From Candidatus Sabulitectum sp. (GTDB lineage Bacteria; Fermentibacterota; Fermentibacteria; Fermentibacterales; JCC-6), in NCBI GenBank assembly GCA_023145375.1, contig JAGLDY010000051.1, positions 1 to 64,000 on the forward strand: DNA of 64,000 nt, given 5' to 3'. The notes beneath the pieces are model-generated. The model was given only the letters and a program-made list of their open reading frames with translations, was not told where the DNA came from and did not search any database. Position numbers and translations under genes: made by a program. How positions within the stretch are numbered: the stretch's first letter is position 1; every line of letters begins with the position of its first letter. Below are positions 1 through 64,000 of this stretch, one piece after another.

Positions 1-17
1 AACTGGCAGGCGGAAGA

Positions 18-1283
18 ATGGTTCTGAAAAGAAGTAGAACTTTCAATCTGGGGCTTCCAGCTCTTGTAAGCCAGGGGTCTCTGGCTCTCTGGGGTGTAAT
101 TTCCATTCTCATTGCCAGGCAGCTTCCCGATGATGCCTATGCCGCCTATGCTCTTGCAAGATCCATCGAAATGTTTGCAGGCTTGTTCGGCGGCGGGTTT
201 GTGCTGCAGGCACTTCTGAAACTGGGCAGTGAGAGACAGAGCAGAGAAACATCCATCACCGCCAACACTGCAATGGTGGTCACCCTCGTCTTCAGCATCA
301 CAGTTTCCGCCGTTCTACTGCTTTTCGGCGGTTATCTCAATTCTTTTTATCCGGATATTCACCTGGAGGGCATCACCCCCATGATTGCCCTGGTTGTGAT
401 AACCGGCTCACTTGCCCACATTCCCCGAAACCTTCTTCTTACAAGGTTGAATACTGCGACAGTAATGCGGGCTGACCTTCTCTCATTTCTCATCCGCGGC
501 GGGATAGTGGGATGGCTGATCTACTCAGGTGCACTCACCGGTGCAGTGCAGGTGTTAAGAGCCACTGCCCTGGCCAACCTGGGAGCGTTTCTTCTTAACT
601 CATGGAGTGTACGGAACATTTTTGACCCTGCCGCCGGGGTTAACCGGAATGCGTTCAAGCGGGTCCTTAGATTTGCCGCATATTCTCTAGGCACAAGTCT
701 TGCAGGGTTTATCTACACAAGAACTGATATCCTCATGCTGGGAAAACTGGCTCCGCCTGAAGACGTGGCGGCATACAGCGCATCCCGCGCTCTAACATCA
801 ATGGTGGTGATGGTCTCCGCAGCTGCGAACATGGTTCTCATGCCTGCTGTTTCAAGGGACTGGACCAGCGGGTTGAAAAAGACTGTAGTGAAAAGGTCCA
901 TGAAGGCCATTGGTATTGTTCAGATGATCCAGTTGCCTGTTGTATTTGTTCTTATCGCTTTTCCCAAAGAGATAATTAACCTTGTCTATCGAGGAAAGTA
1001 CGCCGATCACTGGCCTATACTGGCAATTCTGGGTGGTCTTGCACTTGTAAGACCTTTTGGAAGCATCTTTTCCGCGGCAAGTGCAGCCATGAACAAACCG
1101 CAGTATTCCTTCTGGAGTGTTCTTATCTCCGCAGGGGTTAATGTCACACTGAACATCATTCTTATTCCCAAAATGGGCGGGATAGGAGCTGCATGGGCTA
1201 CTGTGGCTGCGGTAATATCCGGTGCTGCTGCTGTACTCATCCTCTCCATTGCACACTGGAGGCGGGAGATGGCAGCAGAGTGA
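18..1283 (+). CDS. Polysaccharide flippase / MATE-like Wzx family membrane protein
   Basis: A 421-residue, highly hydrophobic protein with about 12 predicted membrane segments. The layout is typical of Wzx/MurJ-type flippases: an amphipathic N-terminus (FNLGLPALVSQ), then paired helices, with a late motif (GGIGAAWATV) common near the end of oligosaccharide flippases. Such proteins move undecaprenyl-linked glycans across the inner membrane. The ATG at 18 follows a purine-rich GGCGGAAG stretch, but only 17 bases precede it, so an upstream start outside the window cannot be excluded. The four glycosyltransferases at 13-18 kb and uppP at 19 kb fit a glycan-export role. The substrate is unknown. 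Confidence 0.8.
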   Translation: MVLKRSRTFNLGLPALVSQGSLALWGVISILIARQLPDDAYAAYALARSIEMFAGLFGGGFVLQALLKLGSERQSRETSITANTAMVVTLVFSITVSAVLLLFGGYLNSFYPDIHLEGITPMIALVVITGSLAHIPRNLLLTRLNTATVMRADLLSFLIRGGIVGWLIYSGALTGAVQVLRATALANLGAFLLNSWSVRNIFDPAAGVNRNAFKRVLRFAAYSLGTSLAGFIYTRTDILMLGKLAPPEDVAAYSASRALTSMVVMVSAAANMVLMPAVSRDWTSGLKKTVVKRSMKAIGIVQMIQLPVVFVLIAFPKEIINLVYRGKYADHWPILAILGGLALVRPFGSIFSAASAAMNKPQYSFWSVLISAGVNVTLNIILIPKMGGIGAAWATVAAVISGAAAVLILSIAHWRREMAAE

Positions 1284-1600
1284 CAATACATCACAGGGAA
1301 GTACGAAAGCCGTAGTTGACAATGAGCCTGATCGAGTCACCAGCTTGAGCATGCCATTGCAAGACACATTACTTATTAGCATGGAACCAATCTCCCCAAG
1401 ATGGGTATATATATACGGAGGCAGGCAAGAAAGTGCCTGCGCTTCATCCGGTTATTCCGGTCATACATCCCTCCTCGCCGGCGCGCTCAAACTACCTGGG
1501 CGCGCCGGTTCGGTTGTACAGGAAAATCTTTCTGACTTTTCTCACCGATTACAGGTATGTTTCCGGAACGCTCCCAAAAACGAATCAGCGAGGTTGGAAG
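1284..1600. other. 317-nt gene-free spacer between flippase and arsC
   Basis: No convincing gene is present; short open frames here lack ribosome sites and recognisable sequence. The spacer holds a 12-base alternating palindrome (gtatatatatac, 1405-1416), a perfect 7-bp hairpin (gcaggca at 1421-1427 with tgcctgc at 1434-1440) and a stronger GC-rich hairpin listed separately. A TTGACA-like hexamer lies at 1316-1321, but no -10 is found at a suitable distance. Confidence 0.5.
1477..1509. promoter_or_regulatory. GC-rich hairpin upstream of arsC
   Basis: A perfect 9-bp inverted repeat (ccggcgcgc at 1478-1486, gcgcgccgg at 1500-1508) extends with wobble pairs to about 13 bp around a 7-nt loop. 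No T-run follows, so it is not a standard intrinsic terminator. It lies about 90 nt before the arsC start and could be a leader structure or protein site; function unknown. Confidence 0.45.
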
Positions 1601-2035
1601 ATGAGTGACAGAATAAAGGTTCTTTTTCTCTGCACCGGCAACTCCTGCAGAAGCCAGATGGCTGAAGGGCTATGTAAAAGCCTCAGAGGAGATCTGATCG
1701 AATCATACTCCGCAGGAATAGTAAAGCACGGGCTGAACCGGCTCGCTGTAAAAGTAATGCAGGAAATAGGTATTGATATTTCAAGGCATTTCAGTAAAAC
1801 TGTTGATGAACTTGACGAAAAGAACTATGACTATGTAGTCACCGTTTGCGACAATGCCCACGAGACCTGCCCGTATTTCCCTGCTAAGACCAGTATTATC
1901 CACAGGGGATTTGATGACCCTCCAAGGCTTGCAGAGAATGCCGCAACCGAAGAGGAAGCCCTTGCACACTACCGCAGGGTGATGGATGAGATCAGAGATT
2001 TTATTGCGCTGTTGCCCGGAGTGCTCGGGAGCTGA
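1601..2035 (+). CDS. arsC: Arsenate reductase, thioredoxin-coupled LMW-PTP type
   Basis: A 144-residue cytoplasmic protein of the low-molecular-weight phosphatase fold. The P-loop CTGNSCRSQ starts at Cys11, and Cys83 and Cys90 form the VCDNAHETCP pair. Together these match the three-cysteine relay (Cys10, Cys82, Cys89) of pI258-type ArsC, which reduces arsenate to arsenite with thioredoxin. FDDPP near residue 104 supplies the expected acid-loop aspartate. The ATG at 1601 was chosen because the P-loop then sits at the family position and AGGTTGGAAG precedes it; the frame is open 56 codons further upstream without family sequence. No arsR, arsB or acr3 gene is adjacent, so it stands alone. A tyrosine phosphatase role is less likely given the Cys83/Cys90 pair. 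Confidence 0.88.
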   Translation: MSDRIKVLFLCTGNSCRSQMAEGLCKSLRGDLIESYSAGIVKHGLNRLAVKVMQEIGIDISRHFSKTVDELDEKNYDYVVTVCDNAHETCPYFPAKTSIIHRGFDDPPRLAENAATEEEALAHYRRVMDEIRDFIALLPGVLGS

Positions 2036-2121
2036 TCAGATGAAGCCATCACATATCCATTCCAGTGTTTCTATAATACAGGCGTTGGATGCGGTGGTGA
2101 CTGTTATCTTCTGCTGATCAG

Positions 2122-3579
2122 ATGGGAGTGGATTTGTCAGAAAAGCACTGTTGTTTCATCGCAGTTCTTGTCCTTCTTATCACGGTAGTTGTTTGTTTCT
2201 ACAGCACCTTGCGAGCAGGTTTTGTTTCAGACGATTATTTTCTGATAAATAGAGTAGCCAGCGAAGGTTTCTATTCGGGGTGGGGGGGGAACGGCTCGGT
2301 ATTCTTTCGTCCTGCAACCACCCTCACATTTCTTTTTGATCACAGTATCTGGGGAACCAGCTCCGCAGGTTTTCATCTAACCAACCTGTTCTGGCATCTC
2401 TTTGCAGGCATTGGTTTGTTTCTACTTTACTTTTTAGTGATGAAACAGCTCCCAATTATAAAACCCTGTTTGTATGCTACACTCTCATCTGTTCTTTTTC
2501 TTGTTCTTGCTTCTCATTCCGAGTCCGTAGCATGGGTTTCCGGAAGAACAGATATTATTGCCACAGTACTGTGTATTGCATCTCTCTACTTTTTTTACAG
2601 ACAATTGAATAAGAAATCCATTCTTTTTTCCACTCTAGCGCTTTTACTGTTTCCAATAGGGTTGCTTGCAAAAGAAAGTGTGATAATAACACCGCTCCTG
2701 TGGGGGCTTTTTCTGGCTTATTCTTCCCCGTCACGTGGAGAGAACCTTCGCAGGAATCTTACTCTTATCGGTTTTTCTACTCTGATTGCGGTGGCCTATT
2801 TTAGTTTTCGGATCATACTTGGAGACGGTCTGGTATCGGGTATCAGGTATGGAGGATTTCTTGATCTTTCTCCAGCTGGTTTTGCTGAGAATCTGGTTCG
2901 GTACACCCTGAGGGTATTGCTACCACCGTTTCCTCCTGGTCTTAGAGGAGTTGTTACAGAGAATCCCATAATCGTCTTACTATTTTTTGTCTTGTTGGTT
3001 CTGCCTGTTTCCATTCTAGTGTACAGAAGGGCTGAACAAAAAAAGAAGAACCTTCTTTTTCTCATGACCGGTTGCTTCTTCGCATCCCTTCTTCCGGTGC
3101 TTGGTATGAAGGTTTCCCTTTTTGACACTCAATCGGAGAGATTTCTATATCTGCCTGGAGTGTTTGCATCAGGCTTCTTTACAGTTGCAATGATATCTCT
3201 TTTCAAGGAGAGCAAACTTGCTTTGATCCTTCTTATCTGTGTAATTTTCTTACAGGGAATTTTCCTGCATAGATCAAATGAGAACTGGGCTCATGCAGGC
3301 AGGTTATGCTCCACCATTGCGCAATCTGTTTCGGAACATGATGCAGACAGTGTTTACATTCTCGCAATTCCAGACAGTTATCGCGGAGCATATGTGTTCA
3401 GGAACGGTTTGAATGAAGCCGTTGCCATGCTCAAAGGAGGGGAGCCCGATTACATTGTGTTATACAAGATCAGTTCCTACGGTGACTCCCTCATCTCAGA
3501 AAATGTTAACCTGATCGATCTGGATGAAACGGAGCGAACAGTTATCACTTGTGTGGACGGAAGAATGCAGTCCATTTAG
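2122..3579 (+). CDS. GT-C fold membrane glycosyltransferase-like protein
   Basis: A 485-residue protein with about 11 membrane segments and a short soluble C-terminus. After the first helix comes FVSDDYFLI (Asp37-Asp38), the acidic loop typical of GT-C enzymes. RPATTL, FHLTNLFWH and ESVAWVSGRTD follow; this combination is familiar from PMT/TMTC-like proteins that use polyprenyl-phosphate sugars. It lacks the C-terminal TPR repeats often found in that group. The start is uncertain: ATG 2122 has a weak ribosome site and nearby GTG (2128) and TTG (2134) codons are possible. A TATAAT hexamer at 2072-2077 could be a -10 but has no good -35. Donor and acceptor are unknown. Confidence 0.65.
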   Translation: MGVDLSEKHCCFIAVLVLLITVVVCFYSTLRAGFVSDDYFLINRVASEGFYSGWGGNGSVFFRPATTLTFLFDHSIWGTSSAGFHLTNLFWHLFAGIGLFLLYFLVMKQLPIIKPCLYATLSSVLFLVLASHSESVAWVSGRTDIIATVLCIASLYFFYRQLNKKSILFSTLALLLFPIGLLAKESVIITPLLWGLFLAYSSPSRGENLRRNLTLIGFSTLIAVAYFSFRIILGDGLVSGIRYGGFLDLSPAGFAENLVRYTLRVLLPPFPPGLRGVVTENPIIVLLFFVLLVLPVSILVYRRAEQKKKNLLFLMTGCFFASLLPVLGMKVSLFDTQSERFLYLPGVFASGFFTVAMISLFKESKLALILLICVIFLQGIFLHRSNENWAHAGRLCSTIAQSVSEHDADSVYILAIPDSYRGAYVFRNGLNEAVAMLKGGEPDYIVLYKISSYGDSLISENVNLIDLDETERTVITCVDGRMQSI

Positions 3580-3604
3580 TAGAAATCGATGGCGCATGTT
3601 GCTT

Positions 3605-4144
3605 CTATTTCAGGGTCCCGTCCATGATCTGATCTATTATTTCAGAAACTTCTTCTTTACTGAATATGAGTTTCCCTGCATTCTCTCTTGCGAAGTTATT
3701 CTCCACAAAGACGGACTTTTCGAAATCCCACTTCTCAGCGCTTTCGTTTTTCCGCTTTTCCGTGAGAGCATCTATGTGTCTCTCCACCAGCATTGCAAGA
3801 ATGCCTTTCTGGAAAAGATGGTATCGCAGGCGGTAGAGCCTGAAGTCTATGACCCCCAGCATGAAAAGAAGAACTCCCAGGATACCTGCTCCCCAGCCGC
3901 CGGCTTCCTTGTAAAGCATATTGGTATTCAGCTGGGCATCATACCTGCCATCCATATCCAACCTTCTGCTGTTGTATGCATCAGGGTGTTCATTCCGCAG
4001 ATGCTCTATGGTTTGATGTCCCATGCTCCGGCTTTCCTCGATAATAGTTTTGCTTGTTGAAGCGTCACTTATGAAGTAGGCAGCGACCATCAGAAGACCC
4101 GCCCCCAAAGCCAGAATAAAAATGAATGAGAGTTTTGAAGGCAT
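3605..4144 (-). CDS. Hypothetical two-pass membrane protein
   Basis: A 179-residue protein I do not recognise. Hydrophobic segments lie at about residues 5-24 and 84-101, separated by a polar loop of about 60 residues rich in charged and His residues. A basic, charged cytoplasmic tail of about 75 residues follows. The gene converges with the GT-C gene (25 nt between stops) and diverges from the DRTGG ATPase gene. Composition resembles its neighbours. The ATG at 4144 directly precedes the first hydrophobic segment. It is more likely real than a shadow because it has bacterial membrane-protein composition and no competing forward gene. Confidence 0.6.
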   Translation of the reverse strand: MPSKLSFIFILALGAGLLMVAAYFISDASTSKTIIEESRSMGHQTIEHLRNEHPDAYNSRRLDMDGRYDAQLNTNMLYKEAGGWGAGILGVLLFMLGVIDFRLYRLRYHLFQKGILAMLVERHIDALTEKRKNESAEKWDFEKSVFVENNFARENAGKLIFSKEEVSEIIDQIMDGTLK

Positions 4145-4295
4145 GAAGCATCCGTCCTTTCGTTTGCGAAGGCCTGTATTTCATATCTTATTACGAAAAG
4201 GAGCCATCTGTCAATGACTGATATGTGTTACCTGTGTATGGCTGTTAACAGTAATGATCCTGTATAATCAGAGCAGACATAATGAATGGAGAAGT

Positions 4296-5459
4296 ATGAG
4301 CAGAGGTCTTTACATTGCAGGAGCCGGTAAGGACGCCGGGAAAACAACCCTTTCTCTGGGGCTGCTGGAGGAATTCAGGAAAGTACTTCCGGACGGGGTC
4401 GCATTCACAAAACCTCTGGGGCAGAAGACTACACTGGTTGAGGGTGAACAGGTCGGACAGGATTCATGGCTTGTGGACAGTGCTCTGGATATGGGTCTTT
4501 CACTGGACAATTCCGCACCATTTACCACTTCCAGAGGAGCAGCTTCCCGGTTCATAAAACTGGGAGAACCCTCTGATCTTCCCGGCAGGGTACGCCGGGC
4601 TTACAAGACGCTGAGCCGTAAGGGCAGGATGGTTGTTGTAGAGGGGACAGGGCATCCCGGTGTGGGGTGTGTGTTCGACATGTCCAATGCACGGGTTGCA
4701 AAGATACTGGGCACTCCTGTGATCCTTGTCCTGGATGGTGGGATAGGTTCCACTATCGACAGATTCAGTCTTTGTGCCTCCATGTTCCATGAGCAGGATG
4801 TTCAGGTACTGGGGGTTGTGATAAACAGGATCATCCCCGGGAAGGTGGACTCGGTGAAGGATCTTCTGGGCAAGTGGTTCGGTGAGAGGAATATTCCTGT
4901 TTTCGGCTACATCCCCTACGAAGACAGTATTGCAAGGCCTTCCCTGGGATTGATACAGAAGGCTCTTGGAGCAGAGGCCGTAGTGAAGATAAAGAACAGT
5001 ACGCCTGTTGCAGGACACCTGACAGCTTTCGGGTCTGCAGAGGAGGTGCTTCGTCAGGTTGGTAAGAATCCCCGGCGGTCACTGCTTGTTGATCACACCC
5101 GACCTGATATCCTTGACGCCCTGGTGGTTTCCAGGATCTCTGGAGAAAAGGGACCTGGAGCGGTGATAGTATGCGGTGGTGAACCTGATCCCCGAAGAGT
5201 GGAGGCTTTCAAAGCTACAGAGATCCCTTTGTATGTAACTTCTCAGGATCTCGAACAGTCTGCAGGCAAACTCTCACAGAAGATCTTCAAAGTTGAGCCC
5301 CACGAGGAAGAAAAGATCAGAAGGATAGTAGAGCTGGTTGCAACCCATGTTGATACAGATTCAATACTTTCTTATCTCTCCGGTGAACAGTCAGAAGATC
5401 ACCGTCCCAAGAAACCAGGGCGTTTCAAGAGATTCCTTCGCAGGATCTTCAAAGGGTAA
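4296..5459 (+). CDS. BioD-like P-loop NTPase with DRTGG domain (Pta N-terminal-like)
   Basis: A 387-residue soluble protein. Residues about 5-210 form a dethiobiotin-synthetase-type NTPase with P-loop GAGKDAGKTT (9-18) and the core VVVEGTGHPGVG. Residues about 220-345 match the DRTGG domain pattern (HTRPDILDAL ... VIVCGGEPDPRRVEAF ... IPLYVTSQDLE). This pair forms the regulatory N-terminus of long phosphotransacetylases, but the catalytic Pta domain is absent; a basic tail (PGRFKRFLRRIFKG) ends the protein. The ATG at 4296 was chosen for the GGAGAAG before it. A TATAAT at 4263-4268 is a possible -10, with a poor -35. It is followed after 8 nt by an MFS gene, so they are probably co-transcribed. 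Function is unknown; a nucleotide or acyl-metabolite sensor is a guess. Confidence 0.75.
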   Translation: MSRGLYIAGAGKDAGKTTLSLGLLEEFRKVLPDGVAFTKPLGQKTTLVEGEQVGQDSWLVDSALDMGLSLDNSAPFTTSRGAASRFIKLGEPSDLPGRVRRAYKTLSRKGRMVVVEGTGHPGVGCVFDMSNARVAKILGTPVILVLDGGIGSTIDRFSLCASMFHEQDVQVLGVVINRIIPGKVDSVKDLLGKWFGERNIPVFGYIPYEDSIARPSLGLIQKALGAEAVVKIKNSTPVAGHLTAFGSAEEVLRQVGKNPRRSLLVDHTRPDILDALVVSRISGEKGPGAVIVCGGEPDPRRVEAFKATEIPLYVTSQDLEQSAGKLSQKIFKVEPHEEEKIRRIVELVATHVDTDSILSYLSGEQSEDHRPKKPGRFKRFLRRIFKG

Positions 5460-5467
5460 CTGCAGCT

Positions 5468-6685
5468 ATGCTGGGACGATTCAGCCTGTACGGGTTTCTG
5501 AAGAACCAGAAATACTACGAGCCGTTCCTCTTACTTGTCTTTCTTGAGAAGGGGCTGTCCTTTTTTCAGATAGGTCTGTTGATAGCCTTCCGGGAATTTG
5601 CCGTAACACTCATGGAGATACCCAGCGGGGCTCTTGCTGATTCTCACGGAAGAAGACTCTGCATGGCAGGCTCCATGGCCGGATACATTGTCTCTTTTGT
5701 TGTCTTCGGTTTTTCATCGTCTTTTCTTCTACTGTTCATTGCCATGTTCTTCTTTGCTGCAGGGGATGCGTTCAGAACAGGTACTCACAAAGCCATGATA
5801 TTCAAATGGCTGGAGAACCAGGGCAGACTGGGAGAAAAAACAAAGGTTTACGGGATAACCAGATCCTGGTCAAAAACAGGTACTGCCCTGTCAAGTATCA
5901 TTGCTGCTGCTCTCGTCTGGCGAACGGGAACATTCTCAACAGTCTTTCTTTTCTGCATACCCCCTTATCTGATCAACCTTGTGAACCTGCTCACATATCC
6001 GAAAGATCTCGAGGGAGAAGAGCGTGGAGGCAAGTCACTTCGAGAGACCCTGGGGATGATGAAAGCATCAGTGGTTGAAGCTGTTAAATTCAGACCACTG
6101 AGGAATCTCATGGTGGAGACAATGGGATTTCAGGGGATGCACAAAGTCACCGGTGACTACATACAGCCTGTGATAAGAACCATTGCGATATCCATTCCTC
6201 TTCTGGCCGGTCTCCAGGGAGACAGGGGTTCTGCCACACTCGCCGGTGGTGTGTACTTCGTACTTGCAGTGCTCGGGATATTCGGTTCACGATTCTCCCA
6301 CAGACTGGTGGCAAAAGCAGGGAGTGAGAGAAGAAGCGCCACGATACTCTGGTATGTTGACATTCTCTCCTACGCAGCTCTTATCCCTATGCTCATTGCA
6401 GGATGGTACATCGGTGCTGTGGTCGTCTTCGTAATTCTTGAACTGATACAGAATCTGTGGAGACCCATGCAGGTCAGCAGGTTTGACCATGTTTCCTCCA
6501 GTAACAGGAGAGCCACAGTGCTTTCCATTGAGTCGCAGTCAAAATCCCTTTCCGCCATGATATATGCCCCTGTTCTGGGGCTCCTGGTAGACAACTTTGG
6601 TCTGTGGACCCTGGGGGCTTTCGGAGTACTGGTTGCACTTGTCGTGATGATAATGAGGAACAGAGAGTTTCAAACCATACACTGA
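5468..6685 (+). CDS. MFS transporter
   Basis: A 405-residue membrane protein with about 12 hydrophobic helices. The first cytoplasmic loop carries the MFS signature region (GALADSHGRRLCMAG, near residue 60), and the start has the short segment FLEKGLSFFQIGLLIAFREF typical of the DHA1/YfmO-like group. It is probably a proton-coupled exporter of unknown substrate. It begins 8 nt after the DRTGG ATPase and ends 27 nt before cca, so the three likely share a transcript. Confidence 0.82.
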   Translation: MLGRFSLYGFLKNQKYYEPFLLLVFLEKGLSFFQIGLLIAFREFAVTLMEIPSGALADSHGRRLCMAGSMAGYIVSFVVFGFSSSFLLLFIAMFFFAAGDAFRTGTHKAMIFKWLENQGRLGEKTKVYGITRSWSKTGTALSSIIAAALVWRTGTFSTVFLFCIPPYLINLVNLLTYPKDLEGEERGGKSLRETLGMMKASVVEAVKFRPLRNLMVETMGFQGMHKVTGDYIQPVIRTIAISIPLLAGLQGDRGSATLAGGVYFVLAVLGIFGSRFSHRLVAKAGSERRSATILWYVDILSYAALIPMLIAGWYIGAVVVFVILELIQNLWRPMQVSRFDHVSSSNRRATVLSIESQSKSLSAMIYAPVLGLLVDNFGLWTLGAFGVLVALVVMIMRNREFQTIH

Positions 6686-6712
6686 AGGCAGTCTCGCGAG
6701 TATATTCAATGC

Positions 6713-8077
6713 ATGTTTGATATCTTTGAGAAAGCAGGCCACAGTCTTTTTCTGGTTGGCGGTGCAGTGCGTGACAGAATGCTGGGAGTTTCTCCCGGAG
6801 ACACTGACTACGCAACTGATGCCAGTCCGGGAGATGTGATCGAGATCCTTTCCGAAACAGGCATAAAGGTTATCCCCACCGGAGTCCGTTTTGGCACGGT
6901 TACTGCCATCGATCCTGAAACCCACGAGAAGGCGGAGATAACCACATTCCGTAATTCCGAGGTTTACCGCAGAGGTTCCAGATTTCCTTCCGTGGAATTC
7001 GGAGGTACTATCCAGGAAGATCTGATGCGCAGAGATTTCACAATAAATGCCATGGCAGTTAACTCCAGTGGTGAGCTCATCGACCCCTGTGGTGGAATGA
7101 AGGATCTTAACAAAGAGATCATTGATACACCGGGGGATCCTGATTCAGCATTTCTTGATGATCCACTAAGAATACTCAGGGCTTACCGGTTTGCAGCCAA
7201 GCTGGGTTTTTCCATTGCTGAACGGGTCAGGCAGTCAGCCAGAGTGTACTCGACAGAACTCTCAACGATCTCACCTGAACGGAAATACAAGGAATTTACC
7301 GGTATTCTTGCGGTTGAGGACGGCAGAAAAGCCGCTGAAACTCTTGCAATGATGAAACAGGACGGTGTTCTCTTGAAGGTGATCCCGGAACTTGAGGATC
7401 TCTTCGTTATCGACGGGCTTAAGCAGGGAAAGTACCACAACAGTGATGCATGGCATCATACTCTTGATGTGGTGGCAGAGGTTCCTCCTGTGGCCATTCT
7501 TCGCTGGGCGGCTCTGTTGCACGATTCAGCCAAGGGGCTTGTTCGCCAGGTGGATGAAAAAGGTGAGCCTCACTTTCACGGTCATGAGGTGCATGGGGAG
7601 ATAATTGTTAACTCTGTTACGGAAAGGCTTCGTTTTTCCAGAGCGGACAGGAAGGCTCTTTCCGTGCTGGTAAAGAACCACATGCGACCTGTCCTTTACA
7701 GTACAGAGTGGAAGAGCAGCGCTGTGAGAAGGCTCATGAGAGATGTAGGAGACCAGCTGGAAAACCTGTTTCTTCTCGCTGAGGCAGACATTAAGGCTCA
7801 CAAACCGGACTATGTAAAAAGATCACTTGAATCACTTCGTGAATTGCATGATCGTACCGAAGAACAGAGCAGGGGAAGAATACTTCCCGCAGACATGGGC
7901 CATAATCTTCAGGCAATTGGTTTTGAGGGACCGGTGATAGGTACCATCCTGCGAATGCTGGAGGACATGGCTGCCGACGGGGTATTGCCGGAGAACCCCA
8001 CAGTGGACCAGTGCTTTTCAGCTTTGTGGGATAGACAGTCCAGAATGCTTAAAGAATCAGAAAAGAAATCAGACTGA
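6713..8077 (+). CDS. cca: CCA tRNA nucleotidyltransferase with HD domain
   Basis: A 454-residue class II nucleotidyltransferase. LVGGAVRDRMLG (14-25) and the catalytic pair GDTDYAT (Asp30, Asp32) are followed by RRDFTINAMA and DDPLRILRAYRFAAKLGF, the signatures of CCA-adding enzymes and bacterial poly(A) polymerases. A C-terminal HD phosphohydrolase domain carries HHTLDV, LLHDSAKG and HGHEVHG. It completes or repairs tRNA 3' CCA ends. All five tRNA genes in this window already encode CCA, so here it would mainly repair, unless other tRNAs lack it. The gene ends overlapping the convergent Gate-protein gene by 9 nt. The ribosome site before ATG 6713 is weak. Confidence 0.92.
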   Translation: MFDIFEKAGHSLFLVGGAVRDRMLGVSPGDTDYATDASPGDVIEILSETGIKVIPTGVRFGTVTAIDPETHEKAEITTFRNSEVYRRGSRFPSVEFGGTIQEDLMRRDFTINAMAVNSSGELIDPCGGMKDLNKEIIDTPGDPDSAFLDDPLRILRAYRFAAKLGFSIAERVRQSARVYSTELSTISPERKYKEFTGILAVEDGRKAAETLAMMKQDGVLLKVIPELEDLFVIDGLKQGKYHNSDAWHHTLDVVAEVPPVAILRWAALLHDSAKGLVRQVDEKGEPHFHGHEVHGEIIVNSVTERLRFSRADRKALSVLVKNHMRPVLYSTEWKSSAVRRLMRDVGDQLENLFLLAEADIKAHKPDYVKRSLESLRELHDRTEEQSRGRILPADMGHNLQAIGFEGPVIGTILRMLEDMAADGVLPENPTVDQCFSALWDRQSRMLKESEKKSD

Positions 8078-9079
8078 GACTGAGTTTGTATTAGTTGTTA
8101 CAGGAGGGTCACATATTCTGCGGATGATCCGGTCAGGCAGTCGTCTGGATACCAGTAGCAACAGGAACATTACCACCCATGAGTAAAGCACTCTTCCCGG
8201 CAGGGCCGCCACGGCCCAGACACCCAGAGAACCCACCAGCATGGTGTCTTCTATCACTGCGTGGCAGATACTCATGAACGAGACAGATGCCAGTATCTGT
8301 CTTCTGGGGATGGTTCCTTTCCCTGCTTCCCGGATGATCATTCCTCCACCGTAGGAAATCCCAAGAACAAGACCTATTACTGTAATGGTAGAAGCCTCAT
8401 CTCCAATTCCCATGGGGGCGAAAACAGGTCTGAAAGCTTTCTTTAAAAGAGCCATAAATCCCAGTTTGTCAAGGATATCCATAAGGCCAAGCACCACAAG
8501 GATCACAAGAAAGATGGTTGCCATGCTTCTGATGGTCCCAATAAACCATTCCGTGAGTCCGGCACCCTGTTCTGCTGCGCTCCACAATACAGTCGGATCT
8601 CCCTGCAGTGTCCCTGTTATTCTGAAAATGTTTCCCAGTATGATCCCGAAGATCAGTCCGGTGATCAGTCTGAACGGGATCAGGAACCAGGGTTTCACTC
8701 CTGCTTTTGCTGCCACAGTTATTTCCACAGGCAGTGAGTGAGAAACCAGGAGCATACAGCAGAGAGTGGTTACCTGGGCTGTATTGAGTTGAAGAGGGTG
8801 TATCATTCCTGCTGTAAGGGCAAGCCCGCCGTACATGTTTGAGAGCATTCCGGTGACCCAGGCAAGCCCGGCTTCACCGGGAAGCCCTGCAAGTTCCATC
8901 ACCGGAGCAAAAACTTCAGCAATTGGACCGAAGATACCGGCAACTTCAAGGATCTTGACTGCTATCAGGGCAGGTATCATTACCTTGAACAGATCCAGGC
9001 AGACACCACCGGTTCTTTTGAGCAGTGCCCAGAACCACAAGGTTATTTGTTTAAACATGGTTGCTATTATAATGTCCAC
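8069..9079 (-). CDS. Nucleoside-recognition (Gate) domain membrane protein
   Basis: A 336-residue inner-membrane protein with about 8 hydrophobic segments. It carries two Gate-type halves like those in SpmA/SpmB and nucleoside-recognition proteins (VMIPALIAVKILEVAG ... WVTGMLSNMYGG; later EASTITVIGLVLGISYGGGM and ASVSFMSICHAVIEDT). Family members are thought to handle nucleosides or related solutes, but direct function is rarely shown. An ATG seven codons in (9058) is an alternative start; neither has a strong ribosome site. The 3' end overlaps cca by 9 nt in convergent orientation. Confidence 0.75.
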   Translation of the reverse strand: MDIIIATMFKQITLWFWALLKRTGGVCLDLFKVMIPALIAVKILEVAGIFGPIAEVFAPVMELAGLPGEAGLAWVTGMLSNMYGGLALTAGMIHPLQLNTAQVTTLCCMLLVSHSLPVEITVAAKAGVKPWFLIPFRLITGLIFGIILGNIFRITGTLQGDPTVLWSAAEQGAGLTEWFIGTIRSMATIFLVILVVLGLMDILDKLGFMALLKKAFRPVFAPMGIGDEASTITVIGLVLGISYGGGMIIREAGKGTIPRRQILASVSFMSICHAVIEDTMLVGSLGVWAVAALPGRVLYSWVVMFLLLLVSRRLPDRIIRRICDPPVTTNTNSVSV

Positions 9080-9123
9080 AGACTGATACAGCCCTCTTTT
9101 TCGTTAACTTTGGGAGAAGAAAA

Positions 9124-10587
9124 GTGCAGACCGATCCGGTTAGTGCATCATCAGGGAATAGATCAGGGCATTTCCTCTTTGTTGATGTGCAGGCCGCAGG
9201 TTCTCCCGGGAAAGGTATTCTTCTTGAGGTTGCATGGAAAGAGGCAGGACTTGATGTCCACAGTTTCCTGGTAAGGAACACAGGAAGCGAAGGTATACCC
9301 TCCAGGGTAAAGCAGATAACCGGGATCTCTGATGAGGATGTGAATAGTACAGGAGCATTACAGCTGGAGGAACTGAGGAAGCTGTTTCCTGCTGCTGCCG
9401 GTCTTGGAGGCGAAGGTACTCCTCTTACTCTTATTGCTCACTATGCACCGTTTGAAAAGCGGTGGCTGGACTGGCTTACCGGTATGGATCTTGATATCGT
9501 CTGTACCAGGGAGCTGGCAAGGGAAAAAGTTCCCCAGCTTCTATCAGGAACATTGAGGGCTGTTGCAGGAGCTGCCGGTTATTCCCTTGGAGAGAAGAGG
9601 CGCGCTCTGGATCATGTCCTTGCCACAGAAGCGGTATTCCTGGCATTGGAGACAGGTTTCTCAAAGATCTCTGTTGCCCGGGAAGAGAGACTTTCTATTC
9701 CCAGCTGTCCAGGCATATACAGGTTCTTTGATCCCGACGACAATCTTCTGTATGTGGGGAAAGCGAAAAACCTCAGAAAGAGGGTTAACAGCCACTTTAC
9801 CGGAAAGCAGAAGGACAGGCACGGAGAACTTATTTCCCGCACCGGCAGGGTGACTTATGAGAAAACAGATACTGCTTTCCATGCGGCAGTTCTGGAGAGC
9901 AGACTGATCTATAAATTCTCCCCGCAGTACAACAGGATGGGAAGAGCAAGGGAAGAAAAATTCTTGTATATGTCAGGTGAAATGGACAGGGTGACAGCTC
10001 AACCCCTTGACTCCAGCTATTTCGGACCATTCTCAAGCGGGAGTCTAATAGAAGAATTTGCCCGACTGGTTTCGTTTATTAAAAGCAGGACAAATAATCC
10101 GACATTTGTTGAAAACCCAGGGCTGATAATGGATAAATCAGTGGTGCTTAAGGCCTTTGCACAGTGGCAGAAGAACCTGCGGGATTGTTCAGTTTTTCAC
10201 TATGGCTTGAAACTGCATACAGAGAGAAAAAGAAGAGAGAAAAGGGGCCTTGAAGAAAAGGCTGAACTCGCTGACGTAGAACAAGTTAAGCTGTATCTGG
10301 ATGGGCTGGTGGAAGCAGGCACTCTTCAATGCAGAAAGTCCGCAGTATACAGGTTGCTCCAGGGGTGCGAGATACGGTGGGAAAGTGCAAGTTGTGGAAG
10401 AGATGTGCATAAGTTTGTGGAAAACTCTCTAAACGGCCACTGGAGCCAGAGTAAACTGCAGACGATAAAAGTTATTCTGGCAGAGCTGAGAAGGGTTTAT
10501 CTGTCTGAAAGAGCTCCTGAGATCACAACCAGGTTTGGTACTGTAATAAAAGGAGAGGCTCTTGGGAATCTGCTGTCAGTGGTGTGA
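9124..10587 (+). CDS. DnaQ-like exonuclease-fold / GIY-YIG (UvrC/Cho-like) fusion protein
   Basis: A 487-residue protein. Residues about 15-175 align by pattern with the DnaQ/epsilon exonuclease fold, but the DEDDh residues look mostly lost: motif I is D21-V-Q23 instead of DxE, motif II has FE (110-111) instead of FD, and motif III is RRALDH (159-164) where H...D is expected. Residues about 193-280 form an intact GIY-YIG nuclease domain (PGIYRF, LYVGKAKNLRKRV, and Glu258 in LESRLI with PQYN). The C-terminal 200 residues resemble the variable region of such fusions. The start is GTG, 4 nt after GGGAGAAG. It probably incises DNA in a UvrC/Cho-like way, with the N-terminal domain structural. Confidence 0.8.
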   Translation: MQTDPVSASSGNRSGHFLFVDVQAAGSPGKGILLEVAWKEAGLDVHSFLVRNTGSEGIPSRVKQITGISDEDVNSTGALQLEELRKLFPAAAGLGGEGTPLTLIAHYAPFEKRWLDWLTGMDLDIVCTRELAREKVPQLLSGTLRAVAGAAGYSLGEKRRALDHVLATEAVFLALETGFSKISVAREERLSIPSCPGIYRFFDPDDNLLYVGKAKNLRKRVNSHFTGKQKDRHGELISRTGRVTYEKTDTAFHAAVLESRLIYKFSPQYNRMGRAREEKFLYMSGEMDRVTAQPLDSSYFGPFSSGSLIEEFARLVSFIKSRTNNPTFVENPGLIMDKSVVLKAFAQWQKNLRDCSVFHYGLKLHTERKRREKRGLEEKAELADVEQVKLYLDGLVEAGTLQCRKSAVYRLLQGCEIRWESASCGRDVHKFVENSLNGHWSQSKLQTIKVILAELRRVYLSERAPEITTRFGTVIKGEALGNLLSVV

Positions 10588-10608
10588 TCGTCGCTGAAAA
10601 GTAACTCT

Positions 10609-11178
10609 TCAGCCGCCGGTTTCCCGGTGGCTCACATTTAAAAGGGCGGACATCAGTTTGTCGTGATAGCTGTTATTAAAGAACACGCTGCTTTCCATCT
10701 GCCCCTCCCTCTTAAAAACAAGTTTTCCGAGAAGTTTTACAGAAGAGGAGTTTTCCGGAACAACTGTGGTCTGGATCCTGTTCAGGTTAAGTTCCTGAAA
10801 GCCGAAGTTAAGGATACTCTTCAATGCTTCATTCATGAAGCCCGCCCCCTGATACTCTCTAAGAAGAGTAAAGCCTGTGCCTGCTTTTCCGTCCAGAAAA
10901 CTGAACTGCTCAAAACCTGCGGTACCTGCAAAATCTCCTGTATCCCTGATGAAAATTGACCAGATAAGATTGTAACCGTCACCGAACCCGTCTCTGCAGT
11001 CTTCAAGAATACCGGTGATGGCGTCCTCGCAGTCCAGAGGCGAACCCGTAAATCTCATTACCTCAGGGTCTGAATAGCAGAGGAAGAGCCCGGTTGAATC
11101 GTTCTGTGAAACCTGACGAAGGATCAGTCTTTCCGTATCAAGGGCAGGGAATTTATCAGGCCACGCAACAGAGCTCAT
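10609..11178 (-). CDS. GNAT family N-acetyltransferase (RimJ/RimL-like)
   Basis: A 189-residue cytoplasmic protein. It opens with the family segment LDTERLILRQVSQND and carries the acetyl-CoA-binding region (LLREYQGAGFMNEALKSILNFGF) and VVPENSSSVKLLGKLVFKREG, all typical of RimJ/RimL acetyltransferases that modify ribosomal-protein N-termini or small molecules. It begins 24 nt after the TPR/HD-GYP gene and is probably the last gene of that reverse operon. Its stop is 21 nt from the convergent GIY-YIG gene. A small inverted repeat (gctgaa ... ttcagc, about 10593-10613) could help both transcripts end. Confidence 0.85.
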   Translation of the reverse strand: MSSVAWPDKFPALDTERLILRQVSQNDSTGLFLCYSDPEVMRFTGSPLDCEDAITGILEDCRDGFGDGYNLIWSIFIRDTGDFAGTAGFEQFSFLDGKAGTGFTLLREYQGAGFMNEALKSILNFGFQELNLNRIQTTVVPENSSSVKLLGKLVFKREGQMESSVFFNNSYHDKLMSALLNVSHRETGG

Positions 11179-11202
11179 GTTCCTGTATTCTCCTGTTCCT
11201 TC

Positions 11203-13128
11203 TTACCGGGTGTCCCTGGTAATGACTGCAAAATTGTCCTGAATTCGGAATCTATCGCTCCGGATAAGTTCAGTACATACATCCACCACTCTGCCATCAA
11301 AAAGAGTATTCCTATTCGCGGCTAATTCCTCCAGAACTTCTTCCACGCTAAGAGCGCGGCGATAGGGGCGCAGGGATGACATGGCTTCAACAGCATCTGC
11401 AACGCACACTATCCGGGCTTCCAGCGATATCTCATCACCTTTAAGACTCTGAGGATATCCTGACCCGTCAAGGAACTCATGGTGCTGCAGGACTATATCC
11501 GCAATAGGCCATGGAAAATCGATGGTCTTAAGAATGTCATAACCGGTTCTTGGGTATGCCCGTATAACATTCAACTCTATCTCGCTTAGTTTCCCTGATC
11601 TGCTGAGGAATTCCTGGGGTATTCTGATCTTCCCGATATCGTGCACAATGGATGACAGATATACAGACTGGATCTTTTCCTCTGAAAGATCCATTTCCCG
11701 GGAGATGGCCCGGGCAAGTTCAGCAGTTTGCAGTTGATGGCCTATGGCGTAAGGGTCTCTCATCTCAATGATCTTTGAGATGGTAAAAACTGTAGCTTTG
11801 AAACTCTTCTCCAGTTGTTCGTAGCTTTCCGAAAGGCTGTTTCTAGCCTCTATCAAGGCTTTTTCTGCTTCTATTCGCTCGGAAATCTCAGCTTCCAGCC
11901 CCTGGTTCAGTATTGAGAGTTCGGCGGTTCGCTCCTGTACGATCTCTTCCAGGTGATCACGGTGCTCTTTCAGCTCAGCTTCCACTTTTCTTCGCTCAAC
12001 TATCTCTTCCTGAAGCTCAACATTTCTAAGTTGGCAGATCTCAGCTTCCTTTTGCCTCTTCTCCGTATCAAATCTCACCTGAAGGGAGGCAATTCGTTCT
12101 CTGCTCTGTGTGCTGAATAGTTCCTCTCTCTTCTCCAGGAAGTCTCTTGAAAAAGACAGTGCCTTTTGAAAATCCCCCCTGTCCTCAAAGAGGTCCGAAA
12201 GATACCCCAGGCCTGCGGCTTCCAGGTCTTTCGATCCTATCTCCCGGGAGAGGTTCAGGCCTTTCATTATCAATTCATCTGCTGATTCAAACTGGCCAAG
12301 TTTGATGTACATGGCTCCTGCGTTGATACAGGAAGCGGCAATTCCCCTGCGCTCAAGAAGTTTCTCTTTCTGGCTGAGAGCTTTCAGATAGTAGTCGAGC
12401 GCTTTTTCATAGTTTTCCTGTTTCTCGTACACTTTGCCGATGCTGCCGTAGGAGTTGCCGACACCCCTGACATTTCCTGTTTCCCCTCTCAATTTCAGAG
12501 CCTTTTCGTGTTGCTCCAGAGCCAGCACAAGATTGCCCATCTGTGTATGGATCATGCCTATATTGTTACAGCAACTGGAAATACCAAGTGAATCACCAAG
12601 ATCACTGTAAATGCTCATGGCCCGGTTATAGTCTTCCATTGCTTCAGCAAGGCGTTTCTGTTCTTTGTGGAGGTTGCCAATGTTGAGATGGGAGGAGGCA
12701 ATGCCTTTTCTGTCACCTATCTCTTTTTTGATACTCAGTGCTTTCAGGTAGTAGTTGAACGCTTCATCATAGTGACCCCGGTCAATATAGACATTCCCCA
12801 TGTTGTTGTAGGCTCTTGAGATATTTCGCTTGCTGTCCAGCTTTTCCCAAATCTCCAGCGAACTCTGGTGGCTTTCCAGGGCTTCGCTGTAGTCTCCATG
12901 AGCCCAGTACACGATACCCCGTGTATGATGGCTTTCGGCTATCTCGCTTTCCAGTCCAAGAGTCTGTGCAAGAGAAAGGGCTTCCTCTGCATGCTTTTCT
13001 GCATCCTCAAGGTCACTTCGGTACTCAATGACAGCCATCTGGTTGAGCAGCTTTATGATATCCCTGTCGCTGTCGGGAACAAGCCTTAGGTCCCTGAGTT
13101 CTTTCTTGAGGTCATGAATACTCTTCAC
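11203..13128 (-). CDS. TPR protein with C-terminal HD-GYP domain
   Basis: A 641-residue cytoplasmic regulator. Residues about 15-330 hold roughly eight tetratricopeptide repeats of the LGN/FRMPD-like 40-residue type (recurring GNVY, GNLH and GKVYE turns). Residues about 340-440 are a charged coiled coil. Residues about 455-625 are an HD-GYP phosphodiesterase domain: VHDIGKIRIP, then HHEFLDGSGYP, then ADAVEAMSS.RPYR. HD-GYP domains hydrolyse cyclic dinucleotides such as c-di-GMP. It lacks a receiver or membrane segment, so input probably comes through TPR partners. It lies 97 nt downstream of three glycosyltransferase genes on the same strand, suggesting linkage of surface-glycan synthesis to cyclic-dinucleotide turnover. 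Confidence 0.88.
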   Translation of the reverse strand: MKSIHDLKKELRDLRLVPDSDRDIIKLLNQMAVIEYRSDLEDAEKHAEEALSLAQTLGLESEIAESHHTRGIVYWAHGDYSEALESHQSSLEIWEKLDSKRNISRAYNNMGNVYIDRGHYDEAFNYYLKALSIKKEIGDRKGIASSHLNIGNLHKEQKRLAEAMEDYNRAMSIYSDLGDSLGISSCCNNIGMIHTQMGNLVLALEQHEKALKLRGETGNVRGVGNSYGSIGKVYEKQENYEKALDYYLKALSQKEKLLERRGIAASCINAGAMYIKLGQFESADELIMKGLNLSREIGSKDLEAAGLGYLSDLFEDRGDFQKALSFSRDFLEKREELFSTQSRERIASLQVRFDTEKRQKEAEICQLRNVELQEEIVERRKVEAELKEHRDHLEEIVQERTAELSILNQGLEAEISERIEAEKALIEARNSLSESYEQLEKSFKATVFTISKIIEMRDPYAIGHQLQTAELARAISREMDLSEEKIQSVYLSSIVHDIGKIRIPQEFLSRSGKLSEIELNVIRAYPRTGYDILKTIDFPWPIADIVLQHHEFLDGSGYPQSLKGDEISLEARIVCVADAVEAMSSLRPYRRALSVEEVLEELAANRNTLFDGRVVDVCTELIRSDRFRIQDNFAVITRDTR

Positions 13129-13225
13129 AGCACTGATCGCCTCACTTCAAAGTCTAAGCAGTAAATACTTACCCGGAGAGACAATACAGAGCACTGTGAT
13201 GCAGTGTCAATATGGAGAGATGCTG

Positions 13226-14419
13226 TCAGATGATCCCGGCTAAATTTGCCGATAGAATATCTGCCTGCTTTTCAGGGGAGTGGTTGGCAAGGACTTTTTC
13301 TCTTCCTGCCTTACCCAGGCGGTCTGCGATCTTTTTTCCGGAGAGCAGCATTGCCATCGCCTTTGACAGCTCCTCTGGAGATCCCGGTTCTACAAGGATC
13401 CCGCTTACCCCGTTCTCTATTAGTTCGGGTACACCGGAGATGCTGGTGGAGATACATGGTATTCCCATACCCATGGCTTCCATAAGAGCAACCGGGATAC
13501 CATCCATGTCTCCGTTCACGGCTTCAATACAGGGAAGAACAAACAGGGACGCTTCTGAAACAACCTTCAGCGTCTCCCCGGAGTTAAGCACACCTGTGAA
13601 CTCTACTGGAAGATCTTTGCTGTTCTCTCTGTATTCTTTCAGTTTTTCTCCGTCAAGGTCGGAGCCTATTACCACAAGCCTGCAGTCAATCTTCATTTGC
13701 TGGAGCAGGCGCATGGCTTCAATAAGTACGGGCACTCCCTTTTTTGGAACAAGCCCGCTTGCGGTGCAGACAGCCAGAGACTCTGGTGAAGAAGTTATTC
13801 TGCCGGGCAATCCGGTGGTGTCCAGCCCCAGTCGGGAAATGACTATTTTTTTCCGGTCTAATCCATATTCCATAAGGATATCCACATTGTACCGGGAGAT
13901 AGTAAAAACTCTGGAAGCATCGTTGAGAACCCTCCGCAGTCTTGTTTTACACCTTGGTACAAAAATATCTGTGGCGTGTGTGGTGACGGCATATGGGATC
14001 TGGAGGATTGAAGACATGATCCTTGCAATGTGAGCTTGATCCAGAGCGAAGTGAACATGTATCACATCAGGTTTCCATGACGGATCCATATTGTTCACAG
14101 CGCTGGAGGCAATAATGAAGTACCTGAGTTCTCCCTCTTTGAGTGCTTTTACAAGAGACCTGAAAAATCGAAGTGACTTTAAGAGAGGCATTACAAGTTG
14201 CCTCGCTGGACAGGTGAGATAGTTGAATCTCATGGTTTTCCGGATAACAGTCGAGTCGTTTCCAGGTTCGGTGGAAATGTTCTTCCAGAAATCAGCAGTC
14301 CTGTTGTTCTTCTTTTCCTCCGGGAGAAGAACTGAGACCTCATGTCCGCAGGTGGCCATGGTTTCGATCTCTCTTGTCACATAAGGGGGCATGAAGCCCA
14401 GCAGATAGAGGATCTTCAC
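13226..14419 (-). CDS. GT4 family glycosyltransferase
   Basis: A 397-residue GT-B fold enzyme. It starts MKILYLLGFMPPYVTREI, and the C-terminal half carries the GT4 nucleotide-sugar region: SGLVPKKGVPVLIEAM, then FTGVLNSGETLKVVSEAS, then an ExxxxxxxE-type segment (GIPVALMEAMGMGIPCIST) and GVPELIENGVSGILV. It acts at the cytoplasmic membrane face in polysaccharide or lipid glycan assembly. Its ATG overlaps the stop of the preceding glycosyltransferase gene by 4 nt (ATGA), indicating translational coupling. The sugar donor cannot be read from sequence. Confidence 0.88.
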   Translation of the reverse strand: MKILYLLGFMPPYVTREIETMATCGHEVSVLLPEEKKNNRTADFWKNISTEPGNDSTVIRKTMRFNYLTCPARQLVMPLLKSLRFFRSLVKALKEGELRYFIIASSAVNNMDPSWKPDVIHVHFALDQAHIARIMSSILQIPYAVTTHATDIFVPRCKTRLRRVLNDASRVFTISRYNVDILMEYGLDRKKIVISRLGLDTTGLPGRITSSPESLAVCTASGLVPKKGVPVLIEAMRLLQQMKIDCRLVVIGSDLDGEKLKEYRENSKDLPVEFTGVLNSGETLKVVSEASLFVLPCIEAVNGDMDGIPVALMEAMGMGIPCISTSISGVPELIENGVSGILVEPGSPEELSKAMAMLLSGKKIADRLGKAGREKVLANHSPEKQADILSANLAGII

Positions 14420-15681
14420 GGAGCTGCCATTCTGTCCAGGAACCGTGCCATCTTTCTTATTACATTTACCGCGGAGAATTTTTCCTCTATTCGTGCAACA
14501 TCAACCGGTACCCTGAGACCTGATGTCTTCCACTGATACTCAATATTCTCAAGCATTACCGCTATCTGCTCCACATCTGGATGAACCGTGTAGCCTCTTC
14601 CGGGATCTCTGATCCTTTCAGCCATAGCTCCCTCTGGAACAATACCCAGGATCGTTCTTCCCGACACCAGATACTCCGCAGTTTTGCTGGCATTTTTGTA
14701 GTGGCTGCCCTTCCTTGGATTGAGATACCCTATGAGAATGTCACAATCTCTCTGGAATTCCGGCACTTCACTCCATTTAAGGTGACCGTAATGGGTAACT
14801 CTGTTCTTAAGCGGTTCACTTTTCAACTTTGCCAGAGAAGAGGAATCTATACCCCCTGCCATTCGAACCCTCAGCAGTGATACGGGGTTTCTTTCGTAGA
14901 ACATTTTTAACCCCTCCAGCAGTTTTTCAGGAGAATGACTTGCAAAGAAGTTTCCCGTCCATCCTGCGGTAAGGTGTTCCTTATCGGATACAGGGGTATC
15001 AGCGATCTTGAGTCTTCTCGGGTCATAGGCATTCTCCGCTGAATGTGTTGGTGGGCAGATGTTCTCATACCTGTCTATGAAGTAGCCCGTGGAGGCTTCC
15101 GTCGTTGCGATTATTCCCCTTGCTTTGCGGACAACAGTTCTCTCCAGAAGAGATTCCACAAATCTGTTCAATCTGCTGGGCCACTCCACGTAGCTGTCCT
15201 CCAGCCAGAGGTCACCAAAGAAAGGAATGAACGGGAGAGCAGTTTCCTTTGCAGCGGACATCGCTATGAGGTGAAGGGAGTGATGGGGGCCGAATGATAC
15301 TATTGCATGGGGTTTTTCTTCTTCTATGATCGTTTTCAATACAGGAAGAACACTCCTCTTCCATGTAATTACCCTGTCGGGTATCAGAATGTAGTTGTGA
15401 GCCACAAACTTGATAAATCGTATCAGGGGGTTCTGGCTCGTGTTCTTAACGGAGTATCCTTCAATTTTCCTATTGCCGTGCTGAACCCGGATCACCTTAA
15501 GGGCCTCTGGCAATTCATCAAGAAGCGAAGGATCATTCTCCATACCCCGGGGATTCTTTGCGGTGACAACAATGACTTCCCAGTCATTCTCCGGCAGGTA
15601 TCTGCACATGTTCAGCACAACAGGAGTACCGCCTGATGAGAGAGGAGGGAAAGAATAGGCAAGAAGGATGAGTTTTTTCAT
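14416..15681 (-). CDS. Glycosyltransferase (GT4-like)
   Basis: A 421-residue GT-B type protein. The N-terminus (KKLILLAYSFPPLSSGGTPV) contains the glycine-rich acceptor loop typical of WbuB-like GT4 enzymes. HAIVSFGPHHSLHL and LPFIPFFGDLWLEDSY follow, matching the subgroup in which a D-x-W segment sits mid-domain. The C-terminal domain has AGWTGNFFA and a late donor-site region (ILIGYLNPRKGSHYKNASKT then EYLVSGRTILG). It is the second gene of a tightly packed three-glycosyltransferase run, with a 2-nt gap upstream and a 4-nt overlap downstream. Confidence 0.85.
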   Translation of the reverse strand: MKKLILLAYSFPPLSSGGTPVVLNMCRYLPENDWEVIVVTAKNPRGMENDPSLLDELPEALKVIRVQHGNRKIEGYSVKNTSQNPLIRFIKFVAHNYILIPDRVITWKRSVLPVLKTIIEEEKPHAIVSFGPHHSLHLIAMSAAKETALPFIPFFGDLWLEDSYVEWPSRLNRFVESLLERTVVRKARGIIATTEASTGYFIDRYENICPPTHSAENAYDPRRLKIADTPVSDKEHLTAGWTGNFFASHSPEKLLEGLKMFYERNPVSLLRVRMAGGIDSSSLAKLKSEPLKNRVTHYGHLKWSEVPEFQRDCDILIGYLNPRKGSHYKNASKTAEYLVSGRTILGIVPEGAMAERIRDPGRGYTVHPDVEQIAVMLENIEYQWKTSGLRVPVDVARIEEKFSAVNVIRKMARFLDRMAAP

Positions 15682-15683
15682 GA

Positions 15684-16943
15684 CTACCTCAGTTTCCTGT
15701 ACAAGTTTTTGAGAAGCTCGCTCTGCGGAGCCCAGTTGTACCGGTGAAGTGCAGCAGCTCTGCCGTTCTCCTGCATTCTCAGACGAAGAGATGGGTCTTT
15801 TGCAAGTTTCTCCACGGCGGAAGATATAGCTTCAGGTGATTCAGGATCAACAGTTATTCCGCTTTCAACCTCGTTCAGTACCCTCTTCAGTTCCGGGAAG
15901 TTACTGGAAATAATGGGAACTCCTGCCATCATGTATTCGTACAGTTTGTTGGGGAGAGAGTAGTAGTGATTAAGGCAGGTGTTTCTAAAGAGGATAAATC
16001 CAATGTCCGCATCCACTGTAATTTCCGGAAGCTCTTCCGAGGGAACCGGGGGAAGAAAGAACACCTTGTCTTTCAACTCCATCTCAACGGCCATCTTCTG
16101 GAGAGTACCGTTCCAGGAATCCATGCCGATGATGACGAATTTAACAGTGGGATCAGTGGTTAGCTTTGCTGCACGGAGAAGTTCCTCAAGACCTCTCTCC
16201 GGACAGACCACCCCCTGGTATAGGGCAATAATGGTGTCATTGTCAGCATTGATCAGAGTTCGCAGTCTCCCTTTCGCTGGAAGCTGGTCAAGTTTTTCAG
16301 GAGCATTTTCCACTATGGCAGGAATTTTCATTGAGGGGTACATCTGTTGCATTTTCCGCCCCCGCATGGGAGTTACAGCAATAACAGCATCTGCCACAGG
16401 GGCATACTTTTGCTCAATTCTTTTCAGCCTCAAACGGTTCAGCGGGTTGGTGGCAGTAAGATATCGTGAAGATTCAAGCCATAGTTCGTGGCTGTCGTAA
16501 ACGAGTTTGGCATTACGTTTTCCGGCGACGGAACCGCAGATCTCCAGTGTATCAAGATCGTTGGCATGATAAACATCAGCATTTACCTGCCATGCTGCCT
16601 TTCTCAGTCTTTTTTCCCAGGGGATGTCCCTCTGGAGATCGGCAATGAATCTTCGGAACCTGTTCTTTCTTATTGATCTGATCACACGGGCTTTGAGGGA
16701 AACATCCGAGTTCTCAGAGGCTTGAGCAACCCGGTTGCGAAGTGTTTCTTTAGCCTTTTTGAATACAGGAGGTCTCAGAATACGGACACCACTCGCCTCT
16801 TCTTCCTCTGAGGTTCCAGGTTCGGGCATGGCTATTACAGTTACCTGCCAGCCGTCTTCTGAGAGAGCGGTCATCTCTTTCTTTACACGGGCATCTGTGG
16901 AAAGACGGTTTTTTACCACCATGCAAACAGTACTCTTCGGCAA
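15684..16943 (-). CDS. GT4 family glycosyltransferase, first gene of reverse operon
   Basis: A 419-residue GT-B enzyme starting with PKSTVCMVVKNRLSTDARV, a usual beginning for this family (sugar transferases with a KNRL.TDARVKKE motif). The C-terminal half has GVVCPERGLEELLRA, VIIGMDSWNG, and SLPNKLYEYMMAGVPIISS near the donor site. I chose TTG 16943 because GGGAGGGAAT lies just before it and family homology starts there. The frame stays open 57 codons further to a TTG at 17114, but that would overlap the divergent glycosyltransferase and adds only a basic segment without family resemblance. Confidence 0.8.
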   Translation of the reverse strand: MPKSTVCMVVKNRLSTDARVKKEMTALSEDGWQVTVIAMPEPGTSEEEEASGVRILRPPVFKKAKETLRNRVAQASENSDVSLKARVIRSIRKNRFRRFIADLQRDIPWEKRLRKAAWQVNADVYHANDLDTLEICGSVAGKRNAKLVYDSHELWLESSRYLTATNPLNRLRLKRIEQKYAPVADAVIAVTPMRGRKMQQMYPSMKIPAIVENAPEKLDQLPAKGRLRTLINADNDTIIALYQGVVCPERGLEELLRAAKLTTDPTVKFVIIGMDSWNGTLQKMAVEMELKDKVFFLPPVPSEELPEITVDADIGFILFRNTCLNHYYSLPNKLYEYMMAGVPIISSNFPELKRVLNEVESGITVDPESPEAISSAVEKLAKDPSLRLRMQENGRAAALHRYNWAPQSELLKNLYRKLR

Positions 16944-17007
16944 ATTCCCTCCCTGTATGAATTGCATTACAGCCCGAACATAATTCTTAACGGGTTCCTT
17001 GCGCAGT

Positions 17008-17036
17008 GTGACTTTTATCAAATGCTTGGCTATACT
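17008..17036 (+). promoter_or_regulatory. Candidate promoter for the GT4 gene at 17083
   Basis: GTGACT at 17008-17013 and TATACT at 17031-17036 are separated by 17 nt (4/6 and 5/6 matches to the sigma-70 consensus). The predicted start of transcription is about 40 nt before the TTG start. It lies in the divergent spacer 16944-17082. Confidence 0.45.
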
Positions 17037-17082
17037 CTGAGTTACTCTGGTGGTATTCTGGGAATAAGACGAAAGAGATGAT

Positions 17083-18162
17083 TTGAAAATATCCTTTGTT
17101 ATGCTGGGGCTCAAAGACCACAGTACAGGTGGCTATCACTTCAATTTCAAAATGGTGGATGCTCTACGGAACGCAGGGCACGATATTGATATTGTACATT
17201 TTACAACAATACCTCAGAGGATCAGAGGTTCTCGTGCAGGTGGTTCGTTCTACATACTCAGACGGGTGTTGAAGTACAAGCCAGATCTGATAGTAATTAG
17301 TAAAAGTTATGTATTCATGATCCCTCTCAGGCTGCTCCTCTCTTTTCGAAAGTACCCGGTATTGTATCTGGACCACCTGGAGTGGCATGGAAGTACCGGT
17401 CTTATCCACCGGATAAGACGTTTATTTGTGTACTGGTTTCTTTCCAGCGGGAAGAGAGTATGGGTGAACAGTCGCAGTACTGCCACAGATGTGGTATCCC
17501 TTGGAATACCAGAGGAAAAGATATGTATTATTCCACCTGGTTTTCACAAGTTCGATCTTAACCCTGCGAACAGGAGATCAAAACCTGTAAAGATCCTTTC
17601 GGTAGGTACCATATGTCCCAGAAAGGACCAGCTTACTTTGGTGAAAGCCTGCGGTATGTTGGGAAACAGGGAATTCCAGCTGCTGATCCCAGGGGATGAA
17701 ACAACCCACAGGGATTATGTGGAGGCTGTTAGAAGGGAAGCAGACAGTGATCAACTTCGCGGTAAAGTTTCTTTCCCCGGCCACATCTCTCAGGATGATC
17801 TCCGGGATATGTATGATCAGAGTCACATACTTGCCAATTTGTCTCACTGGGAAGGATACGGGATAGCAGTGGCTGAAGCTTTGTGGGCAGGCCTTCCGGT
17901 TCTTGCTGCTGACGCAGGCTCCGTTCCCGAGCTTGTAACTCACGGAGAGAATGGTTTTTTAATACCGCCTGGAGACGTGGAAGGCTGTGCAGATCACTTG
18001 AAAAAATTGATTGATGATGATACACTGAGAGATAGAATGTCGGAAACTGCTCACAAAAGAGCTGAGAAGTATTTTACATGGTACGACACAGGAAGGGAGT
18101 TTGTTAAACTTGCAGAAGAAACTGCTGGTAGCAAAATTCGGCGGGACCAGCCTTACCAGTGA
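17083..18162 (+). CDS. GT4 family glycosyltransferase
   Basis: A 359-residue enzyme starting at TTG 17083 (KISFVMLGLKDHSTGG). The glycine-containing acceptor loop is followed by a C-terminal GT4 domain: ILSVGTICPRKDQLTLVKA, FPGHISQDDLRDMYDQ, HWEGYGIAVAEALWAGLPV (the E-x7-E donor-binding pair) and GSVPELVTHGENGFLI. It diverges from the three-glycosyltransferase operon and overlaps the start of lysC by about 60 nt in another frame, so the two are coupled. Confidence 0.86.
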   Translation: MKISFVMLGLKDHSTGGYHFNFKMVDALRNAGHDIDIVHFTTIPQRIRGSRAGGSFYILRRVLKYKPDLIVISKSYVFMIPLRLLLSFRKYPVLYLDHLEWHGSTGLIHRIRRLFVYWFLSSGKRVWVNSRSTATDVVSLGIPEEKICIIPPGFHKFDLNPANRRSKPVKILSVGTICPRKDQLTLVKACGMLGNREFQLLIPGDETTHRDYVEAVRREADSDQLRGKVSFPGHISQDDLRDMYDQSHILANLSHWEGYGIAVAEALWAGLPVLAADAGSVPELVTHGENGFLIPPGDVEGCADHLKKLIDDDTLRDRMSETAHKRAEKYFTWYDTGREFVKLAEETAGSKIRRDQPYQ

Positions 18163-19297
18163 AGAGGATCGCAATACTGCAGTAGATCATTGCAGAAGTC
18201 TTCTTCAGGAAGCAGAAAGACTGGTTGTAGTTGTTTCTGCAATGGGGCGCAGTGGTGACCCCTATGCAACAGATACCCTCCTGGACCTTGTCTCAACTGG
18301 ATCAAGCACTCAGGAGAAAGACAGGCTGATGGTGTGCGGAGAGGTCATAAGCGCTCTGGTCATGGCTTCAACTTTCAGGGATAACGGTATTACCGCTGAA
18401 GCACTCACCGGCTGGGAAGCTGGAATATCCACCGATGGCATATCGGGTAATGCACGGATCGTAAGCATTGATACTGCAAGGATCGAAGAATCTCTTTCCA
18501 GACACCGTGTGGTGGTTATTGCTGGTTTTCAGGGACTTGCTCCAATGGGTCATTTAAATACGCTGGGCAGAGGGGGTACCGATACTTCAGCGGTGGTTCT
18601 CGGTGTCGCCCTGAATGCAGATGAGGTTTTTCTCTACAAGACAGTTGATTCGGTTTACACTGCTGATCCGGAGAAAGTACCGTCCGCACAGGAGCTGAGT
18701 GTAATTTCCGCTGAGGATCTGAGACAGATGGCGTGGCAGGGTGCTAAAGTTGTCCACCCTAGAGCTGCGGAGGCCGCTCAGGCTTCCGATCTTTCGTTGA
18801 AGGTCAGGTCTTTTCACAGTGGCAGAGTTGTTACAGAGGTTGTATCGGAACCACTTGAGGATAACAGATATATAGTGGGTGTCGCAGCTGGACAGGTGGT
18901 AACTGGATTTACCGTTTCAGGCTCCGGGACGCCATCCTCATTCTTTGCTGCTCTTTTCAGAAAGATCGCAGACCGGGGAATATCCATGGACATGTTCAGT
19001 GTCTTTGGCTGTTCAACTGCATTTACCGTGCCTCTGGCATCTACCGGAGAGGTGAGGCAACTTCTTGATGGTATGGAGATCGTATACACAACAATCAGCC
19101 CATGTGTAAAGGTATCAATTGTGGGTGCCGGTATGCATGGTCTTCGCGGTGTTATGGCCAGATTCTGTGAAGCACTGGAGCGCGCAGAGATAGATGCTCT
19201 GCAAACTGTTGATTCTCATGCCACCATAAGTGCCCTGGTTCTTCTTGATCAGAGGGACATAGCTCTTCAGGAACTGCACAGGGAGTTTATTGAATGA
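18101..19297 (+). CDS. lysC: Aspartate kinase
   Basis: A 398-residue monofunctional aspartokinase, the first step of the lysine/threonine/methionine pathway from aspartate. The N-terminal kinase domain has VAKFGGTSL, VVVVSAMG and GRGGTDTSAVVLG. SVYTADPEKV and WQGAKVVHPRAAE lie in the nucleotide and Asp-binding regions. Residues about 250-398 hold the two ACT repeats for allosteric feedback (SFFAALFRKIADRGISMDMF, then VSIVGAGMHG). The start is TTG 18101 or, with better spacing from the GGAAGGGAG site, TTG 18110. The gene begins inside the 3' end of the glycosyltransferase gene and overlaps uppP by 4 nt. Confidence 0.92.
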   Translation: MLNLQKKLLVAKFGGTSLTSEEDRNTAVDHCRSLLQEAERLVVVVSAMGRSGDPYATDTLLDLVSTGSSTQEKDRLMVCGEVISALVMASTFRDNGITAEALTGWEAGISTDGISGNARIVSIDTARIEESLSRHRVVVIAGFQGLAPMGHLNTLGRGGTDTSAVVLGVALNADEVFLYKTVDSVYTADPEKVPSAQELSVISAEDLRQMAWQGAKVVHPRAAEAAQASDLSLKVRSFHSGRVVTEVVSEPLEDNRYIVGVAAGQVVTGFTVSGSGTPSSFFAALFRKIADRGISMDMFSVFGCSTAFTVPLASTGEVRQLLDGMEIVYTTISPCVKVSIVGAGMHGLRGVMARFCEALERAEIDALQTVDSHATISALVLLDQRDIALQELHREFIE

Positions 19298-20073
19298 GCC
19301 CACTGGAAGCCTCCATTCTAGCTGTTGTTCAGGGTCTTACAGAGTTTCTGCCTGTTTCCAGTTCCGGTCATCTTGCAATGGCATCAAATCTTCTATCTGT
19401 CCCTGAGGGCGGTCTGGCTTTTGATATCGTTCTTCACCTGGGGACCCTTGTTGCCGTGTTTGTCTTTTACTGGAAGGACATTGTCAGTCTGCTCCGGGGC
19501 ATCTTTCTCCGGGAAAGAAAAAGTCTGCTTCTTGGTCTTGCCCTGGTTGTGGGGACAATACCTGTCGCCATTGCGGGTTTTCTCTCCGGTGATCTGATCG
19601 AAGCTCTCCGAACAAACATGTTCTTTATTTCCTGCGCTCTGGCTTTTACAGGAACTATCCTTTTCTTTTCCGGAAAGATACCTGTGACTGCGGAGCCTGG
19701 TATTACCTTTAAAAGGGGAGTACTGGTGGGCCTTGCCCAGACCCTTGCTATCCTTCCCGGTGTTTCACGGTCTGGAACCACTATCTGCACCGGTCTTTTT
19801 GTGGGACTATCAAGAGAGGAAGCGGCTAGATTTTCGTTCCTTCTGGCCATTCCAGCTATTCTCGGAGCAGCGGTGAAGGAACTTCCATCAGCAAGCTGGG
19901 ATATCCCTGCCGGGAACATTCTTATTGGTTTCGCCGTATCTGCAGTGGTGGGGTTCGGCGCACTTTCCCTTCTTGTTAAGTTTGTCAAACAGGGTAAGCT
20001 TACCGGTTTCGCCTGGTACTGCTGGACCATAGCGCTGGCAGGTCTTGCATTTTCTTTGCAGGGAGCAGTGTGA
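19294..20073 (+). CDS. uppP: Undecaprenyl-diphosphatase
   Basis: A 259-residue inner-membrane protein with about 8 helices. It carries both UppP/BacA signatures: LTEFLPVSSSGHLA (15-28), with the catalytic Glu17 and Ser/His residues, and LPGVSRSGTTICTG with its conserved Arg. It dephosphorylates undecaprenyl diphosphate to recycle the lipid carrier of peptidoglycan and surface glycans, which fits the glycosyltransferases and flippase nearby. Its ATG overlaps the lysC stop (ATGA), so it is translationally coupled to an unrelated metabolic gene. Confidence 0.93.
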   Translation: MSPLEASILAVVQGLTEFLPVSSSGHLAMASNLLSVPEGGLAFDIVLHLGTLVAVFVFYWKDIVSLLRGIFLRERKSLLLGLALVVGTIPVAIAGFLSGDLIEALRTNMFFISCALAFTGTILFFSGKIPVTAEPGITFKRGVLVGLAQTLAILPGVSRSGTTICTGLFVGLSREEAARFSFLLAIPAILGAAVKELPSASWDIPAGNILIGFAVSAVVGFGALSLLVKFVKQGKLTGFAWYCWTIALAGLAFSLQGAV

Positions 20074-20117
20074 ACAGAGTGGTCCGGTTGAGCCTGGGGT
20101 TTTGAAAGAGAGAAATT

Positions 20118-20540
20118 GTGTTAAGAGTGAGTATTGATAAGTTCATAACGGAATGTTCTGTGCTCAGACTGGGTATGATATCCCGGGGTGAACCTTACAT
20201 AGTTCCTCTGAACCATGTTTACGGAGATGGTACTGTGTACTTTCACTGCGCCAGAGAGGGCAGAAAGATAGATGCACTCCGAGCAGATCCGCAGGTGTGT
20301 CTTGAGTTTGATGTAATGCATGGGGTCAGCGTAGAAAAGCAGACAAGCTACTACACAAGTGTCATTGCCCGGGGTACTGCGCAGTTCGTTTCCGAGACGG
20401 ATGAAGCAAAGAGAATTCTGGAAATGATCTGCCTGAAGTATCTGGACAGCTCTCCAGTTATCACAGATGACATGGCTGAAGCAACAACCGTTGTTGCCGT
20501 ACGAATTGACAGTGTAACCGGCAGGGAGAAAAAAGGTTGA
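20118..20540 (+). CDS. Pyridoxamine 5'-phosphate oxidase-like (FMN split-barrel) protein
   Basis: A 140-residue protein of the Nim/PPOX-like split-barrel family. Diagnostic segments are VLRLGMISRGEPYIVPLNHVY, TVYFHCAREGRKIDALRADPQVCLEFD and a later ARGTAQFVSETDEAKRIL. Members bind FMN or related cofactors as dimers and reduce varied substrates. The start is GTG 20118 after AAAGAGAGAA; GTG 20127 is an alternative. Its TGA stop overlaps the TTG start of the TPR-barrel gene, a coupling with an outer-membrane protein that has no obvious explanation. Confidence 0.8.
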   Translation: MLRVSIDKFITECSVLRLGMISRGEPYIVPLNHVYGDGTVYFHCAREGRKIDALRADPQVCLEFDVMHGVSVEKQTSYYTSVIARGTAQFVSETDEAKRILEMICLKYLDSSPVITDDMAEATTVVAVRIDSVTGREKKG

Positions 20541-23302
20541 TCTTCTTAATTGCGTTGTTGTCCGCGTGGCCTTCAGAGTGGTATCAGGCATACTCACTCC
20601 TGAACTGGGACAGTATGGAAATGATATCTTCCGGCTACAGTGACTCTGCTGTTGATCTTGCAGTGCAGGCTATTTCTCAGTTTGGAAGCGGGAAAGGGAA
20701 TCCTCTTGAAACTGCCGGGGACGCTGTGGCACTGGACAGTACAGATCACAGGACATGGACAGCACTTGCATTTGTTGGTATGGAACCTGATTCAGCCGTA
20801 ATGGACAGCTTGTTTTCCAAAGCCTTCAGTCTTGTTTCCGGGGTTGATCCTGTTCTCAGCGAGTCCTACGGGTACTGGTTGCTTACCATGGGAAACAGTG
20901 CAGATGCGGTGGTTCATTCAAATGCTTCCCTGGAGGCAGACTCTTCATTCGGCCCCGGTTGGCTCACTTTGTCAATGGCTCTCACTGATGAAGAGAGGAT
21001 AAGTGATGCTCTCGCGGTTTCCGAAGAAGGCGTCAGAAGATTGCCTGATTGTATTCCCCTCCTTTACCAGTATGGACAGGTTCTTGATCTATCCGGGGAT
21101 GCAGCTGGTGCCATAGCTGTCTACAGAGAAATAATACACCGTGACTCTACAATGATATCTGCTTATGCAGATCTCGGACTCCTCCTTGAGAGTGTAAAGA
21201 GGAACGGGGAAGCCATCAAGACATACAGGGAGGTTCTTCGGATCCGTCCGGAATACGGCTGGGCGTGGGGTCAGCTCGCATCCTGTATGCTGGAGGAAAG
21301 TCGACCGGAGCTTGCAGACAGTTTCTTTCAAAGATCCCTGGAGATCTCTCCGGATAACCCGTGGGCTCTCTACCAGCTTGCACGGTTAAGAACAGCTGCA
21401 GATCCTCAGTATGCCAGAGAACTGCTTGAATCGGCTGTTCAGCTGGATCCGGATTACCTCCAGGCCTGGCAGGAGCTTGCTTTTCTCTATGAGGCCGGGG
21501 AAAACCTCTCTCTTGCGGAATCTGCCCTGCAAAGGTGTATTGAACTGAACCCGGAACCCTGGTTGTATGGCGAGCTGGGCTGGATTCTTGAGAGTATGGG
21601 AAGGCATCCTGAAGCGGCTGAAGTTTACGAGACAAGTATTTCAGTGGATCCACAGTACCTCTACGGCTGGCAGCGCAGGGGGGGCATCTTCTCTATTGAA
21701 GGAGATAACATTTCTGCTGCCCGGTGGTACACTGAGGCTATCCTTGTTCTTGATGAAGAAGATGCCTGGATATGGGGAGAACTTGGTAATCTGGCTGTGG
21801 CGGAGGGTCTGGTGGATTCCGCGGAACACTGTTTTCTCACTGCTCTTGAACTGAACCCTGATTACTCTTCCATATGGCTTGATCTCGCAAGAATAGAACG
21901 GATAAATGGGGAGCTTTACCGGTCTCTATCTTCTCTTGGACAGTACCTGTCCCTGAGCAGTGATTCCGCAGTGGCAGCAGCGGAAAGAATACTGCTCCTG
22001 GAAAGTATGAATACAGGAGCCAACACGGATTCTCTTACAGTAGAGATGCTTGAGAAGTGGCCTGACGGCTGGATATCTGCCGGGTGGAGTGCTTTCGACG
22101 GCTCTTACTCTTCTCTTGCCCTTGAATTTGCACTCAGGGCATTCAGTTCTTCTCTGGAAACTCCATGGGAGCTTATCAATCTAGGTGAGTTGTTCGGGGC
22201 TCTTGATCTCCCGGAGAAGCAGAAGCAGTGTTACCAGCTTGCTTCCGAAAAGGAAACAGATGATCTTCATGTGCCCGTTCGCATAGCTGATTTCTACTAC
22301 CGAGTGGACATGCAGGAGGAAGCAATTGAGCTTCTTTCGGAGGCTTATGATTCTTATCAGTGGGATGAGACTCTTACCACTTCCCTTGCTGAGGCTTATC
22401 TTTTCAACAACCAGCTGAACAGTGCGGAAGAGCTTCTTCTGCAGGTCGTGGATAGAAACCCGCTCTCGGTCTATACTATTTGCTATCTTGGGCTTATTGA
22501 GGAGAATCGGGGAAATACCACAGGAGCTCTTGACAGATACCTGGAAGCGCTGCGGATAGAACCGGGGTACGCCTATGCGGAGAGCAGATTGAGATTTATC
22601 ACCAGCGACAGATATGACCCTGAGTTTCAGCGAAGGGAAGAAGAGCTGCTTCGCTGGAATGTCTGGGTGGATGTTTCTTCCACCGGAGGCAACATTGATG
22701 AGCAATACTATGGCGGTGGCGGAGGTTTCTCTGTAAACTACGGGGAGCGGGGGAGTTCTGTCTCCCTGGACCTCAGTGGCCGGTCTGAGATCAAAGAAGG
22801 TAAGGACATCCGCAAAACAGCCTGGGCCTCCCTTTCCGCGGAGCATTTCATTACAGAACATCTGTATGCAGGAGCCAGTTCCAGCTGGGACAGGCAGCCC
22901 ATCACAGTGCGTCCGTGGCAGGTGAGTTCGTATCTTGCCGCAGGGTGGAAAAGCTGGCCCGCTTCATGGATATGGATAGCTCCGGAAACAGGAGCCGGCC
23001 TGGTAAACACTAAATGGAGTACAGAGCAGGGAAGAGCCGACGAGTTGACAGCATACGCATCTTTCAGCACATGGGCATCAAGCCCGGTTTCATGGCTTCC
23101 ATCCCTATGGCTTTCAGGAAGTATTTATCTTCCACCGCAGAACACCGACAGAATTGTTGCCGACGCGGTTGGAGAACTTGAATTCGATCTCCCTGGTCGG
23201 ATCTCTCTGGTTTTAGGCACTTCTCTTGACTACACCCGCACGCCTGTGGTTGAAAGCTGGGAAAAGCTCGACTCAGAGGTGTACCTCAGACTGAGGTTCT
23301 AA
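20537..23302 (+). CDS. Exported TPR protein with C-terminal outer-membrane beta-barrel-like domain
   Basis: A 921-residue protein starting at TTG 20537. The N-terminus (IFLIALLSAWPSEWYQ) looks like a short signal peptide. Residues about 40-700 consist of roughly 17-18 TPR units, many with the classic W.LG/Y..AL.A pattern (for example GWAWGQLASCMLEE, GNTTGALDRYLEALRIEP). Residues about 705-921 are different: Gly/Ser-rich alternating beta sequence (GGGGGFSVNYGERGSSVSLDLSG), with repeated aromatic-ended strands and a terminal VYLRLRF. A final Phe in an alternating strand is the usual BAM recognition signal. I infer a periplasmic TPR superhelix anchored by a barrel of about 10 strands, comparable in design to PgaA/AlgE-type export proteins, though homology is unproven. 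Confidence 0.75.
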   Translation: MIFLIALLSAWPSEWYQAYSLLNWDSMEMISSGYSDSAVDLAVQAISQFGSGKGNPLETAGDAVALDSTDHRTWTALAFVGMEPDSAVMDSLFSKAFSLVSGVDPVLSESYGYWLLTMGNSADAVVHSNASLEADSSFGPGWLTLSMALTDEERISDALAVSEEGVRRLPDCIPLLYQYGQVLDLSGDAAGAIAVYREIIHRDSTMISAYADLGLLLESVKRNGEAIKTYREVLRIRPEYGWAWGQLASCMLEESRPELADSFFQRSLEISPDNPWALYQLARLRTAADPQYARELLESAVQLDPDYLQAWQELAFLYEAGENLSLAESALQRCIELNPEPWLYGELGWILESMGRHPEAAEVYETSISVDPQYLYGWQRRGGIFSIEGDNISAARWYTEAILVLDEEDAWIWGELGNLAVAEGLVDSAEHCFLTALELNPDYSSIWLDLARIERINGELYRSLSSLGQYLSLSSDSAVAAAERILLLESMNTGANTDSLTVEMLEKWPDGWISAGWSAFDGSYSSLALEFALRAFSSSLETPWELINLGELFGALDLPEKQKQCYQLASEKETDDLHVPVRIADFYYRVDMQEEAIELLSEAYDSYQWDETLTTSLAEAYLFNNQLNSAEELLLQVVDRNPLSVYTICYLGLIEENRGNTTGALDRYLEALRIEPGYAYAESRLRFITSDRYDPEFQRREEELLRWNVWVDVSSTGGNIDEQYYGGGGGFSVNYGERGSSVSLDLSGRSEIKEGKDIRKTAWASLSAEHFITEHLYAGASSSWDRQPITVRPWQVSSYLAAGWKSWPASWIWIAPETGAGLVNTKWSTEQGRADELTAYASFSTWASSPVSWLPSLWLSGSIYLPPQNTDRIVADAVGELEFDLPGRISLVLGTSLDYTRTPVVESWEKLDSEVYLRLRF

Positions 23303-23351
23303 CCGCTTTTCATTTCATGTTGTTATTAGAAACTATTGACAGGAGGTAACC

Positions 23352-24485
23352 TTGAGTTTGTTTCTTGTTATTCTTTTAACTGGTCTTCTCCCTGATTTCA
23401 ATACCGTTTTGCCGGTTCAGTTTCATGCACCAGAAGGATGGCACCTGGACTGCACCAGCCTCGACTCCGCAGGAAGGATCATTGCCGGGTGCAGCAGATG
23501 GAACCCGGAGCTCCTCGAACATGAGGTTCTGTTGTTTATGGTGTGGGAATCGGTTGATACCGTTATGATTGATGACCAGAGGATAACCCGCCTGACATCA
23601 ATTTGTCCGGATTCACGGGGCGGTTACTTTGTAACCTTCCCGTCTGAATTCCGTAGTGACGAAGTCTTCGCTGCCAGGCTGAATGCTGACGGCTCACTGG
23701 ATTGGCTTGCAGATCAATTCGGGGATACGGAGGAAGGTCTCGACGGGTTAATCGCCTTTGCCGAAACCCCATATGGCGGATATGTGCTGGGTGGTAACCC
23801 CTATAACAGTGACGGAAACAAGAGTTTCTATATTGCAGTGATTGGTGAAGACGGCGTTCTCTTCTGGGAAGCTGAAGGTGAATTATATGCAGAGGTAAAT
23901 GCGGTTGCAGCCTATCCACAGGGTCTGATCCTGGCAGGGGAGAAGACTGGTTCAGAGCTGACTCAGGCATTTGCCTGGTGCTACAGCTATACAGGAGATC
24001 TGCTGTGGGAGCATGGCTACGATCTTGGAGGATTCTCTGAATTTGATTGTGTTGCTTCATTAACTGACGGTTATGTCTTTGGTGGTACTCACTGGCCAAT
24101 GGAAACGCCCCAGTGCGGATTGCTTATTCGTACCGACCTTCTGGGCAACGAGATGTGGAGAAAACTTATACCTCCTGAAGAAGGTTATCAACAGGTATAC
24201 ATCCTCTCAGTTCTCGGGAGGAATAACGGTTCGATCGTTGCAGCTGGATTTTCCGTCCGGGACAATGCTCCACGGAACACCAGCGATGCTATGGCGATTC
24301 TTCTAAGCAGCGATGGCATTGTGAGTGATTATGCTTTCTCCGGTAAACCAGAGCAGAACCATGAGGAGATCAACCGGATTTTCCAGGATCAGGATAACGC
24401 CCTGCGTTTTTATGGATGCTGCTATGGAGATGATTATGACGGGGTATACTATTTTGCTTTTCCGCCGGTATACCTTGATGAATGA
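23352..24485 (+). CDS. Secreted propeller-like protein of unknown function
   Basis: A 377-residue protein starting at TTG 23352 with an ideal AGGAGG at 23341-23346. SLFLVILLTGLLPDF is a probable signal peptide. The body shows repeating units of about 50 residues with alternating 'GGYV.GG' and 'D..G...W' patterns (SRGGYFVTFPS, YGGYVLGGNPY, DGYVFGGTHW, ADGSLDWLAD). These resemble delta-60/PQQ-like beta-propeller proteins common in FCB-group secretomes. No C-terminal sorting domain is visible. It lies between two large exported proteins on the same strand. Confidence 0.65.
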   Translation: MSLFLVILLTGLLPDFNTVLPVQFHAPEGWHLDCTSLDSAGRIIAGCSRWNPELLEHEVLLFMVWESVDTVMIDDQRITRLTSICPDSRGGYFVTFPSEFRSDEVFAARLNADGSLDWLADQFGDTEEGLDGLIAFAETPYGGYVLGGNPYNSDGNKSFYIAVIGEDGVLFWEAEGELYAEVNAVAAYPQGLILAGEKTGSELTQAFAWCYSYTGDLLWEHGYDLGGFSEFDCVASLTDGYVFGGTHWPMETPQCGLLIRTDLLGNEMWRKLIPPEEGYQQVYILSVLGRNNGSIVAAGFSVRDNAPRNTSDAMAILLSSDGIVSDYAFSGKPEQNHEEINRIFQDQDNALRFYGCCYGDDYDGVYYFAFPPVYLDE

Positions 24486-24584
24486 ACATCCGATTTTATT
24501 TTCAGAATTGCGATTTTAGCATAACTTGACTCTGAACTCCCAATGCGTTAGCAGATTGTAACACAACAATTCAGGAGGCATCAG

Positions 24585-27500
24585 ATGAAAAATGCATTTA
24601 TACCCTTGTTTTTTGTTTTGTTATCCGTTTCCTACGGCCAGACAGTTTTTGCACCAGTTACCGGTGAACTGCTGGAACACTGGAATAACACTTCCAGAAC
24701 TGCAAGGCCGATGGTTTATTATTTTGATACTGATAACCTTTCAAATGGCATCTACGAGGTTGTGATCACCGGTATTGAAGTTGAACCTGGCTTGCTTGAC
24801 ATGTTTCTGCTGGGGAAAACCCATGACAGTGAGATTCCTCTTCTTCTGGGCACCAGTGAATACAGAGGAAATTACAACTTCGCAAAATCAGATTCAAGAT
24901 ACAACGAAGAAGAAGATGAGATCAGTCTGTATTTTCAGATGCCGGGCAGTGCAAGCTACTATGCTGTCTGTTACCGGTGGGACATTGATTCCGGGTCGCT
25001 TGAGCTTCTGCGATACTTTTCCGGAGACCCGTCAATGGAAGCTCTGGAGAGAGCAGACAGCCTTATGACTCAGGGGAAAATTGCAGAGGCAATACGCGAG
25101 ATTGATGAAATGTTTTACCCGGGCAACTATTACGATTCCGATGAAATGTTCGTCCGCCTGCTAAGAAGCGTCAACCGGGCTGCAGGGGAAACTGGAGCTG
25201 CTGGCAATTTCGGGGAAGCCGTGAGTCTGTTCGGAGATCTTGCCGGTTTTCTTCATACAGACAGAGAATGGTTTACCGCTTTTTCAGACAGTCTGGACTA
25301 TGTGAATTGTGATTATTCGGAATACATGGGTCTGGGCGAGTATGCAATGATCATGAACGATTACGCATACTACCTTGAGCAGACAGGTGATCTTGACAAA
25401 TCACTGATCGTTCTAAGGAAAGTTCTTGATCTTAAACCGGAACGGATGGTTGCTCATCTCAACATTGCGGATGTTCTGTGGGCTCTTGGAGAATTTGTTG
25501 AAGCGCAGGAGCACTACGGTGTTTATACTGGTATGATGACAGACAGGGAACTGACCCATCAGATACCGGGCTATGTTCAGGAAAGATTGGCCGAAGATCC
25601 GCTGTCATTGGTTGATCCGGTAACGATCAGCATTCTTTCAGAGCACCTGTGTCCAATAGAAACAATGCGCTGGGATCCAATACTGATAGACGGATATCAG
25701 ATGTGGAGAGCAGCGGGATTCAGAGTGCAGCTGAACCGACATCTTCCACGAAATATGGTTTCGTTCAACGATGAGCTGTGGACGGTTGATATTGATGCTG
25801 ACGGATATCTGGAGTCCTGTGAGGAGGCTGTTTCCAGTAACAGTTTAATCATGACCACAGATGCATTGGACGGTTCCAGAGAAATGTCTCTGATAGCCTG
25901 TACTGAGCAGTCGGATACAGCATGGACATGTTCTCTTGAAAGAACAGACAGAGAAGGCTACTGGTCTCCCTGTGTTACAGAGCTTTCCGATGGCGGGTAT
26001 ATTGTCAGTAACTCGCCTGATGCCTTTGTTCCTTTTACAGAGATTCAGCGCATATCATCCGACGGAGAGGCTCTGTTTCACTACTCAATGAGTTCCATGT
26101 ATCTTCTGGACCTGCCTGAAGGCAGCGGTGAGATCTGGCCGCGCATCCAGTCCTTCAGAGAGACATCTGCCGGTAACATTCTTGCCTGCGGTAAAGTTCA
26201 GGAGTGGGTGACTGATCCGGATCTTTATTTTGTGTGTCTTCTTGATGGAGATACCGGTATTCCTTTGTGGAAAATTACCGGTGCCGGTCTTGGCGAGGCC
26301 ACAATTTACGATGTTGTTGAAACTTCATCGGGTATGATTGTTGCTGTTGGTGCAACAGCTGTGAGTTTTTTTCCTGAAGGTCAGTACTATTCAATGTGGG
26401 GTCGGACGCTGCCATTCATTGCTGTTATTGATGGAACAGGAGTTCTTCAGAAGACGATAGTGTTTGACCTGGGTCTCACAGATCTGTTTTCCAGTATTAT
26501 TGAGAAAGAATACTCAGAGAATGAATTTCTCATTGCCGGTTCAGATTCTTTATCAAACCAGATGGTGTTTCTCAGGGCGATAATTCCAACAGATATCGAA
26601 AGCTGGGAAAGAGGGTCAGACACACCTGTTTTACTGATCGATAGTGACGGTGATGAATACAGTCAGAATGAGTTCGGAGTATTCCCGCTGGCTGTTAATC
26701 GTCTGCCCTTCGGCAACGCTGGACCGGCAAGCGGCATGGAATTTGTAATCATACCTTCCGGAAGCTTCAACATGGGCGACCAGGGACAGCACCGTGTTAG
26801 TATTGATAGCTTTGAGCTTATGACCACCGAGGTTACACAGGGTATGTGGAAGGAGGTTATGAATGAGAACCACAACAGCGGAAGTGATTATGGTGTTGGG
26901 CCACTAAATCCCGTACACAATGTAACCTGGAATGAATGCCGGAATTTTATTGCTGAACTGAACAGAATTGACCCGAATTCAACCTACAGATTACCCAGTG
27001 AGTCAGAGTGGGAATATTCCTGCAGAGCTGGAACAACCACTGATTACTACTGGGGCAACACCACTGTATCCACAGTTGCAGAGACGTATTGCTGGCTGAG
27101 TGAGAACTCCGGTAACAGTACTCAACCGGTAAGGCTTCTTGAACCCAATCCGTGGGGCTTGTTTGATATGCTTGGAAATGTTTCCGAGTGGTGTGCCGAT
27201 GTGTACACAAGCGATCTGAACGATTGCCCTGCAGACGGCAGTGCGTTTGCGGGTTCAGGACACGGTCGTGTTTCGCGAGGCGGCAGCTTTTCCTTGACCG
27301 CCGTACGACCTGTTTCGACACGATCTTCCGGCAGCCCTGACTGCCATTATGTTTATACCGGGCTTCGAGTTGCAAGGGACGCAAGAAAAACTCCTGAGGA
27401 AGTTGTGACATTCTTTATGGATATGGTGTTTAGCAGCGATGGGGAAGATATTATCAGCGGTTTGTCCGAAGAAGAGCTTGCAGACTTCAATGCCGTTCTC

Positions 27501-27767
27501 CGTGTGATGAAGCTGGCTCCGGATGAAATGGCCGCAGAATTATCTTCCGGAGGAATTGAGATAACTGCTGAAGATATCGAAAATATGACAATTGATGAAT
27601 TCGTGATGGTTATGCTGGGCAGTGCGGAAATTGAGATTGGAGAAGCAACAATCAATGGGGAAACAGCTCTTGTACCAGTTACCATTGAAGGTGAGACGGA
27701 GGAAATTCAACTTGTTCTGGAAAACGGTCAGTGGGTTGTTGTTGATAATGGTACAGACCTGTTTTGA
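24585..27767 (+). CDS. Large exported protein with TPR-like region and FGE-sulfatase-like domain
   Basis: A 1060-residue protein. Residues 1-20 form a signal peptide (FFVLLSVSYGQ). A beta-rich N-terminal part is followed by helical TPR-like units (about 255-330, MVAHLNIADVLWALGEFVEA) and a propeller-like middle. Residues about 715-932 are an FGE/SUMF1-type domain: MEFVIIPSGSFNMGD, NPVHNVTWNEC, YRLPSESEWEYSCRAG, LFDMLGNVSEW and RVSRGGSF ... GLRVAR. The copper-binding Cys pair expected just after GGS is absent (FSLTAVRPVS instead), so formylglycine formation is unlikely; a binding or structural role is more probable. An acidic C-terminal domain follows (935-1060). The start has GGAGG 8 nt upstream. 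Confidence 0.78.
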   Translation: MKNAFIPLFFVLLSVSYGQTVFAPVTGELLEHWNNTSRTARPMVYYFDTDNLSNGIYEVVITGIEVEPGLLDMFLLGKTHDSEIPLLLGTSEYRGNYNFAKSDSRYNEEEDEISLYFQMPGSASYYAVCYRWDIDSGSLELLRYFSGDPSMEALERADSLMTQGKIAEAIREIDEMFYPGNYYDSDEMFVRLLRSVNRAAGETGAAGNFGEAVSLFGDLAGFLHTDREWFTAFSDSLDYVNCDYSEYMGLGEYAMIMNDYAYYLEQTGDLDKSLIVLRKVLDLKPERMVAHLNIADVLWALGEFVEAQEHYGVYTGMMTDRELTHQIPGYVQERLAEDPLSLVDPVTISILSEHLCPIETMRWDPILIDGYQMWRAAGFRVQLNRHLPRNMVSFNDELWTVDIDADGYLESCEEAVSSNSLIMTTDALDGSREMSLIACTEQSDTAWTCSLERTDREGYWSPCVTELSDGGYIVSNSPDAFVPFTEIQRISSDGEALFHYSMSSMYLLDLPEGSGEIWPRIQSFRETSAGNILACGKVQEWVTDPDLYFVCLLDGDTGIPLWKITGAGLGEATIYDVVETSSGMIVAVGATAVSFFPEGQYYSMWGRTLPFIAVIDGTGVLQKTIVFDLGLTDLFSSIIEKEYSENEFLIAGSDSLSNQMVFLRAIIPTDIESWERGSDTPVLLIDSDGDEYSQNEFGVFPLAVNRLPFGNAGPASGMEFVIIPSGSFNMGDQGQHRVSIDSFELMTTEVTQGMWKEVMNENHNSGSDYGVGPLNPVHNVTWNECRNFIAELNRIDPNSTYRLPSESEWEYSCRAGTTTDYYWGNTTVSTVAETYCWLSENSGNSTQPVRLLEPNPWGLFDMLGNVSEWCADVYTSDLNDCPADGSAFAGSGHGRVSRGGSFSLTAVRPVSTRSSGSPDCHYVYTGLRVARDARKTPEEVVTFFMDMVFSSDGEDIISGLSEEELADFNAVLRVMKLAPDEMAAELSSGGIEITAEDIENMTIDEFVMVMLGSAEIEIGEATINGETALVPVTIEGETEEIQLVLENGQWVVVDNGTDLF

Positions 27768-27798
27768 GCATCAGACAGTTTGAGGGGAGAAAACGGTA

Positions 27799-29016
27799 AT
27801 GCGCAGGAAATTATTATTTCTTTGTCTGTTCCCGTGCTTTTTTTCAGTCAGTACAGCATGGGCCCAGTATGCCTGTGATCCAGGAGAGCTTCCTGAATTG
27901 TCCGATGCATACCAGTTGGACATAATTACGATCAAGCCGGTTCCCGGAAGGGCCATGGTTCCCGGCATGGAGGTTGTGAGTGCAGGCGGAGCGGCTGCTC
28001 TTATGAGTGAACCCTCCTGGGAATCAGAGGAGCGCGGAGAGCTGAATGCACTGGTATCCAGGCGTATTCTGGGCGTTGCTGTGGATGAATCCGGTGATAT
28101 ATGGTACATGCTGAGAGGGAATGAACAGGCTTCCGGGAGAGTCTGGTGCAGAGGGAACTTACTTGTGCCGGACCCGAACCGGGCAAACAATGTGTCCTTT
28201 CTGGTCTGGCAGGCCTCCGAATGTGTTTCGAATGGTCAGATGAGCAAGGCACACAGGATCATAGAAAACACCGATGGAATTGGTATTATCTCCGAAGAGG
28301 GCGATGAGGTGTTGATTCTTATTTACAATCCAACTGATCCTGTAACAAGTGATCATGAAGAGATGTACTGGCAGCAGGATTGTATTTTCCTGTTTGCGGG
28401 AACACAGGGTTTCAGCTATGAAGTTATTTTTAACGAGGCCTGTGTTCACGAACTCAGCCCATCCGGAAAGTATTTTGCCGTGGGGGCGGACGGAACCGGA
28501 GTGTTCAGGGGCCCTGTGTTTGTGGTTGATACTGAAACCTGTGTGAAATACCTGTACGATATTCCAGGCACAGCTGTTGGAGCCACCTTTAACTGGTTTG
28601 ATGATGATTTTTTTATGATTCAGAGCGTTGGTCCATGGCCTGTGCTGGAAGACTGGTATCTTGGGAATCAGCCATGGATAAACTATTCATACATGACTGA
28701 GGCAGAGGGATCACCGAAAAATGTTGTTCTTATCCACGGGAACAAGGCATGGATGATACTGCCGGAAGACAGATACTACAACTATTGGATGAGCAATAAC
28801 TGCGGTGTTTACGGGAATGGCATTTATTTCCATGTAACGGCATCGCCCAATGTAATTCCGCCCCTGGCGGGAATTGAATCATTCAGCGATTTTTCCCAGT
28901 GGATTGATTCAACAGGAGGTCAGAGTGTGGCCTTTCCGCAGTTTGAGTTTCGTATTGATGTTGATATGCGGAACATGAGTGTGTCCTGTTCCCGGACACA
29001 CTCTCTGACCGAATGA
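27799..29016 (+). CDS. Secreted protein of unknown function
   Basis: A 405-residue protein with a clear signal peptide (RRKLLFLCLFPCFFSVSTAWAQ, cleavage after AWAQ). The mature part is beta-rich and aromatic, with repeated 'D.G..W' and 'GKYF.VG' turns, perhaps a small propeller. I do not recognise a named family. Cysteines (about 5 in the mature region) could form disulphides. It follows the FGE-like gene after 31 nt with a GAGGGGAG ribosome site, so it is likely the last gene of this exported-protein operon. Its stop is 4 nt from the convergent propeller gene. Confidence 0.65.
   Translation: MRRKLLFLCLFPCFFSVSTAWAQYACDPGELPELSDAYQLDIITIKPVPGRAMVPGMEVVSAGGAAALMSEPSWESEERGELNALVSRRILGVAVDESGDIWYMLRGNEQASGRVWCRGNLLVPDPNRANNVSFLVWQASECVSNGQMSKAHRIIENTDGIGIISEEGDEVLILIYNPTDPVTSDHEEMYWQQDCIFLFAGTQGFSYEVIFNEACVHELSPSGKYFAVGADGTGVFRGPVFVVDTETCVKYLYDIPGTAVGATFNWFDDDFFMIQSVGPWPVLEDWYLGNQPWINYSYMTEAEGSPKNVVLIHGNKAWMILPEDRYYNYWMSNNCGVYGNGIYFHVTASPNVIPPLAGIESFSDFSQWIDSTGGQSVAFPQFEFRIDVDMRNMSVSCSRTHSLTE
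28977..29003. terminator. Hairpin at convergent gene ends
   Basis: A perfect 10-bp inverted repeat (gagtgtgtcc at 28977-28986, ggacacactc at 28994-29003, 7-nt loop) lies inside the last codons of the forward secreted-protein gene and 18 nt beyond the stop of the reverse gene. There is no T-run on either side, so it may act as a factor-assisted or RNA-stabilising end structure. Confidence 0.4.
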
Positions 29017-29020
29017 ATTT

Positions 29021-30232
29021 CTACAGTGCAATCACTTTGACTGAATTCACAGTTCCTCTGATCGTTGAGGTTACGATCAGTACTCCTGTGGGAACATTCC
29101 CCAGGTGGAACTGCCGTGTTTCATTTTGAGCTATTACAGTTTCAGCAGTCCATACTGTTCTTCCCGACAGATCAATAGCACTGAGAGCAACGGTTCCACC
29201 TTCTGAACAGGTCACTGTAACTGATGGTGAGGGTGAGGGCGAGTCAACTACGCTCAGAATGTGACTGTGCAGAGGCGTATCAATTCCCGATTGGTCAAAG
29301 CCGATAACTTTTATCCTGTTGTCTCCAGTGCATACCACGAAGAGCCTTTCTCCGTCAGGGTGAACGGCGATATTTGCCGGGCCGCCGGAAATGGGGATAT
29401 CTCCTTTCCAGGTCAAATCGCTTGTTCCATATACGGTGACAGTGTTCTGCTCCGGGCAGACCCCGTACAGATAGGGTAAATCAGGTAGAACAACCATTTT
29501 ATCAGGAGCATCCTCAGGGCATGGTATTGTTCCATACACTGTAAGTGATGGAATATCCATGACTCCTATCAGGTTCCAGGAGCGGCAGGAGAGGAACAGC
29601 TTTGTGCCATCACCTGAAACAGTACAGCAGTAACTGTCCATGCCGCTGTTGAAATGCGTAAGAAACCCGGTGGAAGGGTTTATCACCGCTTCCTGCGAAC
29701 TGCCGTCATCCGCAGCAAACAGCATATCCTGCAAAGGAGTTACAGCAAGGGAGTTTATCTCTTCACCTGCCCAGAAACACTCCTCAACCATTTGAGCTTC
29801 TGTATCTATCACAGTGAGCATACCGGTTTCATGGGAAAGATAAATCGTATTTTCTTCAGAGCAGAGAACCATGTCTGTGGGTGAGGGCTGGACTGTAAAA
29901 GAGCTCTCCACTGTAAGCGTTGATGTGTTGATCACGTGTACCACATTGTTCTCCTGGTCAGCCACATAGAGATAGTCACCGGAAGCATCGCATTCCAGGG
30001 TAACCGGTTCCCCGTCAATTGCGACAAGCCCCGCCAGGGAGAAATCCGAGAAGCCGTTGATATCAATTGCAGTGGCGAACCCGAATTTTACAGCGACATA
30101 GGCCCTGCTGCCGTCAGGGGAGAGGCACACATCCGAAGGATTCTGACCCACCGAGACAGAACCCAGGAGTGTATCCGGGAACTGCGCCACTGCAATGGAA
30201 GCGATAATCAATACGAATGCTGGAAATTTCAT
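29021..30232 (-). CDS. Secreted YVTN/YncE-like beta-propeller with C-terminal sorting-like domain
   Basis: A 403-residue protein with signal peptide (KFPAFVLIIASIAVAQ). Residues about 25-320 form a seven-bladed-type propeller with repeats such as NPSDVCLSPDGSRAYVA, ASGDYLYVADQENN and GPANIAVHPDGERLFVV. Residues about 330-403 form a small beta domain (VALSAIDLSGRTVWTAE ... GNVPTGVLIVTS ... VKVIAL) that resembles the FlgD-like or Por/T9SS C-terminal modules of FCB bacteria. This supports cell-surface sorting but is not proof of a type IX system. It follows the ABC permease by 16 nt with GGAG before the ATG, so it belongs to that operon. Confidence 0.7.
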   Translation of the reverse strand: MKFPAFVLIIASIAVAQFPDTLLGSVSVGQNPSDVCLSPDGSRAYVAVKFGFATAIDINGFSDFSLAGLVAIDGEPVTLECDASGDYLYVADQENNVVHVINTSTLTVESSFTVQPSPTDMVLCSEENTIYLSHETGMLTVIDTEAQMVEECFWAGEEINSLAVTPLQDMLFAADDGSSQEAVINPSTGFLTHFNSGMDSYCCTVSGDGTKLFLSCRSWNLIGVMDIPSLTVYGTIPCPEDAPDKMVVLPDLPYLYGVCPEQNTVTVYGTSDLTWKGDIPISGGPANIAVHPDGERLFVVCTGDNRIKVIGFDQSGIDTPLHSHILSVVDSPSPSPSVTVTCSEGGTVALSAIDLSGRTVWTAETVIAQNETRQFHLGNVPTGVLIVTSTIRGTVNSVKVIAL

Positions 30233-30248
30233 CTTATTCTCCGTTAAT

Positions 30249-31532
30249 CTATCTGCGTAACAGTTCTGTTACCGGTGTGGCAAGTATTTTTCTGAAAAAG
30301 AACCAGGCTGATACAGTTGAAATAACAAGAACAAGACCAAGCCCTGCAGACAACCAGCCAACAGGGTAGACCGCCAGTGAGCTTACAGCCATTTTCAGCA
30401 CAGGAAGCAGATTCAGGAGCGTGGAACTTACAATGTACGATAGCCCGCAACCCAGCAGACCACCGAACACTGTGCTGAACAGAGACATGAAAAATATCTG
30501 GAAGGCGAAAATGTACACAAGTCTTTCCCGCCTGGTTCCCAGAGCCACCAGAACACCCAGTGCATAGGATCTGTTCTTAAGGTCTGCAACAAGAGTGTGT
30601 ATGGCACTGGCCACAGCGGAGAACAGGATAGCTGCCGCAAGAGCTCCCAGGGCTGCAGTTACAACCCCAACCAGGATCTCAGCCTTCTGAGCTATGCCCC
30701 GGCGGGTCTCTGCGGAAAGCCCCATTTCCTCTGCATACCGAACGATCTCCGGTACATCTTCGGCCTCGCTGGCAGTTACCATAAGGGCGCTGTATGTGTG
30801 CCTGTCATCCGGCAGGTATAGGGCGTTCACCTCTTCTACGAACTCGATTGGAACCGCCAGGGCAAAGAGTGCCATGTTTCTTGAAGTGCCCACGATCTCT
30901 GCTCTGATGTTTATGGGTGGAGACTGCAGTGAGGCTATGGAACTGCTGCCTACATTCACACGGACCTCGAGACCGATGACTCCTTCAGGGGTAAGACCCA
31001 TGAGTCCGTTGGATTCAGCGAAGCCTGCATTGTAGAGAATAAGAAGGTTCTCGCTGAGGATAATGGGAAGAGGTTTCATTGAGCTGTCTGCAAGTGTGTA
31101 GTTCCAGTCGATGTACTGAAGCATGGAATCCGGTACGAAAGCACTGGAGACACCCTCAAGGGTAATATCTGTGTAGTAATTCTGCCCTCCCAGGAGTCCT
31201 CTGAGGTATGCAGGAACATGGGCATAAACCTGTGGGTCTATCCTTTCCACCTGGGGCATTGCAGCAAGAGAATCCATTGTACTCTCAGTGATCTCAGTCC
31301 CTCCTCTTTCCGTCTGGAAGAAACCGGCCTGAACACCCATGGGTGTAATCCGGACCTGTTCCTCAGGAAGATCAGAGGAAAGGAATCTCTGGAGGATGTT
31401 GCCAACTCCAAGCCCTATGGAGATGAAGAAAACAAGAAGCAGAGAAGCAATGAGCAGCATACCCTGACTGAATACATAATCTTTCCAGTGACCGCGGTTC
31501 CAGAGGGAGATCGCTTTACGCATGTTTTTCAT
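30249..31532 (-). CDS. ABC transporter permease, FtsX/MacB family
   Basis: A 427-residue inner-membrane protein. One N-terminal helix (about residues 20-42) is followed by a periplasmic domain of about 230 residues and three C-terminal helices (FtsX domain), the MacB/LolC-like topology. The start ATG 31532 has GAGGGAG 6 nt upstream and overlaps the ATPase gene by 17 nt. The frame is open 24 codons further upstream without supporting signals. It pairs with the ATPase at 31516. MacB/LolCDE systems use mechanotransmission to move lipoproteins or peptides rather than classical substrate translocation. Confidence 0.85.
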   Translation of the reverse strand: MKNMRKAISLWNRGHWKDYVFSQGMLLIASLLLVFFISIGLGVGNILQRFLSSDLPEEQVRITPMGVQAGFFQTERGGTEITESTMDSLAAMPQVERIDPQVYAHVPAYLRGLLGGQNYYTDITLEGVSSAFVPDSMLQYIDWNYTLADSSMKPLPIILSENLLILYNAGFAESNGLMGLTPEGVIGLEVRVNVGSSSIASLQSPPINIRAEIVGTSRNMALFALAVPIEFVEEVNALYLPDDRHTYSALMVTASEAEDVPEIVRYAEEMGLSAETRRGIAQKAEILVGVVTAALGALAAAILFSAVASAIHTLVADLKNRSYALGVLVALGTRRERLVYIFAFQIFFMSLFSTVFGGLLGCGLSYIVSSTLLNLLPVLKMAVSSLAVYPVGWLSAGLGLVLVISTVSAWFFFRKILATPVTELLRR

Positions 31533-32187
31533 GAAGAACTCCCTCTCTGAGTTCAAGAACTCTGTCTGCTCTGGAGAGTATCCTCTTTGAGTGGAGGACT
31601 GCAACTATGGCAAACCCTCTCTCCTTTCGCAGTGTGTCAAGCAGATCGAAGAGGTTTTCCTCGCTTTCCTCATCCAGGCTTGCTGTGGGCTCATCCGCCA
31701 TTAGAACCCTGGGGTTGTTCACCAGTGCTCTTGCGGAAGCCACCCTTTGTCTTTCGCCCCTGGAGAGGAATCGTGTTGGAGTGCTGTCGTTTCTGAGGCC
31801 GAGCCTTGAGATGATGGTTGCTGCATCATCTTTTACCGCTTCTGTGTCTGTTCCGCTGAAAACAGCTGGAAGAAGAACGTTGTCCAGAGCGTTGAGATTG
31901 GGAAGCAGGTGAAAGTCCTGGAAAATGAAACCCAGGAATTCCCTTCGGAGTTCCGCAAGTTCCGAAGATGATGCTTCCACCGCATTTACCCCGTTGATAA
32001 GCAACTCGCCTTCGAAAGTGGGGTCGAGAGCCCCAAGCACGCCAAGCAGTGTTGATTTGCCAACTCCACTTTTGCCGGTAACAGCCACAAATTCACCCTC
32101 CAATAAACTGAAATTTGTCCCGTTGAGTACTTTAAGGTTCTCGAAAGTCTTAATGATGGAGCCGGCGCTGATCAAAGATCTACTCAT
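31516..32187 (-). CDS. ABC transporter ATP-binding protein, LolD/MacB type
   Basis: A 223-residue ATPase. Walker A is GKSGVGKST, the signature region is FLSRGERQRVASARAL (LSRGE in place of LSGGQ), Walker B is VLMADEPTASLD, and an H-loop His follows (AVLHSKR). The length and close linkage to an FtsX permease place it in the MacB/LolD/FtsE group. The ATG at 32187 overlaps the lipoprotein stop (ATGA). The open frame extends 74 codons further upstream across the lipoprotein gene but has no family sequence. Confidence 0.88.
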   Translation of the reverse strand: MSRSLISAGSIIKTFENLKVLNGTNFSLLEGEFVAVTGKSGVGKSTLLGVLGALDPTFEGELLINGVNAVEASSSELAELRREFLGFIFQDFHLLPNLNALDNVLLPAVFSGTDTEAVKDDAATIISRLGLRNDSTPTRFLSRGERQRVASARALVNNPRVLMADEPTASLDEESEENLFDLLDTLRKERGFAIVAVLHSKRILSRADRVLELREGVLHEKHA

Positions 32188-33023
32188 AGAACACCCCCCC
32201 CTACCAGCTGAAGTAGAAGAGTGAAGCAGCTGTCCGTGTTTATCTGTGTATCTGATATGGCGAGTTCTACCGAGGTTACTCCTCCATCCCGCCTGGCAAG
32301 GATCACTCCTGCATGAAGAGGTTCCCCGGTGTCCGCCTCCGGCCATGAAAGGGAGAGAGAAAGGGCAGCAGGCTTCACCGTCTCGGCTATATCCTTGTAG
32401 TCTGTCCACCAGGGTATCTGCCTCTCGAGAGGAAGAAGCGATACGAATCCGAAGAGATTCCCTGGAAAAAGAATGGTGATATGTCTGTCTTCAGGTATCA
32501 CCTCAAGAAGAGAAGCGTCTGCCTCGAGGGAATCATCCTTCTTCAGATCCAGCCAGTTGCCAAGTGTGATATGAGGAGCCGGACCTATGTAAACAGCGGT
32601 CCATCCGTCCTTTCCTGTTACTGAAGCTCTTGCATACCCGTGCTGGGATATCAGGTCTACCCTGTTTTCCTCCTGCATGGGGTCCAGGTCAAGAACCCTG
32701 GCGGCAAGGGCAGTTGCATACTCGGTGGAAGTGCTGCGTGAGAGAATAAGAAGCTGTGGTTCCAGTGTTGAAATATCCACACCAACAATGGAAATTCCCA
32801 GAGGACCCTTCTTAAGCAGGGAATCAGCAAGAACAAAACCGCTGAAGTGATCTCCCGCAAAGGATGTCAGCCCGGAATTCAAACCAGGCTCAATATGTAT
32901 GTGCAGCAGTGCTGTGCCTGGGACAAGGTGCAATTCAGGAACCGGATCTTTCCCGCCGCAACCGGAAAGCAGAATTGAACCCGTTAAGATGACTAAAAAA
33001 GTAAAAAGTACTATCTTTCTCAT
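32184..33023 (-). CDS. Putative lipoprotein of unknown function, ABC operon
   Basis: A 279-residue protein with a lipoprotein signal: MRKIVLFTFLVILTGSILLSGC, lipobox LLSGC with Cys22, followed by GGKD. Asp is not at +2, so retention at the inner membrane is not predicted. The mature region is soluble, beta-rich and of no family I recognise. ATG 33023 is preferred to the GTG at 33044 because the signal peptide then starts correctly and CAGGAAAC precedes it. As the first gene of the operon with a MacB/LolD-type ATPase and permease, it may be a partner or the cargo of that transporter. Confidence 0.7.
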   Translation of the reverse strand: MRKIVLFTFLVILTGSILLSGCGGKDPVPELHLVPGTALLHIHIEPGLNSGLTSFAGDHFSGFVLADSLLKKGPLGISIVGVDISTLEPQLLILSRSTSTEYATALAARVLDLDPMQEENRVDLISQHGYARASVTGKDGWTAVYIGPAPHITLGNWLDLKKDDSLEADASLLEVIPEDRHITILFPGNLFGFVSLLPLERQIPWWTDYKDIAETVKPAALSLSLSWPEADTGEPLHAGVILARRDGGVTSVELAISDTQINTDSCFTLLLQLVGGGVL

Positions 33024-33128
33024 GTTTCCTGCAGCTCCGATCACAATTTTTGTTTTACAATATTCAGTATGAATTATGACTAAAAAATGTTCCTGTAAAC
33101 AGGTACATGGTTTTCACCGGTTTCAGCC

Positions 33129-33157
33129 TTGACGGTGTTTGCGTGTGATAGTATTAT
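33129..33157 (+). promoter_or_regulatory. Sigma-70-type promoter for tRNA-tuf operon
   Basis: TTGACG (33129-33134) and TATTAT (33152-33157) are separated by exactly 17 nt (5/6 matches each). Predicted transcription starts about 5 nt before the first tRNA. This is the clearest promoter in the window. Confidence 0.75.
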
Positions 33158-33168
33158 CGCTGTCCTGC

Positions 33169-33244
33169 GCTGGCGTAGCTCAATTGGTAGAGCAGCTGAT
33201 TTGTAATCAGCAGGTTGCGGGTTCAAGTCCCATCGCCAGCTCCA
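33169..33244 (+). tRNA. tRNA-Thr (TGT)
   Basis: A 76-nt cloverleaf with acceptor arms GCTGGCG/CGCCAGC, T-loop GTTCAAGTC and an encoded CCA. The anticodon loop tttgtaa gives anticodon TGT. It is the first gene of the tRNA-tuf transcript. Confidence 0.95.
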
Positions 33245-33287
33245 GGGGGAATAGAAAACGCGTAAAGCGTTGTTACATAAAGGATAT

Positions 33288-33373
33288 GGCGAGGTTCCCG
33301 AGTGGTCAAAGGGGGCAGACTGTAAATCTGTTGGCGGATGCCTTCGGTGGTTCAAATCCACCCCTCGCCACCA
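33288..33373 (+). tRNA. tRNA-Tyr (GTA)
   Basis: An 86-nt class II tRNA with a long variable arm, acceptor arms GGCGAGG/CCTCGCC, anticodon loop ctgtaaa (GTA) and encoded CCA. Confidence 0.95.
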
Positions 33374-33382
33374 TGGTTCTGA

Positions 33383-33458
33383 GCGGGAGTAGCTCAGTTG
33401 GCAGAGCATCAGCCTTCCAAGCTGAGGGTCGCGAGTTCGAGGCTCGTCTCCCGCTCCA
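33383..33458 (+). tRNA. tRNA-Gly (TCC)
   Basis: A 76-nt cloverleaf with acceptor arms GCGGGAG/CTCCCGC, anticodon loop cttccaa (TCC), T-loop GTTCGAGGC and encoded CCA. Confidence 0.95.
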
Positions 33459-33494
33459 GAACCGGTAGATGGAGTACAGCGACAGGTTTTGGGT

Positions 33495-33570
<76 letters not shown>

Positions 33571-33661
33571 CGAGGCCTTTGTGTGTGTATGTGGTGAAAG
33601 ATTGAGTTGAAGAGGATACCGGCGGATTGTCGCAAACCCTTACCGAGAGTAGGAGTAGCCC

Positions 33662-34858
33662 ATGGCTAAAGAAAAATTTGAGAGGACCAAGCCCCATGTG
33701 AATGTGGGTACCATTGGTCACATTGATCACGGTAAGACAACTCTTACCGCTGCGATCACAAAGTGCCTCGCAACGCAGAACGATGCTGTTCAGTTCGTTG
33801 CATTTGACCAGATCGATAATGCACCTGAAGAGAAAGCTCGCGGTATAACGATCGCCACTTCTCACCAGGAGTACCAGACAGAGAACAGGCACTATGCCCA
33901 TGTTGACTGTCCCGGTCATGCTGATTACATCAAGAACATGATCACAGGTGCCGCGCAGATGGATGGTGCCATTCTTGTTATAGGCGCCAACGATGGTGTT
34001 ATGGCTCAGACCAAAGAGCATGTTCTTCTGGCTCGCCAGGTGAATGTTCCCAGAATGGTTGTTTTCCTTAACAAGGTTGACATGGTTGATGATGATGAGC
34101 TTATCGAGCTCGTTGAGATGGAGGTCCAGGAGCTTCTTGAGAAGTACAAATTCGAAGAGGACAGTCCTATCATTCGCGGTTCTGCTCTCAAGGCTCTTAA
34201 CAGTTCAGGCCAGCCTGATGATCCTGATGCCAAGTGTATCTATGAGCTCATGGAAGCTGTCGACACCTGGATCCCAACCCCGGAACGCGATACAGACAAG
34301 CCTTTCCTTATGCCTGTTGAAGACGTGTTCTCGATCCCCGGTCGCGGTACTGTTGCCACCGGTCGTATTGAGCGAGGCGTTATTCACACTCAGGATAAGA
34401 TCGAGCTTGTGGGAGTCCGCGAGACTCGTCCCACGGTCTGCACCGGTGTTGAGATGTTCCGTAAGATCCTGGATGATGGTCAGGCCGGCGATAATGTTGG
34501 TCTTCTTCTCAGAGGTGTTGGCAAGGACGAGATCGAGCGTGGCCAGGTTATTGCCAAGCCCGGTTCCATCACTCCTCACACCAAGTTCGAGGGAGAGGTC
34601 TACATTCTCAGTCAGAAGGAAGGTGGCCGACACAAGCCATTCTTTAATGGCTACAGACCTCAGTTCTATCTCAGAACAACCGATGTTACAGGAGCGATCG
34701 GCCTGCCTGAGGGCGTGGAAATGATAATGCCTGGAGACAACGTGAAAATGACAGTTGAACTTATTACTCCCATCGCCATGGAAGAGGGTCTCCGTTTCGC
34801 TATACGCGAAGGTGGCCGTACCGTAGGCGCAGGAGTGGTTACAAAAATAATTAAGTAG
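33662..34858 (+). CDS. tuf: Elongation factor Tu
   Basis: A 398-residue GTPase delivering aminoacyl-tRNA to the ribosome. [10 protein letters not shown] (P-loop), RGITIA (switch I), DCPGHADY (switch II) and NKVD (guanine specificity) are all present, and domains II and III run to the usual VGAGVVTKI ending. It sits 91 nt after tRNA-Thr with a purine-rich site (AGTAGGAGT). It is the only tuf gene in the window. The usual site between fusA and rpsJ lacks one, so tuf is served by the tRNA promoter. Confidence 0.98.
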
Positions 34859-34867
34859 AGGTTAGCG

Positions 34868-35017
34868 GTGAGAATAATAGCAACACTTGCCTGCACTGAG
34901 TGCAAGCGCAGGAACTACACCACTACCAAGAACAAAAGGACCCATCCCGAGAGGATGGAGCTTAAGAAGTACTGTAGATTCTGCAGAAAGCATACTCTGC
35001 ACAGAGAAGGCAAGTAG
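34868..35017 (+). CDS. rpmG: 50S ribosomal protein L33 (zinc-ribbon form)
   Basis: A 49-residue protein starting at GTG 34868. It has the [18 protein letters not shown] opening and two Cys pairs (Cys9/Cys12, Cys36/Cys39), so it is the zinc-binding C+ form. It lies 9 nt after tuf and before tRNA-Trp and secE, the conserved position of this gene. Confidence 0.93.
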
Positions 35018-35048
35018 ACAGTACTGAACGGTTACGAAGAGCGGCCAA

Positions 35049-35124
35049 AGGGCAGTAGCACAATTGGCAGTGCATCGGACTCCAAATCCGAAGGTTGAGG
35101 GTTCAAGTCCTTCCTGCCCTGCCA
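35049..35124 (+). tRNA. tRNA-Trp (CCA)
   Basis: A 76-nt cloverleaf with acceptor arms AGGGCAG/CTGCCCT, anticodon loop ctccaaa (CCA) and encoded 3' CCA. The discriminator base is G, as expected for tRNA-Trp. It lies between rpmG and secE as in many bacteria. Confidence 0.95.
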
Positions 35125-35163
35125 GCCACTCTTTGAGACCAGCAATGAGGAAGGGGCGGGGAA

Positions 35164-35400
35164 ATGGCTGTAAAGACTGCTAGAAGCGGTAATCTGCTGA
35201 TCAGATTGTGGCAGATAGTCACAGTTTTTTTCGGAGAGGTAAAAGCCGAAATGATGAAGGTGGCATGGCCCAGTCGTGATGAAGCGATTTCCTCCACATG
35301 GGTTGTGATAGGTGCAGTTGTGGTTGTGGCGATCTGGATATTTGTAGTTGATAAGATCACTGCAATGACCATGGCCGGCCTTATTCGGCTTCTGGGCTGA
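35164..35400 (+). CDS. secE: Preprotein translocase subunit SecE
   Basis: A 78-residue single-pass inner-membrane protein. The conserved cytoplasmic segment EVKAEMMKVAWPSRDEAISST precedes one helix (VVIGAVVVVAIWIFVV). It clamps SecY in the SecYEG channel. It is the short form, without the two extra N-terminal helices of enterobacteria. nusG follows after 26 nt. Confidence 0.95.
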   Translation: MAVKTARSGNLLIRLWQIVTVFFGEVKAEMMKVAWPSRDEAISSTWVVIGAVVVVAIWIFVVDKITAMTMAGLIRLLG

Positions 35401-35426
35401 GAAGAATCTTCAGAGAAAGGCGCACA

Positions 35427-36035
35427 ATGACCGTAGAACCATTGGAGAATACCGACAGTGAACAGGGCGAGGTTGAGGTTGCGGCTGAGTCTGAAGAAGA
35501 GAACAGGAATTATAAGTGGTACGTGGTTCATTCTTTTTCCGGTTATGAGCAGAGAGTTGCCAAATTTCTTGAAGGCCAGCTGCTTCTCAGGTATCCCGGT
35601 CGTATTGGCAAGACCCTGATACCCACAGAAGAGGTTACCCACCGGAAGAACGGTAAGGAATACACAAGGGAAAAGAAGCTCTATCCGGGTTACGTCTTTG
35701 TTCAACTGGAGATATCGGACGAGATCATCATGGATATTCGTGCAATGAGCAATGTCAGTGGATTCCCTCCAATGAACAGAGGAAAACCTGTACCGCTTAC
35801 CGTTACCGACATGAAGAGGATCCAGGATCAGACCGCTGGAACCAGCGATAAGAAGATCGTCCGCATCCAGTTCAAGGTTGGTCAGACTGTGAGAGTAACC
35901 GATGGACCGTTCAGAAACTTTACGGGAGTAGTGGAGACTATTAACGCTGAACGGGGCAAGGTTAGAATAATATTTACGATCTTCGGGCGGAAAGCACCGG
36001 TTGAGATCGATTACAAACAGGTCAGGATGATCTGA
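35427..36035 (+). CDS. nusG: Transcription antitermination factor NusG
   Basis: A 202-residue protein. The NGN domain (KWYVVHSFSGYEQRVAKFLE, then LYPGYVFVQ) is followed by a C-terminal KOW domain (VGQTVRVTDGPFRNFTGVVE). It binds the RNA polymerase clamp and links transcription to ribosomes or Rho. An acidic leader of about 30 residues precedes the NGN domain, making it longer than the usual 180. Position after secE is canonical. Confidence 0.96.
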   Translation: MTVEPLENTDSEQGEVEVAAESEEENRNYKWYVVHSFSGYEQRVAKFLEGQLLLRYPGRIGKTLIPTEEVTHRKNGKEYTREKKLYPGYVFVQLEISDEIIMDIRAMSNVSGFPPMNRGKPVPLTVTDMKRIQDQTAGTSDKKIVRIQFKVGQTVRVTDGPFRNFTGVVETINAERGKVRIIFTIFGRKAPVEIDYKQVRMI

Positions 36036-36082
36036 GGGTATACCGGAACCTTCAGGCAATATCGTAAAAACCCGGTAAACTA

Positions 36083-36114
36083 CTGCTCACCCCAGTAAGG
36101 GGAGGGGTAAGCAG
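36083..36114 (+). promoter_or_regulatory. Candidate ribosomal protein L1 operator in rplKA leader
   Basis: A two-part hairpin lies before rplK: ctgct (36083-36087) pairs with agcag (36110-36114), a C/A mismatch follows, then acccc (36089-36093) pairs with ggggt (36104-36108) around a purine-rich loop. In many bacteria L1 represses rplKA by binding a similar internally interrupted helix here; assignment is by position and shape. Confidence 0.45.
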
Positions 36115-36129
36115 CAGAAAGGAGTAACC

Positions 36130-36558
36130 ATGGCCAAGAAAATCTTGGGCGTGGTAAAGCTTCAGCTCCCTGCAGGCAAGGCTACACCGGCACCACCGGT
36201 TGGCCCGGCTCTCGGCCAGTACGGTATAAATCTGGCCGGATTCTGTAAGGACTTCAACGCCCGAACCCAGGGTAAAGAAGGACTTATCGTTCCTGCGGTA
36301 GTAACTGTCTACAAAGACAGAAGCTTTACCTTCATACTCAAGTCCCCCCCTGCTTCAGTACTTCTGAAAAGGGCAGCTGGACTGGCGAAAGGATCTGCTG
36401 AACCCAACCGTGAAAAGGTCGGAACTGTCACAGTTGAACAGTGCAGAGAGATCGCCAAGCTGAAAATCAAGGACCTGAATGCAGCAAACGAGGAATCTGC
36501 TATCAGAATGATAGCCGGAACCGCGCGCAGCATGGGCCTGGAGGTGGTGGATGGCTAA
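36130..36558 (+). CDS. rplK: 50S ribosomal protein L11
   Basis: A 142-residue protein of the GTPase-associated centre. The N-terminal domain has [20 protein letters not shown] and [15 protein letters not shown]; the RNA-binding C-terminal domain has the usual length. It is needed for factor-dependent GTP hydrolysis and RelA activation. AAAGGAG precedes ATG 36130. It overlaps rplA by 8 nt. Confidence 0.97.
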
Positions 36559-37261
36559 AAGCAAGAGATTTGCGAAAGCCCGAGAAGCCGTTGACAGAGA
36601 AAAAAGCTACACTCTCGAGGAGACTGTAACGGTACTCAAAGAACTTGCAACGGCCAAGTTCAACGAGACGATCGAGGTTGCCTGTAATCTTGGGGTAGAC
36701 CCCAAGTACAGCGATCAGGTTGTTCGCGGTACCTGCATGCTTCCACACGGAACCGGTAAGGTTGTGCGAGTTCTCGCATTTGCAAGGGGAGACAAAGCAG
36801 AGGAAGCAAAAGCAGCAGGAGCAGATTTTATTGGAGATGAGGAAACCGCTAAAAAGATAGCAGGCGGCTGGCTCGATTTCGATGTGGTTATTGCTTCACC
36901 GGATATGATGGGTGTTGTGGGTAAGCTCGGCAGGGTTCTCGGACCCAGGGGGCTTATGCCTAATCCCAAGACTGGAACAGTTACCATGGAAGTGGGAACA
37001 GCAGTGAAGGATGCCAAGGCCGGAAAGATCAGCTTCAGAGTTGACAAGACCGGCAATGTTCACGTTCCTGTGGGGAAAGCAAGTTTTGAAGCTGATGCCC
37101 TCAGGGAAAACATTCTTACGTTTATGGAAAAGGTAATTCAGTTGAAACCTGCATCTGTAAAGGGACGTTATCTTAAGAACATGTCTGTTTCCTCAACCAT
37201 GGGCCCTGGCATCCGTGTGGATATCAATGATATCCGCGCGCTTCTCAGGCTTCTCAGGTAG
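36551..37261 (+). CDS. rplA: 50S ribosomal protein L1
   Basis: A 236-residue two-domain protein of the L1 stalk. [21 protein letters not shown] and [24 protein letters not shown] are family signatures. Besides E-site tRNA release, L1 commonly represses its own operon; a candidate target lies before rplK. Its start lies within the last codons of rplK. Confidence 0.97.
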
Positions 37262-37279
37262 AAAGGAGTTGCGACCAGA

Positions 37280-37810
37280 ATGAGTATTACCAGAAACGCG
37301 AAAGAAGTCGTAGTCTCCGATCTTAACGGTGGTATCGGGGAGTCGGGTTCAGTTGTACTGGCTGATTTTACAGGTATCAATGTTGAGGATATGACTGAAC
37401 TGCGCAGCCAGATGCGTGAAGCCGGAGTTGTTTTCACAGTTGTCAAGAACACTCTTCTCAAGCGTGCTTTTGAGGATATTGGAATAGAACCGGATGAGGA
37501 CATCTTTGGTCTTCTCAACGGTCCTACTGCCATTGCATACAGTGAAGATGAGGTTGCACCTGCAAGGATCATAAAGGCTTTTTCAAAAGCCCACAAAGGA
37601 TTGCTTGTGATAAAGGGTGGCTTCGTGTCCGGAAGATCCTTCGGTGTGGATGAGGTTATCAGCCTTGCTGATATGCCAAGTAAGGATGAACTTCTTGCTC
37701 GGGTGATCGGTTCTATGAACTCACCTCTGCAGGGTTTTGTAATGGTTACCAGCGGTGTTATCAGAAAGTTTCTTTATGCTGTTAATGCCATCGGCGAAAG
37801 CAAAGAATAA
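37280..37810 (+). CDS. rplJ: 50S ribosomal protein L10
   Basis: A 176-residue base of the L7/L12 stalk. The N-terminal rRNA-binding part includes VVLADFTGINVEDMTELRSQMREAG and VKNTLLKRA; the C-terminal helix that carries L7/L12 dimers follows. Only 18 nt separate it from rplA, so the long L10-binding leader seen in many bacteria is absent. Confidence 0.96.
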   Translation: MSITRNAKEVVVSDLNGGIGESGSVVLADFTGINVEDMTELRSQMREAGVVFTVVKNTLLKRAFEDIGIEPDEDIFGLLNGPTAIAYSEDEVAPARIIKAFSKAHKGLLVIKGGFVSGRSFGVDEVISLADMPSKDELLARVIGSMNSPLQGFVMVTSGVIRKFLYAVNAIGESKE

Positions 37811-37827
37811 CTTGAACAATAGCAACA

Positions 37828-37860
37828 CGGAGTTCACAGGAACTCCGCGAAGTACGGAGG
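37828..37860 (+). promoter_or_regulatory. Mutually exclusive hairpins before rplL
   Basis: A perfect 7-bp hairpin forms between cggagtt (37828-37834) and aactccg (37841-37847). The right arm's ctccg (37843-37847) is also complementary to cggag (37855-37859), which is the rplL ribosome site. The two pairings exclude each other, so the element could switch rplL translation on or off. The first hairpin is longer and should favour the open state. Confidence 0.5.
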
Positions 37861-37867
37861 AAATGCA

Positions 37868-38245
37868 ATGAGTGAAGATAGAAAGGCCGCGGTCATCGAG
37901 GCTATTTCAAACATGACCGTCCTTGAGCTCGCTGAGCTTGTTAAGGAAATGGAAGACAAGTTCGGTGTGTCAGCGGCAGCACCAGCAGCAGCAGTTGCTG
38001 CAGCGGGTCCTGCGGGAGAAGCTGTTGAAGAGCAGAGCGAATTTGATGTTGTTCTTGAGAGTTTCGGTGCCAAGAAGATCGCCGTGATCAAAGTGGTCCG
38101 TGAGCTCACAGGTCTTGGTCTCAAAGAAGCCAAGGACCTTGTGGACAACGTACCGTCAAAGATCAAAGAGGGCGTAGAAAAGCCAGAGGCAGAAGAAGTA
38201 AAGAAGCAGCTTGAAGAGGCTGGCGGAAGCGCTGTCCTCAAATAG
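37868..38245 (+). CDS. rplL: 50S ribosomal protein L7/L12
   Basis: A 125-residue acidic stalk protein. The N-terminal dimerisation helices are followed by an Ala-rich hinge ([15 protein letters not shown]) and the factor-binding domain ([24 protein letters not shown]). It is the only multicopy ribosomal protein. ACGGAGG lies 7 nt before its ATG, within the switch element listed above. Confidence 0.97.
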
Positions 38246-38267
38246 ATAAGAAGTTACTTTTACAGTC

Positions 38268-38296
38268 GGCGGGAGGAGAGCGATTCTTTTCCCGCC
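38268..38296 (+). terminator. Attenuator-like hairpin between rplL and rpoB
   Basis: Arms ggcgggaggag (38268-38278) and cttttcccgcc (38286-38296) form 11 bp with two wobble pairs and a 7-nt loop. Only TTC follows, not a T-run, so partial termination or RNA processing is more likely than full termination. An attenuator at this place is known in E. coli. The remaining 120 nt before rpoB show no clear promoter. Confidence 0.55.
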
Positions 38297-38416
38297 TTCA
38301 GGCCCTTATTTCGGACTCTTTGCCGTGTTATTAAAAGGTTGTGGTGATGGTGCGAGATTTGTGACATACCGCTAATTACAGCTGTTTGGGCACAGGAGCA
38401 GTATAGAGGAGTGGCA

Positions 38417-41400
38417 GTGAAAAAAACGAGACCTATGAGGAATTTTTCCCGGGTTAAGCCCGCGATCAGAGTTCCTGACTTACTGAGAGTGCAGAAGGAA
38501 TCGTTCGATAATTTTCTTCAGGCTGAAGTTAAGCCCGAGGAGAGGCTCCCCCAGGGGCTTCATAAGATATTAATAGACACTTTTCCCATTGAGAGTTCCA
38601 CTAAAGAATTTTCTCTGGAGTATGTTGGTTACGATATTGGTCGACCTAGACACTCAATACGCGAAGCTGTGGAGCGAGGCGTAACATATTCCGCACCTCT
38701 GAACGCTACAATGCGACTGGTTACAAGAGATCCCGAAACCCTTGTGATGAAAATGGCAGTGGATCAGGGCACATTCCTTGGTGAGCTTCCGCAGATGACA
38801 GAGAATGGCTCCTTCATTATCAATGGAGCCGAACGCGTTATAGTCAGCCAGCTGCACAGAAGCCCAGGCGTGTTCTTCGAAGAAAAGACACAGCAGAGAG
38901 GACGAAGGATCTGTACTGCAAGGGTTATCCCGCAGAAAGGTTCATGGCTTGATCTGACTCTGGACAGCAACGATATTATTTTTGCGAATATAGACAAGAA
39001 GCCAAAGCGCATACCGATCACAATGCTTTTAAGAGCCCTGGGCTTAAGCACGGAAACAGAGATACTGAGTTCTTTTTATCCGGTACAGGAAAAGGAACTT
39101 GCTTCTGTTCTCAAAAGACAGTCAAAAGTATCTGAGATAGTACACAAGTCCTTCGCTGAAGATATTGTTGATCCTGAGACCGGTGAACTTCTTGTCCGTT
39201 GCGATGAACCTGTGGAGAGCGTAGAGAAACTTGAAAAGCTGCTTGCAGCTGGGATCGTCAAGGCAAAATTCCTGGAACCCCGCAATGATCGTAACAGCAT
39301 AGACAGTATCCGCCGGACACTTGCAAAAGAAGAATCTGCACTCGGTGCAGGTATTGAGAAAAGTGAGGCCTCTGCCACCATGTGGATATATGAGGCACTG
39401 CGCGGAACCGATGCCCCTTCACTGGATCATGCCAGGAGTTACCTCAGATCCATGTTCTTTGACAGCAAGCGATACAGCTTAAGTGAAGTGGGTCGTTACA
39501 AGCTTAACGAGAGATTGAACATAAATACATCCATGGACAAGCTTACCCTTACAGTTCCTGATCTTGTCTCCATAGTTGATAATCTCATATGTCTCCGGGA
39601 GGGTACAAATGTCTCTGATGACATTGATCACCTTGGTAACAGAAGGGTTAAAACTGTTGGAGAACTTCTTGGGCAGGAATTTTCAAAGGGTCTTGCCAGG
39701 ATGGCTAGAACCATTAAAGACAGAATGGGACAGCAGGACAGAGAAAAGCTGAGACCACAGGATCTTGTTAACTCAAGAACTCTTTCAAGTGTGATAAACT
39801 CTTTCTTCGGACAGAGCCAGTTGTCTCAGTTCATGGAGCAGACGAATCCTCTTGCTGAGCTTACCCATAAGCGCAGAACAAGTGCTCTTGGCGAGGGTGG
39901 TCTTACCAGGGAAAGAGCTGGTTTCGACGTGAGAGATGTACACCATACCCATTACGGCCGTGTATGTCCTGTGGAAACCCCCGAGGGACCCAACATCGGT
40001 CTTATTACCACACTCTCAGTATACGCTTCCATAAACAGATTCGGTTTCCTGGAGACTCCGTACAGGCGGGTAATAAACGGCAAGATAACCAATGAGGTTT
40101 CTTTCCTCTCCGCCGATAAGGAAGACCGTACGATCGTGGCAGAAGCGGATTCTCCTGTGGATGACGATAACAGGTTGATCGGCCCTCTTGTCAGGGCGAG
40201 AAAAGCTGGAAGCTTCCCCATGGTCACTCCTGATGAAGTGGAGTACATTGATGTGAGCCCCATGCAGCTTGTGGGACTTTCTGCGGCTCTTATTCCGTTC
40301 CTTGAACATGATGATGCCAACAGGGCACTGATGGGTTCCAATATGCAGCGTCAGGCTGTACCTCTGCTTTTCACAGATGACCCGGTGGTTGGAACAGGAA
40401 TGGAAGAAATCGCAGCCCGGGACAGTGGTGCACTTGTGATAGCTGACAGGGCAGGCATTGTCACCCATGTTGATTCAGGCAGAGTTGTTATAAAAGCTGA
40501 CGGGGACGAGTATGACTTTGACAGAGAAGATGTGTACAACCTCAGAAAATTCGAGCGTTCGAATCAGGATACCTGTGTGAATCAGAAGCCTCTTGCATCC
40601 ATAGGAGATGTTGTTAAGAAGGGCGATATTCTCGCAGACGGCATGGCCACAAAGAATGGTAGACTGGCCATTGGTGTTAATGCGCTTGTGGCTTTCACCC
40701 CGTGGAACGGCTACAACTTTGAGGATGCCATTGTTGTGAGCGAGAGGGTGGTGAAGGATGATACCTTTACCTCTGTTCATATCGTTGAATTTGAAACTCA
40801 GTTTCGTGAGACAAAGCTTGGCCCTGAAGAGCTTACCTTTGACCTTCCCAACGCTACAGAGAAGCGTGACGCAATGCGCAACCTGAACGAGAACGGTATA
40901 GTCCGTATCGGTTCAAGGATCAGAGCCGGTGATATTCTTGTGGGTAAAGTCAGCCCCAAGGGTGAACAGGATCTCTCTCCTGAAGAGCGTCTCATCCGTG
41001 CAATTTTCGGAAAGAGAGCCAGTGATGTGAAGGACACCTCTCTGAAGGCTCCTGTGGGAATGTCCGGAATCGTCGTTGATGTGAAAGTTTACTCCCGCAG
41101 AGATGATACTGAGCGGGGAAGACGGGAGATAGAATCTCGTATAGATGCTATCCGTGAAGAACGGATCAACAGTGAAAAAAGGCTCTATGAAGACCGGAAT
41201 GCAATGCTGAGAGAGGTGTTGAACGGTCAGAAGGCAGCCACTTTTATAGATGGCGTTACCGGTGAACAGCTGATCTCGGAGGGGAGAAAGATCAATCTGA
41301 CTTTCCTTAAGAAGGTGGATTTTACAGATCTGGACTTCAACCGCCAGCTCGTTGAAGACCTTGTGGTTGATGACAGGGCGAGAAGGATACTTCGCAGCGC

Positions 41401-42229
41401 CGAGAACAAGCTGAAGGAGCTGAACGATAAATACGAGGATTATGAGGACAGGCTGCACCGTGGAGATGAGTTGAAGCCAGGGGTTACAAGGCTGGTAAAA
41501 GTCTATGTAGCCAAGCGCCGTAAACTTCGCATTGGTGATAAGATGGCTGGTCGCCACGGAAACAAGGGTGTGGTAAGTATCATTGTTCCTGAAGAGGATA
41601 TGCCTTATCTCCCTGACGGTACACCAGTTGACATCTGTCTTAACCCTCTGGGCGTACCCAGTAGAATGAACGTGGGTCAGATCATGGAAACGGGCCTTGG
41701 TATGGCTGCAGCTGATCTGGGCATAAACACAATAACCCCCGTATTTGACAGCGTAAGCAATGAAACAATAAGTGACCTTTTAGAGGAAGCAGGGCACAAC
41801 CGTGACGGTAAGACCGTTCTTTACGACGGACGAACCGGAGAGCCATTCGACCAGCGGGTAACCGTTGGCAGAATGTACATGTTGAAACTTGCACACCAGG
41901 TAGAGGACAAGATACATGCCAGGTCCACAGGACCTTACGCCATGGTTACGCAGCAGCCCCTGGGAGGAAAAGCCCAGAACGGTGGACAGAGGCTGGGTGA
42001 GATGGAAGTATGGGCCCTGGAAGCGTATGGAGCTTCACACTGTCTTCAGGAAATGCTCACTATCAAAAGTGATGATGTTGACGGGCGTACTGAAGCATAC
42101 AAGGCAATTGTCCATGGCAGGAATGTGGAAACCAGAGGAACGCCGGAGGCATTTAATGTTCTTCTCAGTGAAATGAGGAGTCTTGCTCTGGATGTGGAAC
42201 TAGACATGACAAATGAGAGGGAGAGGTAG
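38417..42229 (+). CDS. rpoB: DNA-directed RNA polymerase subunit beta
   Basis: A 1270-residue catalytic subunit. GTG 38417 is preferred to GTG 38411 because GAGGAG directly abuts the latter. The rifampicin region reads SQLSQFMEQTNPLAELTHKR; relative to E. coli it has Glu at 516, Thr at 518 and Ala at 522, while His526 and Ser531 are kept. Downstream are GLTRERAGFDVRDVH, NGYNFEDAIVVSERV, KMAGRHGNKGVVS and the C-terminal GGQRLGEMEVWALEAYGA. It forms the active-site cleft with RpoC, whose gene begins 1 nt after the stop. Confidence 0.98.
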   Translation: MKKTRPMRNFSRVKPAIRVPDLLRVQKESFDNFLQAEVKPEERLPQGLHKILIDTFPIESSTKEFSLEYVGYDIGRPRHSIREAVERGVTYSAPLNATMRLVTRDPETLVMKMAVDQGTFLGELPQMTENGSFIINGAERVIVSQLHRSPGVFFEEKTQQRGRRICTARVIPQKGSWLDLTLDSNDIIFANIDKKPKRIPITMLLRALGLSTETEILSSFYPVQEKELASVLKRQSKVSEIVHKSFAEDIVDPETGELLVRCDEPVESVEKLEKLLAAGIVKAKFLEPRNDRNSIDSIRRTLAKEESALGAGIEKSEASATMWIYEALRGTDAPSLDHARSYLRSMFFDSKRYSLSEVGRYKLNERLNINTSMDKLTLTVPDLVSIVDNLICLREGTNVSDDIDHLGNRRVKTVGELLGQEFSKGLARMARTIKDRMGQQDREKLRPQDLVNSRTLSSVINSFFGQSQLSQFMEQTNPLAELTHKRRTSALGEGGLTRERAGFDVRDVHHTHYGRVCPVETPEGPNIGLITTLSVYASINRFGFLETPYRRVINGKITNEVSFLSADKEDRTIVAEADSPVDDDNRLIGPLVRARKAGSFPMVTPDEVEYIDVSPMQLVGLSAALIPFLEHDDANRALMGSNMQRQAVPLLFTDDPVVGTGMEEIAARDSGALVIADRAGIVTHVDSGRVVIKADGDEYDFDREDVYNLRKFERSNQDTCVNQKPLASIGDVVKKGDILADGMATKNGRLAIGVNALVAFTPWNGYNFEDAIVVSERVVKDDTFTSVHIVEFETQFRETKLGPEELTFDLPNATEKRDAMRNLNENGIVRIGSRIRAGDILVGKVSPKGEQDLSPEERLIRAIFGKRASDVKDTSLKAPVGMSGIVVDVKVYSRRDDTERGRREIESRIDAIREERINSEKRLYEDRNAMLREVLNGQKAATFIDGVTGEQLISEGRKINLTFLKKVDFTDLDFNRQLVEDLVVDDRARRILRSAENKLKELNDKYEDYEDRLHRGDELKPGVTRLVKVYVAKRRKLRIGDKMAGRHGNKGVVSIIVPEEDMPYLPDGTPVDICLNPLGVPSRMNVGQIMETGLGMAAADLGINTITPVFDSVSNETISDLLEEAGHNRDGKTVLYDGRTGEPFDQRVTVGRMYMLKLAHQVEDKIHARSTGPYAMVTQQPLGGKAQNGGQRLGEMEVWALEAYGASHCLQEMLTIKSDDVDGRTEAYKAIVHGRNVETRGTPEAFNVLLSEMRSLALDVELDMTNERER

Positions 42230-42230
42230 A

Positions 42231-45200
42231 ATGCTTGATTCACATTCCCTGAGAGATGCCAATACATTTCCTGCAGATTTCTCAGGAATAAGGATCAGCC
42301 TTGCCTCCCCGGAGACCATCAAGGAATGGTCATACGGAGAAGTTACCAAGGCTGAAACCATAAACTACCGCAGTTACAAACCTGAGGCGGATGGTCTCTT
42401 TTGTGAAAAGATATTTGGTCCGGTGAAGGACTGGGAATGCAGTTGCGGAAGGTACAAGAAACCGCGTTACAGGGGCGTAAAGTGTGACCGCTGCGGAGTT
42501 GAGGTTACCCATTCACGAGTTAGAAGAAGCCGTATGGGTCACATCGAACTTGCAGTACCAGTTTCGCATATCTGGTATTTCAAAAGCCGCAAGATAAACA
42601 AGCTTCTTGACATTACCAACTTGAACCTGGAACGAGTTCTTTACTACGAATCCTACATTGTGATCACAAGTGAGCACCCGTCACTGAAGCCTGGAAGGGT
42701 TCTGGACGATGAGGATTACTACGCCGCAAGAGAAACCTACGGTGAGGATGCTTTTACCGTTGGTATGGGTGCGGAAGCAGTAACCAGTCTTCTTGCGGAA
42801 ATAGATCTTGATGAGCTTGCCGCCACCCTTCGTACAAGCATTGCAAATGAAACTACCCAGAGCAGACGGCAGAAGAACCTGAAGCGGCTTAAGGAAGTAG
42901 TTGCCTTTGAAAGCTCCAAGAATGATAACAAACCAGAGTGGATGATACTCAGGGTACTTCCTGTACTTCCTCCGGATCTCCGGCCTCTTGTACCTCTCGA
43001 GGGTGGAAGATTTGCCTCAAGCGATCTCAACGATCTTTACAGGCGTGTTATCAACAGAAACAACAGGCTTCTCAGGCTTCTGGATCTGCAGGCTCCTGAT
43101 GTTATTCTTCGCAATGAGAAGAGAATGCTTCAGGAAGCAGTTGATGCTGTCCTGGATAACGGAAGCAGAAGAAAACCTGTGAAAGGCGCAGGAATGCGGC
43201 CTCTCCGCAGCCTTTCTGATCTTTTGAAGGGCAAGCGGGGAAGATTCCGTCAGAATCTTCTTGGTAAGCGTGTTGATTACTCAGGTCGTTCAGTTATTGT
43301 TGTTGGGCCTGAGCTGAAAATGCACCAGTGCGGTCTTCCCAAGCTGATGGCTCTTGAGCTTTTCAAGCCTTTCGTAGTTGGCAGACTTGCCAGGTTGACC
43401 GGTGACAAGGTCAAGATGGCTCAGAAGCAGGTTGAGGATAAAGAGGAGATAGTCTGGGCCATACTGGAAGAGGTGATTGCAAATCATCCGGTTATGCTCA
43501 ACAGAGCTCCCACACTGCATCGACTTGGTATACAGGCATTTGAACCGGTTCTTGTGGAGGGGCTTGCCATCAGGCTTCATCCCCTTGCATGTGCCGCATT
43601 CAATGCGGATTTCGATGGTGATCAGATGGCTGTTCACGTACCGCTTTCTGCAGAGGCTCAGGTGGAAGCCCGCGTACTCATGCTTGGTAGTCGTAACATT
43701 CTTAAGCCTTCCAGCGGAGAACCTGTTGCCGCCCCCAGTCATGATATTGTTATAGGCGCATACTACATTACAAAACCACTGGCCAAGGACAAGGGTGAGG
43801 GCATGATGTTCGCATCCAAGGAAGAAGCTATTGGAGCCCTGGATGCAGGGAAGGTCAATCTTCATTCAAGGATAAAGATCCGTGGTATCAACAAGATAAA
43901 TGAGATAAACTCCAAGGGGGAAAGACGCCAGCCTAAGTACTGGAAAGATTACACAACCCCTGGTCAGGTTATCTTCAATTCAATAGTTCCCGAAGGTATG
44001 GGATACATTATGGCCAATGGCCTGACTGAATCTCATGCCAAGGTGTTTGGGAAGAAGGGTCTGAATCGCATGGTCTCCCGGTCTTTCAACGAACTTGGCG
44101 CTGTTAAAACCGCCGTTTTCCTTGATAACCTGAAGGACCTTGGATTCAAGTACAGTACCATCAGTGGTCTTACAGTTGGTATGAATGACATGATCATACC
44201 TGATGAAAAGAAGAAAATAGTCAGAGAGAGTGCAGAGAGGGTTGCTCAGATCGAGTTTGCCGCCCGTAAGGGTGAAATGACCGAGAGTGACAGATACAAT
44301 AAGATCATAGATGTGTGGTCCAAGGCAACCGAAGATGTCAAGAACGCAATGATGGAACAACTGAGTCATGACAATTATGGGTTCAACCCCATCTATCTCA
44401 TGGCCAACTCCGGTGCCAGGGGAAGTGTAGAGCAGGTTCGTCAGCTCGCAGGAATGCGAGGCCTCATGGCAAAGCCCAAGAAGAAGTTGTCCGGTGAGAT
44501 CGGTGAGACCATTGAAACACCTATTATCAGTTCTCTGAAAGAAGGTCTTTCTGTTATTGAGTACTCGATCTCCACGCATGGTTCCAGAAAAGGTCTTGCT
44601 GATACTGCTCTGAAAACTGCGGATGCAGGTTACCTTACCCGCAGGTTGGTGGATGTATGTCAGGATGTGGTAATAACATCAGACGACTGCGGCACTATCA
44701 GAGGCCGAGAGATAACTGCCCTTAAAGAGGGTGAAAAGATCATCGAGAAGCTCAGCGAGCGAATTGTGGGAAGAGTTACTGCAGAGGATGTCTACGACCC
44801 TGTGACAGACGAGATGATATGCGAGGCTGGAGCGGAGATAACACCCCAGCTTGCTTCATACATTGATTCCCGTTCCATAGAGTCAGTTAAGATACGCTCG
44901 GTACTCACCTGCGAAGCAGAACGCGGTCTGTGCGCCAAGTGCTACGGCTGGGACCTCAGTCGTAACAGAATGGTAACCCAAGGTGAAGCTGCCGGTGTTA
45001 TTGCAGCTCAGTCCATTGGTGAACCTGGCACTCAGCTTACTCTCCGAACCTTCCATACAGGTGGTGTTGCTTCCCGCGAAGCGCAGGACAACCAGGTAAA
45101 AGCAAGGCACTCAGGTAAGATCAGCTTCAGGAATATTCACCTGGTACAGGGTGTTGATGCCGAGGGTGAATCCAGTATCATTGCTTCAAGGAACGGGCAG

Positions 45201-47012
45201 ATCGATGTAGTAGGTGATGATGGGGAAGTTCTTTCCACCTATGAGATATCTCCTGGTGCTATCATGTTCATAACAGACGATCAGGAAGTTGAGAGGGATG
45301 AGTTGCTCTTTGTTGCTGAACCGTTCAGTAATCCCATTGTAAGTGAGCATTCCGGATCCATCCACTATGTGGATATTGAAGAGGATGTTACTCTGCAGGA
45401 GGATATCGACAGTGAACAGCACAGACAGATGATCATTGTGGAGGATAGAAGCCGCACGCTTCATCCTCATATTTTCATTCTTCCAGATTTCATGGTTGTT
45501 CTTTCAGGCCGCCCCAGACGCAGGGAAGAAGAACTGCATACCTTCAACGAACTGCTTGAAGAAGCGGAGACTGCAAATGGCAGAGTAGTATACACTTATC
45601 GTGATACTAATGCTGCTCGTCCCACTTCTCTTTACGATGATATTATTTCCGCTCATGCAAAGAGTTCTTCAGAGAGCTCCTTTCTCTCTCTTGACTGCAG
45701 GAGAGTAGGAACAGGCAGTTATGCCGCATTTGTAGAGATCGTTCAGCAGCTGGGTAAGATGACAGCGAAAAACAAGACTGACAAGAAAAGCTTTGCTCTT
45801 TTGAAAGAAGTTACTGCCCGTCTTGCCGATTCCAGCAGTCGAAAGAACGAAGTTCTTGAGGATGAGTTTATGGAGGTTTTGATCGACTACAGCCAGAAGC
45901 ATCCCTTCGTTATGGGTCTGGCCAGTCTTGACAAGGCCCACGCAGGCACTCGGCAGTTGGTGCTTCGACTGAGTGATATTGTTGCGAATTCCAGAATACT
46001 GGTTCTTGTGAGTTTCTTCCAGAAGGGCGGTTCCAGAAGTCACATTGTTGTTCGCGGGAAGCAGCGTCAGCTTGGTCAGGATCCTGTGGAACAGTTCATC
46101 AAGGATTATGTGCAAGGTATCTACCCCATCCCAAGTGGAGCAACGCTTCACGTGAGAGATGGTCACCTGATACGGACTGGAACACACATAGCAAGGATGG
46201 TGAAGAGAGCTGGAATGCAACGGGACATCACCGGCGGACTTCCCCGTGTCGACGAGCTTTTTGAAGCCAGACGACCCAGTGATGCCGCAGCTATTGCAGA
46301 AATCAGTGGAAAAATTACACTGAGTCCCATCAAAGCTGCAATGCGTACGGTGACCATCAGCGGTGACCAGGGGCAGGAAGCCAATATTAAAATACAGGCA
46401 ACCAAGCATATCAGGGTTCGTGAAGGTGATAATGTGGAAGCTGGAGACAAGCTTACCGACGGTCCCCTTGATCCCCATGACATTCTCCGGGTGATCGGGA
46501 CCGAGAGTGTAGAGGATTACCTTCTTAACGAGATTCAGGAGGTCTACAGACTTCAGGGTGTTAAGATCAACGATAAACACATCGGTATCGTCGTAAGACA
46601 GATGCTGGGTAAAGCTCGGGTGGAGAATGCAGGAGACACTCAGTTCCTTGAAGGAGCCAGGGTCAGCCGTCTCTCCCTGAACAAAGTAAACATGGAAATG
46701 ATGAAGCAGGGCAGACGCCCGGCATCCAGTGATGTAATGCTGCTTGGTATAACCAAGGCCTCACTGGCTACTAACAGCTTCCTCTCCGCAGCATCCTTCC
46801 AGGAAACCAATTCAGTTCTTTCCGACGCAGCCATAAACGGCAAGCTGGACAGACTGGTTGGTTTGAAGGAGAATGTCATTGTAGGACACCTTGTTCCTGC
46901 AGGAACCGGAGTGAAAGATTACCGAAGTCTTACCATTTCCATGAGCGATGGCTCTGAGTTGCCGATACCGGTACCAGAACCAGAGGTTGACGATAAGTTC
47001 ATTCATGTATAG
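42231..47012 (+). CDS. rpoC: DNA-directed RNA polymerase subunit beta' with enlarged trigger-loop insertion
   Basis: A 1593-residue subunit. ATG 42231 was chosen (GAGAGGTAG before it). The N-terminal zinc site is [19 protein letters not shown]. The catalytic NADFDGDQ lies at 458-465, with metal-binding Asp460, 462 and 464. The second zinc site includes [13 protein letters not shown]. The trigger loop begins TFHTGGVAS (from Phe941) and resumes at DITGGLPR (Asp1332). The intervening SI3-like insertion is about 390 residues, roughly 190 longer than in E. coli. The extra part lies between [10 protein letters not shown] (1077-1086) and [11 protein letters not shown] (from 1298) and is partly charged and helical. 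The rest is of ordinary length. Confidence 0.98.
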
Positions 47013-47076
47013 AGTTGCAGTCACTGTAACAGGAGAAATAGCAGCTCCCACGAGCTGACCCACGAAAGGAGAAAGT

Positions 47077-47448
47077 TTGCCCACCATCAATCAGCTGGTG
47101 CGAAAGGGACGCAAGAAGCCGACACAGAAAACAAAGGCTCCTGCTCTCACAGGCTGCCCGCAGAGAAAAGGAATTTGTACCCGCGTGTATACTTCCACCC
47201 CGAAGAAACCAAATTCGGCACTTCGTAAAGTTGCCCGAGTAAGGCTTCGTAACGGGTTTGAGATCACAGCTTACATTCCCGGCGAGGGACACAACCTTAA
47301 TGAGCACTCCGTTGTTCTTGTAAGGGGTGGCCGTGTTAAAGATCTTCCAGGCGTGCGTTATCACATCATTCGTGGTGTTGAGGACACGAGCGGTGTTGAA
47401 GGAAGAAAACAGAGCCGTTCCAAATACGGAACAAAACGGGAATCGTAG
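47077..47448 (+). CDS. rpsL: 30S ribosomal protein S12
   Basis: A 123-residue decoding-centre protein starting at TTG 47077 after [37 protein letters not shown] (with the Lys43-equivalent) and [14 protein letters not shown] (Lys88 and Pro91 equivalents) are wild-type at streptomycin-linked sites. The 64-nt gap after rpoC contains a 6-bp hairpin (cagctc/gagctg, 47042-47057) and no clear promoter, so rpoBC transcription probably continues into it. Confidence 0.97.
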
Positions 47449-47465
47449 AGCGGGGAACACAAAAA

Positions 47466-47933
47466 ATGAGAAGAAACAGACCAAAACGCAGAGAAATTCT
47501 GCCTGACGTACGGTACGGCAATCTTGTTGTTGCCAAATTTATCAACAACATCATGCTGCAGGGTAAGAAGTCAATAGCTGAGGCTATTGTATACGGAGCA
47601 TTTGACATTATTTCCGAGAAAACAGGCCAGGACCCGGTATCTGTTTTCGGCAAAGCCATGAACAATGTTCGTCCTACTCTGAAGGTAAAGAGTCGCCGTG
47701 TTGGTGGATCCACGTACCAGATCCCTCTGGAAGTTCGTCCTGAAGAAAGGGATGCACTCGCCATGAGGTGGATCATCGGATTTTCCAGAAAGCGCAAAGG
47801 CAACACCATGAGAGAGCGCCTGGCTGCGGAGTTCATGGACGCTGCCCGGAACGAGGGTTCAAGCGTCAAGAAGAAAGAGGATACCCACAAGATGGCAGAT
47901 GCCAACAAGGCATTCGCCCACTACCGCTGGTAA
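47466..47933 (+). CDS. rpsG: 30S ribosomal protein S7
   Basis: A 155-residue primary 16S-binding protein of the 30S head. [32 protein letters not shown] and [10 protein letters not shown] are standard signatures. It normally precedes fusA directly; here the transcript meets a terminator-like hairpin and reverse-strand genes instead. Confidence 0.97.
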
Positions 47934-47957
47934 CCTCCGCTTCAGATACATAAAGAA

Positions 47958-47985
47958 ATGGCCGCTCCCTCTCAGGGGCGGCCAT
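47958..47985. terminator. Bidirectional hairpin terminator after rpsG
   Basis: Arms atggccgctcc (47958-47968) and ggggcggccat (47975-47985) pair over 11 bp with one wobble and a 6-nt loop. On the reverse strand the hairpin is followed by TTTCTTTA, a fair T-tract for the LysM gene; on the forward strand the tail is poorer. It separates rpsG from the convergent gene. Confidence 0.7.
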
Positions 47986-48004
47986 TCTGCTGTTATCGCA
48001 TCGG

Positions 48005-48433
48005 CTATTTTGGGATTCGGATCTTCTGTCCGGGGAATATCTTGTCTGCGTTTTTAATGACTTCCTTGTTGGCCTCAACAATTTTTGTGTATTTGCTGCC
48101 GTCACCGTAGTGCTTTTTTGCAACAGCCCACAGAGTATCCCCCGATTTGATCTCATAGTACTCCGTATTAATTCCGATTGGCAGTTTGCTCAGTACTTTG
48201 TTGATGATCTCACTGACACCCTTAACATTTCCTGCCATAAGGATGGCCTTCTCAACGGCTTCACTGTCGTCTGCTTTACCGGAAAGAGTAACAACACCGT
48301 TCTTAAAGGAGACAAGCAGATCAGAGATCCCGGGATTATCCTCCTCTATGTGTTCCTTTATCTTTTTCGGGGCATCTTCTTCCTTGTTGAAGAGATTCCT
48401 GCCCATGTCTGCTGCAAAATCAAAAAGTCCCAT
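48005..48433 (-). CDS. BON/LysM protein, Kbp (YgaU)-like
   Basis: A 142-residue cytoplasmic-type protein without a signal peptide. Residues about 20-85 form a BON domain (VSFKNGVVTLSGKADDSEAVEKA ... VKGVSEIINKV), and residues 92-141 a LysM domain (YYEIKSGDTLWAVAKKHYGD ... IFPGQKIRIP). This is the whole architecture of E. coli Kbp/YgaU, a potassium-binding protein induced by salt stress. It lies 25 nt after a DUF937 gene on the reverse strand and with it interrupts the usual rpsG-fusA junction. Confidence 0.85.
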   Translation of the reverse strand: MGLFDFAADMGRNLFNKEEDAPKKIKEHIEEDNPGISDLLVSFKNGVVTLSGKADDSEAVEKAILMAGNVKGVSEIINKVLSKLPIGINTEYYEIKSGDTLWAVAKKHYGDGSKYTKIVEANKEVIKNADKIFPGQKIRIPK

Positions 48434-48458
48434 TTGTATCTCCTTTGTTTTGCTTTCT

Positions 48459-48986
48459 TTAGAAAAGTTTCTTCGCTATATCCAGAAGCCCTTCGGTAGA
48501 CGAATCGTCGGAATCTGATTTCAAAAGTGCCCCCAACAGCCCCCCTATATCCAGATTATTTCCAGAAGAGGGGGAACTCTCTTTGCTCATTACTCCCATG
48601 GCAACACTGGCAAGAACGGGAAGGATCTTCTTCAGTGTACTGCTGTCTACGCCAGTTTCTGCTGCCGCTTCCTCCGCCACATTGCGGCTGACCTCTTTGC
48701 TTCCCAGAATGTGACCGAGAATGGAATTGCCATCTGCTGTTGTGGCTGGATCTGAAATACTGTCAGGATCGTCGAGATAGTTCTGATGATTCCCGTTTGC
48801 CAGTGCGTTGATCAGTGACTCAAGACCGGCTTTGTCAGAAGTGTTTTTCTGTATTCCCTGTGAAAGCGCGGGGATCAGACTGCGGACAGCACTTTCAGCG
48901 AGACCAGAGGGCAAACCGAACTTGCTTGATATCTGCCCTACGATGTTTCTTCCCTGTGAGGCAAGGATTGAATTTAAGAGACCCAT
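48459..48986 (-). CDS. DUF937 / YidB-like protein
   Basis: A 175-residue protein. LLNSILASQGRNIVGQISSKFGLPSGLAESAVRSLIPALSQ at the N-terminus and ILGSKEVSRNVAEEAAAETGV further on match the DUF937 pattern of repeated helical units found in YidB-like proteins, whose function is unknown. ATG 48986 has an ideal AGGAGGAATC. It ends with a Ser/Asp-rich low-complexity linker and an amphipathic tail (GLLDIAKKLF). It is probably co-transcribed with the BON/LysM gene. Confidence 0.75.
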   Translation of the reverse strand: MGLLNSILASQGRNIVGQISSKFGLPSGLAESAVRSLIPALSQGIQKNTSDKAGLESLINALANGNHQNYLDDPDSISDPATTADGNSILGHILGSKEVSRNVAEEAAAETGVDSSTLKKILPVLASVAMGVMSKESSPSSGNNLDIGGLLGALLKSDSDDSSTEGLLDIAKKLF

Positions 48987-49075
48987 GATTCCTCCTTTTG
49001 TTTGACCGTGCAACATTGTGAATTTCTGAGCACAGGTCAAGATAGAATGTATATAATTCAGGATGAATTGCAGGT

Positions 49076-49377
49076 GTGCTGGACGGTAAGAGGATTGTTG
49101 CTACAAAGATACCCAAGAGCGGAAATCTCAGGAATTGGCTTAGAGAGACGGACCCGGATGAAAGAAGAAAGATGTACTGTCACTGCCCGCGGGTTGATCA
49201 AGTTGTCAGCCGGGGTATAGATATGCCTGTGGAGTACTGTCCGTGCGGTGCAGGCTTTTACCGGGACATCCGGAAACAATTACAGAGTCACCTGTGAGAG
49301 TCGAAGTTATTGGATCTGTATTTGCCGGTGATGATCTCTGCCGCATCGCCATTTATCCCCTTCTCCTCAAAGGTTGA
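49076..49377 (+). pseudogene. Frameshifted small cysteine-rich (CHCP/CPCGAGF) protein gene
   Basis: The first frame (GTG 49076 to stop at 49297) encodes LRETDPDERRKMYCHCPRV ... EYCPCGAGFYRDI, then loses sense. From about 49270 another frame continues PETITESPVRVEVIGSVFAG, then [10 protein letters not shown], to a stop at 49375-49377. Restoring one base (ATCCGG read as ATCCCGG) near 49270 would give one protein of about 100 residues. The ending (S.fAGDD.CRiaI.P) resembles the C-terminal V4R pattern of the two genes beyond fusA (A.GDPQCRFV..P). I recall similar CHCP/CGAGF proteins in bacteria and archaea but cannot name a family confidently. A sequencing error would look the same. Confidence 0.55.
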
Positions 49378-49401
49378 CATCTGCCTACTTCTTGATAAAT
49401 T
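49374..49401 (+). promoter_or_regulatory. Candidate fusA promoter
   Basis: A perfect TTGACA (49374-49379) is followed after 16 nt by TAAATT (49396-49401, 4/6). Transcription would start about 40 nt before the fusA ATG. The -35 overlaps the stop of the broken cysteine-rich gene. An own promoter fits the interruption of the str operon. Confidence 0.55.
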
Positions 49402-49445
49402 GCAGCTTCAGGATTTGTATTCAGCGACATGAGGGGGAGACTGGA

Positions 49446-51500
49446 ATGGGCGCGCCCAGCAATACGAGAAACATCGGCATATTTGCACACATAGATGCAG
49501 GAAAAACCACTGTAACAGAGAGAATTCTTTTCTACACCGGTCGCACCCACAGGATGGGTGATGTTGATCATGGCACTGCTGTCATGGACTGGATGCCCCA
49601 GGAGCGGGAGCGGGGTATCACTATCGTTTCTGCTGCCACCACCTGTGAATGGAACAAAACAAGAATTAACATCATTGATACTCCCGGTCATGTTGATTTC
49701 ACAGCGGAGGTTGAGCGTTCCCTCAGGGTACTGGATGGAGGGGTTGGTGTTTTCTGCGCTGTGGGGGGAGTTGAACCCCAGACGGAAACGGTCTGGCGAC
49801 AGGCTCAACGGTACTCTGTACCTGCTCTGGCTTTCGTGAACAAACTTGACAGACAGGGAGCAGATTTTCACCGTGTCCTCCAGATGATGAAGGACATTCT
49901 GGGAGAGACACCTCTACCGGTGATGCTTCCAGTGGGAGAGGGAAGCAACTTCAAGGGTGTTATAGACATCCTTGAGCAGAAAGCTCTTTACTTCGATATG
50001 GAATCACTGGGCTCAAAGTTCAGTGTGAAGGAAATACCGGAGGATCTTCAGGATGAAGCTGCAGAGGCTCTTGAGAAGATAAAGGAGACAGTTGCTGAAC
50101 TTGATGACGGAGCTATGGAGAGGTATTTCGCCGGAGAGCTGGGTAAGGAAGAGATAAATTCACTTCTCAGGAAAGGCACCATAGCAGGTCTGTTTATTCC
50201 CGTTCTCTGCGGTGCTGCCCTGCGGAATGTGGGAGTACAAAGGCTTCTTGATGCCATTGTTGACTGGCTGCCTGCTCCGGAAGAGCTTCCATCAGTTACA
50301 GGCATCAAACCCAACGGTAAAGAGGAAATCCGGGAAAGATCTGACAGTGAGCCCTTTACTGCCCTGGTTTTCAAGATACAGACAGACGCCCACCTTGGCC
50401 GACTTGCGTATCTCAGGGTCTATTCAGGAACAGCCAGGGACGGACAGTCAGTCTACAACAACAGAACCGGAAAAAAAGAAAGACTTACCAGGCTCGTGAT
50501 GATGCACGCAGACAAGAGAATTCATCTTGATAATATCTCCGAGGGTGACATAGCAGCAGCTGGCATGAAGAATGCAGCCACTGGAGATACCCTTACCGTT
50601 CTGGGCAGACCTCTTACCCTGGAAACAATACATTTCGTGGATCCTGTGATGGAAATGGCAATTGAATCAGTAGGAGCAGGCGATGAAAAGAAGCTGGAGG
50701 ATGCTCTGAAAGACATGACCAGTGAAGATCCCAGCCTGAAAGTTGGAGTTGACAGAGAGACTGGCCAGACCTTGATCCGCGGCATGGGAGAACTGCATCT
50801 GGAAATAGTTGTGGACAGAATGAAACGGGAGAAGAAACTGGATGTTCGCACCGGGAGACCTCAGGTTTCTTACAGGGAAAGCGTTTCTTCCGTTGGAAGT
50901 GGCGAGGAGACTTTCGAGAGGCTTATCGCAGGGAAGGGTAACTTCGGGAATGCAGTAATTGAAGTCAGACCGATGGAGAAAGGTATAAGATTCACATCTG
51001 CAACAGACTCTCTTTCAAGACAGTTTCTGGATGCGGTTAAAAGCGGCATAATGGGATCGGTGAGTGCCGGCGTTCTTGCAGGTTATCCACTGGATGGAGT
51101 TGAGATAATTCTTAAAGGTGCCAGGATGCATGAAACTGATTCAACGGAGATTGGGTACAGCTCTTCAGCAGCTATTGCCCTTAGAAAAGCTCTCCGAAAA
51201 GCCTCCCCAGTTATCAGAGAACCGATAATGAAAGTTGATATTGTCACCCCTGCAGATTATATGGGCGATGTTATCGGTGATGTTAACGCCAGGCGGGGAA
51301 CTGTGGTTTCCATAGACCAGAGAGGGGAAGCGCAGGCTATCCTGGCAAACATCCCCCTTTCAGAACTTTTTGGTTACACAAGTTCATTGCGAAGTCTCTC
51401 GCAGGGTCGGGCAGGTTACACCATGCAGTTCAATAATTATGCACTGGTACCGCCGAATGTTCAGAAGAAACTGCTTGACAAAATGGGCATCACTTTTTAA
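49446..51500 (+). CDS. fusA: Elongation factor G
   Basis: A 684-residue translocation GTPase. [16 protein letters not shown] (P-loop), [15 protein letters not shown] (switch I), DTPGHVDFT (switch II) and [10 protein letters not shown] mark the G domain. Domains II-V follow ([32 protein letters not shown]). ATG 49446 has GAGGGGGAGA upstream; the frame opens earlier at TTG 49374 but lacks homology there. It is the only EF-G in the window and sits between two groups of non-ribosomal genes, unlike the usual rpsG-fusA-tuf order. Confidence 0.96.
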
Positions 51501-51527
51501 GCACATTTCGAAATTGAAGTTTAGTGA

Positions 51528-52172
51528 TTAACCGGGATAGATAGTCTTTATCTCTTTTACTCTCTCTCTGATTCTGCGCTGAGGTGCAATCACTATTCTG
51601 CACTGAGGGTCGCCCATGGCTTTACACGTAATCTCTTTCGCCTCCAGCTGCACACCGAAAGATTCAGTACACCAGCCTGCTGAGTATCCTACTGTGAAGA
51701 AGTCAACAGGAGTATCGGAAATGAGCCCAGCTTTCAGATGGGCATCTGCCTCGTAGGAATTGCCCTGGTCATAGACAAGCAAAAAATTCTCATCTGTTGT
51801 TGGTGTGGTTTCCGGAAGTATGGTTACATTGGCATAACCGTTGAGGGCAAAAGAAGTGGGTCCCATGGCGAGTTTCAAGATGGTATCTTCAGTTCCGGTT
51901 TTCTCAAAGTAGTACCTGGCGTCAGCAGCTCCTGCTGCTTTACCTATCTGGTATATAACCACTCCCGCGCTTGATCCCAGAACTGAAGTAAGTTGATCTT
52001 TCAGTGCTATGGCCATTGATTCGCCGCGGTATAGAACAAATCTTTCGGAAGATATCGTGATTTTACCCTCATCAGGTCTCCTTTCAAAGTTTTCAAAGAT
52101 AGGAGTAAGCATGTTTTCAGCCATTTCAAACAGAGGGGCAAACGCATCCGGACACTTTACATATTTGGGCAT
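51528..52172 (-). CDS. V4R-domain (XylR N-terminal-like) sensor protein, copy 1
   Basis: A 214-residue soluble protein. The C-terminal half carries the V4R pattern VGYSAGWCTESFGVQLEAKEITCKAMGDPQCRIVIAP; the N-terminal half contains SVLGSSAGVVIYQIGKAAGAADARYYFEK. V4R domains bind small ligands in XylR/DmpR-type regulators and related proteins; here no ATPase or DNA-binding domain is attached. ATG 52172 has AAAGGA 7 nt upstream. It has the same length as, and very similar sequence to, the gene at 53924, so they are tandem paralogues. An IS element lies 137 nt upstream of its start and may have separated it from its promoter. Confidence 0.75.
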   Translation of the reverse strand: MPKYVKCPDAFAPLFEMAENMLTPIFENFERRPDEGKITISSERFVLYRGESMAIALKDQLTSVLGSSAGVVIYQIGKAAGAADARYYFEKTGTEDTILKLAMGPTSFALNGYANVTILPETTPTTDENFLLVYDQGNSYEADAHLKAGLISDTPVDFFTVGYSAGWCTESFGVQLEAKEITCKAMGDPQCRIVIAPQRRIRERVKEIKTIYPG

Positions 52173-52300
52173 GACAATTCCTTTCAAAAGAGCAACAGAC
52201 ACCTCAACTATTAACAAGCAGGCGAAACAGCAACAATCAATAGGGATAACAGATTGTATTGCAGAAATATAATGCATTTGTTAGCTATTTTTCTATTTAT

Positions 52301-52322
52301 ATTCAGAATCACTAGTGTCCCA
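52301..52322 (+). repeat. Left IS end: target duplication plus inverted repeat
   Basis: The 9-bp target copy attcagaat (52301-52309) is followed by the 13-bp terminal repeat CACTAGTGTCCCA (52310-52322). Both recur at the right end. Confidence 0.9.
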
Positions 52323-53634
52323 ACGTTGAAGAAAGTCAACTCCGTAATATATGGTTTGATATGCAGATAGAGGAATAGAAGATGGGTAACGACTTGAAAC
52401 GCCTTATACAGGCATATTGCTTCTTCATACTAGAATGGAGAAAGCATGTATTCAGGCCGATTCGTCTTCTCTCAAGTAATGGATCATCTTCCTTACAAGT
52501 CATTTGCGCGTATTGTAAACAAGTACTCTGGAGATTACAAAATCCAGCATTTCTCCTGCAAGAGCCAGTTTTACTGTATGGCTTTCGGTCAGCTGACCTA
52601 CAGAAACAGTCTCAGAGATATCATTATGTGTCTGAACGCCAATCAAAACAAACTCTATCACATGGGAATCCGTGGAACTATTTCTCGCAACAACCTTTCC
52701 AACGCGAATATGAACAGAGACTGGCGCATCTACGCAGAGCTGGCTCAAGTACTCATCAGTACAGCAAGGAAACTTTATGCTGATGAGAAATTCAGCGATC
52801 AGATCAACGAACCAGTATATGCACTTGATTCTACAACGATCTCCATGTCATTATCTCTTTTCCCATGGGCAGAATTTCGAAAATCACGCGGAGGAATCAA
52901 GTTGCATACGCTTCTTGAGTTGCCCAGCTCCATTCCCACTTTCATTGATATCACAGCTGCAAAGCCTCATGATGTCAATATTCTTGACAGGATTATCCTT
53001 GAGCCAGGTGCTTACTATGTCATGGATATGGGCTATATGGACTTCACCAGATTGTTTCGAATTACACAGAGTGGAGCTTTCTTCGTTACCCGTGCCAAAC
53101 GGAATGTACTCCTCAAGCGAAGATATTCTCTGCCCAGGGATAAGTCCCAAAGGGACATTCTTTCAGATCAAATCGTTTTTGCTGAGAAGGAAAGCAGTTA
53201 TGCGAAGTATCCAGCAGTTCTTAGGAGGATACGGTATAGAGATCCCGAGGAGGGAAATGTGTATTTGTTTCTGACTAACAATTTTGATTTGGAAGCATCA
53301 ACAATCGCGACACTCTATAAAGGACGCTGGCAGGTCGAGTTGTTTTTCAAATGGATCAAGCAGCATCTCCGAATACAGACATTCTTTGGTCACAGCCTAA
53401 ATGCCGTGAAGACACAGATATGGATTGGCGTCTCGGTTTATGTGCTTGTTTCAATAATACGCAAAAGACTGAATTTGGAGAATTTATCTCTCTACAATAT
53501 TCTACAGGTATTAAGCGTGTCTCCATTTTGTTATGATGGGTTGCAGCAACTATTTACCGATGACCGGCTTCAGGAGAGTGAATATAATAACCCTAACCAG
53601 TTGTCCCTGTTTGACTTATGATGGGACACTAGTG
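52310..53634 (+). mobile_element. IS4-family insertion sequence, 1325 bp, apparently intact
   Basis: Perfect 13-bp terminal inverted repeats (CACTAGTGTCCCA; right copy at 53622-53634) bound one transposase gene, and both sides carry the 9-bp direct repeat attcagaat. Intact ends, undamaged transposase and perfect duplication indicate a recent insertion. The first 8 bases of the repeat (CACTAGTG) are themselves a palindrome. It lies between two V4R paralogues, upstream of the first. Confidence 0.92.
52446..53621 (+). CDS. IS4-family DDE transposase
   Basis: A 391-residue transposase. Catalytic Asp128 (VYALDSTTISM) and Asp194 (YYVMDMGYMDF) are followed by the IS4 signature Y-x2-R-x3-E-x6-K at Tyr291, Arg294, Glu298 and Lys305 (YKGRWQVELFFKWIK). 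The N-terminal region (SGRFVFSQVMDHLP) matches the DUF4372 extension of one IS4 subgroup. ATG 52446 follows GGAGAAAGC. The stop directly abuts the right inverted repeat. The gene is intact and probably active. Confidence 0.93.
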   Translation: MYSGRFVFSQVMDHLPYKSFARIVNKYSGDYKIQHFSCKSQFYCMAFGQLTYRNSLRDIIMCLNANQNKLYHMGIRGTISRNNLSNANMNRDWRIYAELAQVLISTARKLYADEKFSDQINEPVYALDSTTISMSLSLFPWAEFRKSRGGIKLHTLLELPSSIPTFIDITAAKPHDVNILDRIILEPGAYYVMDMGYMDFTRLFRITQSGAFFVTRAKRNVLLKRRYSLPRDKSQRDILSDQIVFAEKESSYAKYPAVLRRIRYRDPEEGNVYLFLTNNFDLEASTIATLYKGRWQVELFFKWIKQHLRIQTFFGHSLNAVKTQIWIGVSVYVLVSIIRKRLNLENLSLYNILQVLSVSPFCYDGLQQLFTDDRLQESEYNNPNQLSLFDL

Positions 53635-53643
53635 ATTCAGAAT
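53622..53643 (+). repeat. Right IS end: inverted repeat plus target duplication
   Basis: The terminal repeat TGGGACACTAGTG (53622-53634) is the exact complement of the left end and is followed by the second attcagaat copy (53635-53643). Confidence 0.9.
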
Positions 53644-53871
53644 ATAGAATATGTTGTCAATCTGCGCAAGATAACCGACGGAGAACAGGATTCAGCACAA
53701 ATATTCAGGCGTGAAGCGATATGTGGCTATTTGTATTGAATTGGCAGTCCGGTTCGTATCAGGTCGTCTCAAAACAGTCATCGAATTGATAGAATAGAAC
53801 TCTTTTATTCGGGAATTGATTTATACTGAGAGCAACTGTCTTAGCAGTTCTGTAGACGGTGCTGGCGGAAA
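53644..53871. other. 228-nt spacer between IS and V4R copy 2 terminator
   Basis: No gene is visible. Before the IS inserted, this stretch would have been the upstream region of V4R copy 1, so its original promoter may lie here; I see no consensus pair by eye. Confidence 0.4.
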
Positions 53872-53900
53872 AACCGGCTCCCCTTCAAGAGGAGCCGGTT
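53872..53900 (-). terminator. Intrinsic terminator of V4R copy 2
   Basis: A perfect 10-bp stem (aaccggctcc at 53872-53881, ggagccggtt at 53891-53900) with a 9-nt loop is followed, on the reverse strand, by a run of five T. It lies 23 nt after the stop at 53924. Confidence 0.85.
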
Positions 53901-53923
53901 ATTGGGCAGCAATCTGAGTTTAC

Positions 53924-54568
53924 TTATTTTTCGTACAGGGCTTTCATTTCCTTAACACGCTCTCTTAAGCGATGACTTGGTGCCATTACAAATCTGCACT
54001 GAGGATCTCCCATGGCCTTGCAGAAGATCTCTTTCGCCTCAAGTTTCAGTTCGAAAGCCTCGGAACACCAACCTGCAGAGTACCCTGCGTTCAGGTAATC
54101 AACAGGTACTGTAGTGGCTATACCCTTTTTGATATGAGCTTCCGCTTCGTAGGAATTTGGGTGGTCGTATACAAGGAGGAAGTTTTCATTAGGAGCTGGT
54201 GTACTTTCAGGCAGAATGGTGACATTGGCATAACCGCCAAGGGCGAATGAGACTGGTCCCATTGCCAGTCTCTGATCCGGATCCTGGACACCTGTTTTTT
54301 CAAAGTAGTATCTTGCGTCTGCAGCTCCGGTGGCTTTTCCTATCTGGTAGATAACCACTCCGGCGCCTGGCCCCAGAACGGAGGTGAGTTGCTGTTTCAT
54401 TGCGATCGCCATGGATTCTGCCCTGTATATTACATATCTCTCTGATGCAACGGTGATACTGCCCTTCTCGGGATTTCTGCTGAAATCTTCAAAAAAGGGC
54501 GAGATCACTTTTTCAGCGGCTTCAAACAAGGGAGAGAAGGCCGGGGGGCAGTTGACATATTCAGCCAT
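53924..54568 (-). CDS. V4R-domain (XylR N-terminal-like) sensor protein, copy 2
   Basis: A 214-residue paralogue of the gene at 51528, with shared landmarks in order: SVLGPGAGVVIYQIGKATGAADARYYFEKTG, GGYANVTILPESTP, NENFLLVYD, NAGYSAGWCSEAF and EAKEIFCKAMGDPQCRFV. ATG 54568 has GAAAGGAAACT upstream; an open frame extends 105 codons further without family sequence. A strong terminator follows. Function is unknown; a free-standing ligand- or metal-binding sensor is inferred from the domain. The pair replaces tuf in the fusA-rpsJ interval. Confidence 0.75.
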   Translation of the reverse strand: MAEYVNCPPAFSPLFEAAEKVISPFFEDFSRNPEKGSITVASERYVIYRAESMAIAMKQQLTSVLGPGAGVVIYQIGKATGAADARYYFEKTGVQDPDQRLAMGPVSFALGGYANVTILPESTPAPNENFLLVYDHPNSYEAEAHIKKGIATTVPVDYLNAGYSAGWCSEAFELKLEAKEIFCKAMGDPQCRFVMAPSHRLRERVKEMKALYEK

Positions 54569-55028
54569 AAGTTTCCTTTCCAGAATGTGTAGGTTTTTAT
54601 TCTCCAAGCAATATACAGATTTATCTGCAAAAGTATCAACACCGGGATCACCTTCGTGAAGGTTACCGGGAGACTTGTACAGGATATGGGATGCACCATT
54701 CACTGAGTCTATCGTTTTCCTCGATACTGTAGCCGGTGAGACTGCGGGAGTTGTTGTTGGGAAAACACAATCAGGGGTCTTTCTCCTTCTGTGTGATAGT
54801 CTGCAGGCTGGCTGAATGCTGGTGAATCTATAGTTACTTTCTTCGGGGTAGCACAATTGACTGCGATTGTGTATAATAGCCATCCCTGTGGGCTTCTATG
54901 GGTCCAGCAGGTGCAATAGAGTATCAGGTGTTTGTGTGGAAGCCTGTGTGCTGTAGGCAGATGGGTTTCTCGCGACAGTTTATGTCTGGCGGGATTTCCC
55001 GCTGGTAGTTGTTTGTTAAGGAGTTGCA
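54569..55028. other. 460-nt divergent spacer and S10-operon leader
   Basis: No gene is visible. TATAAT lies at 54872-54877 with TTGACT only 9 nt before it, so the promoter is uncertain; it would give a 5' leader of about 145 nt. A hairpin (ctggcggga at 54986-54994 with tcccgctgg at 54997-55005) lies 13 nt before the rpsJ ribosome site. A 5-bp tetraloop hairpin (acctt/aaggt) lies further upstream near 54650. S10 leaders are often bound by L4; no specific resemblance is claimed. Confidence 0.45.
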
Positions 55029-55334
55029 TTGAACGAGAACAGATTGAGGATCAGACTCAGGGCATATGATCATCGTCTTCTTGACAGGTCGTCCACAGAC
55101 ATAGTGCGGGGTGTTGTCAACACCGGTGCTCGTGTTGCCGGACCGATACCCCTGCCAACAAGGCGTTCGGTTATTACTGTTCTGAGAAGCCCTCATGTGA
55201 ACAAGAAGTCACGTGAGCAGTTTGAGATCAGGGTTCATTCTCGACTTATCGAGATAATGGATCCAAATGAGCAGACCACGGAAGCACTCAGGAAATTGGA
55301 TGTTCCTGCTGGTGTTGATGTGGAGATCAAGTAG
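55029..55334 (+). CDS. rpsJ: 30S ribosomal protein S10
   Basis: A 101-residue protein starting at TTG 55029 with AAGGAG 5 nt upstream. [42 protein letters not shown] and [12 protein letters not shown] are the usual S10 landmarks. It is part of the 30S head and, with NusB, of antitermination complexes. It heads the S10 operon. Confidence 0.97.
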
Positions 55335-55355
55335 TAATTAGTTCCATTCCTTACT

Positions 55356-55460
55356 GACCCGGTTGTTCCGGGTTAAGAGGAAAAACCGCACTGGCGGACG
55401 AGGACGGTCGATCCTCCTGGCGGCAAAACAGAAACGCTTGTCCCCCCGTTCCATGGGGAC
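55356..55460 (+). promoter_or_regulatory. Structured rpsJ-rplC spacer with three hairpins
   Basis: The 146-nt gap holds three potential hairpins: acccgg/ccgggt (55357-55373, 5-nt loop), gagga/tcctc (near 55400-55416), and gtcccc/ggggac (55440-55460, 9-nt loop). The last lies 10 nt before the rplC ribosome site. A gap this long is uncommon at this junction and may hold a regulatory element; no T-run supports termination. Confidence 0.45.
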
Positions 55461-55480
55461 TTCAGCGATGGGAAGTGGTT

Positions 55481-56116
55481 ATGAGCGGAATAATGGCTCG
55501 TAAATTAGGTATGACCCGTGTCTTCGCGGAAGACGGTCGTGTAATACCTGTTACGGTGCTTGAAGCTGCCCCCAACCCGGTGGTGCAGGTAAAGACCCCC
55601 CGGACCGACGGATACTCCGCGGTTCAGGTGGGATACTGGCCAAAGAAGGAGAGCAGGCTCAATAAGCCCCTCAAGGGTCACCTTGACAAGGCTGGAGTTT
55701 CCTCTGTTTCAAGACTTGTTGAATTCCCGGCTTCCGGAGCTGAGGTCAAAACCGGTGATTTTTTCACGGTTTCGATGTTTGTTCCAGGAGAGAAGGTAAA
55801 TGTTACAGGTCTCACCAAGGGTAAGGGTTTCCAGGGTGTTGTTAAACGCCACGGATTCTCGGGTGGTGATGATACGCACGGTTGTCATGCCAAGCGTATC
55901 CCCGGTTCAATTGGCCAGTGTGCCACTCCGGGAAGAGTATGGAAGAACAAGAAGATGCCCGGTCAGACCGGAAATACCAGAACAACGGTGAAGAACCTCG
56001 AGGTTATTCAGATCGATGTTGAAAAGAACCTTCTGGTTATTAAGGGTGCTGTACCCGGTGCTAGGAACGGCTACCTCATGGTGAGGAAGCAGATTCGCAA
56101 GGGAGGTGAGAGCTGA
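55481..56116 (+). CDS. rplC: 50S ribosomal protein L3
   Basis: A 211-residue protein contacting the peptidyl-transferase centre. ARKLGMTRVFAEDGRVIPVTV, VTGLTKGKGFQGVVKRHGF and GQCATPGRVWKNKKMPGQTGN are diagnostic. ATG 55481 is preferred to GTG 55475 because GGAAG then has proper spacing. Its TGA overlaps rplD by 1 nt. Confidence 0.96.
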   Translation: MSGIMARKLGMTRVFAEDGRVIPVTVLEAAPNPVVQVKTPRTDGYSAVQVGYWPKKESRLNKPLKGHLDKAGVSSVSRLVEFPASGAEVKTGDFFTVSMFVPGEKVNVTGLTKGKGFQGVVKRHGFSGGDDTHGCHAKRIPGSIGQCATPGRVWKNKKMPGQTGNTRTTVKNLEVIQIDVEKNLLVIKGAVPGARNGYLMVRKQIRKGGES

Positions 56117-56736
56117 TGGCAGAGGCCAGAATTTACACCATGAATGGTGAAGAGGTAGGCGCCGTAAAGCTCCCCGATGATCTCTTTGCAATGGGTGTTT
56201 CCACCCATGTTCTCTGGGAAGTTGTTCGGGCAGAACAGAACAACAAGCGTCAGGGAAATGCTTCCGCGCTCACCAGAGCAGAGGTTAGAGGCAGTGGTAG
56301 AAAGCCATGGAGACAGAAGGGTACAGGCCACGCCCGTGCTGGTTCTTTCAAGAGCCCCATCTGGCGTAGCGGTGGTGTTGCCCACGGTCCAAGACCAAGG
56401 TATTTCAATATGAAGATCAACCGCAAGGTTCGCCGCAAAGCCCTTGCAGGTATTCTCAGTGAAAGGCTTTCAGAGGGCAACCTCAGAGTTATCCGTGATC
56501 TTTCTGTTGAAGGAAAGACCAGTGAAGTAAGAAAAATGCTTGGCGGAAACGGACTCACAGGCAAGAAGGCTGTGATCCTTACCAACGGTGACAACATGGT
56601 TGCCAGAGCCGCCGGAAACATCCCCGGAGTATTGGCAGTGGCAGCAAGCCATGTACCTGTAGCCACCCTGGTTAATTCAGAGGTTGTGCTGGTTGCCGAG
56701 AATGCTCTGGAACAGCTGAAGGCGAGGGTGATCTAA
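56116..56736 (+). CDS. rplD: 50S ribosomal protein L4
   Basis: A 206-residue protein lining the exit tunnel. The tunnel loop region shows GSGRKPWRQKGTGHARAGSFKSP; the C-terminal domain is standard. In some bacteria L4 represses the S10 operon. It overlaps both neighbours by 1 nt. Confidence 0.96.
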   Translation: MAEARIYTMNGEEVGAVKLPDDLFAMGVSTHVLWEVVRAEQNNKRQGNASALTRAEVRGSGRKPWRQKGTGHARAGSFKSPIWRSGGVAHGPRPRYFNMKINRKVRRKALAGILSERLSEGNLRVIRDLSVEGKTSEVRKMLGGNGLTGKKAVILTNGDNMVARAAGNIPGVLAVAASHVPVATLVNSEVVLVAENALEQLKARVI

Positions 56737-57023
56737 TGAACCCGCGTCAGATAATTCTGGAACCCATCGTAACAGAGAAATCCACAATTGCACGGGAGTT
56801 GTACAACAAGTACAGCTTCAAGGTGATCCCCAGTGCTACTAAGCCTCAGATCGCAAATGCAATCGAGACGATCTTCGAAGTTAAGGTGCTGAAAGTACAC
56901 ACGATAAACATGGACGGCAAGGTCAAGAGACTTGGCCGTAACCTAGGTCGCAGATCAGCCTGGAAAAAGGCTATCGTTACCCTCGCCGAGGGTGACTCTG
57001 TAGACTTCTTTGAGGGGGTGTGA
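56736..57023 (+). CDS. rplW: 50S ribosomal protein L23
   Basis: A 95-residue exit-site protein and docking point for trigger factor and [38 protein letters not shown] and the basic loop ([17 protein letters not shown]) are typical. Confidence 0.95.
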
Positions 57024-57025
57024 TC

Positions 57026-57868
57026 ATGGGACTTAAAAGATGGAAACCCATGACTCCCGGTACCCGGTTCAAGGTTTCTCCAGGCTTTGAAGAGATAACC
57101 CGTGATCACGGTGAGAAGTCACTGATGACTCCTCTTAAGAAGACCGCTGGCAGAAACAGCAACGGTCGTATCACCGCCAGGCATCGCGGGGGCGGTCACA
57201 AGAAAATGTACCGTGCCATCGATTTCAAACGCAACAAGATCGGGATCCCAGGAAGAGTTGCAACGATTGAATACGATCCAAACCGCTCTGCAAGAATTGC
57301 ACTTGTGGTTTATGCTGATGGTGAGAAGCGTTACATCCTTGCACCTGCAGGACTTACCGTGGACAGTCAGATCATGTCAGGCCCTGATGCTGCTCCCGAG
57401 GTCGGTAATCACCTTCCAATGGAGAAGATCCCACTGGGTACAATGATCCATAATGTTGAGCTCAAGCCAGGCAAGGGTGGCCAGATGGCCCGAAGTGCCG
57501 GGACTTCAGTTCAGCTCATGGCCCGTGAGGGCAAATACGCCATGCTTAAACTTCCCTCCAGAGAGATGCGCAGAATACCGGTAAATTGCGCAGCTACCAT
57601 CGGGACAGTGGGAAACATGGAGCACAACCTGATTGTGCCGGGAAAAGCAGGAGCCAGTCGCTGGCGCGGTCGCAGACCACACGTTCGTGGTGTAGCTATG
57701 AACCCTGTCGATCATCCCATGGGTGGAGGAGAGGGTAAAACAAGTGGAGGACGCCATCCTTGTTCTCCATGGGGACAGCTGGCCAAGGGACTCCGCACCC
57801 GTAAGAACAAGAAACAGTCCGATAAGTTGATATCAAGACGCAGACCAACCGGTAAGAGGAGGAAGTAG
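57026..57868 (+). CDS. rplB: 50S ribosomal protein L2
   Basis: A 280-residue primary 23S-binding protein near the peptidyl-transferase centre. [30 protein letters not shown] and [16 protein letters not shown], with the conserved His, are present. ATG 57026 matches the usual N-terminus; an in-frame GTG at 57020 overlaps the rplW stop and is less likely. Confidence 0.97.
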
Positions 57869-57870
57869 TT

Positions 57871-58146
57871 ATGGCCCGTTCACTGAAGAAAGGCCCATAC
57901 ATCGATGCGAACCTCCAGAAGAAGGTTAATGTCCAGAAGGAATCAGGAGACAAAAGGGTGATACAGACCTGGGCTCGCAGGTCGGATATCCCACCTGATT
58001 TTGTAGGACACACCTTTGCCGTGCATAACGGCAGGAAATTCGTACCGGTGTTTGTGGTTGAGAACATGGTTGGGCACAAGCTCGGTGAGTTTGCTCCCAC
58101 AAGAACCTTCCGCGGTCATCGCGAGAAGAAGACAGTCACCACCTAA
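57871..58146 (+). CDS. rpsS: 30S ribosomal protein S19
   Basis: A 91-residue head protein. [40 protein letters not shown] and [16 protein letters not shown] are diagnostic. It follows rplB after 2 nt and has GAGGAAG as its ribosome site. Confidence 0.97.
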
Positions 58147-58157
58147 GGAGGGGGAGC

Positions 58158-58517
58158 ATGGAAGCCGTTGCAAAGGCAAGATTTGTTAAAGTCCCCCCGA
58201 GGAAGGCTCGTGCAGTAGCTGACCTTGTAAGAGGTAAGTCTGTTAATCAGGCTCTGGCTATTCTTTTGACCGTTCCCAAGAACGCTTCAAAGATCGTCAG
58301 CCGCATACTTGATTCCGCTGTAGCGAATGCAGTTGTCAAGGCGGAAGGTGCCAAGCTGGATATCGATGACCTGGTGATCAATGTGATAACAGTTGATGAA
58401 GGCCCCACCACAATGCGCTGGAGACCCAGGGCTCGTGGCAGGGCAACCAAAATTCGCCATCGGACAAGCCATATACTGGTTAGAGTCGCCGACGGCGCCG
58501 AACCTGGAGAGGAGTAA
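58158..58517 (+). CDS. rplV: 50S ribosomal protein L22
   Basis: A 119-residue exit-tunnel protein. ARFVKVPPRKARAVADLVRGK at the start and the beta-hairpin region (GPTTMRWRPRARGRATKI), which reaches the tunnel and affects macrolide sensitivity. AGGAGGGGG precedes the ATG. Confidence 0.96.
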   Translation: MEAVAKARFVKVPPRKARAVADLVRGKSVNQALAILLTVPKNASKIVSRILDSAVANAVVKAEGAKLDIDDLVINVITVDEGPTTMRWRPRARGRATKIRHRTSHILVRVADGAEPGEE

Positions 58518-58521
58518 TCGT

Positions 58522-59169
58522 TTGGGTCAGAAAACCAATCCGATCGGTCTCAGGCTCGGTATAAGCCGGAGCTGGGATTCGAACTGGTTTGCCAGAGGAA
58601 GAGATTTTGCCAGATTCATTGAGGAAGATGATCGTATTAGAAAGTACGTTCATAAAAGTCTTGAGAGAGCTCAGCTTTCCAGGATCCTCATTGAGCGTAA
58701 GCCTCAGGAAGTACAGGTTGTTATTAGTACTGCCCGTCCCGGACTTGTTATCGGGACCCGTGGGAGTACCATCGACAGTCTTACCAGTGAGCTTAAGCAC
58801 CTGACGCAAAAAACAGTTAAGATCAAAGTCAATCAGGTGGAAAAACCTGAAACTGACGCTATGCTTGTGGCAGACAGTGTAGCCAGGCAGCTGGAAAACA
58901 GAGTCAGTGTTAGAAGAGCAATGAAGAGAACCATTTCCGATTCAATGCGCGCCGGGGCACTGGGTATTAAGATTACCTGTTCCGGTCGTCTTGGAGGCGC
59001 AGAGATGTCCAGGGTAAACACTTACCATGAGGGAAGAGTTCCCCTGCACACTCTCAGAGCGGACATTGATTTCGCCAAGGGCGTTGCCCGTACCACATAC
59101 GGTGTGATCGGCGTTAAGGTGTGGATCTACAAAGGCGAGGTACATGAAGTACCTGTCGCTGGATTCTAA
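58522..59169 (+). CDS. rpsC: 30S ribosomal protein S3
   Basis: A 215-residue mRNA-entry protein starting at TTG 58522, 4 nt after rplV, with GAGAGGAG upstream. GQKTNPIGLRLGISRSWDS, the KH domain region (RPGLVIGTRGSTIDSLTSEL) and the C-terminal TTYGVIGVKVWIYKGE are diagnostic. The frame is open further upstream inside rplV, but without homology. Confidence 0.96.
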   Translation: MGQKTNPIGLRLGISRSWDSNWFARGRDFARFIEEDDRIRKYVHKSLERAQLSRILIERKPQEVQVVISTARPGLVIGTRGSTIDSLTSELKHLTQKTVKIKVNQVEKPETDAMLVADSVARQLENRVSVRRAMKRTISDSMRAGALGIKITCSGRLGGAEMSRVNTYHEGRVPLHTLRADIDFAKGVARTTYGVIGVKVWIYKGEVHEVPVAGF

Positions 59170-59186
59170 GAGAGCGGTGATATAGA

Positions 59187-59612
59187 ATGTTAATGCCGAA
59201 AAGAACAAAGTTTCGTAAGCATCACCGGGGTCGTATGCGCGGCCGCGCCAAGGGCGGAGACACTGTTGCCTTTGGTGAATTTGGTCTGCAGGCTACAGAA
59301 GCCAGCTGGATAACCAGTGCTCAGATCGAATCCGCTCGTATTGCTTTGACGCGACATGTCCGCCGTGGAGGAAAAGTGTGGATCAGGCTCTTTCCTGATA
59401 AACCTGTTACCTCTACTCCAGCGGAAACAAGAATGGGTAAAGGTAAAGGAGCAGTTGATTTCTGGGTTGCAGTAGTTAAGCCCGGAAGAGTGATGTTCGA
59501 GATCGAAGGCGTTCCGCTGGATGTTGCCAGGGAAGCCATGAGACTTGCAGGTCACAAACTTCCTCTTAAAACGAGGTTTGTTGCCAGGGACAAGGAGGTT
59601 ATTCAGCGATGA
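59187..59612 (+). CDS. rplP: 50S ribosomal protein L16
   Basis: A 141-residue protein near the A site. [41 protein letters not shown] and [19 protein letters not shown] are standard. Ends in a 4-nt ATGA overlap with rpmC. Confidence 0.96.
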
Positions 59613-59824
59613 AAGCACACGATCTCCGGTCCATGAGTCTTGAGGAACTTCGGGAGCAGGTGCGTGATATGCGTACAGAGGTTTTTAACCTCAGGTTTCG
59701 CAAAGCTGCTCAGCAGCTGGAGAATCCACTGAAGATCCGTGATGCCAAGAGAGGCCTTGCCAGAGCTCTGACCATGATACGCGAGAGAGAGCTTGGCCTG
59801 ATCGCGGACGAGGAAGGGAGTTAA
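59609..59824 (+). CDS. rpmC: 50S ribosomal protein L29
   Basis: A 71-residue helical hairpin protein at the exit site. It has [26 protein letters not shown] followed by a second helix. Overlaps rplP by 4 nt; rpsQ follows after 2 nt. Confidence 0.93.
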
Positions 59825-59826
59825 CG

Positions 59827-60090
59827 GTGGCAGAAGCAACGAAGACAAACAGGAGGGTACTCCGAGGAGTGGTTGTTTCAGACAAGATGGATAAGACCAT
59901 TGTCGTGGAAGTCACTACTCTCAGGGCGCATCCTGTTTACAAGAAGAGATTTAGAACAAGTAAAAAATACTATGTCCACGATGAGCAGAATCAGTGTGGA
60001 GCTGGAGATGTGGTTACCATTTCGGAAACCCGCCCTACTTCAAGACTTAAGCGCTGGCGTCTGCTTGAAATCGTGGAGAAGGCACTTTAG
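59827..60090 (+). CDS. rpsQ: 30S ribosomal protein S17
   Basis: An 87-residue OB-fold protein starting at GTG 59827. [40 protein letters not shown] and [18 protein letters not shown] are diagnostic. Confidence 0.95.
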
Positions 60091-60102
60091 GAGGACTATA
60101 GG

Positions 60103-60468
60103 ATGATCCAGGTGGAATCCAGACTCAAGGTGGCCGATAACTCCGGCGCCCGCGAGGTTCTCTGTATCAAGGTACTCGGCGGCACGAGACGCCGTTACGC
60201 CAGAATTGGCGACGTCATTGTAATAACAGTGAAGGAAGCTATTCCAGGTGGTACCGTGAAAAAAAGTGAAGTTCGCAGGGCCGTTGTGGTCCGCACCAGA
60301 AAAGAGCTCAGCAGGTCTGACGGTACCATCGTTCGTTTCGACGACAATGCAGCCGTTATTCTTGATGAGGCAGGACAGCCCGTCGCCACTCGCATCTTCG
60401 GCCCTGTTGGCCGTGAACTCCGTCAGCGTTTCATGAAGATCGTTTCGCTGGCTCCGGAGGTGATCTAG
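60103..60468 (+). CDS. rplN: 50S ribosomal protein L14
   Basis: A 121-residue subunit-interface protein. [21 protein letters not shown] and the C-terminal [23 protein letters not shown] are typical. Ribosome site TAGGAGG; rplX begins immediately after its stop. Confidence 0.97.
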
Positions 60469-60786
60469 ATGCATGTGAAGAAAGGTGATAAGGTAAAGGT
60501 TCTGTCGGGAAACGAGAGGGGAAAAGACGGGAAGATACTTAAGGTATTTCCCGGTACCCAGAGGGCAATTGTCGAAGGTCTGAACATGATCAAAAGACAC
60601 ACCCGACCTTCTCAGAGAAATCAGCAGGGTGGCATAATCGAGCGTGAGGCTCCGATACATGTATCGAACCTCAGATTGATTTGTCCGGGATGCGGCAAAG
60701 CCACAGGAATCAGCCGTACCCGCGATGCCGAAGGCCGTCTCAGGCGTGTTTGCAAAGCCTGCGGCGAAACTATTGCGGTGGGTTAG
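60469..60786 (+). CDS. rplX: 50S ribosomal protein L24
   Basis: A 105-residue assembly-initiating protein. The KOW motif (KGDKVKVLSGNERGKDGKIL) and the conserved IKRHTRPSQRNQQGGIIERE are present. The C-terminal part keeps four Cys (CPGCGK and CKACGE) as a possible zinc ribbon, the form found in many non-enteric bacteria. Confidence 0.95.
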   Translation: MHVKKGDKVKVLSGNERGKDGKILKVFPGTQRAIVEGLNMIKRHTRPSQRNQQGGIIEREAPIHVSNLRLICPGCGKATGISRTRDAEGRLRRVCKACGETIAVG

Positions 60787-60796
60787 GGGGCCGATG

Positions 60797-61372
60797 ATGA
60801 AAAACAAGGAAATGCCCAGACTGAAGAAGATCTACCGAGAAGAGATCAGGAAGAAAATGCAGGAGAGGTTTGACTATACCAATCAAATGCAGATTCCCGG
60901 ATTTACCAAGGTAGTTCTTAACATGGGTCTTGGCAAAGAAGCTATGGATAATGCCAACAACGTTACCAATGCACAGGGCCAGATGGAAGCCATCTCCGGC
61001 CAGAAGTGTGTTGTTGCTAACGCAAGGGTTTCCATAGCCGGTTTCAGACTTCGCGAGGGAATGCCTATCGGCGTGTTCACCACTCTCAGAGGTGACCGGA
61101 TGTGGGAATTTCTTGACAGGTTGATAAACTTTTCCATACCGCGGGTGCGAGACTTCAGAGGTCTTTCCCCCAAATCGTTTGACGGCAGGGGAAACTACAA
61201 CTTCGGTATCGAAGAGCAGGCGATCTTCCCTGAGATCGATGTTGACAAGATCGATAAATTCAGGGGAATGAACATAACCATAGTTACCAACGCCAAGACG
61301 GACGAGGAAGGCTTTGAACTATTGAAGTCTCTTGGAATGCCTTTCCGCCAGAGCGGCAGAGGAGGTATGTAA
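60797..61372 (+). CDS. rplE: 50S ribosomal protein L5
   Basis: A 191-residue 5S rRNA-binding protein. [39 protein letters not shown] and [20 protein letters not shown] are diagnostic. ATG 60797 has AGGGGG 6 nt upstream; the adjacent ATG 60794 is possible. The stop overlaps the S14 start by 1 nt. Confidence 0.95.
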
Positions 61373-61557
61373 TGGCAAAAAAAGGCCTGATCGAGAAATG
61401 TAAGAGAACACCGAAGTTCGCAGTTAGGAAATACAACAGGTGCTCACTGTGCGGAAGACCCAGGGGCTACCTTAGAAAGTTCGGCATCTGCCGCATTTGT
61501 TTCCGGGACATGGCCAATCGCGGCCTGATCCCGGGCGTGCGCAAGGCAAGCTGGTAG
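61372..61557 (+). CDS. rpsZ: 30S ribosomal protein S14, zinc-binding type Z
   Basis: A 61-residue protein. [20 protein letters not shown] supplies two Cys pairs (Cys24/Cys27, Cys40/Cys43), and it ends in PGVRKASW. This is the short zinc-dependent form. Confidence 0.96.
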
Positions 61558-61567
61558 GGAGAAAAAT

Positions 61568-61963
61568 ATGTCAATGACAGATCCTATCGCTGATATGCTG
61601 ACCCGCATCAGGAATGCTTCTGCTGCCGGACACAAGATGGTCGATTTACCGGCCTCTAAGATGAAGGCAAGCATTGCTAGGGTACTCTACAACCATGGAT
61701 ACATCCGTGGTTTCAGGAGAATGGAAGACAACAAGCAGGGAATGCTGAGAGTTTATCTGTCCTATCGTAACGGGCAGTCTCTCATTCTCGGGCTTAAACG
61801 GATTTCCAAACCTGGATGCAGGGTTTATGCAGGCGTAAATGAGATCAAAAGAGTAATGGGCGGACGCGGTTTAGCTGTTCTCACCACACCTCGTGGTGTT
61901 ATCACAGACGCTGAAGCAAGAAAACACAAAATCGGCGGCGAAGTGCTGCTTCACGTCTGGTAG
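61568..61963 (+). CDS. rpsH: 30S ribosomal protein S8
   Basis: A 131-residue 16S central-domain binder. MTDPIADMLTRIRNASAAGH, VYAGVNEIKRVMGGRGLAVL and the terminal GGEVLLHVW are typical. In E. coli it represses the spc operon. AGGGAG is the ribosome site. Confidence 0.96.
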   Translation: MSMTDPIADMLTRIRNASAAGHKMVDLPASKMKASIARVLYNHGYIRGFRRMEDNKQGMLRVYLSYRNGQSLILGLKRISKPGCRVYAGVNEIKRVMGGRGLAVLTTPRGVITDAEARKHKIGGEVLLHVW

Positions 61964-61972
61964 GGAGGAAAA

Positions 61973-62518
61973 ATGTCAAGAATAGGCAGACTTCCCATCC
62001 CGCTTGATGGCGTAGAAGTAAAGATCGCTAAGGGTATTGTCTCTGTGAAGGGAAAGCGTGGAGAGGGCAGTTATCCTCTTCCTGAAGGAATTACAGCCAA
62101 AGTGGAAGGCGCATTTCTTCATGTTGGAAGAGCAGATGACAGCCAGGATCAGCGCAGACTCCACGGAGTAACCCGTGCTGAGGTAAACAACAGAGTGCTT
62201 GGTGTTTCAAAAGGACATTCACGCACGCTCATAGTTCAGGGTAAAGGTTACAGTGCAGAGGTTAAGCCAAAGGCTATCGATATGCAGATCGGCTTCAGTC
62301 ACCGGGTGGTGGCTGCTATTCCCGATGGATTGACAGTCGAGGTTAAACCAGGCCAGAACACCTTTTCTCTAATAATTACAGGTAACGACAAGCATCTTGT
62401 GGGTGCATTTGCATCTACTCTTTACAAGCTGCGCAAGGTGGAACCTTACAACCTTATAGGTTTCCGCTACAGCGACCAGCAGGTAAAGCGCAAGGCTGCC
62501 AAGTCGGTAGTCACTTAG
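61973..62518 (+). CDS. rplF: 50S ribosomal protein L6
   Basis: A 181-residue two-repeat protein at the factor-binding site. SRIGRLPIPLDGVEVKIAKG starts the first repeat, and the C-terminal part ends in VEPYNLIGFRYSDQQVKRKA, a slight variant of the common EPYKGKGIRY motif. Confidence 0.95.
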   Translation: MSRIGRLPIPLDGVEVKIAKGIVSVKGKRGEGSYPLPEGITAKVEGAFLHVGRADDSQDQRRLHGVTRAEVNNRVLGVSKGHSRTLIVQGKGYSAEVKPKAIDMQIGFSHRVVAAIPDGLTVEVKPGQNTFSLIITGNDKHLVGAFASTLYKLRKVEPYNLIGFRYSDQQVKRKAAKSVVT

Positions 62519-62535
62519 AAAGGGGAGGTGTAGTA

Positions 62536-62898
62536 ATGGCAAAATTGACTAGAAGAGAAAGCCTCTCCCGCAGACACAGGCGTCTCAGAAAGAAAATTTC
62601 TGGTACCTCTGACCGTCCCAGACTCTTCGTTAGAAGATCTCTGAGACACATGGTTGCCTGCCTGATTGATGATGTTGAGGGAAAAACCCTTCTTGCTCTT
62701 ACCACGGATTCCAAAGAGTTCAGGGCATCTGCCAGCGGCTCAAAGACAGAGATGGCTGAAGCACTTGGTACTAAACTTGCCGAACTGGCAAAGGAAAAGG
62801 GAATCAACACCGTGGTGTTTGACAGAGGTGGACATCCCTATCACGGCAGAGTGAAAGCTCTGGCGGAGAAGGCCCGCGAATGCGGACTGGAATTCTAG
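62536..62898 (+). CDS. rplR: 50S ribosomal protein L18
   Basis: A 120-residue 5S rRNA-binding protein. The basic N-terminus ([19 protein letters not shown]) and late [21 protein letters not shown] are diagnostic. GGGGAGGTG precedes the ATG. Confidence 0.96.
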
Positions 62899-62908
62899 GG
62901 GGACACTG

Positions 62909-63511
62909 ATGGAAAAAAAGACTGAAAGAAACGACAGGAACCCCAGAGGCGGAAGGAATTCGAAGGATTCCAGAAGCAAAAAGGGGCAGAAAAAAGAACG
63001 CAGACCTTCTGCTATTGAAGAAGCAGGTCTTGTTGACAGACTGATAACGGTTAACCGGTGTGCAAAAGTCACCAAAGGTGGAAGAACCTTTGGGTTCAAT
63101 GCCATCGTAGCTGTTGGCGATCAGAATGGCAGAGTTGGCATTGGTCTGGGCAAGGCCACAGAGCTTCCTGAATCCATCAGGAAAGCCACGGAGAATGCCC
63201 AGAAGACAATGATCAAGGTGCCGCTTGTTGATAACCGTACTCTTCCTCATCTTATCATTGGCAACTACGGTGCCGGCAAGGTTTTATTGAGACCTGCCAG
63301 CCCGGGTACCGGTGTTATAGCTGGAAGTGCTGTGCGCGCGATTATGGAATGCGCCGGCGTGAAGGATGTGCTCACTAAAGCACAGGGATCAAACAACCCC
63401 CATAATGTTACAAAAGCAACAATGGCCGGTTTGAAAGATCTTATAACCATTGATCACGTCAGCTCCGTCAGGCGAAAGATTGTCGCTGAAAGGAGCAAGG
63501 CTAATGGCTGA
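62909..63511 (+). CDS. rpsE: 30S ribosomal protein S5 with charged N-terminal extension
   Basis: A 200-residue protein. The S5 core starts near residue 42 ([19 protein letters not shown]) and contains [18 protein letters not shown] and later [13 protein letters not shown]. Residues 1-38 are an extra Lys/Arg/Asn-rich segment, making the protein about 30 residues longer than most. S5 acts in decoding fidelity and helicase activity at mRNA entry. The stop overlaps rpmD. Confidence 0.95.
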
Positions 63512-63695
63512 GAAAAAGCTCCGTGTGACTAAAGTGAGGAGTGCTATCGGTAGAGAGAGCTCACAGAAGAGAACTCTGGAAGCTCTGGGCCTTGGCAAGA
63601 TGAATTCTTCCAAGGTGCACACCGATACACCTCAGATCCGTGGAATGATCTTCAAGGTAAAGCATCTTCTTAAAGTGGAGGAGGTGGACGCATGA
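63504..63695 (+). CDS. rpmD: 50S ribosomal protein L30
   Basis: A 63-residue protein. [25 protein letters not shown] and [23 protein letters not shown] are typical. ATG 63504 overlaps the rpsE end by 8 nt and has AGGAG upstream; the frame is open earlier without homology. Confidence 0.94.
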
Positions 63696-64000
63696 GAAGG
63701 CTCCAGCATCTTCGTCCCGTACAGGGCGCAAAGAAAAACCGCAAGCGCAGAGGTTGCGGTATTGGAACCGGGAACGGCGGAACTGCCGGAAAAGGTCACA
63801 AAGGACAGAAAGCAAGAGCTACCGTTCATCCCTGGTTCGAGGGTGGGCAGATGCCCCTCCAGCGTCGTATGACTCACAAGGGCTTCAGTAATGCCCGTCA
63901 CGCGATCAAATATCAGGTTGTGAATATCAGCATGCTTAACCGGTTCGATAAAGACTCGGTAGTGACTCCTATTGTACTGAAAGAGGCTGGTCTCATCTCT
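63692..64000 (+). CDS. rplO: 50S ribosomal protein L15, truncated by window end
   Basis: The first 103 codons of L15, with [20 protein letters not shown] and [17 protein letters not shown], the Gly-rich N-terminal extension of the family. The ATG overlaps the rpmD stop (ATGA). The rest lies beyond the window; secY is the expected next gene. Confidence 0.95.

Follow-up and report, generated by a model that had tools for sequence, protein, structure and literature searches.

A TPR solenoid joined to a divergent DUF481 barrel beside UppP in Fermentibacteria: a probable outer-membrane-anchored periplasmic scaffold

Introduction

What kind of protein is encoded by a long TPR-rich gene lying next to an undecaprenyl-pyrophosphate phosphatase gene in Candidatus Sabulitectum, and what might it do at the cell envelope? 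The question arose in a stretch of 64,000 nucleotides (the window), for which a sequence-only reading had proposed a possible new outer-membrane protein of PgaA-like design, opening a series of exported proteins that could act together at the cell surface. This study analysed the gene, its predicted structure, its family and its neighbourhood in relatives. The features concerned are collected in Table 1.

Table 1. Features of the locus and of related sequences (positions in the window unless another locus is named)
Feature	Position	Strand	Remarks
Aspartokinase gene	18101..19297	+	conserved upstream neighbour
BacA/UppP undecaprenyl-pyrophosphate phosphatase gene	19294..20073	+	conserved neighbour
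PNPOx/Nim-like flavoprotein gene	20118..20540	+	found only within the genus
Shine-Dalgarno-like AGGGAG	20523..20528	+	8 nt before the TTG start; read from sequence
Gene for the TPR-DUF481 protein	20537..23302	+	921 aa; TTG start; 4-nt TTGA overlap (20537-20540) with the upstream stop
Hydrophobic N-terminus, probable signal peptide	20537..20569	+	residues 1-11; short, no basic n-region
TPR-like helical solenoid	20573..22603	+	residues 13-689; 41 helices, 17 regular TPRs
Predicted 12-stranded DUF481-type beta-barrel	22649..23296	+	residues 705-920
Most conserved segment, SSWDRQPxTVRPWQ(V/I)SSY	22883..22933	+	residues 783-799
FGE-sulfatase domain protein	24585..27767	+	1060 aa; TPR-like repeats
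Lactonase-type propeller protein	29021..30232	-	weak C-terminal Por_Secre_tail match
FtsX-type ABC permease	30249..31604	-	convergent conserved neighbour
286-aa protein	32184..33044	-	lipobox-like LLSGCG N-terminus; no Pfam match
Second paralogue family members	L125:5492-7420, L126:127-2010, L127:1768-3669, L128:8945-10855, L131:6622-8583, L132:6693-8246
Barrel fragment	G013:C13:71866-72285		two in-frame stops

The gene and the TPR solenoid

The reading frame proved to be exactly as first described, a TPR array followed by a beta-rich domain ending in phenylalanine (...VYLRLRF). The overlap with the flavoprotein gene, which had been remarked upon, is present and is an ordinary coupled stop/start. 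A promoter scan performed no better than shuffled sequences (12 found against 15.7 expected). Nearly all relatives keep the frame open. G011 (L051) has it split, and as several neighbouring genes are split likewise, this points to sequencing error. Judged from the N-terminus, which is hydrophobic in the relatives examined, export of the protein is likely, even though this segment is unusually short and, in the window protein, lacks both lysine and arginine.

Pfam TPR models matched the N-terminal part repeatedly (best E 4.6e-32), with the best stretches lying within residues 195-642. The full-length AlphaFold model, built on a 14-member orthologue alignment, places 41 helices before residue 690, mostly with pLDDT around 90 or higher. 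These amount to about 20 helix pairs, among which 17 helix-A elements keep the regular 34-residue TPR spacing, so that the earlier count of about 17 units is correct for the regular ones. The TPR_Slam model also matched (38.5 bits, residues 195-262), but no Slam barrel was matched and identity with the Slam translocon was rejected. Fold searching with the full-length model was dominated by TPR and helical-repeat proteins, for example the TPR domain of O-GlcNAc transferase, and the barrel was therefore modelled and searched alone.

The barrel domain and its family

Both the full-length and the barrel-only AlphaFold models give the C-terminal domain 12 strands, the latter with pLDDT 89.5 and pTM 0.82. 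The nearest solved structures of the barrel-only model were outer-membrane barrels, namely VhGalP (TM values 0.56/0.60), NanC (0.62/0.68), PcoB and autotransporter translocators, a result that bears out the small barrel first suggested and rejects a soluble beta-sandwich. The amphipathic pattern of the strands is not due to chance, since the inside/outside alternation of hydrophobicity averages 1.24 compared with 0.64 +/- 0.13 in shuffled strands, none of 5000 shuffles reaching the observed value. The domain is thus, by prediction, a 12-strand outer-membrane barrel. A phmmer search of PDB sequences with the barrel and a PHROGs search returned nothing useful.

Conservation is higher in the barrel (0.70) than in the TPR array (0.60). 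The loop at residues 787-794, between strands 5 and 6, is strongly conserved, and it is predicted to be extracellular provided that the TPR arm lies in the periplasm. For the barrel as a whole, the contrast in conservation between outside and inside is weak, being reached by 16 of 211 circular shifts; the notable feature is therefore this single loop.

The protein had been called possibly new; for the barrel this does not hold, as the domain belongs to DUF481 (PF04338), a putative outer-membrane family (TCDB 1.B.75) with 12 strands and a mean size of 277 aa (PMC4827864). The window protein itself scored 13 bits, below the Pfam cut-off of 21.1, although DUF481 was the sole Pfam match of the barrel alone. 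Several orthologues exceeded the cut-off at the same C-terminal domain (e.g., 37.5, 36.5, 36.3 and 35.5 bits), including G038, G040, G037, G018, G041, G039, G015, G007 and others. When the barrel alignment was compared by hhalign with a canonical DUF481 alignment, which included one protein from the same genome (at C53), the probability was 98.7% with E 2.5e-15 over 201 of 206 columns, and hmmsearch with the canonical model recovered the orthologues. Homology extends over the whole barrel, with GN in the first loop, G819, P903, D912 and L919 common to both. From these sequence comparisons the barrel is taken to be a divergent DUF481 domain. It differs from the TCDB members in the roughly 690 TPR residues in front of it and in the WDRQPxTVRPWQ loop, which is lineage-specific. 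Literature searches on DUF481 and on the outer membranes of Fermentibacteria yielded no function for the TPR-DUF481 protein.

Distribution and gene neighbourhood

Near full-length orthologues were found in 37 of the 42 genomes of the order that were examined, indicating a long-standing envelope gene and not a recent insertion. The named relatives belong to Ca. Sabulitectum, Ca. Aegiribacteria, Ca. Fermentibacter and other Fermentibacteria. Outside the order, no DUF481-type frame longer than 500 aa was detected in about 340 genomes at the search thresholds used; one weak match came up in G057 (E 0.0023, a 743-aa frame). The long fusion therefore looks lineage-specific within the genomes sampled. 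A shorter tandem copy often lies directly downstream in genus g2 genomes and in a small number of others. Several genomes also carry members of a second paralogue family of Fermentibacteria, about 520-650 aa long, which combine a repeat-like N-terminal part with the same type of barrel. The small, nearly complete genome G013, from the same family, is missing the full gene and carries the barrel fragment listed in Table 1.

Aspartokinase and UppP genes lie directly upstream in all 20 relative loci, and the FtsX-type ABC permease is convergent downstream in 17 of the 20 within the stretch covered. The conserved order is accordingly aspartokinase, UppP and the TPR-DUF481 gene, followed by the convergent FtsX-type ABC transporter. 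No BacA-family copy other than this UppP was found in the genome. The surrounding block is syntenic up to EF-Tu in many relatives, however, so its conservation is partly general synteny and the position beside UppP may be a matter of frozen gene order and not of function.

The remaining neighbours are less constant. In some members of the genus the flavoprotein gene is cut short or was not detected at all (a 56-aa match in G012, nothing in G006), as if it were decaying there. The propeller and FGE genes (in two loci each) and ORF405 (in one) were rarely detected in the 20 relative loci at E 1e-6, so that the proposed series of proteins acting together is not supported; of the gene order for which conservation had been in question, the aspartokinase and UppP part stands, while the flavoprotein, propeller and FGE genes drop out. 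The propeller protein has a weak C-terminal Por_Secre_tail match (E 0.067), possibly a sorting domain, and the FGE-sulfatase protein scored 61.7 bits against GldK, below the cut-off of 350. The 286-aa protein with the LLSGCG N-terminus is conserved beside the ABC transporter. Elsewhere the genome carries three Omp85 genes; a single search found no match to LptD, which does not prove its absence.

Possible functions

The TPR-DUF481 protein is probably an outer-membrane-anchored periplasmic TPR scaffold. The computed basis of this reading comprises the TPR solenoid, the 12-strand barrel of DUF481 descent, the Fermentibacteria-wide conservation and the UppP linkage; export, orientation and the docking role are inferred. 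The protein would be exported by Sec, and the Omp85 machinery of the genome would insert its C-terminal barrel into the outer membrane. The solenoid would then reach into the periplasm and, close to the mouth of the barrel, may dock partner proteins or a polymer of the envelope on its concave surface. Against the scaffold stand the short hydrophobic N-terminus without a basic n-region and the low score of the window protein itself to PF04338.

Several known proteins have a comparable layout. BcsC and PelB likewise place a long N-terminal periplasmic TPR solenoid before a C-terminal outer-membrane barrel, with 19 predicted TPRs each compared with 8 in PgaA (PMC9384988), and in BcsC the solenoid, which is followed by a 16-strand barrel, appears to bind cellulose along its length (PMC11379886). 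The array seen here had been thought unusually long, which these proteins contradict, but its combination with a DUF481 barrel does look lineage-specific. NfrA of E. coli is similarly composed of a signal sequence, a TPR-rich region and a C-terminal outer-membrane pore region (PMC8669469). By analogy with BcsC, PgaA and NfrA, the best reading of the layout is an outer-membrane anchor bearing a periplasmic TPR dock.

Whether the resemblance extends to polysaccharide export, as in PgaA, BcsC, PelB or NfrA, with the TPR arm binding a nascent glycan and the small barrel passing it, is a different matter, and we consider this unlikely. The order of the parts is the same, the array is close in length to those of BcsC and PelB (PMC9384988, PMC11379886), UppP and GT4 glycosyltransferase genes are nearby, and the oligosaccharide porins NanC and VhGalP are among the nearest solved barrels. 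PgaA and BcsC barrels, however, have 16 strands (PMC9384988), compared with 12 here in a domain whose only Pfam match is DUF481. The PgaA-like design suggested earlier thus holds for the layout of TPRs before a barrel but not for membership, the TIGR03939 match (37.1 bits against a curated cut-off of 366.65) being confined to the TPR region. BcsC works in a synthase complex and NfrA partners the synthase NfrB, whereas a Pfam scan of the neighbours here found no synthase-type glycosyltransferase, and the GT4 genes close by do not belong to the core gene order shared by all relatives. Polymer export by the TPR-DUF481 protein is possible, with no synthase identified in the locus and a barrel unrelated to those of the exporters by the tests made.

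A porin for small solutes or oligosaccharides, with the TPR arm holding a periplasmic enzyme or a binding protein at the barrel mouth, appears improbable. The closest folds include KdgM-type porins, and strong conservation of the predicted extracellular loop would be expected of a substrate site; against this, the TPR-DUF481 gene has no conserved neighbours for degradation or uptake, and across the barrel as a whole the conservation contrast is weak. That the C-terminal domain is instead a soluble beta-rich domain is very hard to credit. The sub-threshold DUF481 score of the window sequence speaks for it; the outer-membrane barrels at the top of the fold search, the amphipathic strand alternation and the DUF481 homology speak against it.

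Significance

The TPR-DUF481 gene is real and well conserved; its barrel is of a known family, and the fusion is uncommon and apparently lineage-specific. What is new is the combination of domains, while the kind of protein is already known. In this gene a barrel of a widespread family, DUF481, is joined to a long periplasmic TPR arm, and the gene has stayed beside UppP throughout one bacterial group. It is conceivable, though doubtful, that the DUF481 barrel and TPR arm form a lineage-specific Fermentibacteria device for export or envelope assembly that handles an undecaprenol-linked polymer, its carrier being recycled by the adjacent UppP; if so, this would, to our knowledge, rank with the earliest functional assignments for a DUF481 barrel. 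Should the scaffold prove to be a dock or an exporter, DUF481 would gain a testable function, and the TPR-plus-barrel exporter layout would have arisen also with an unrelated, smaller barrel.
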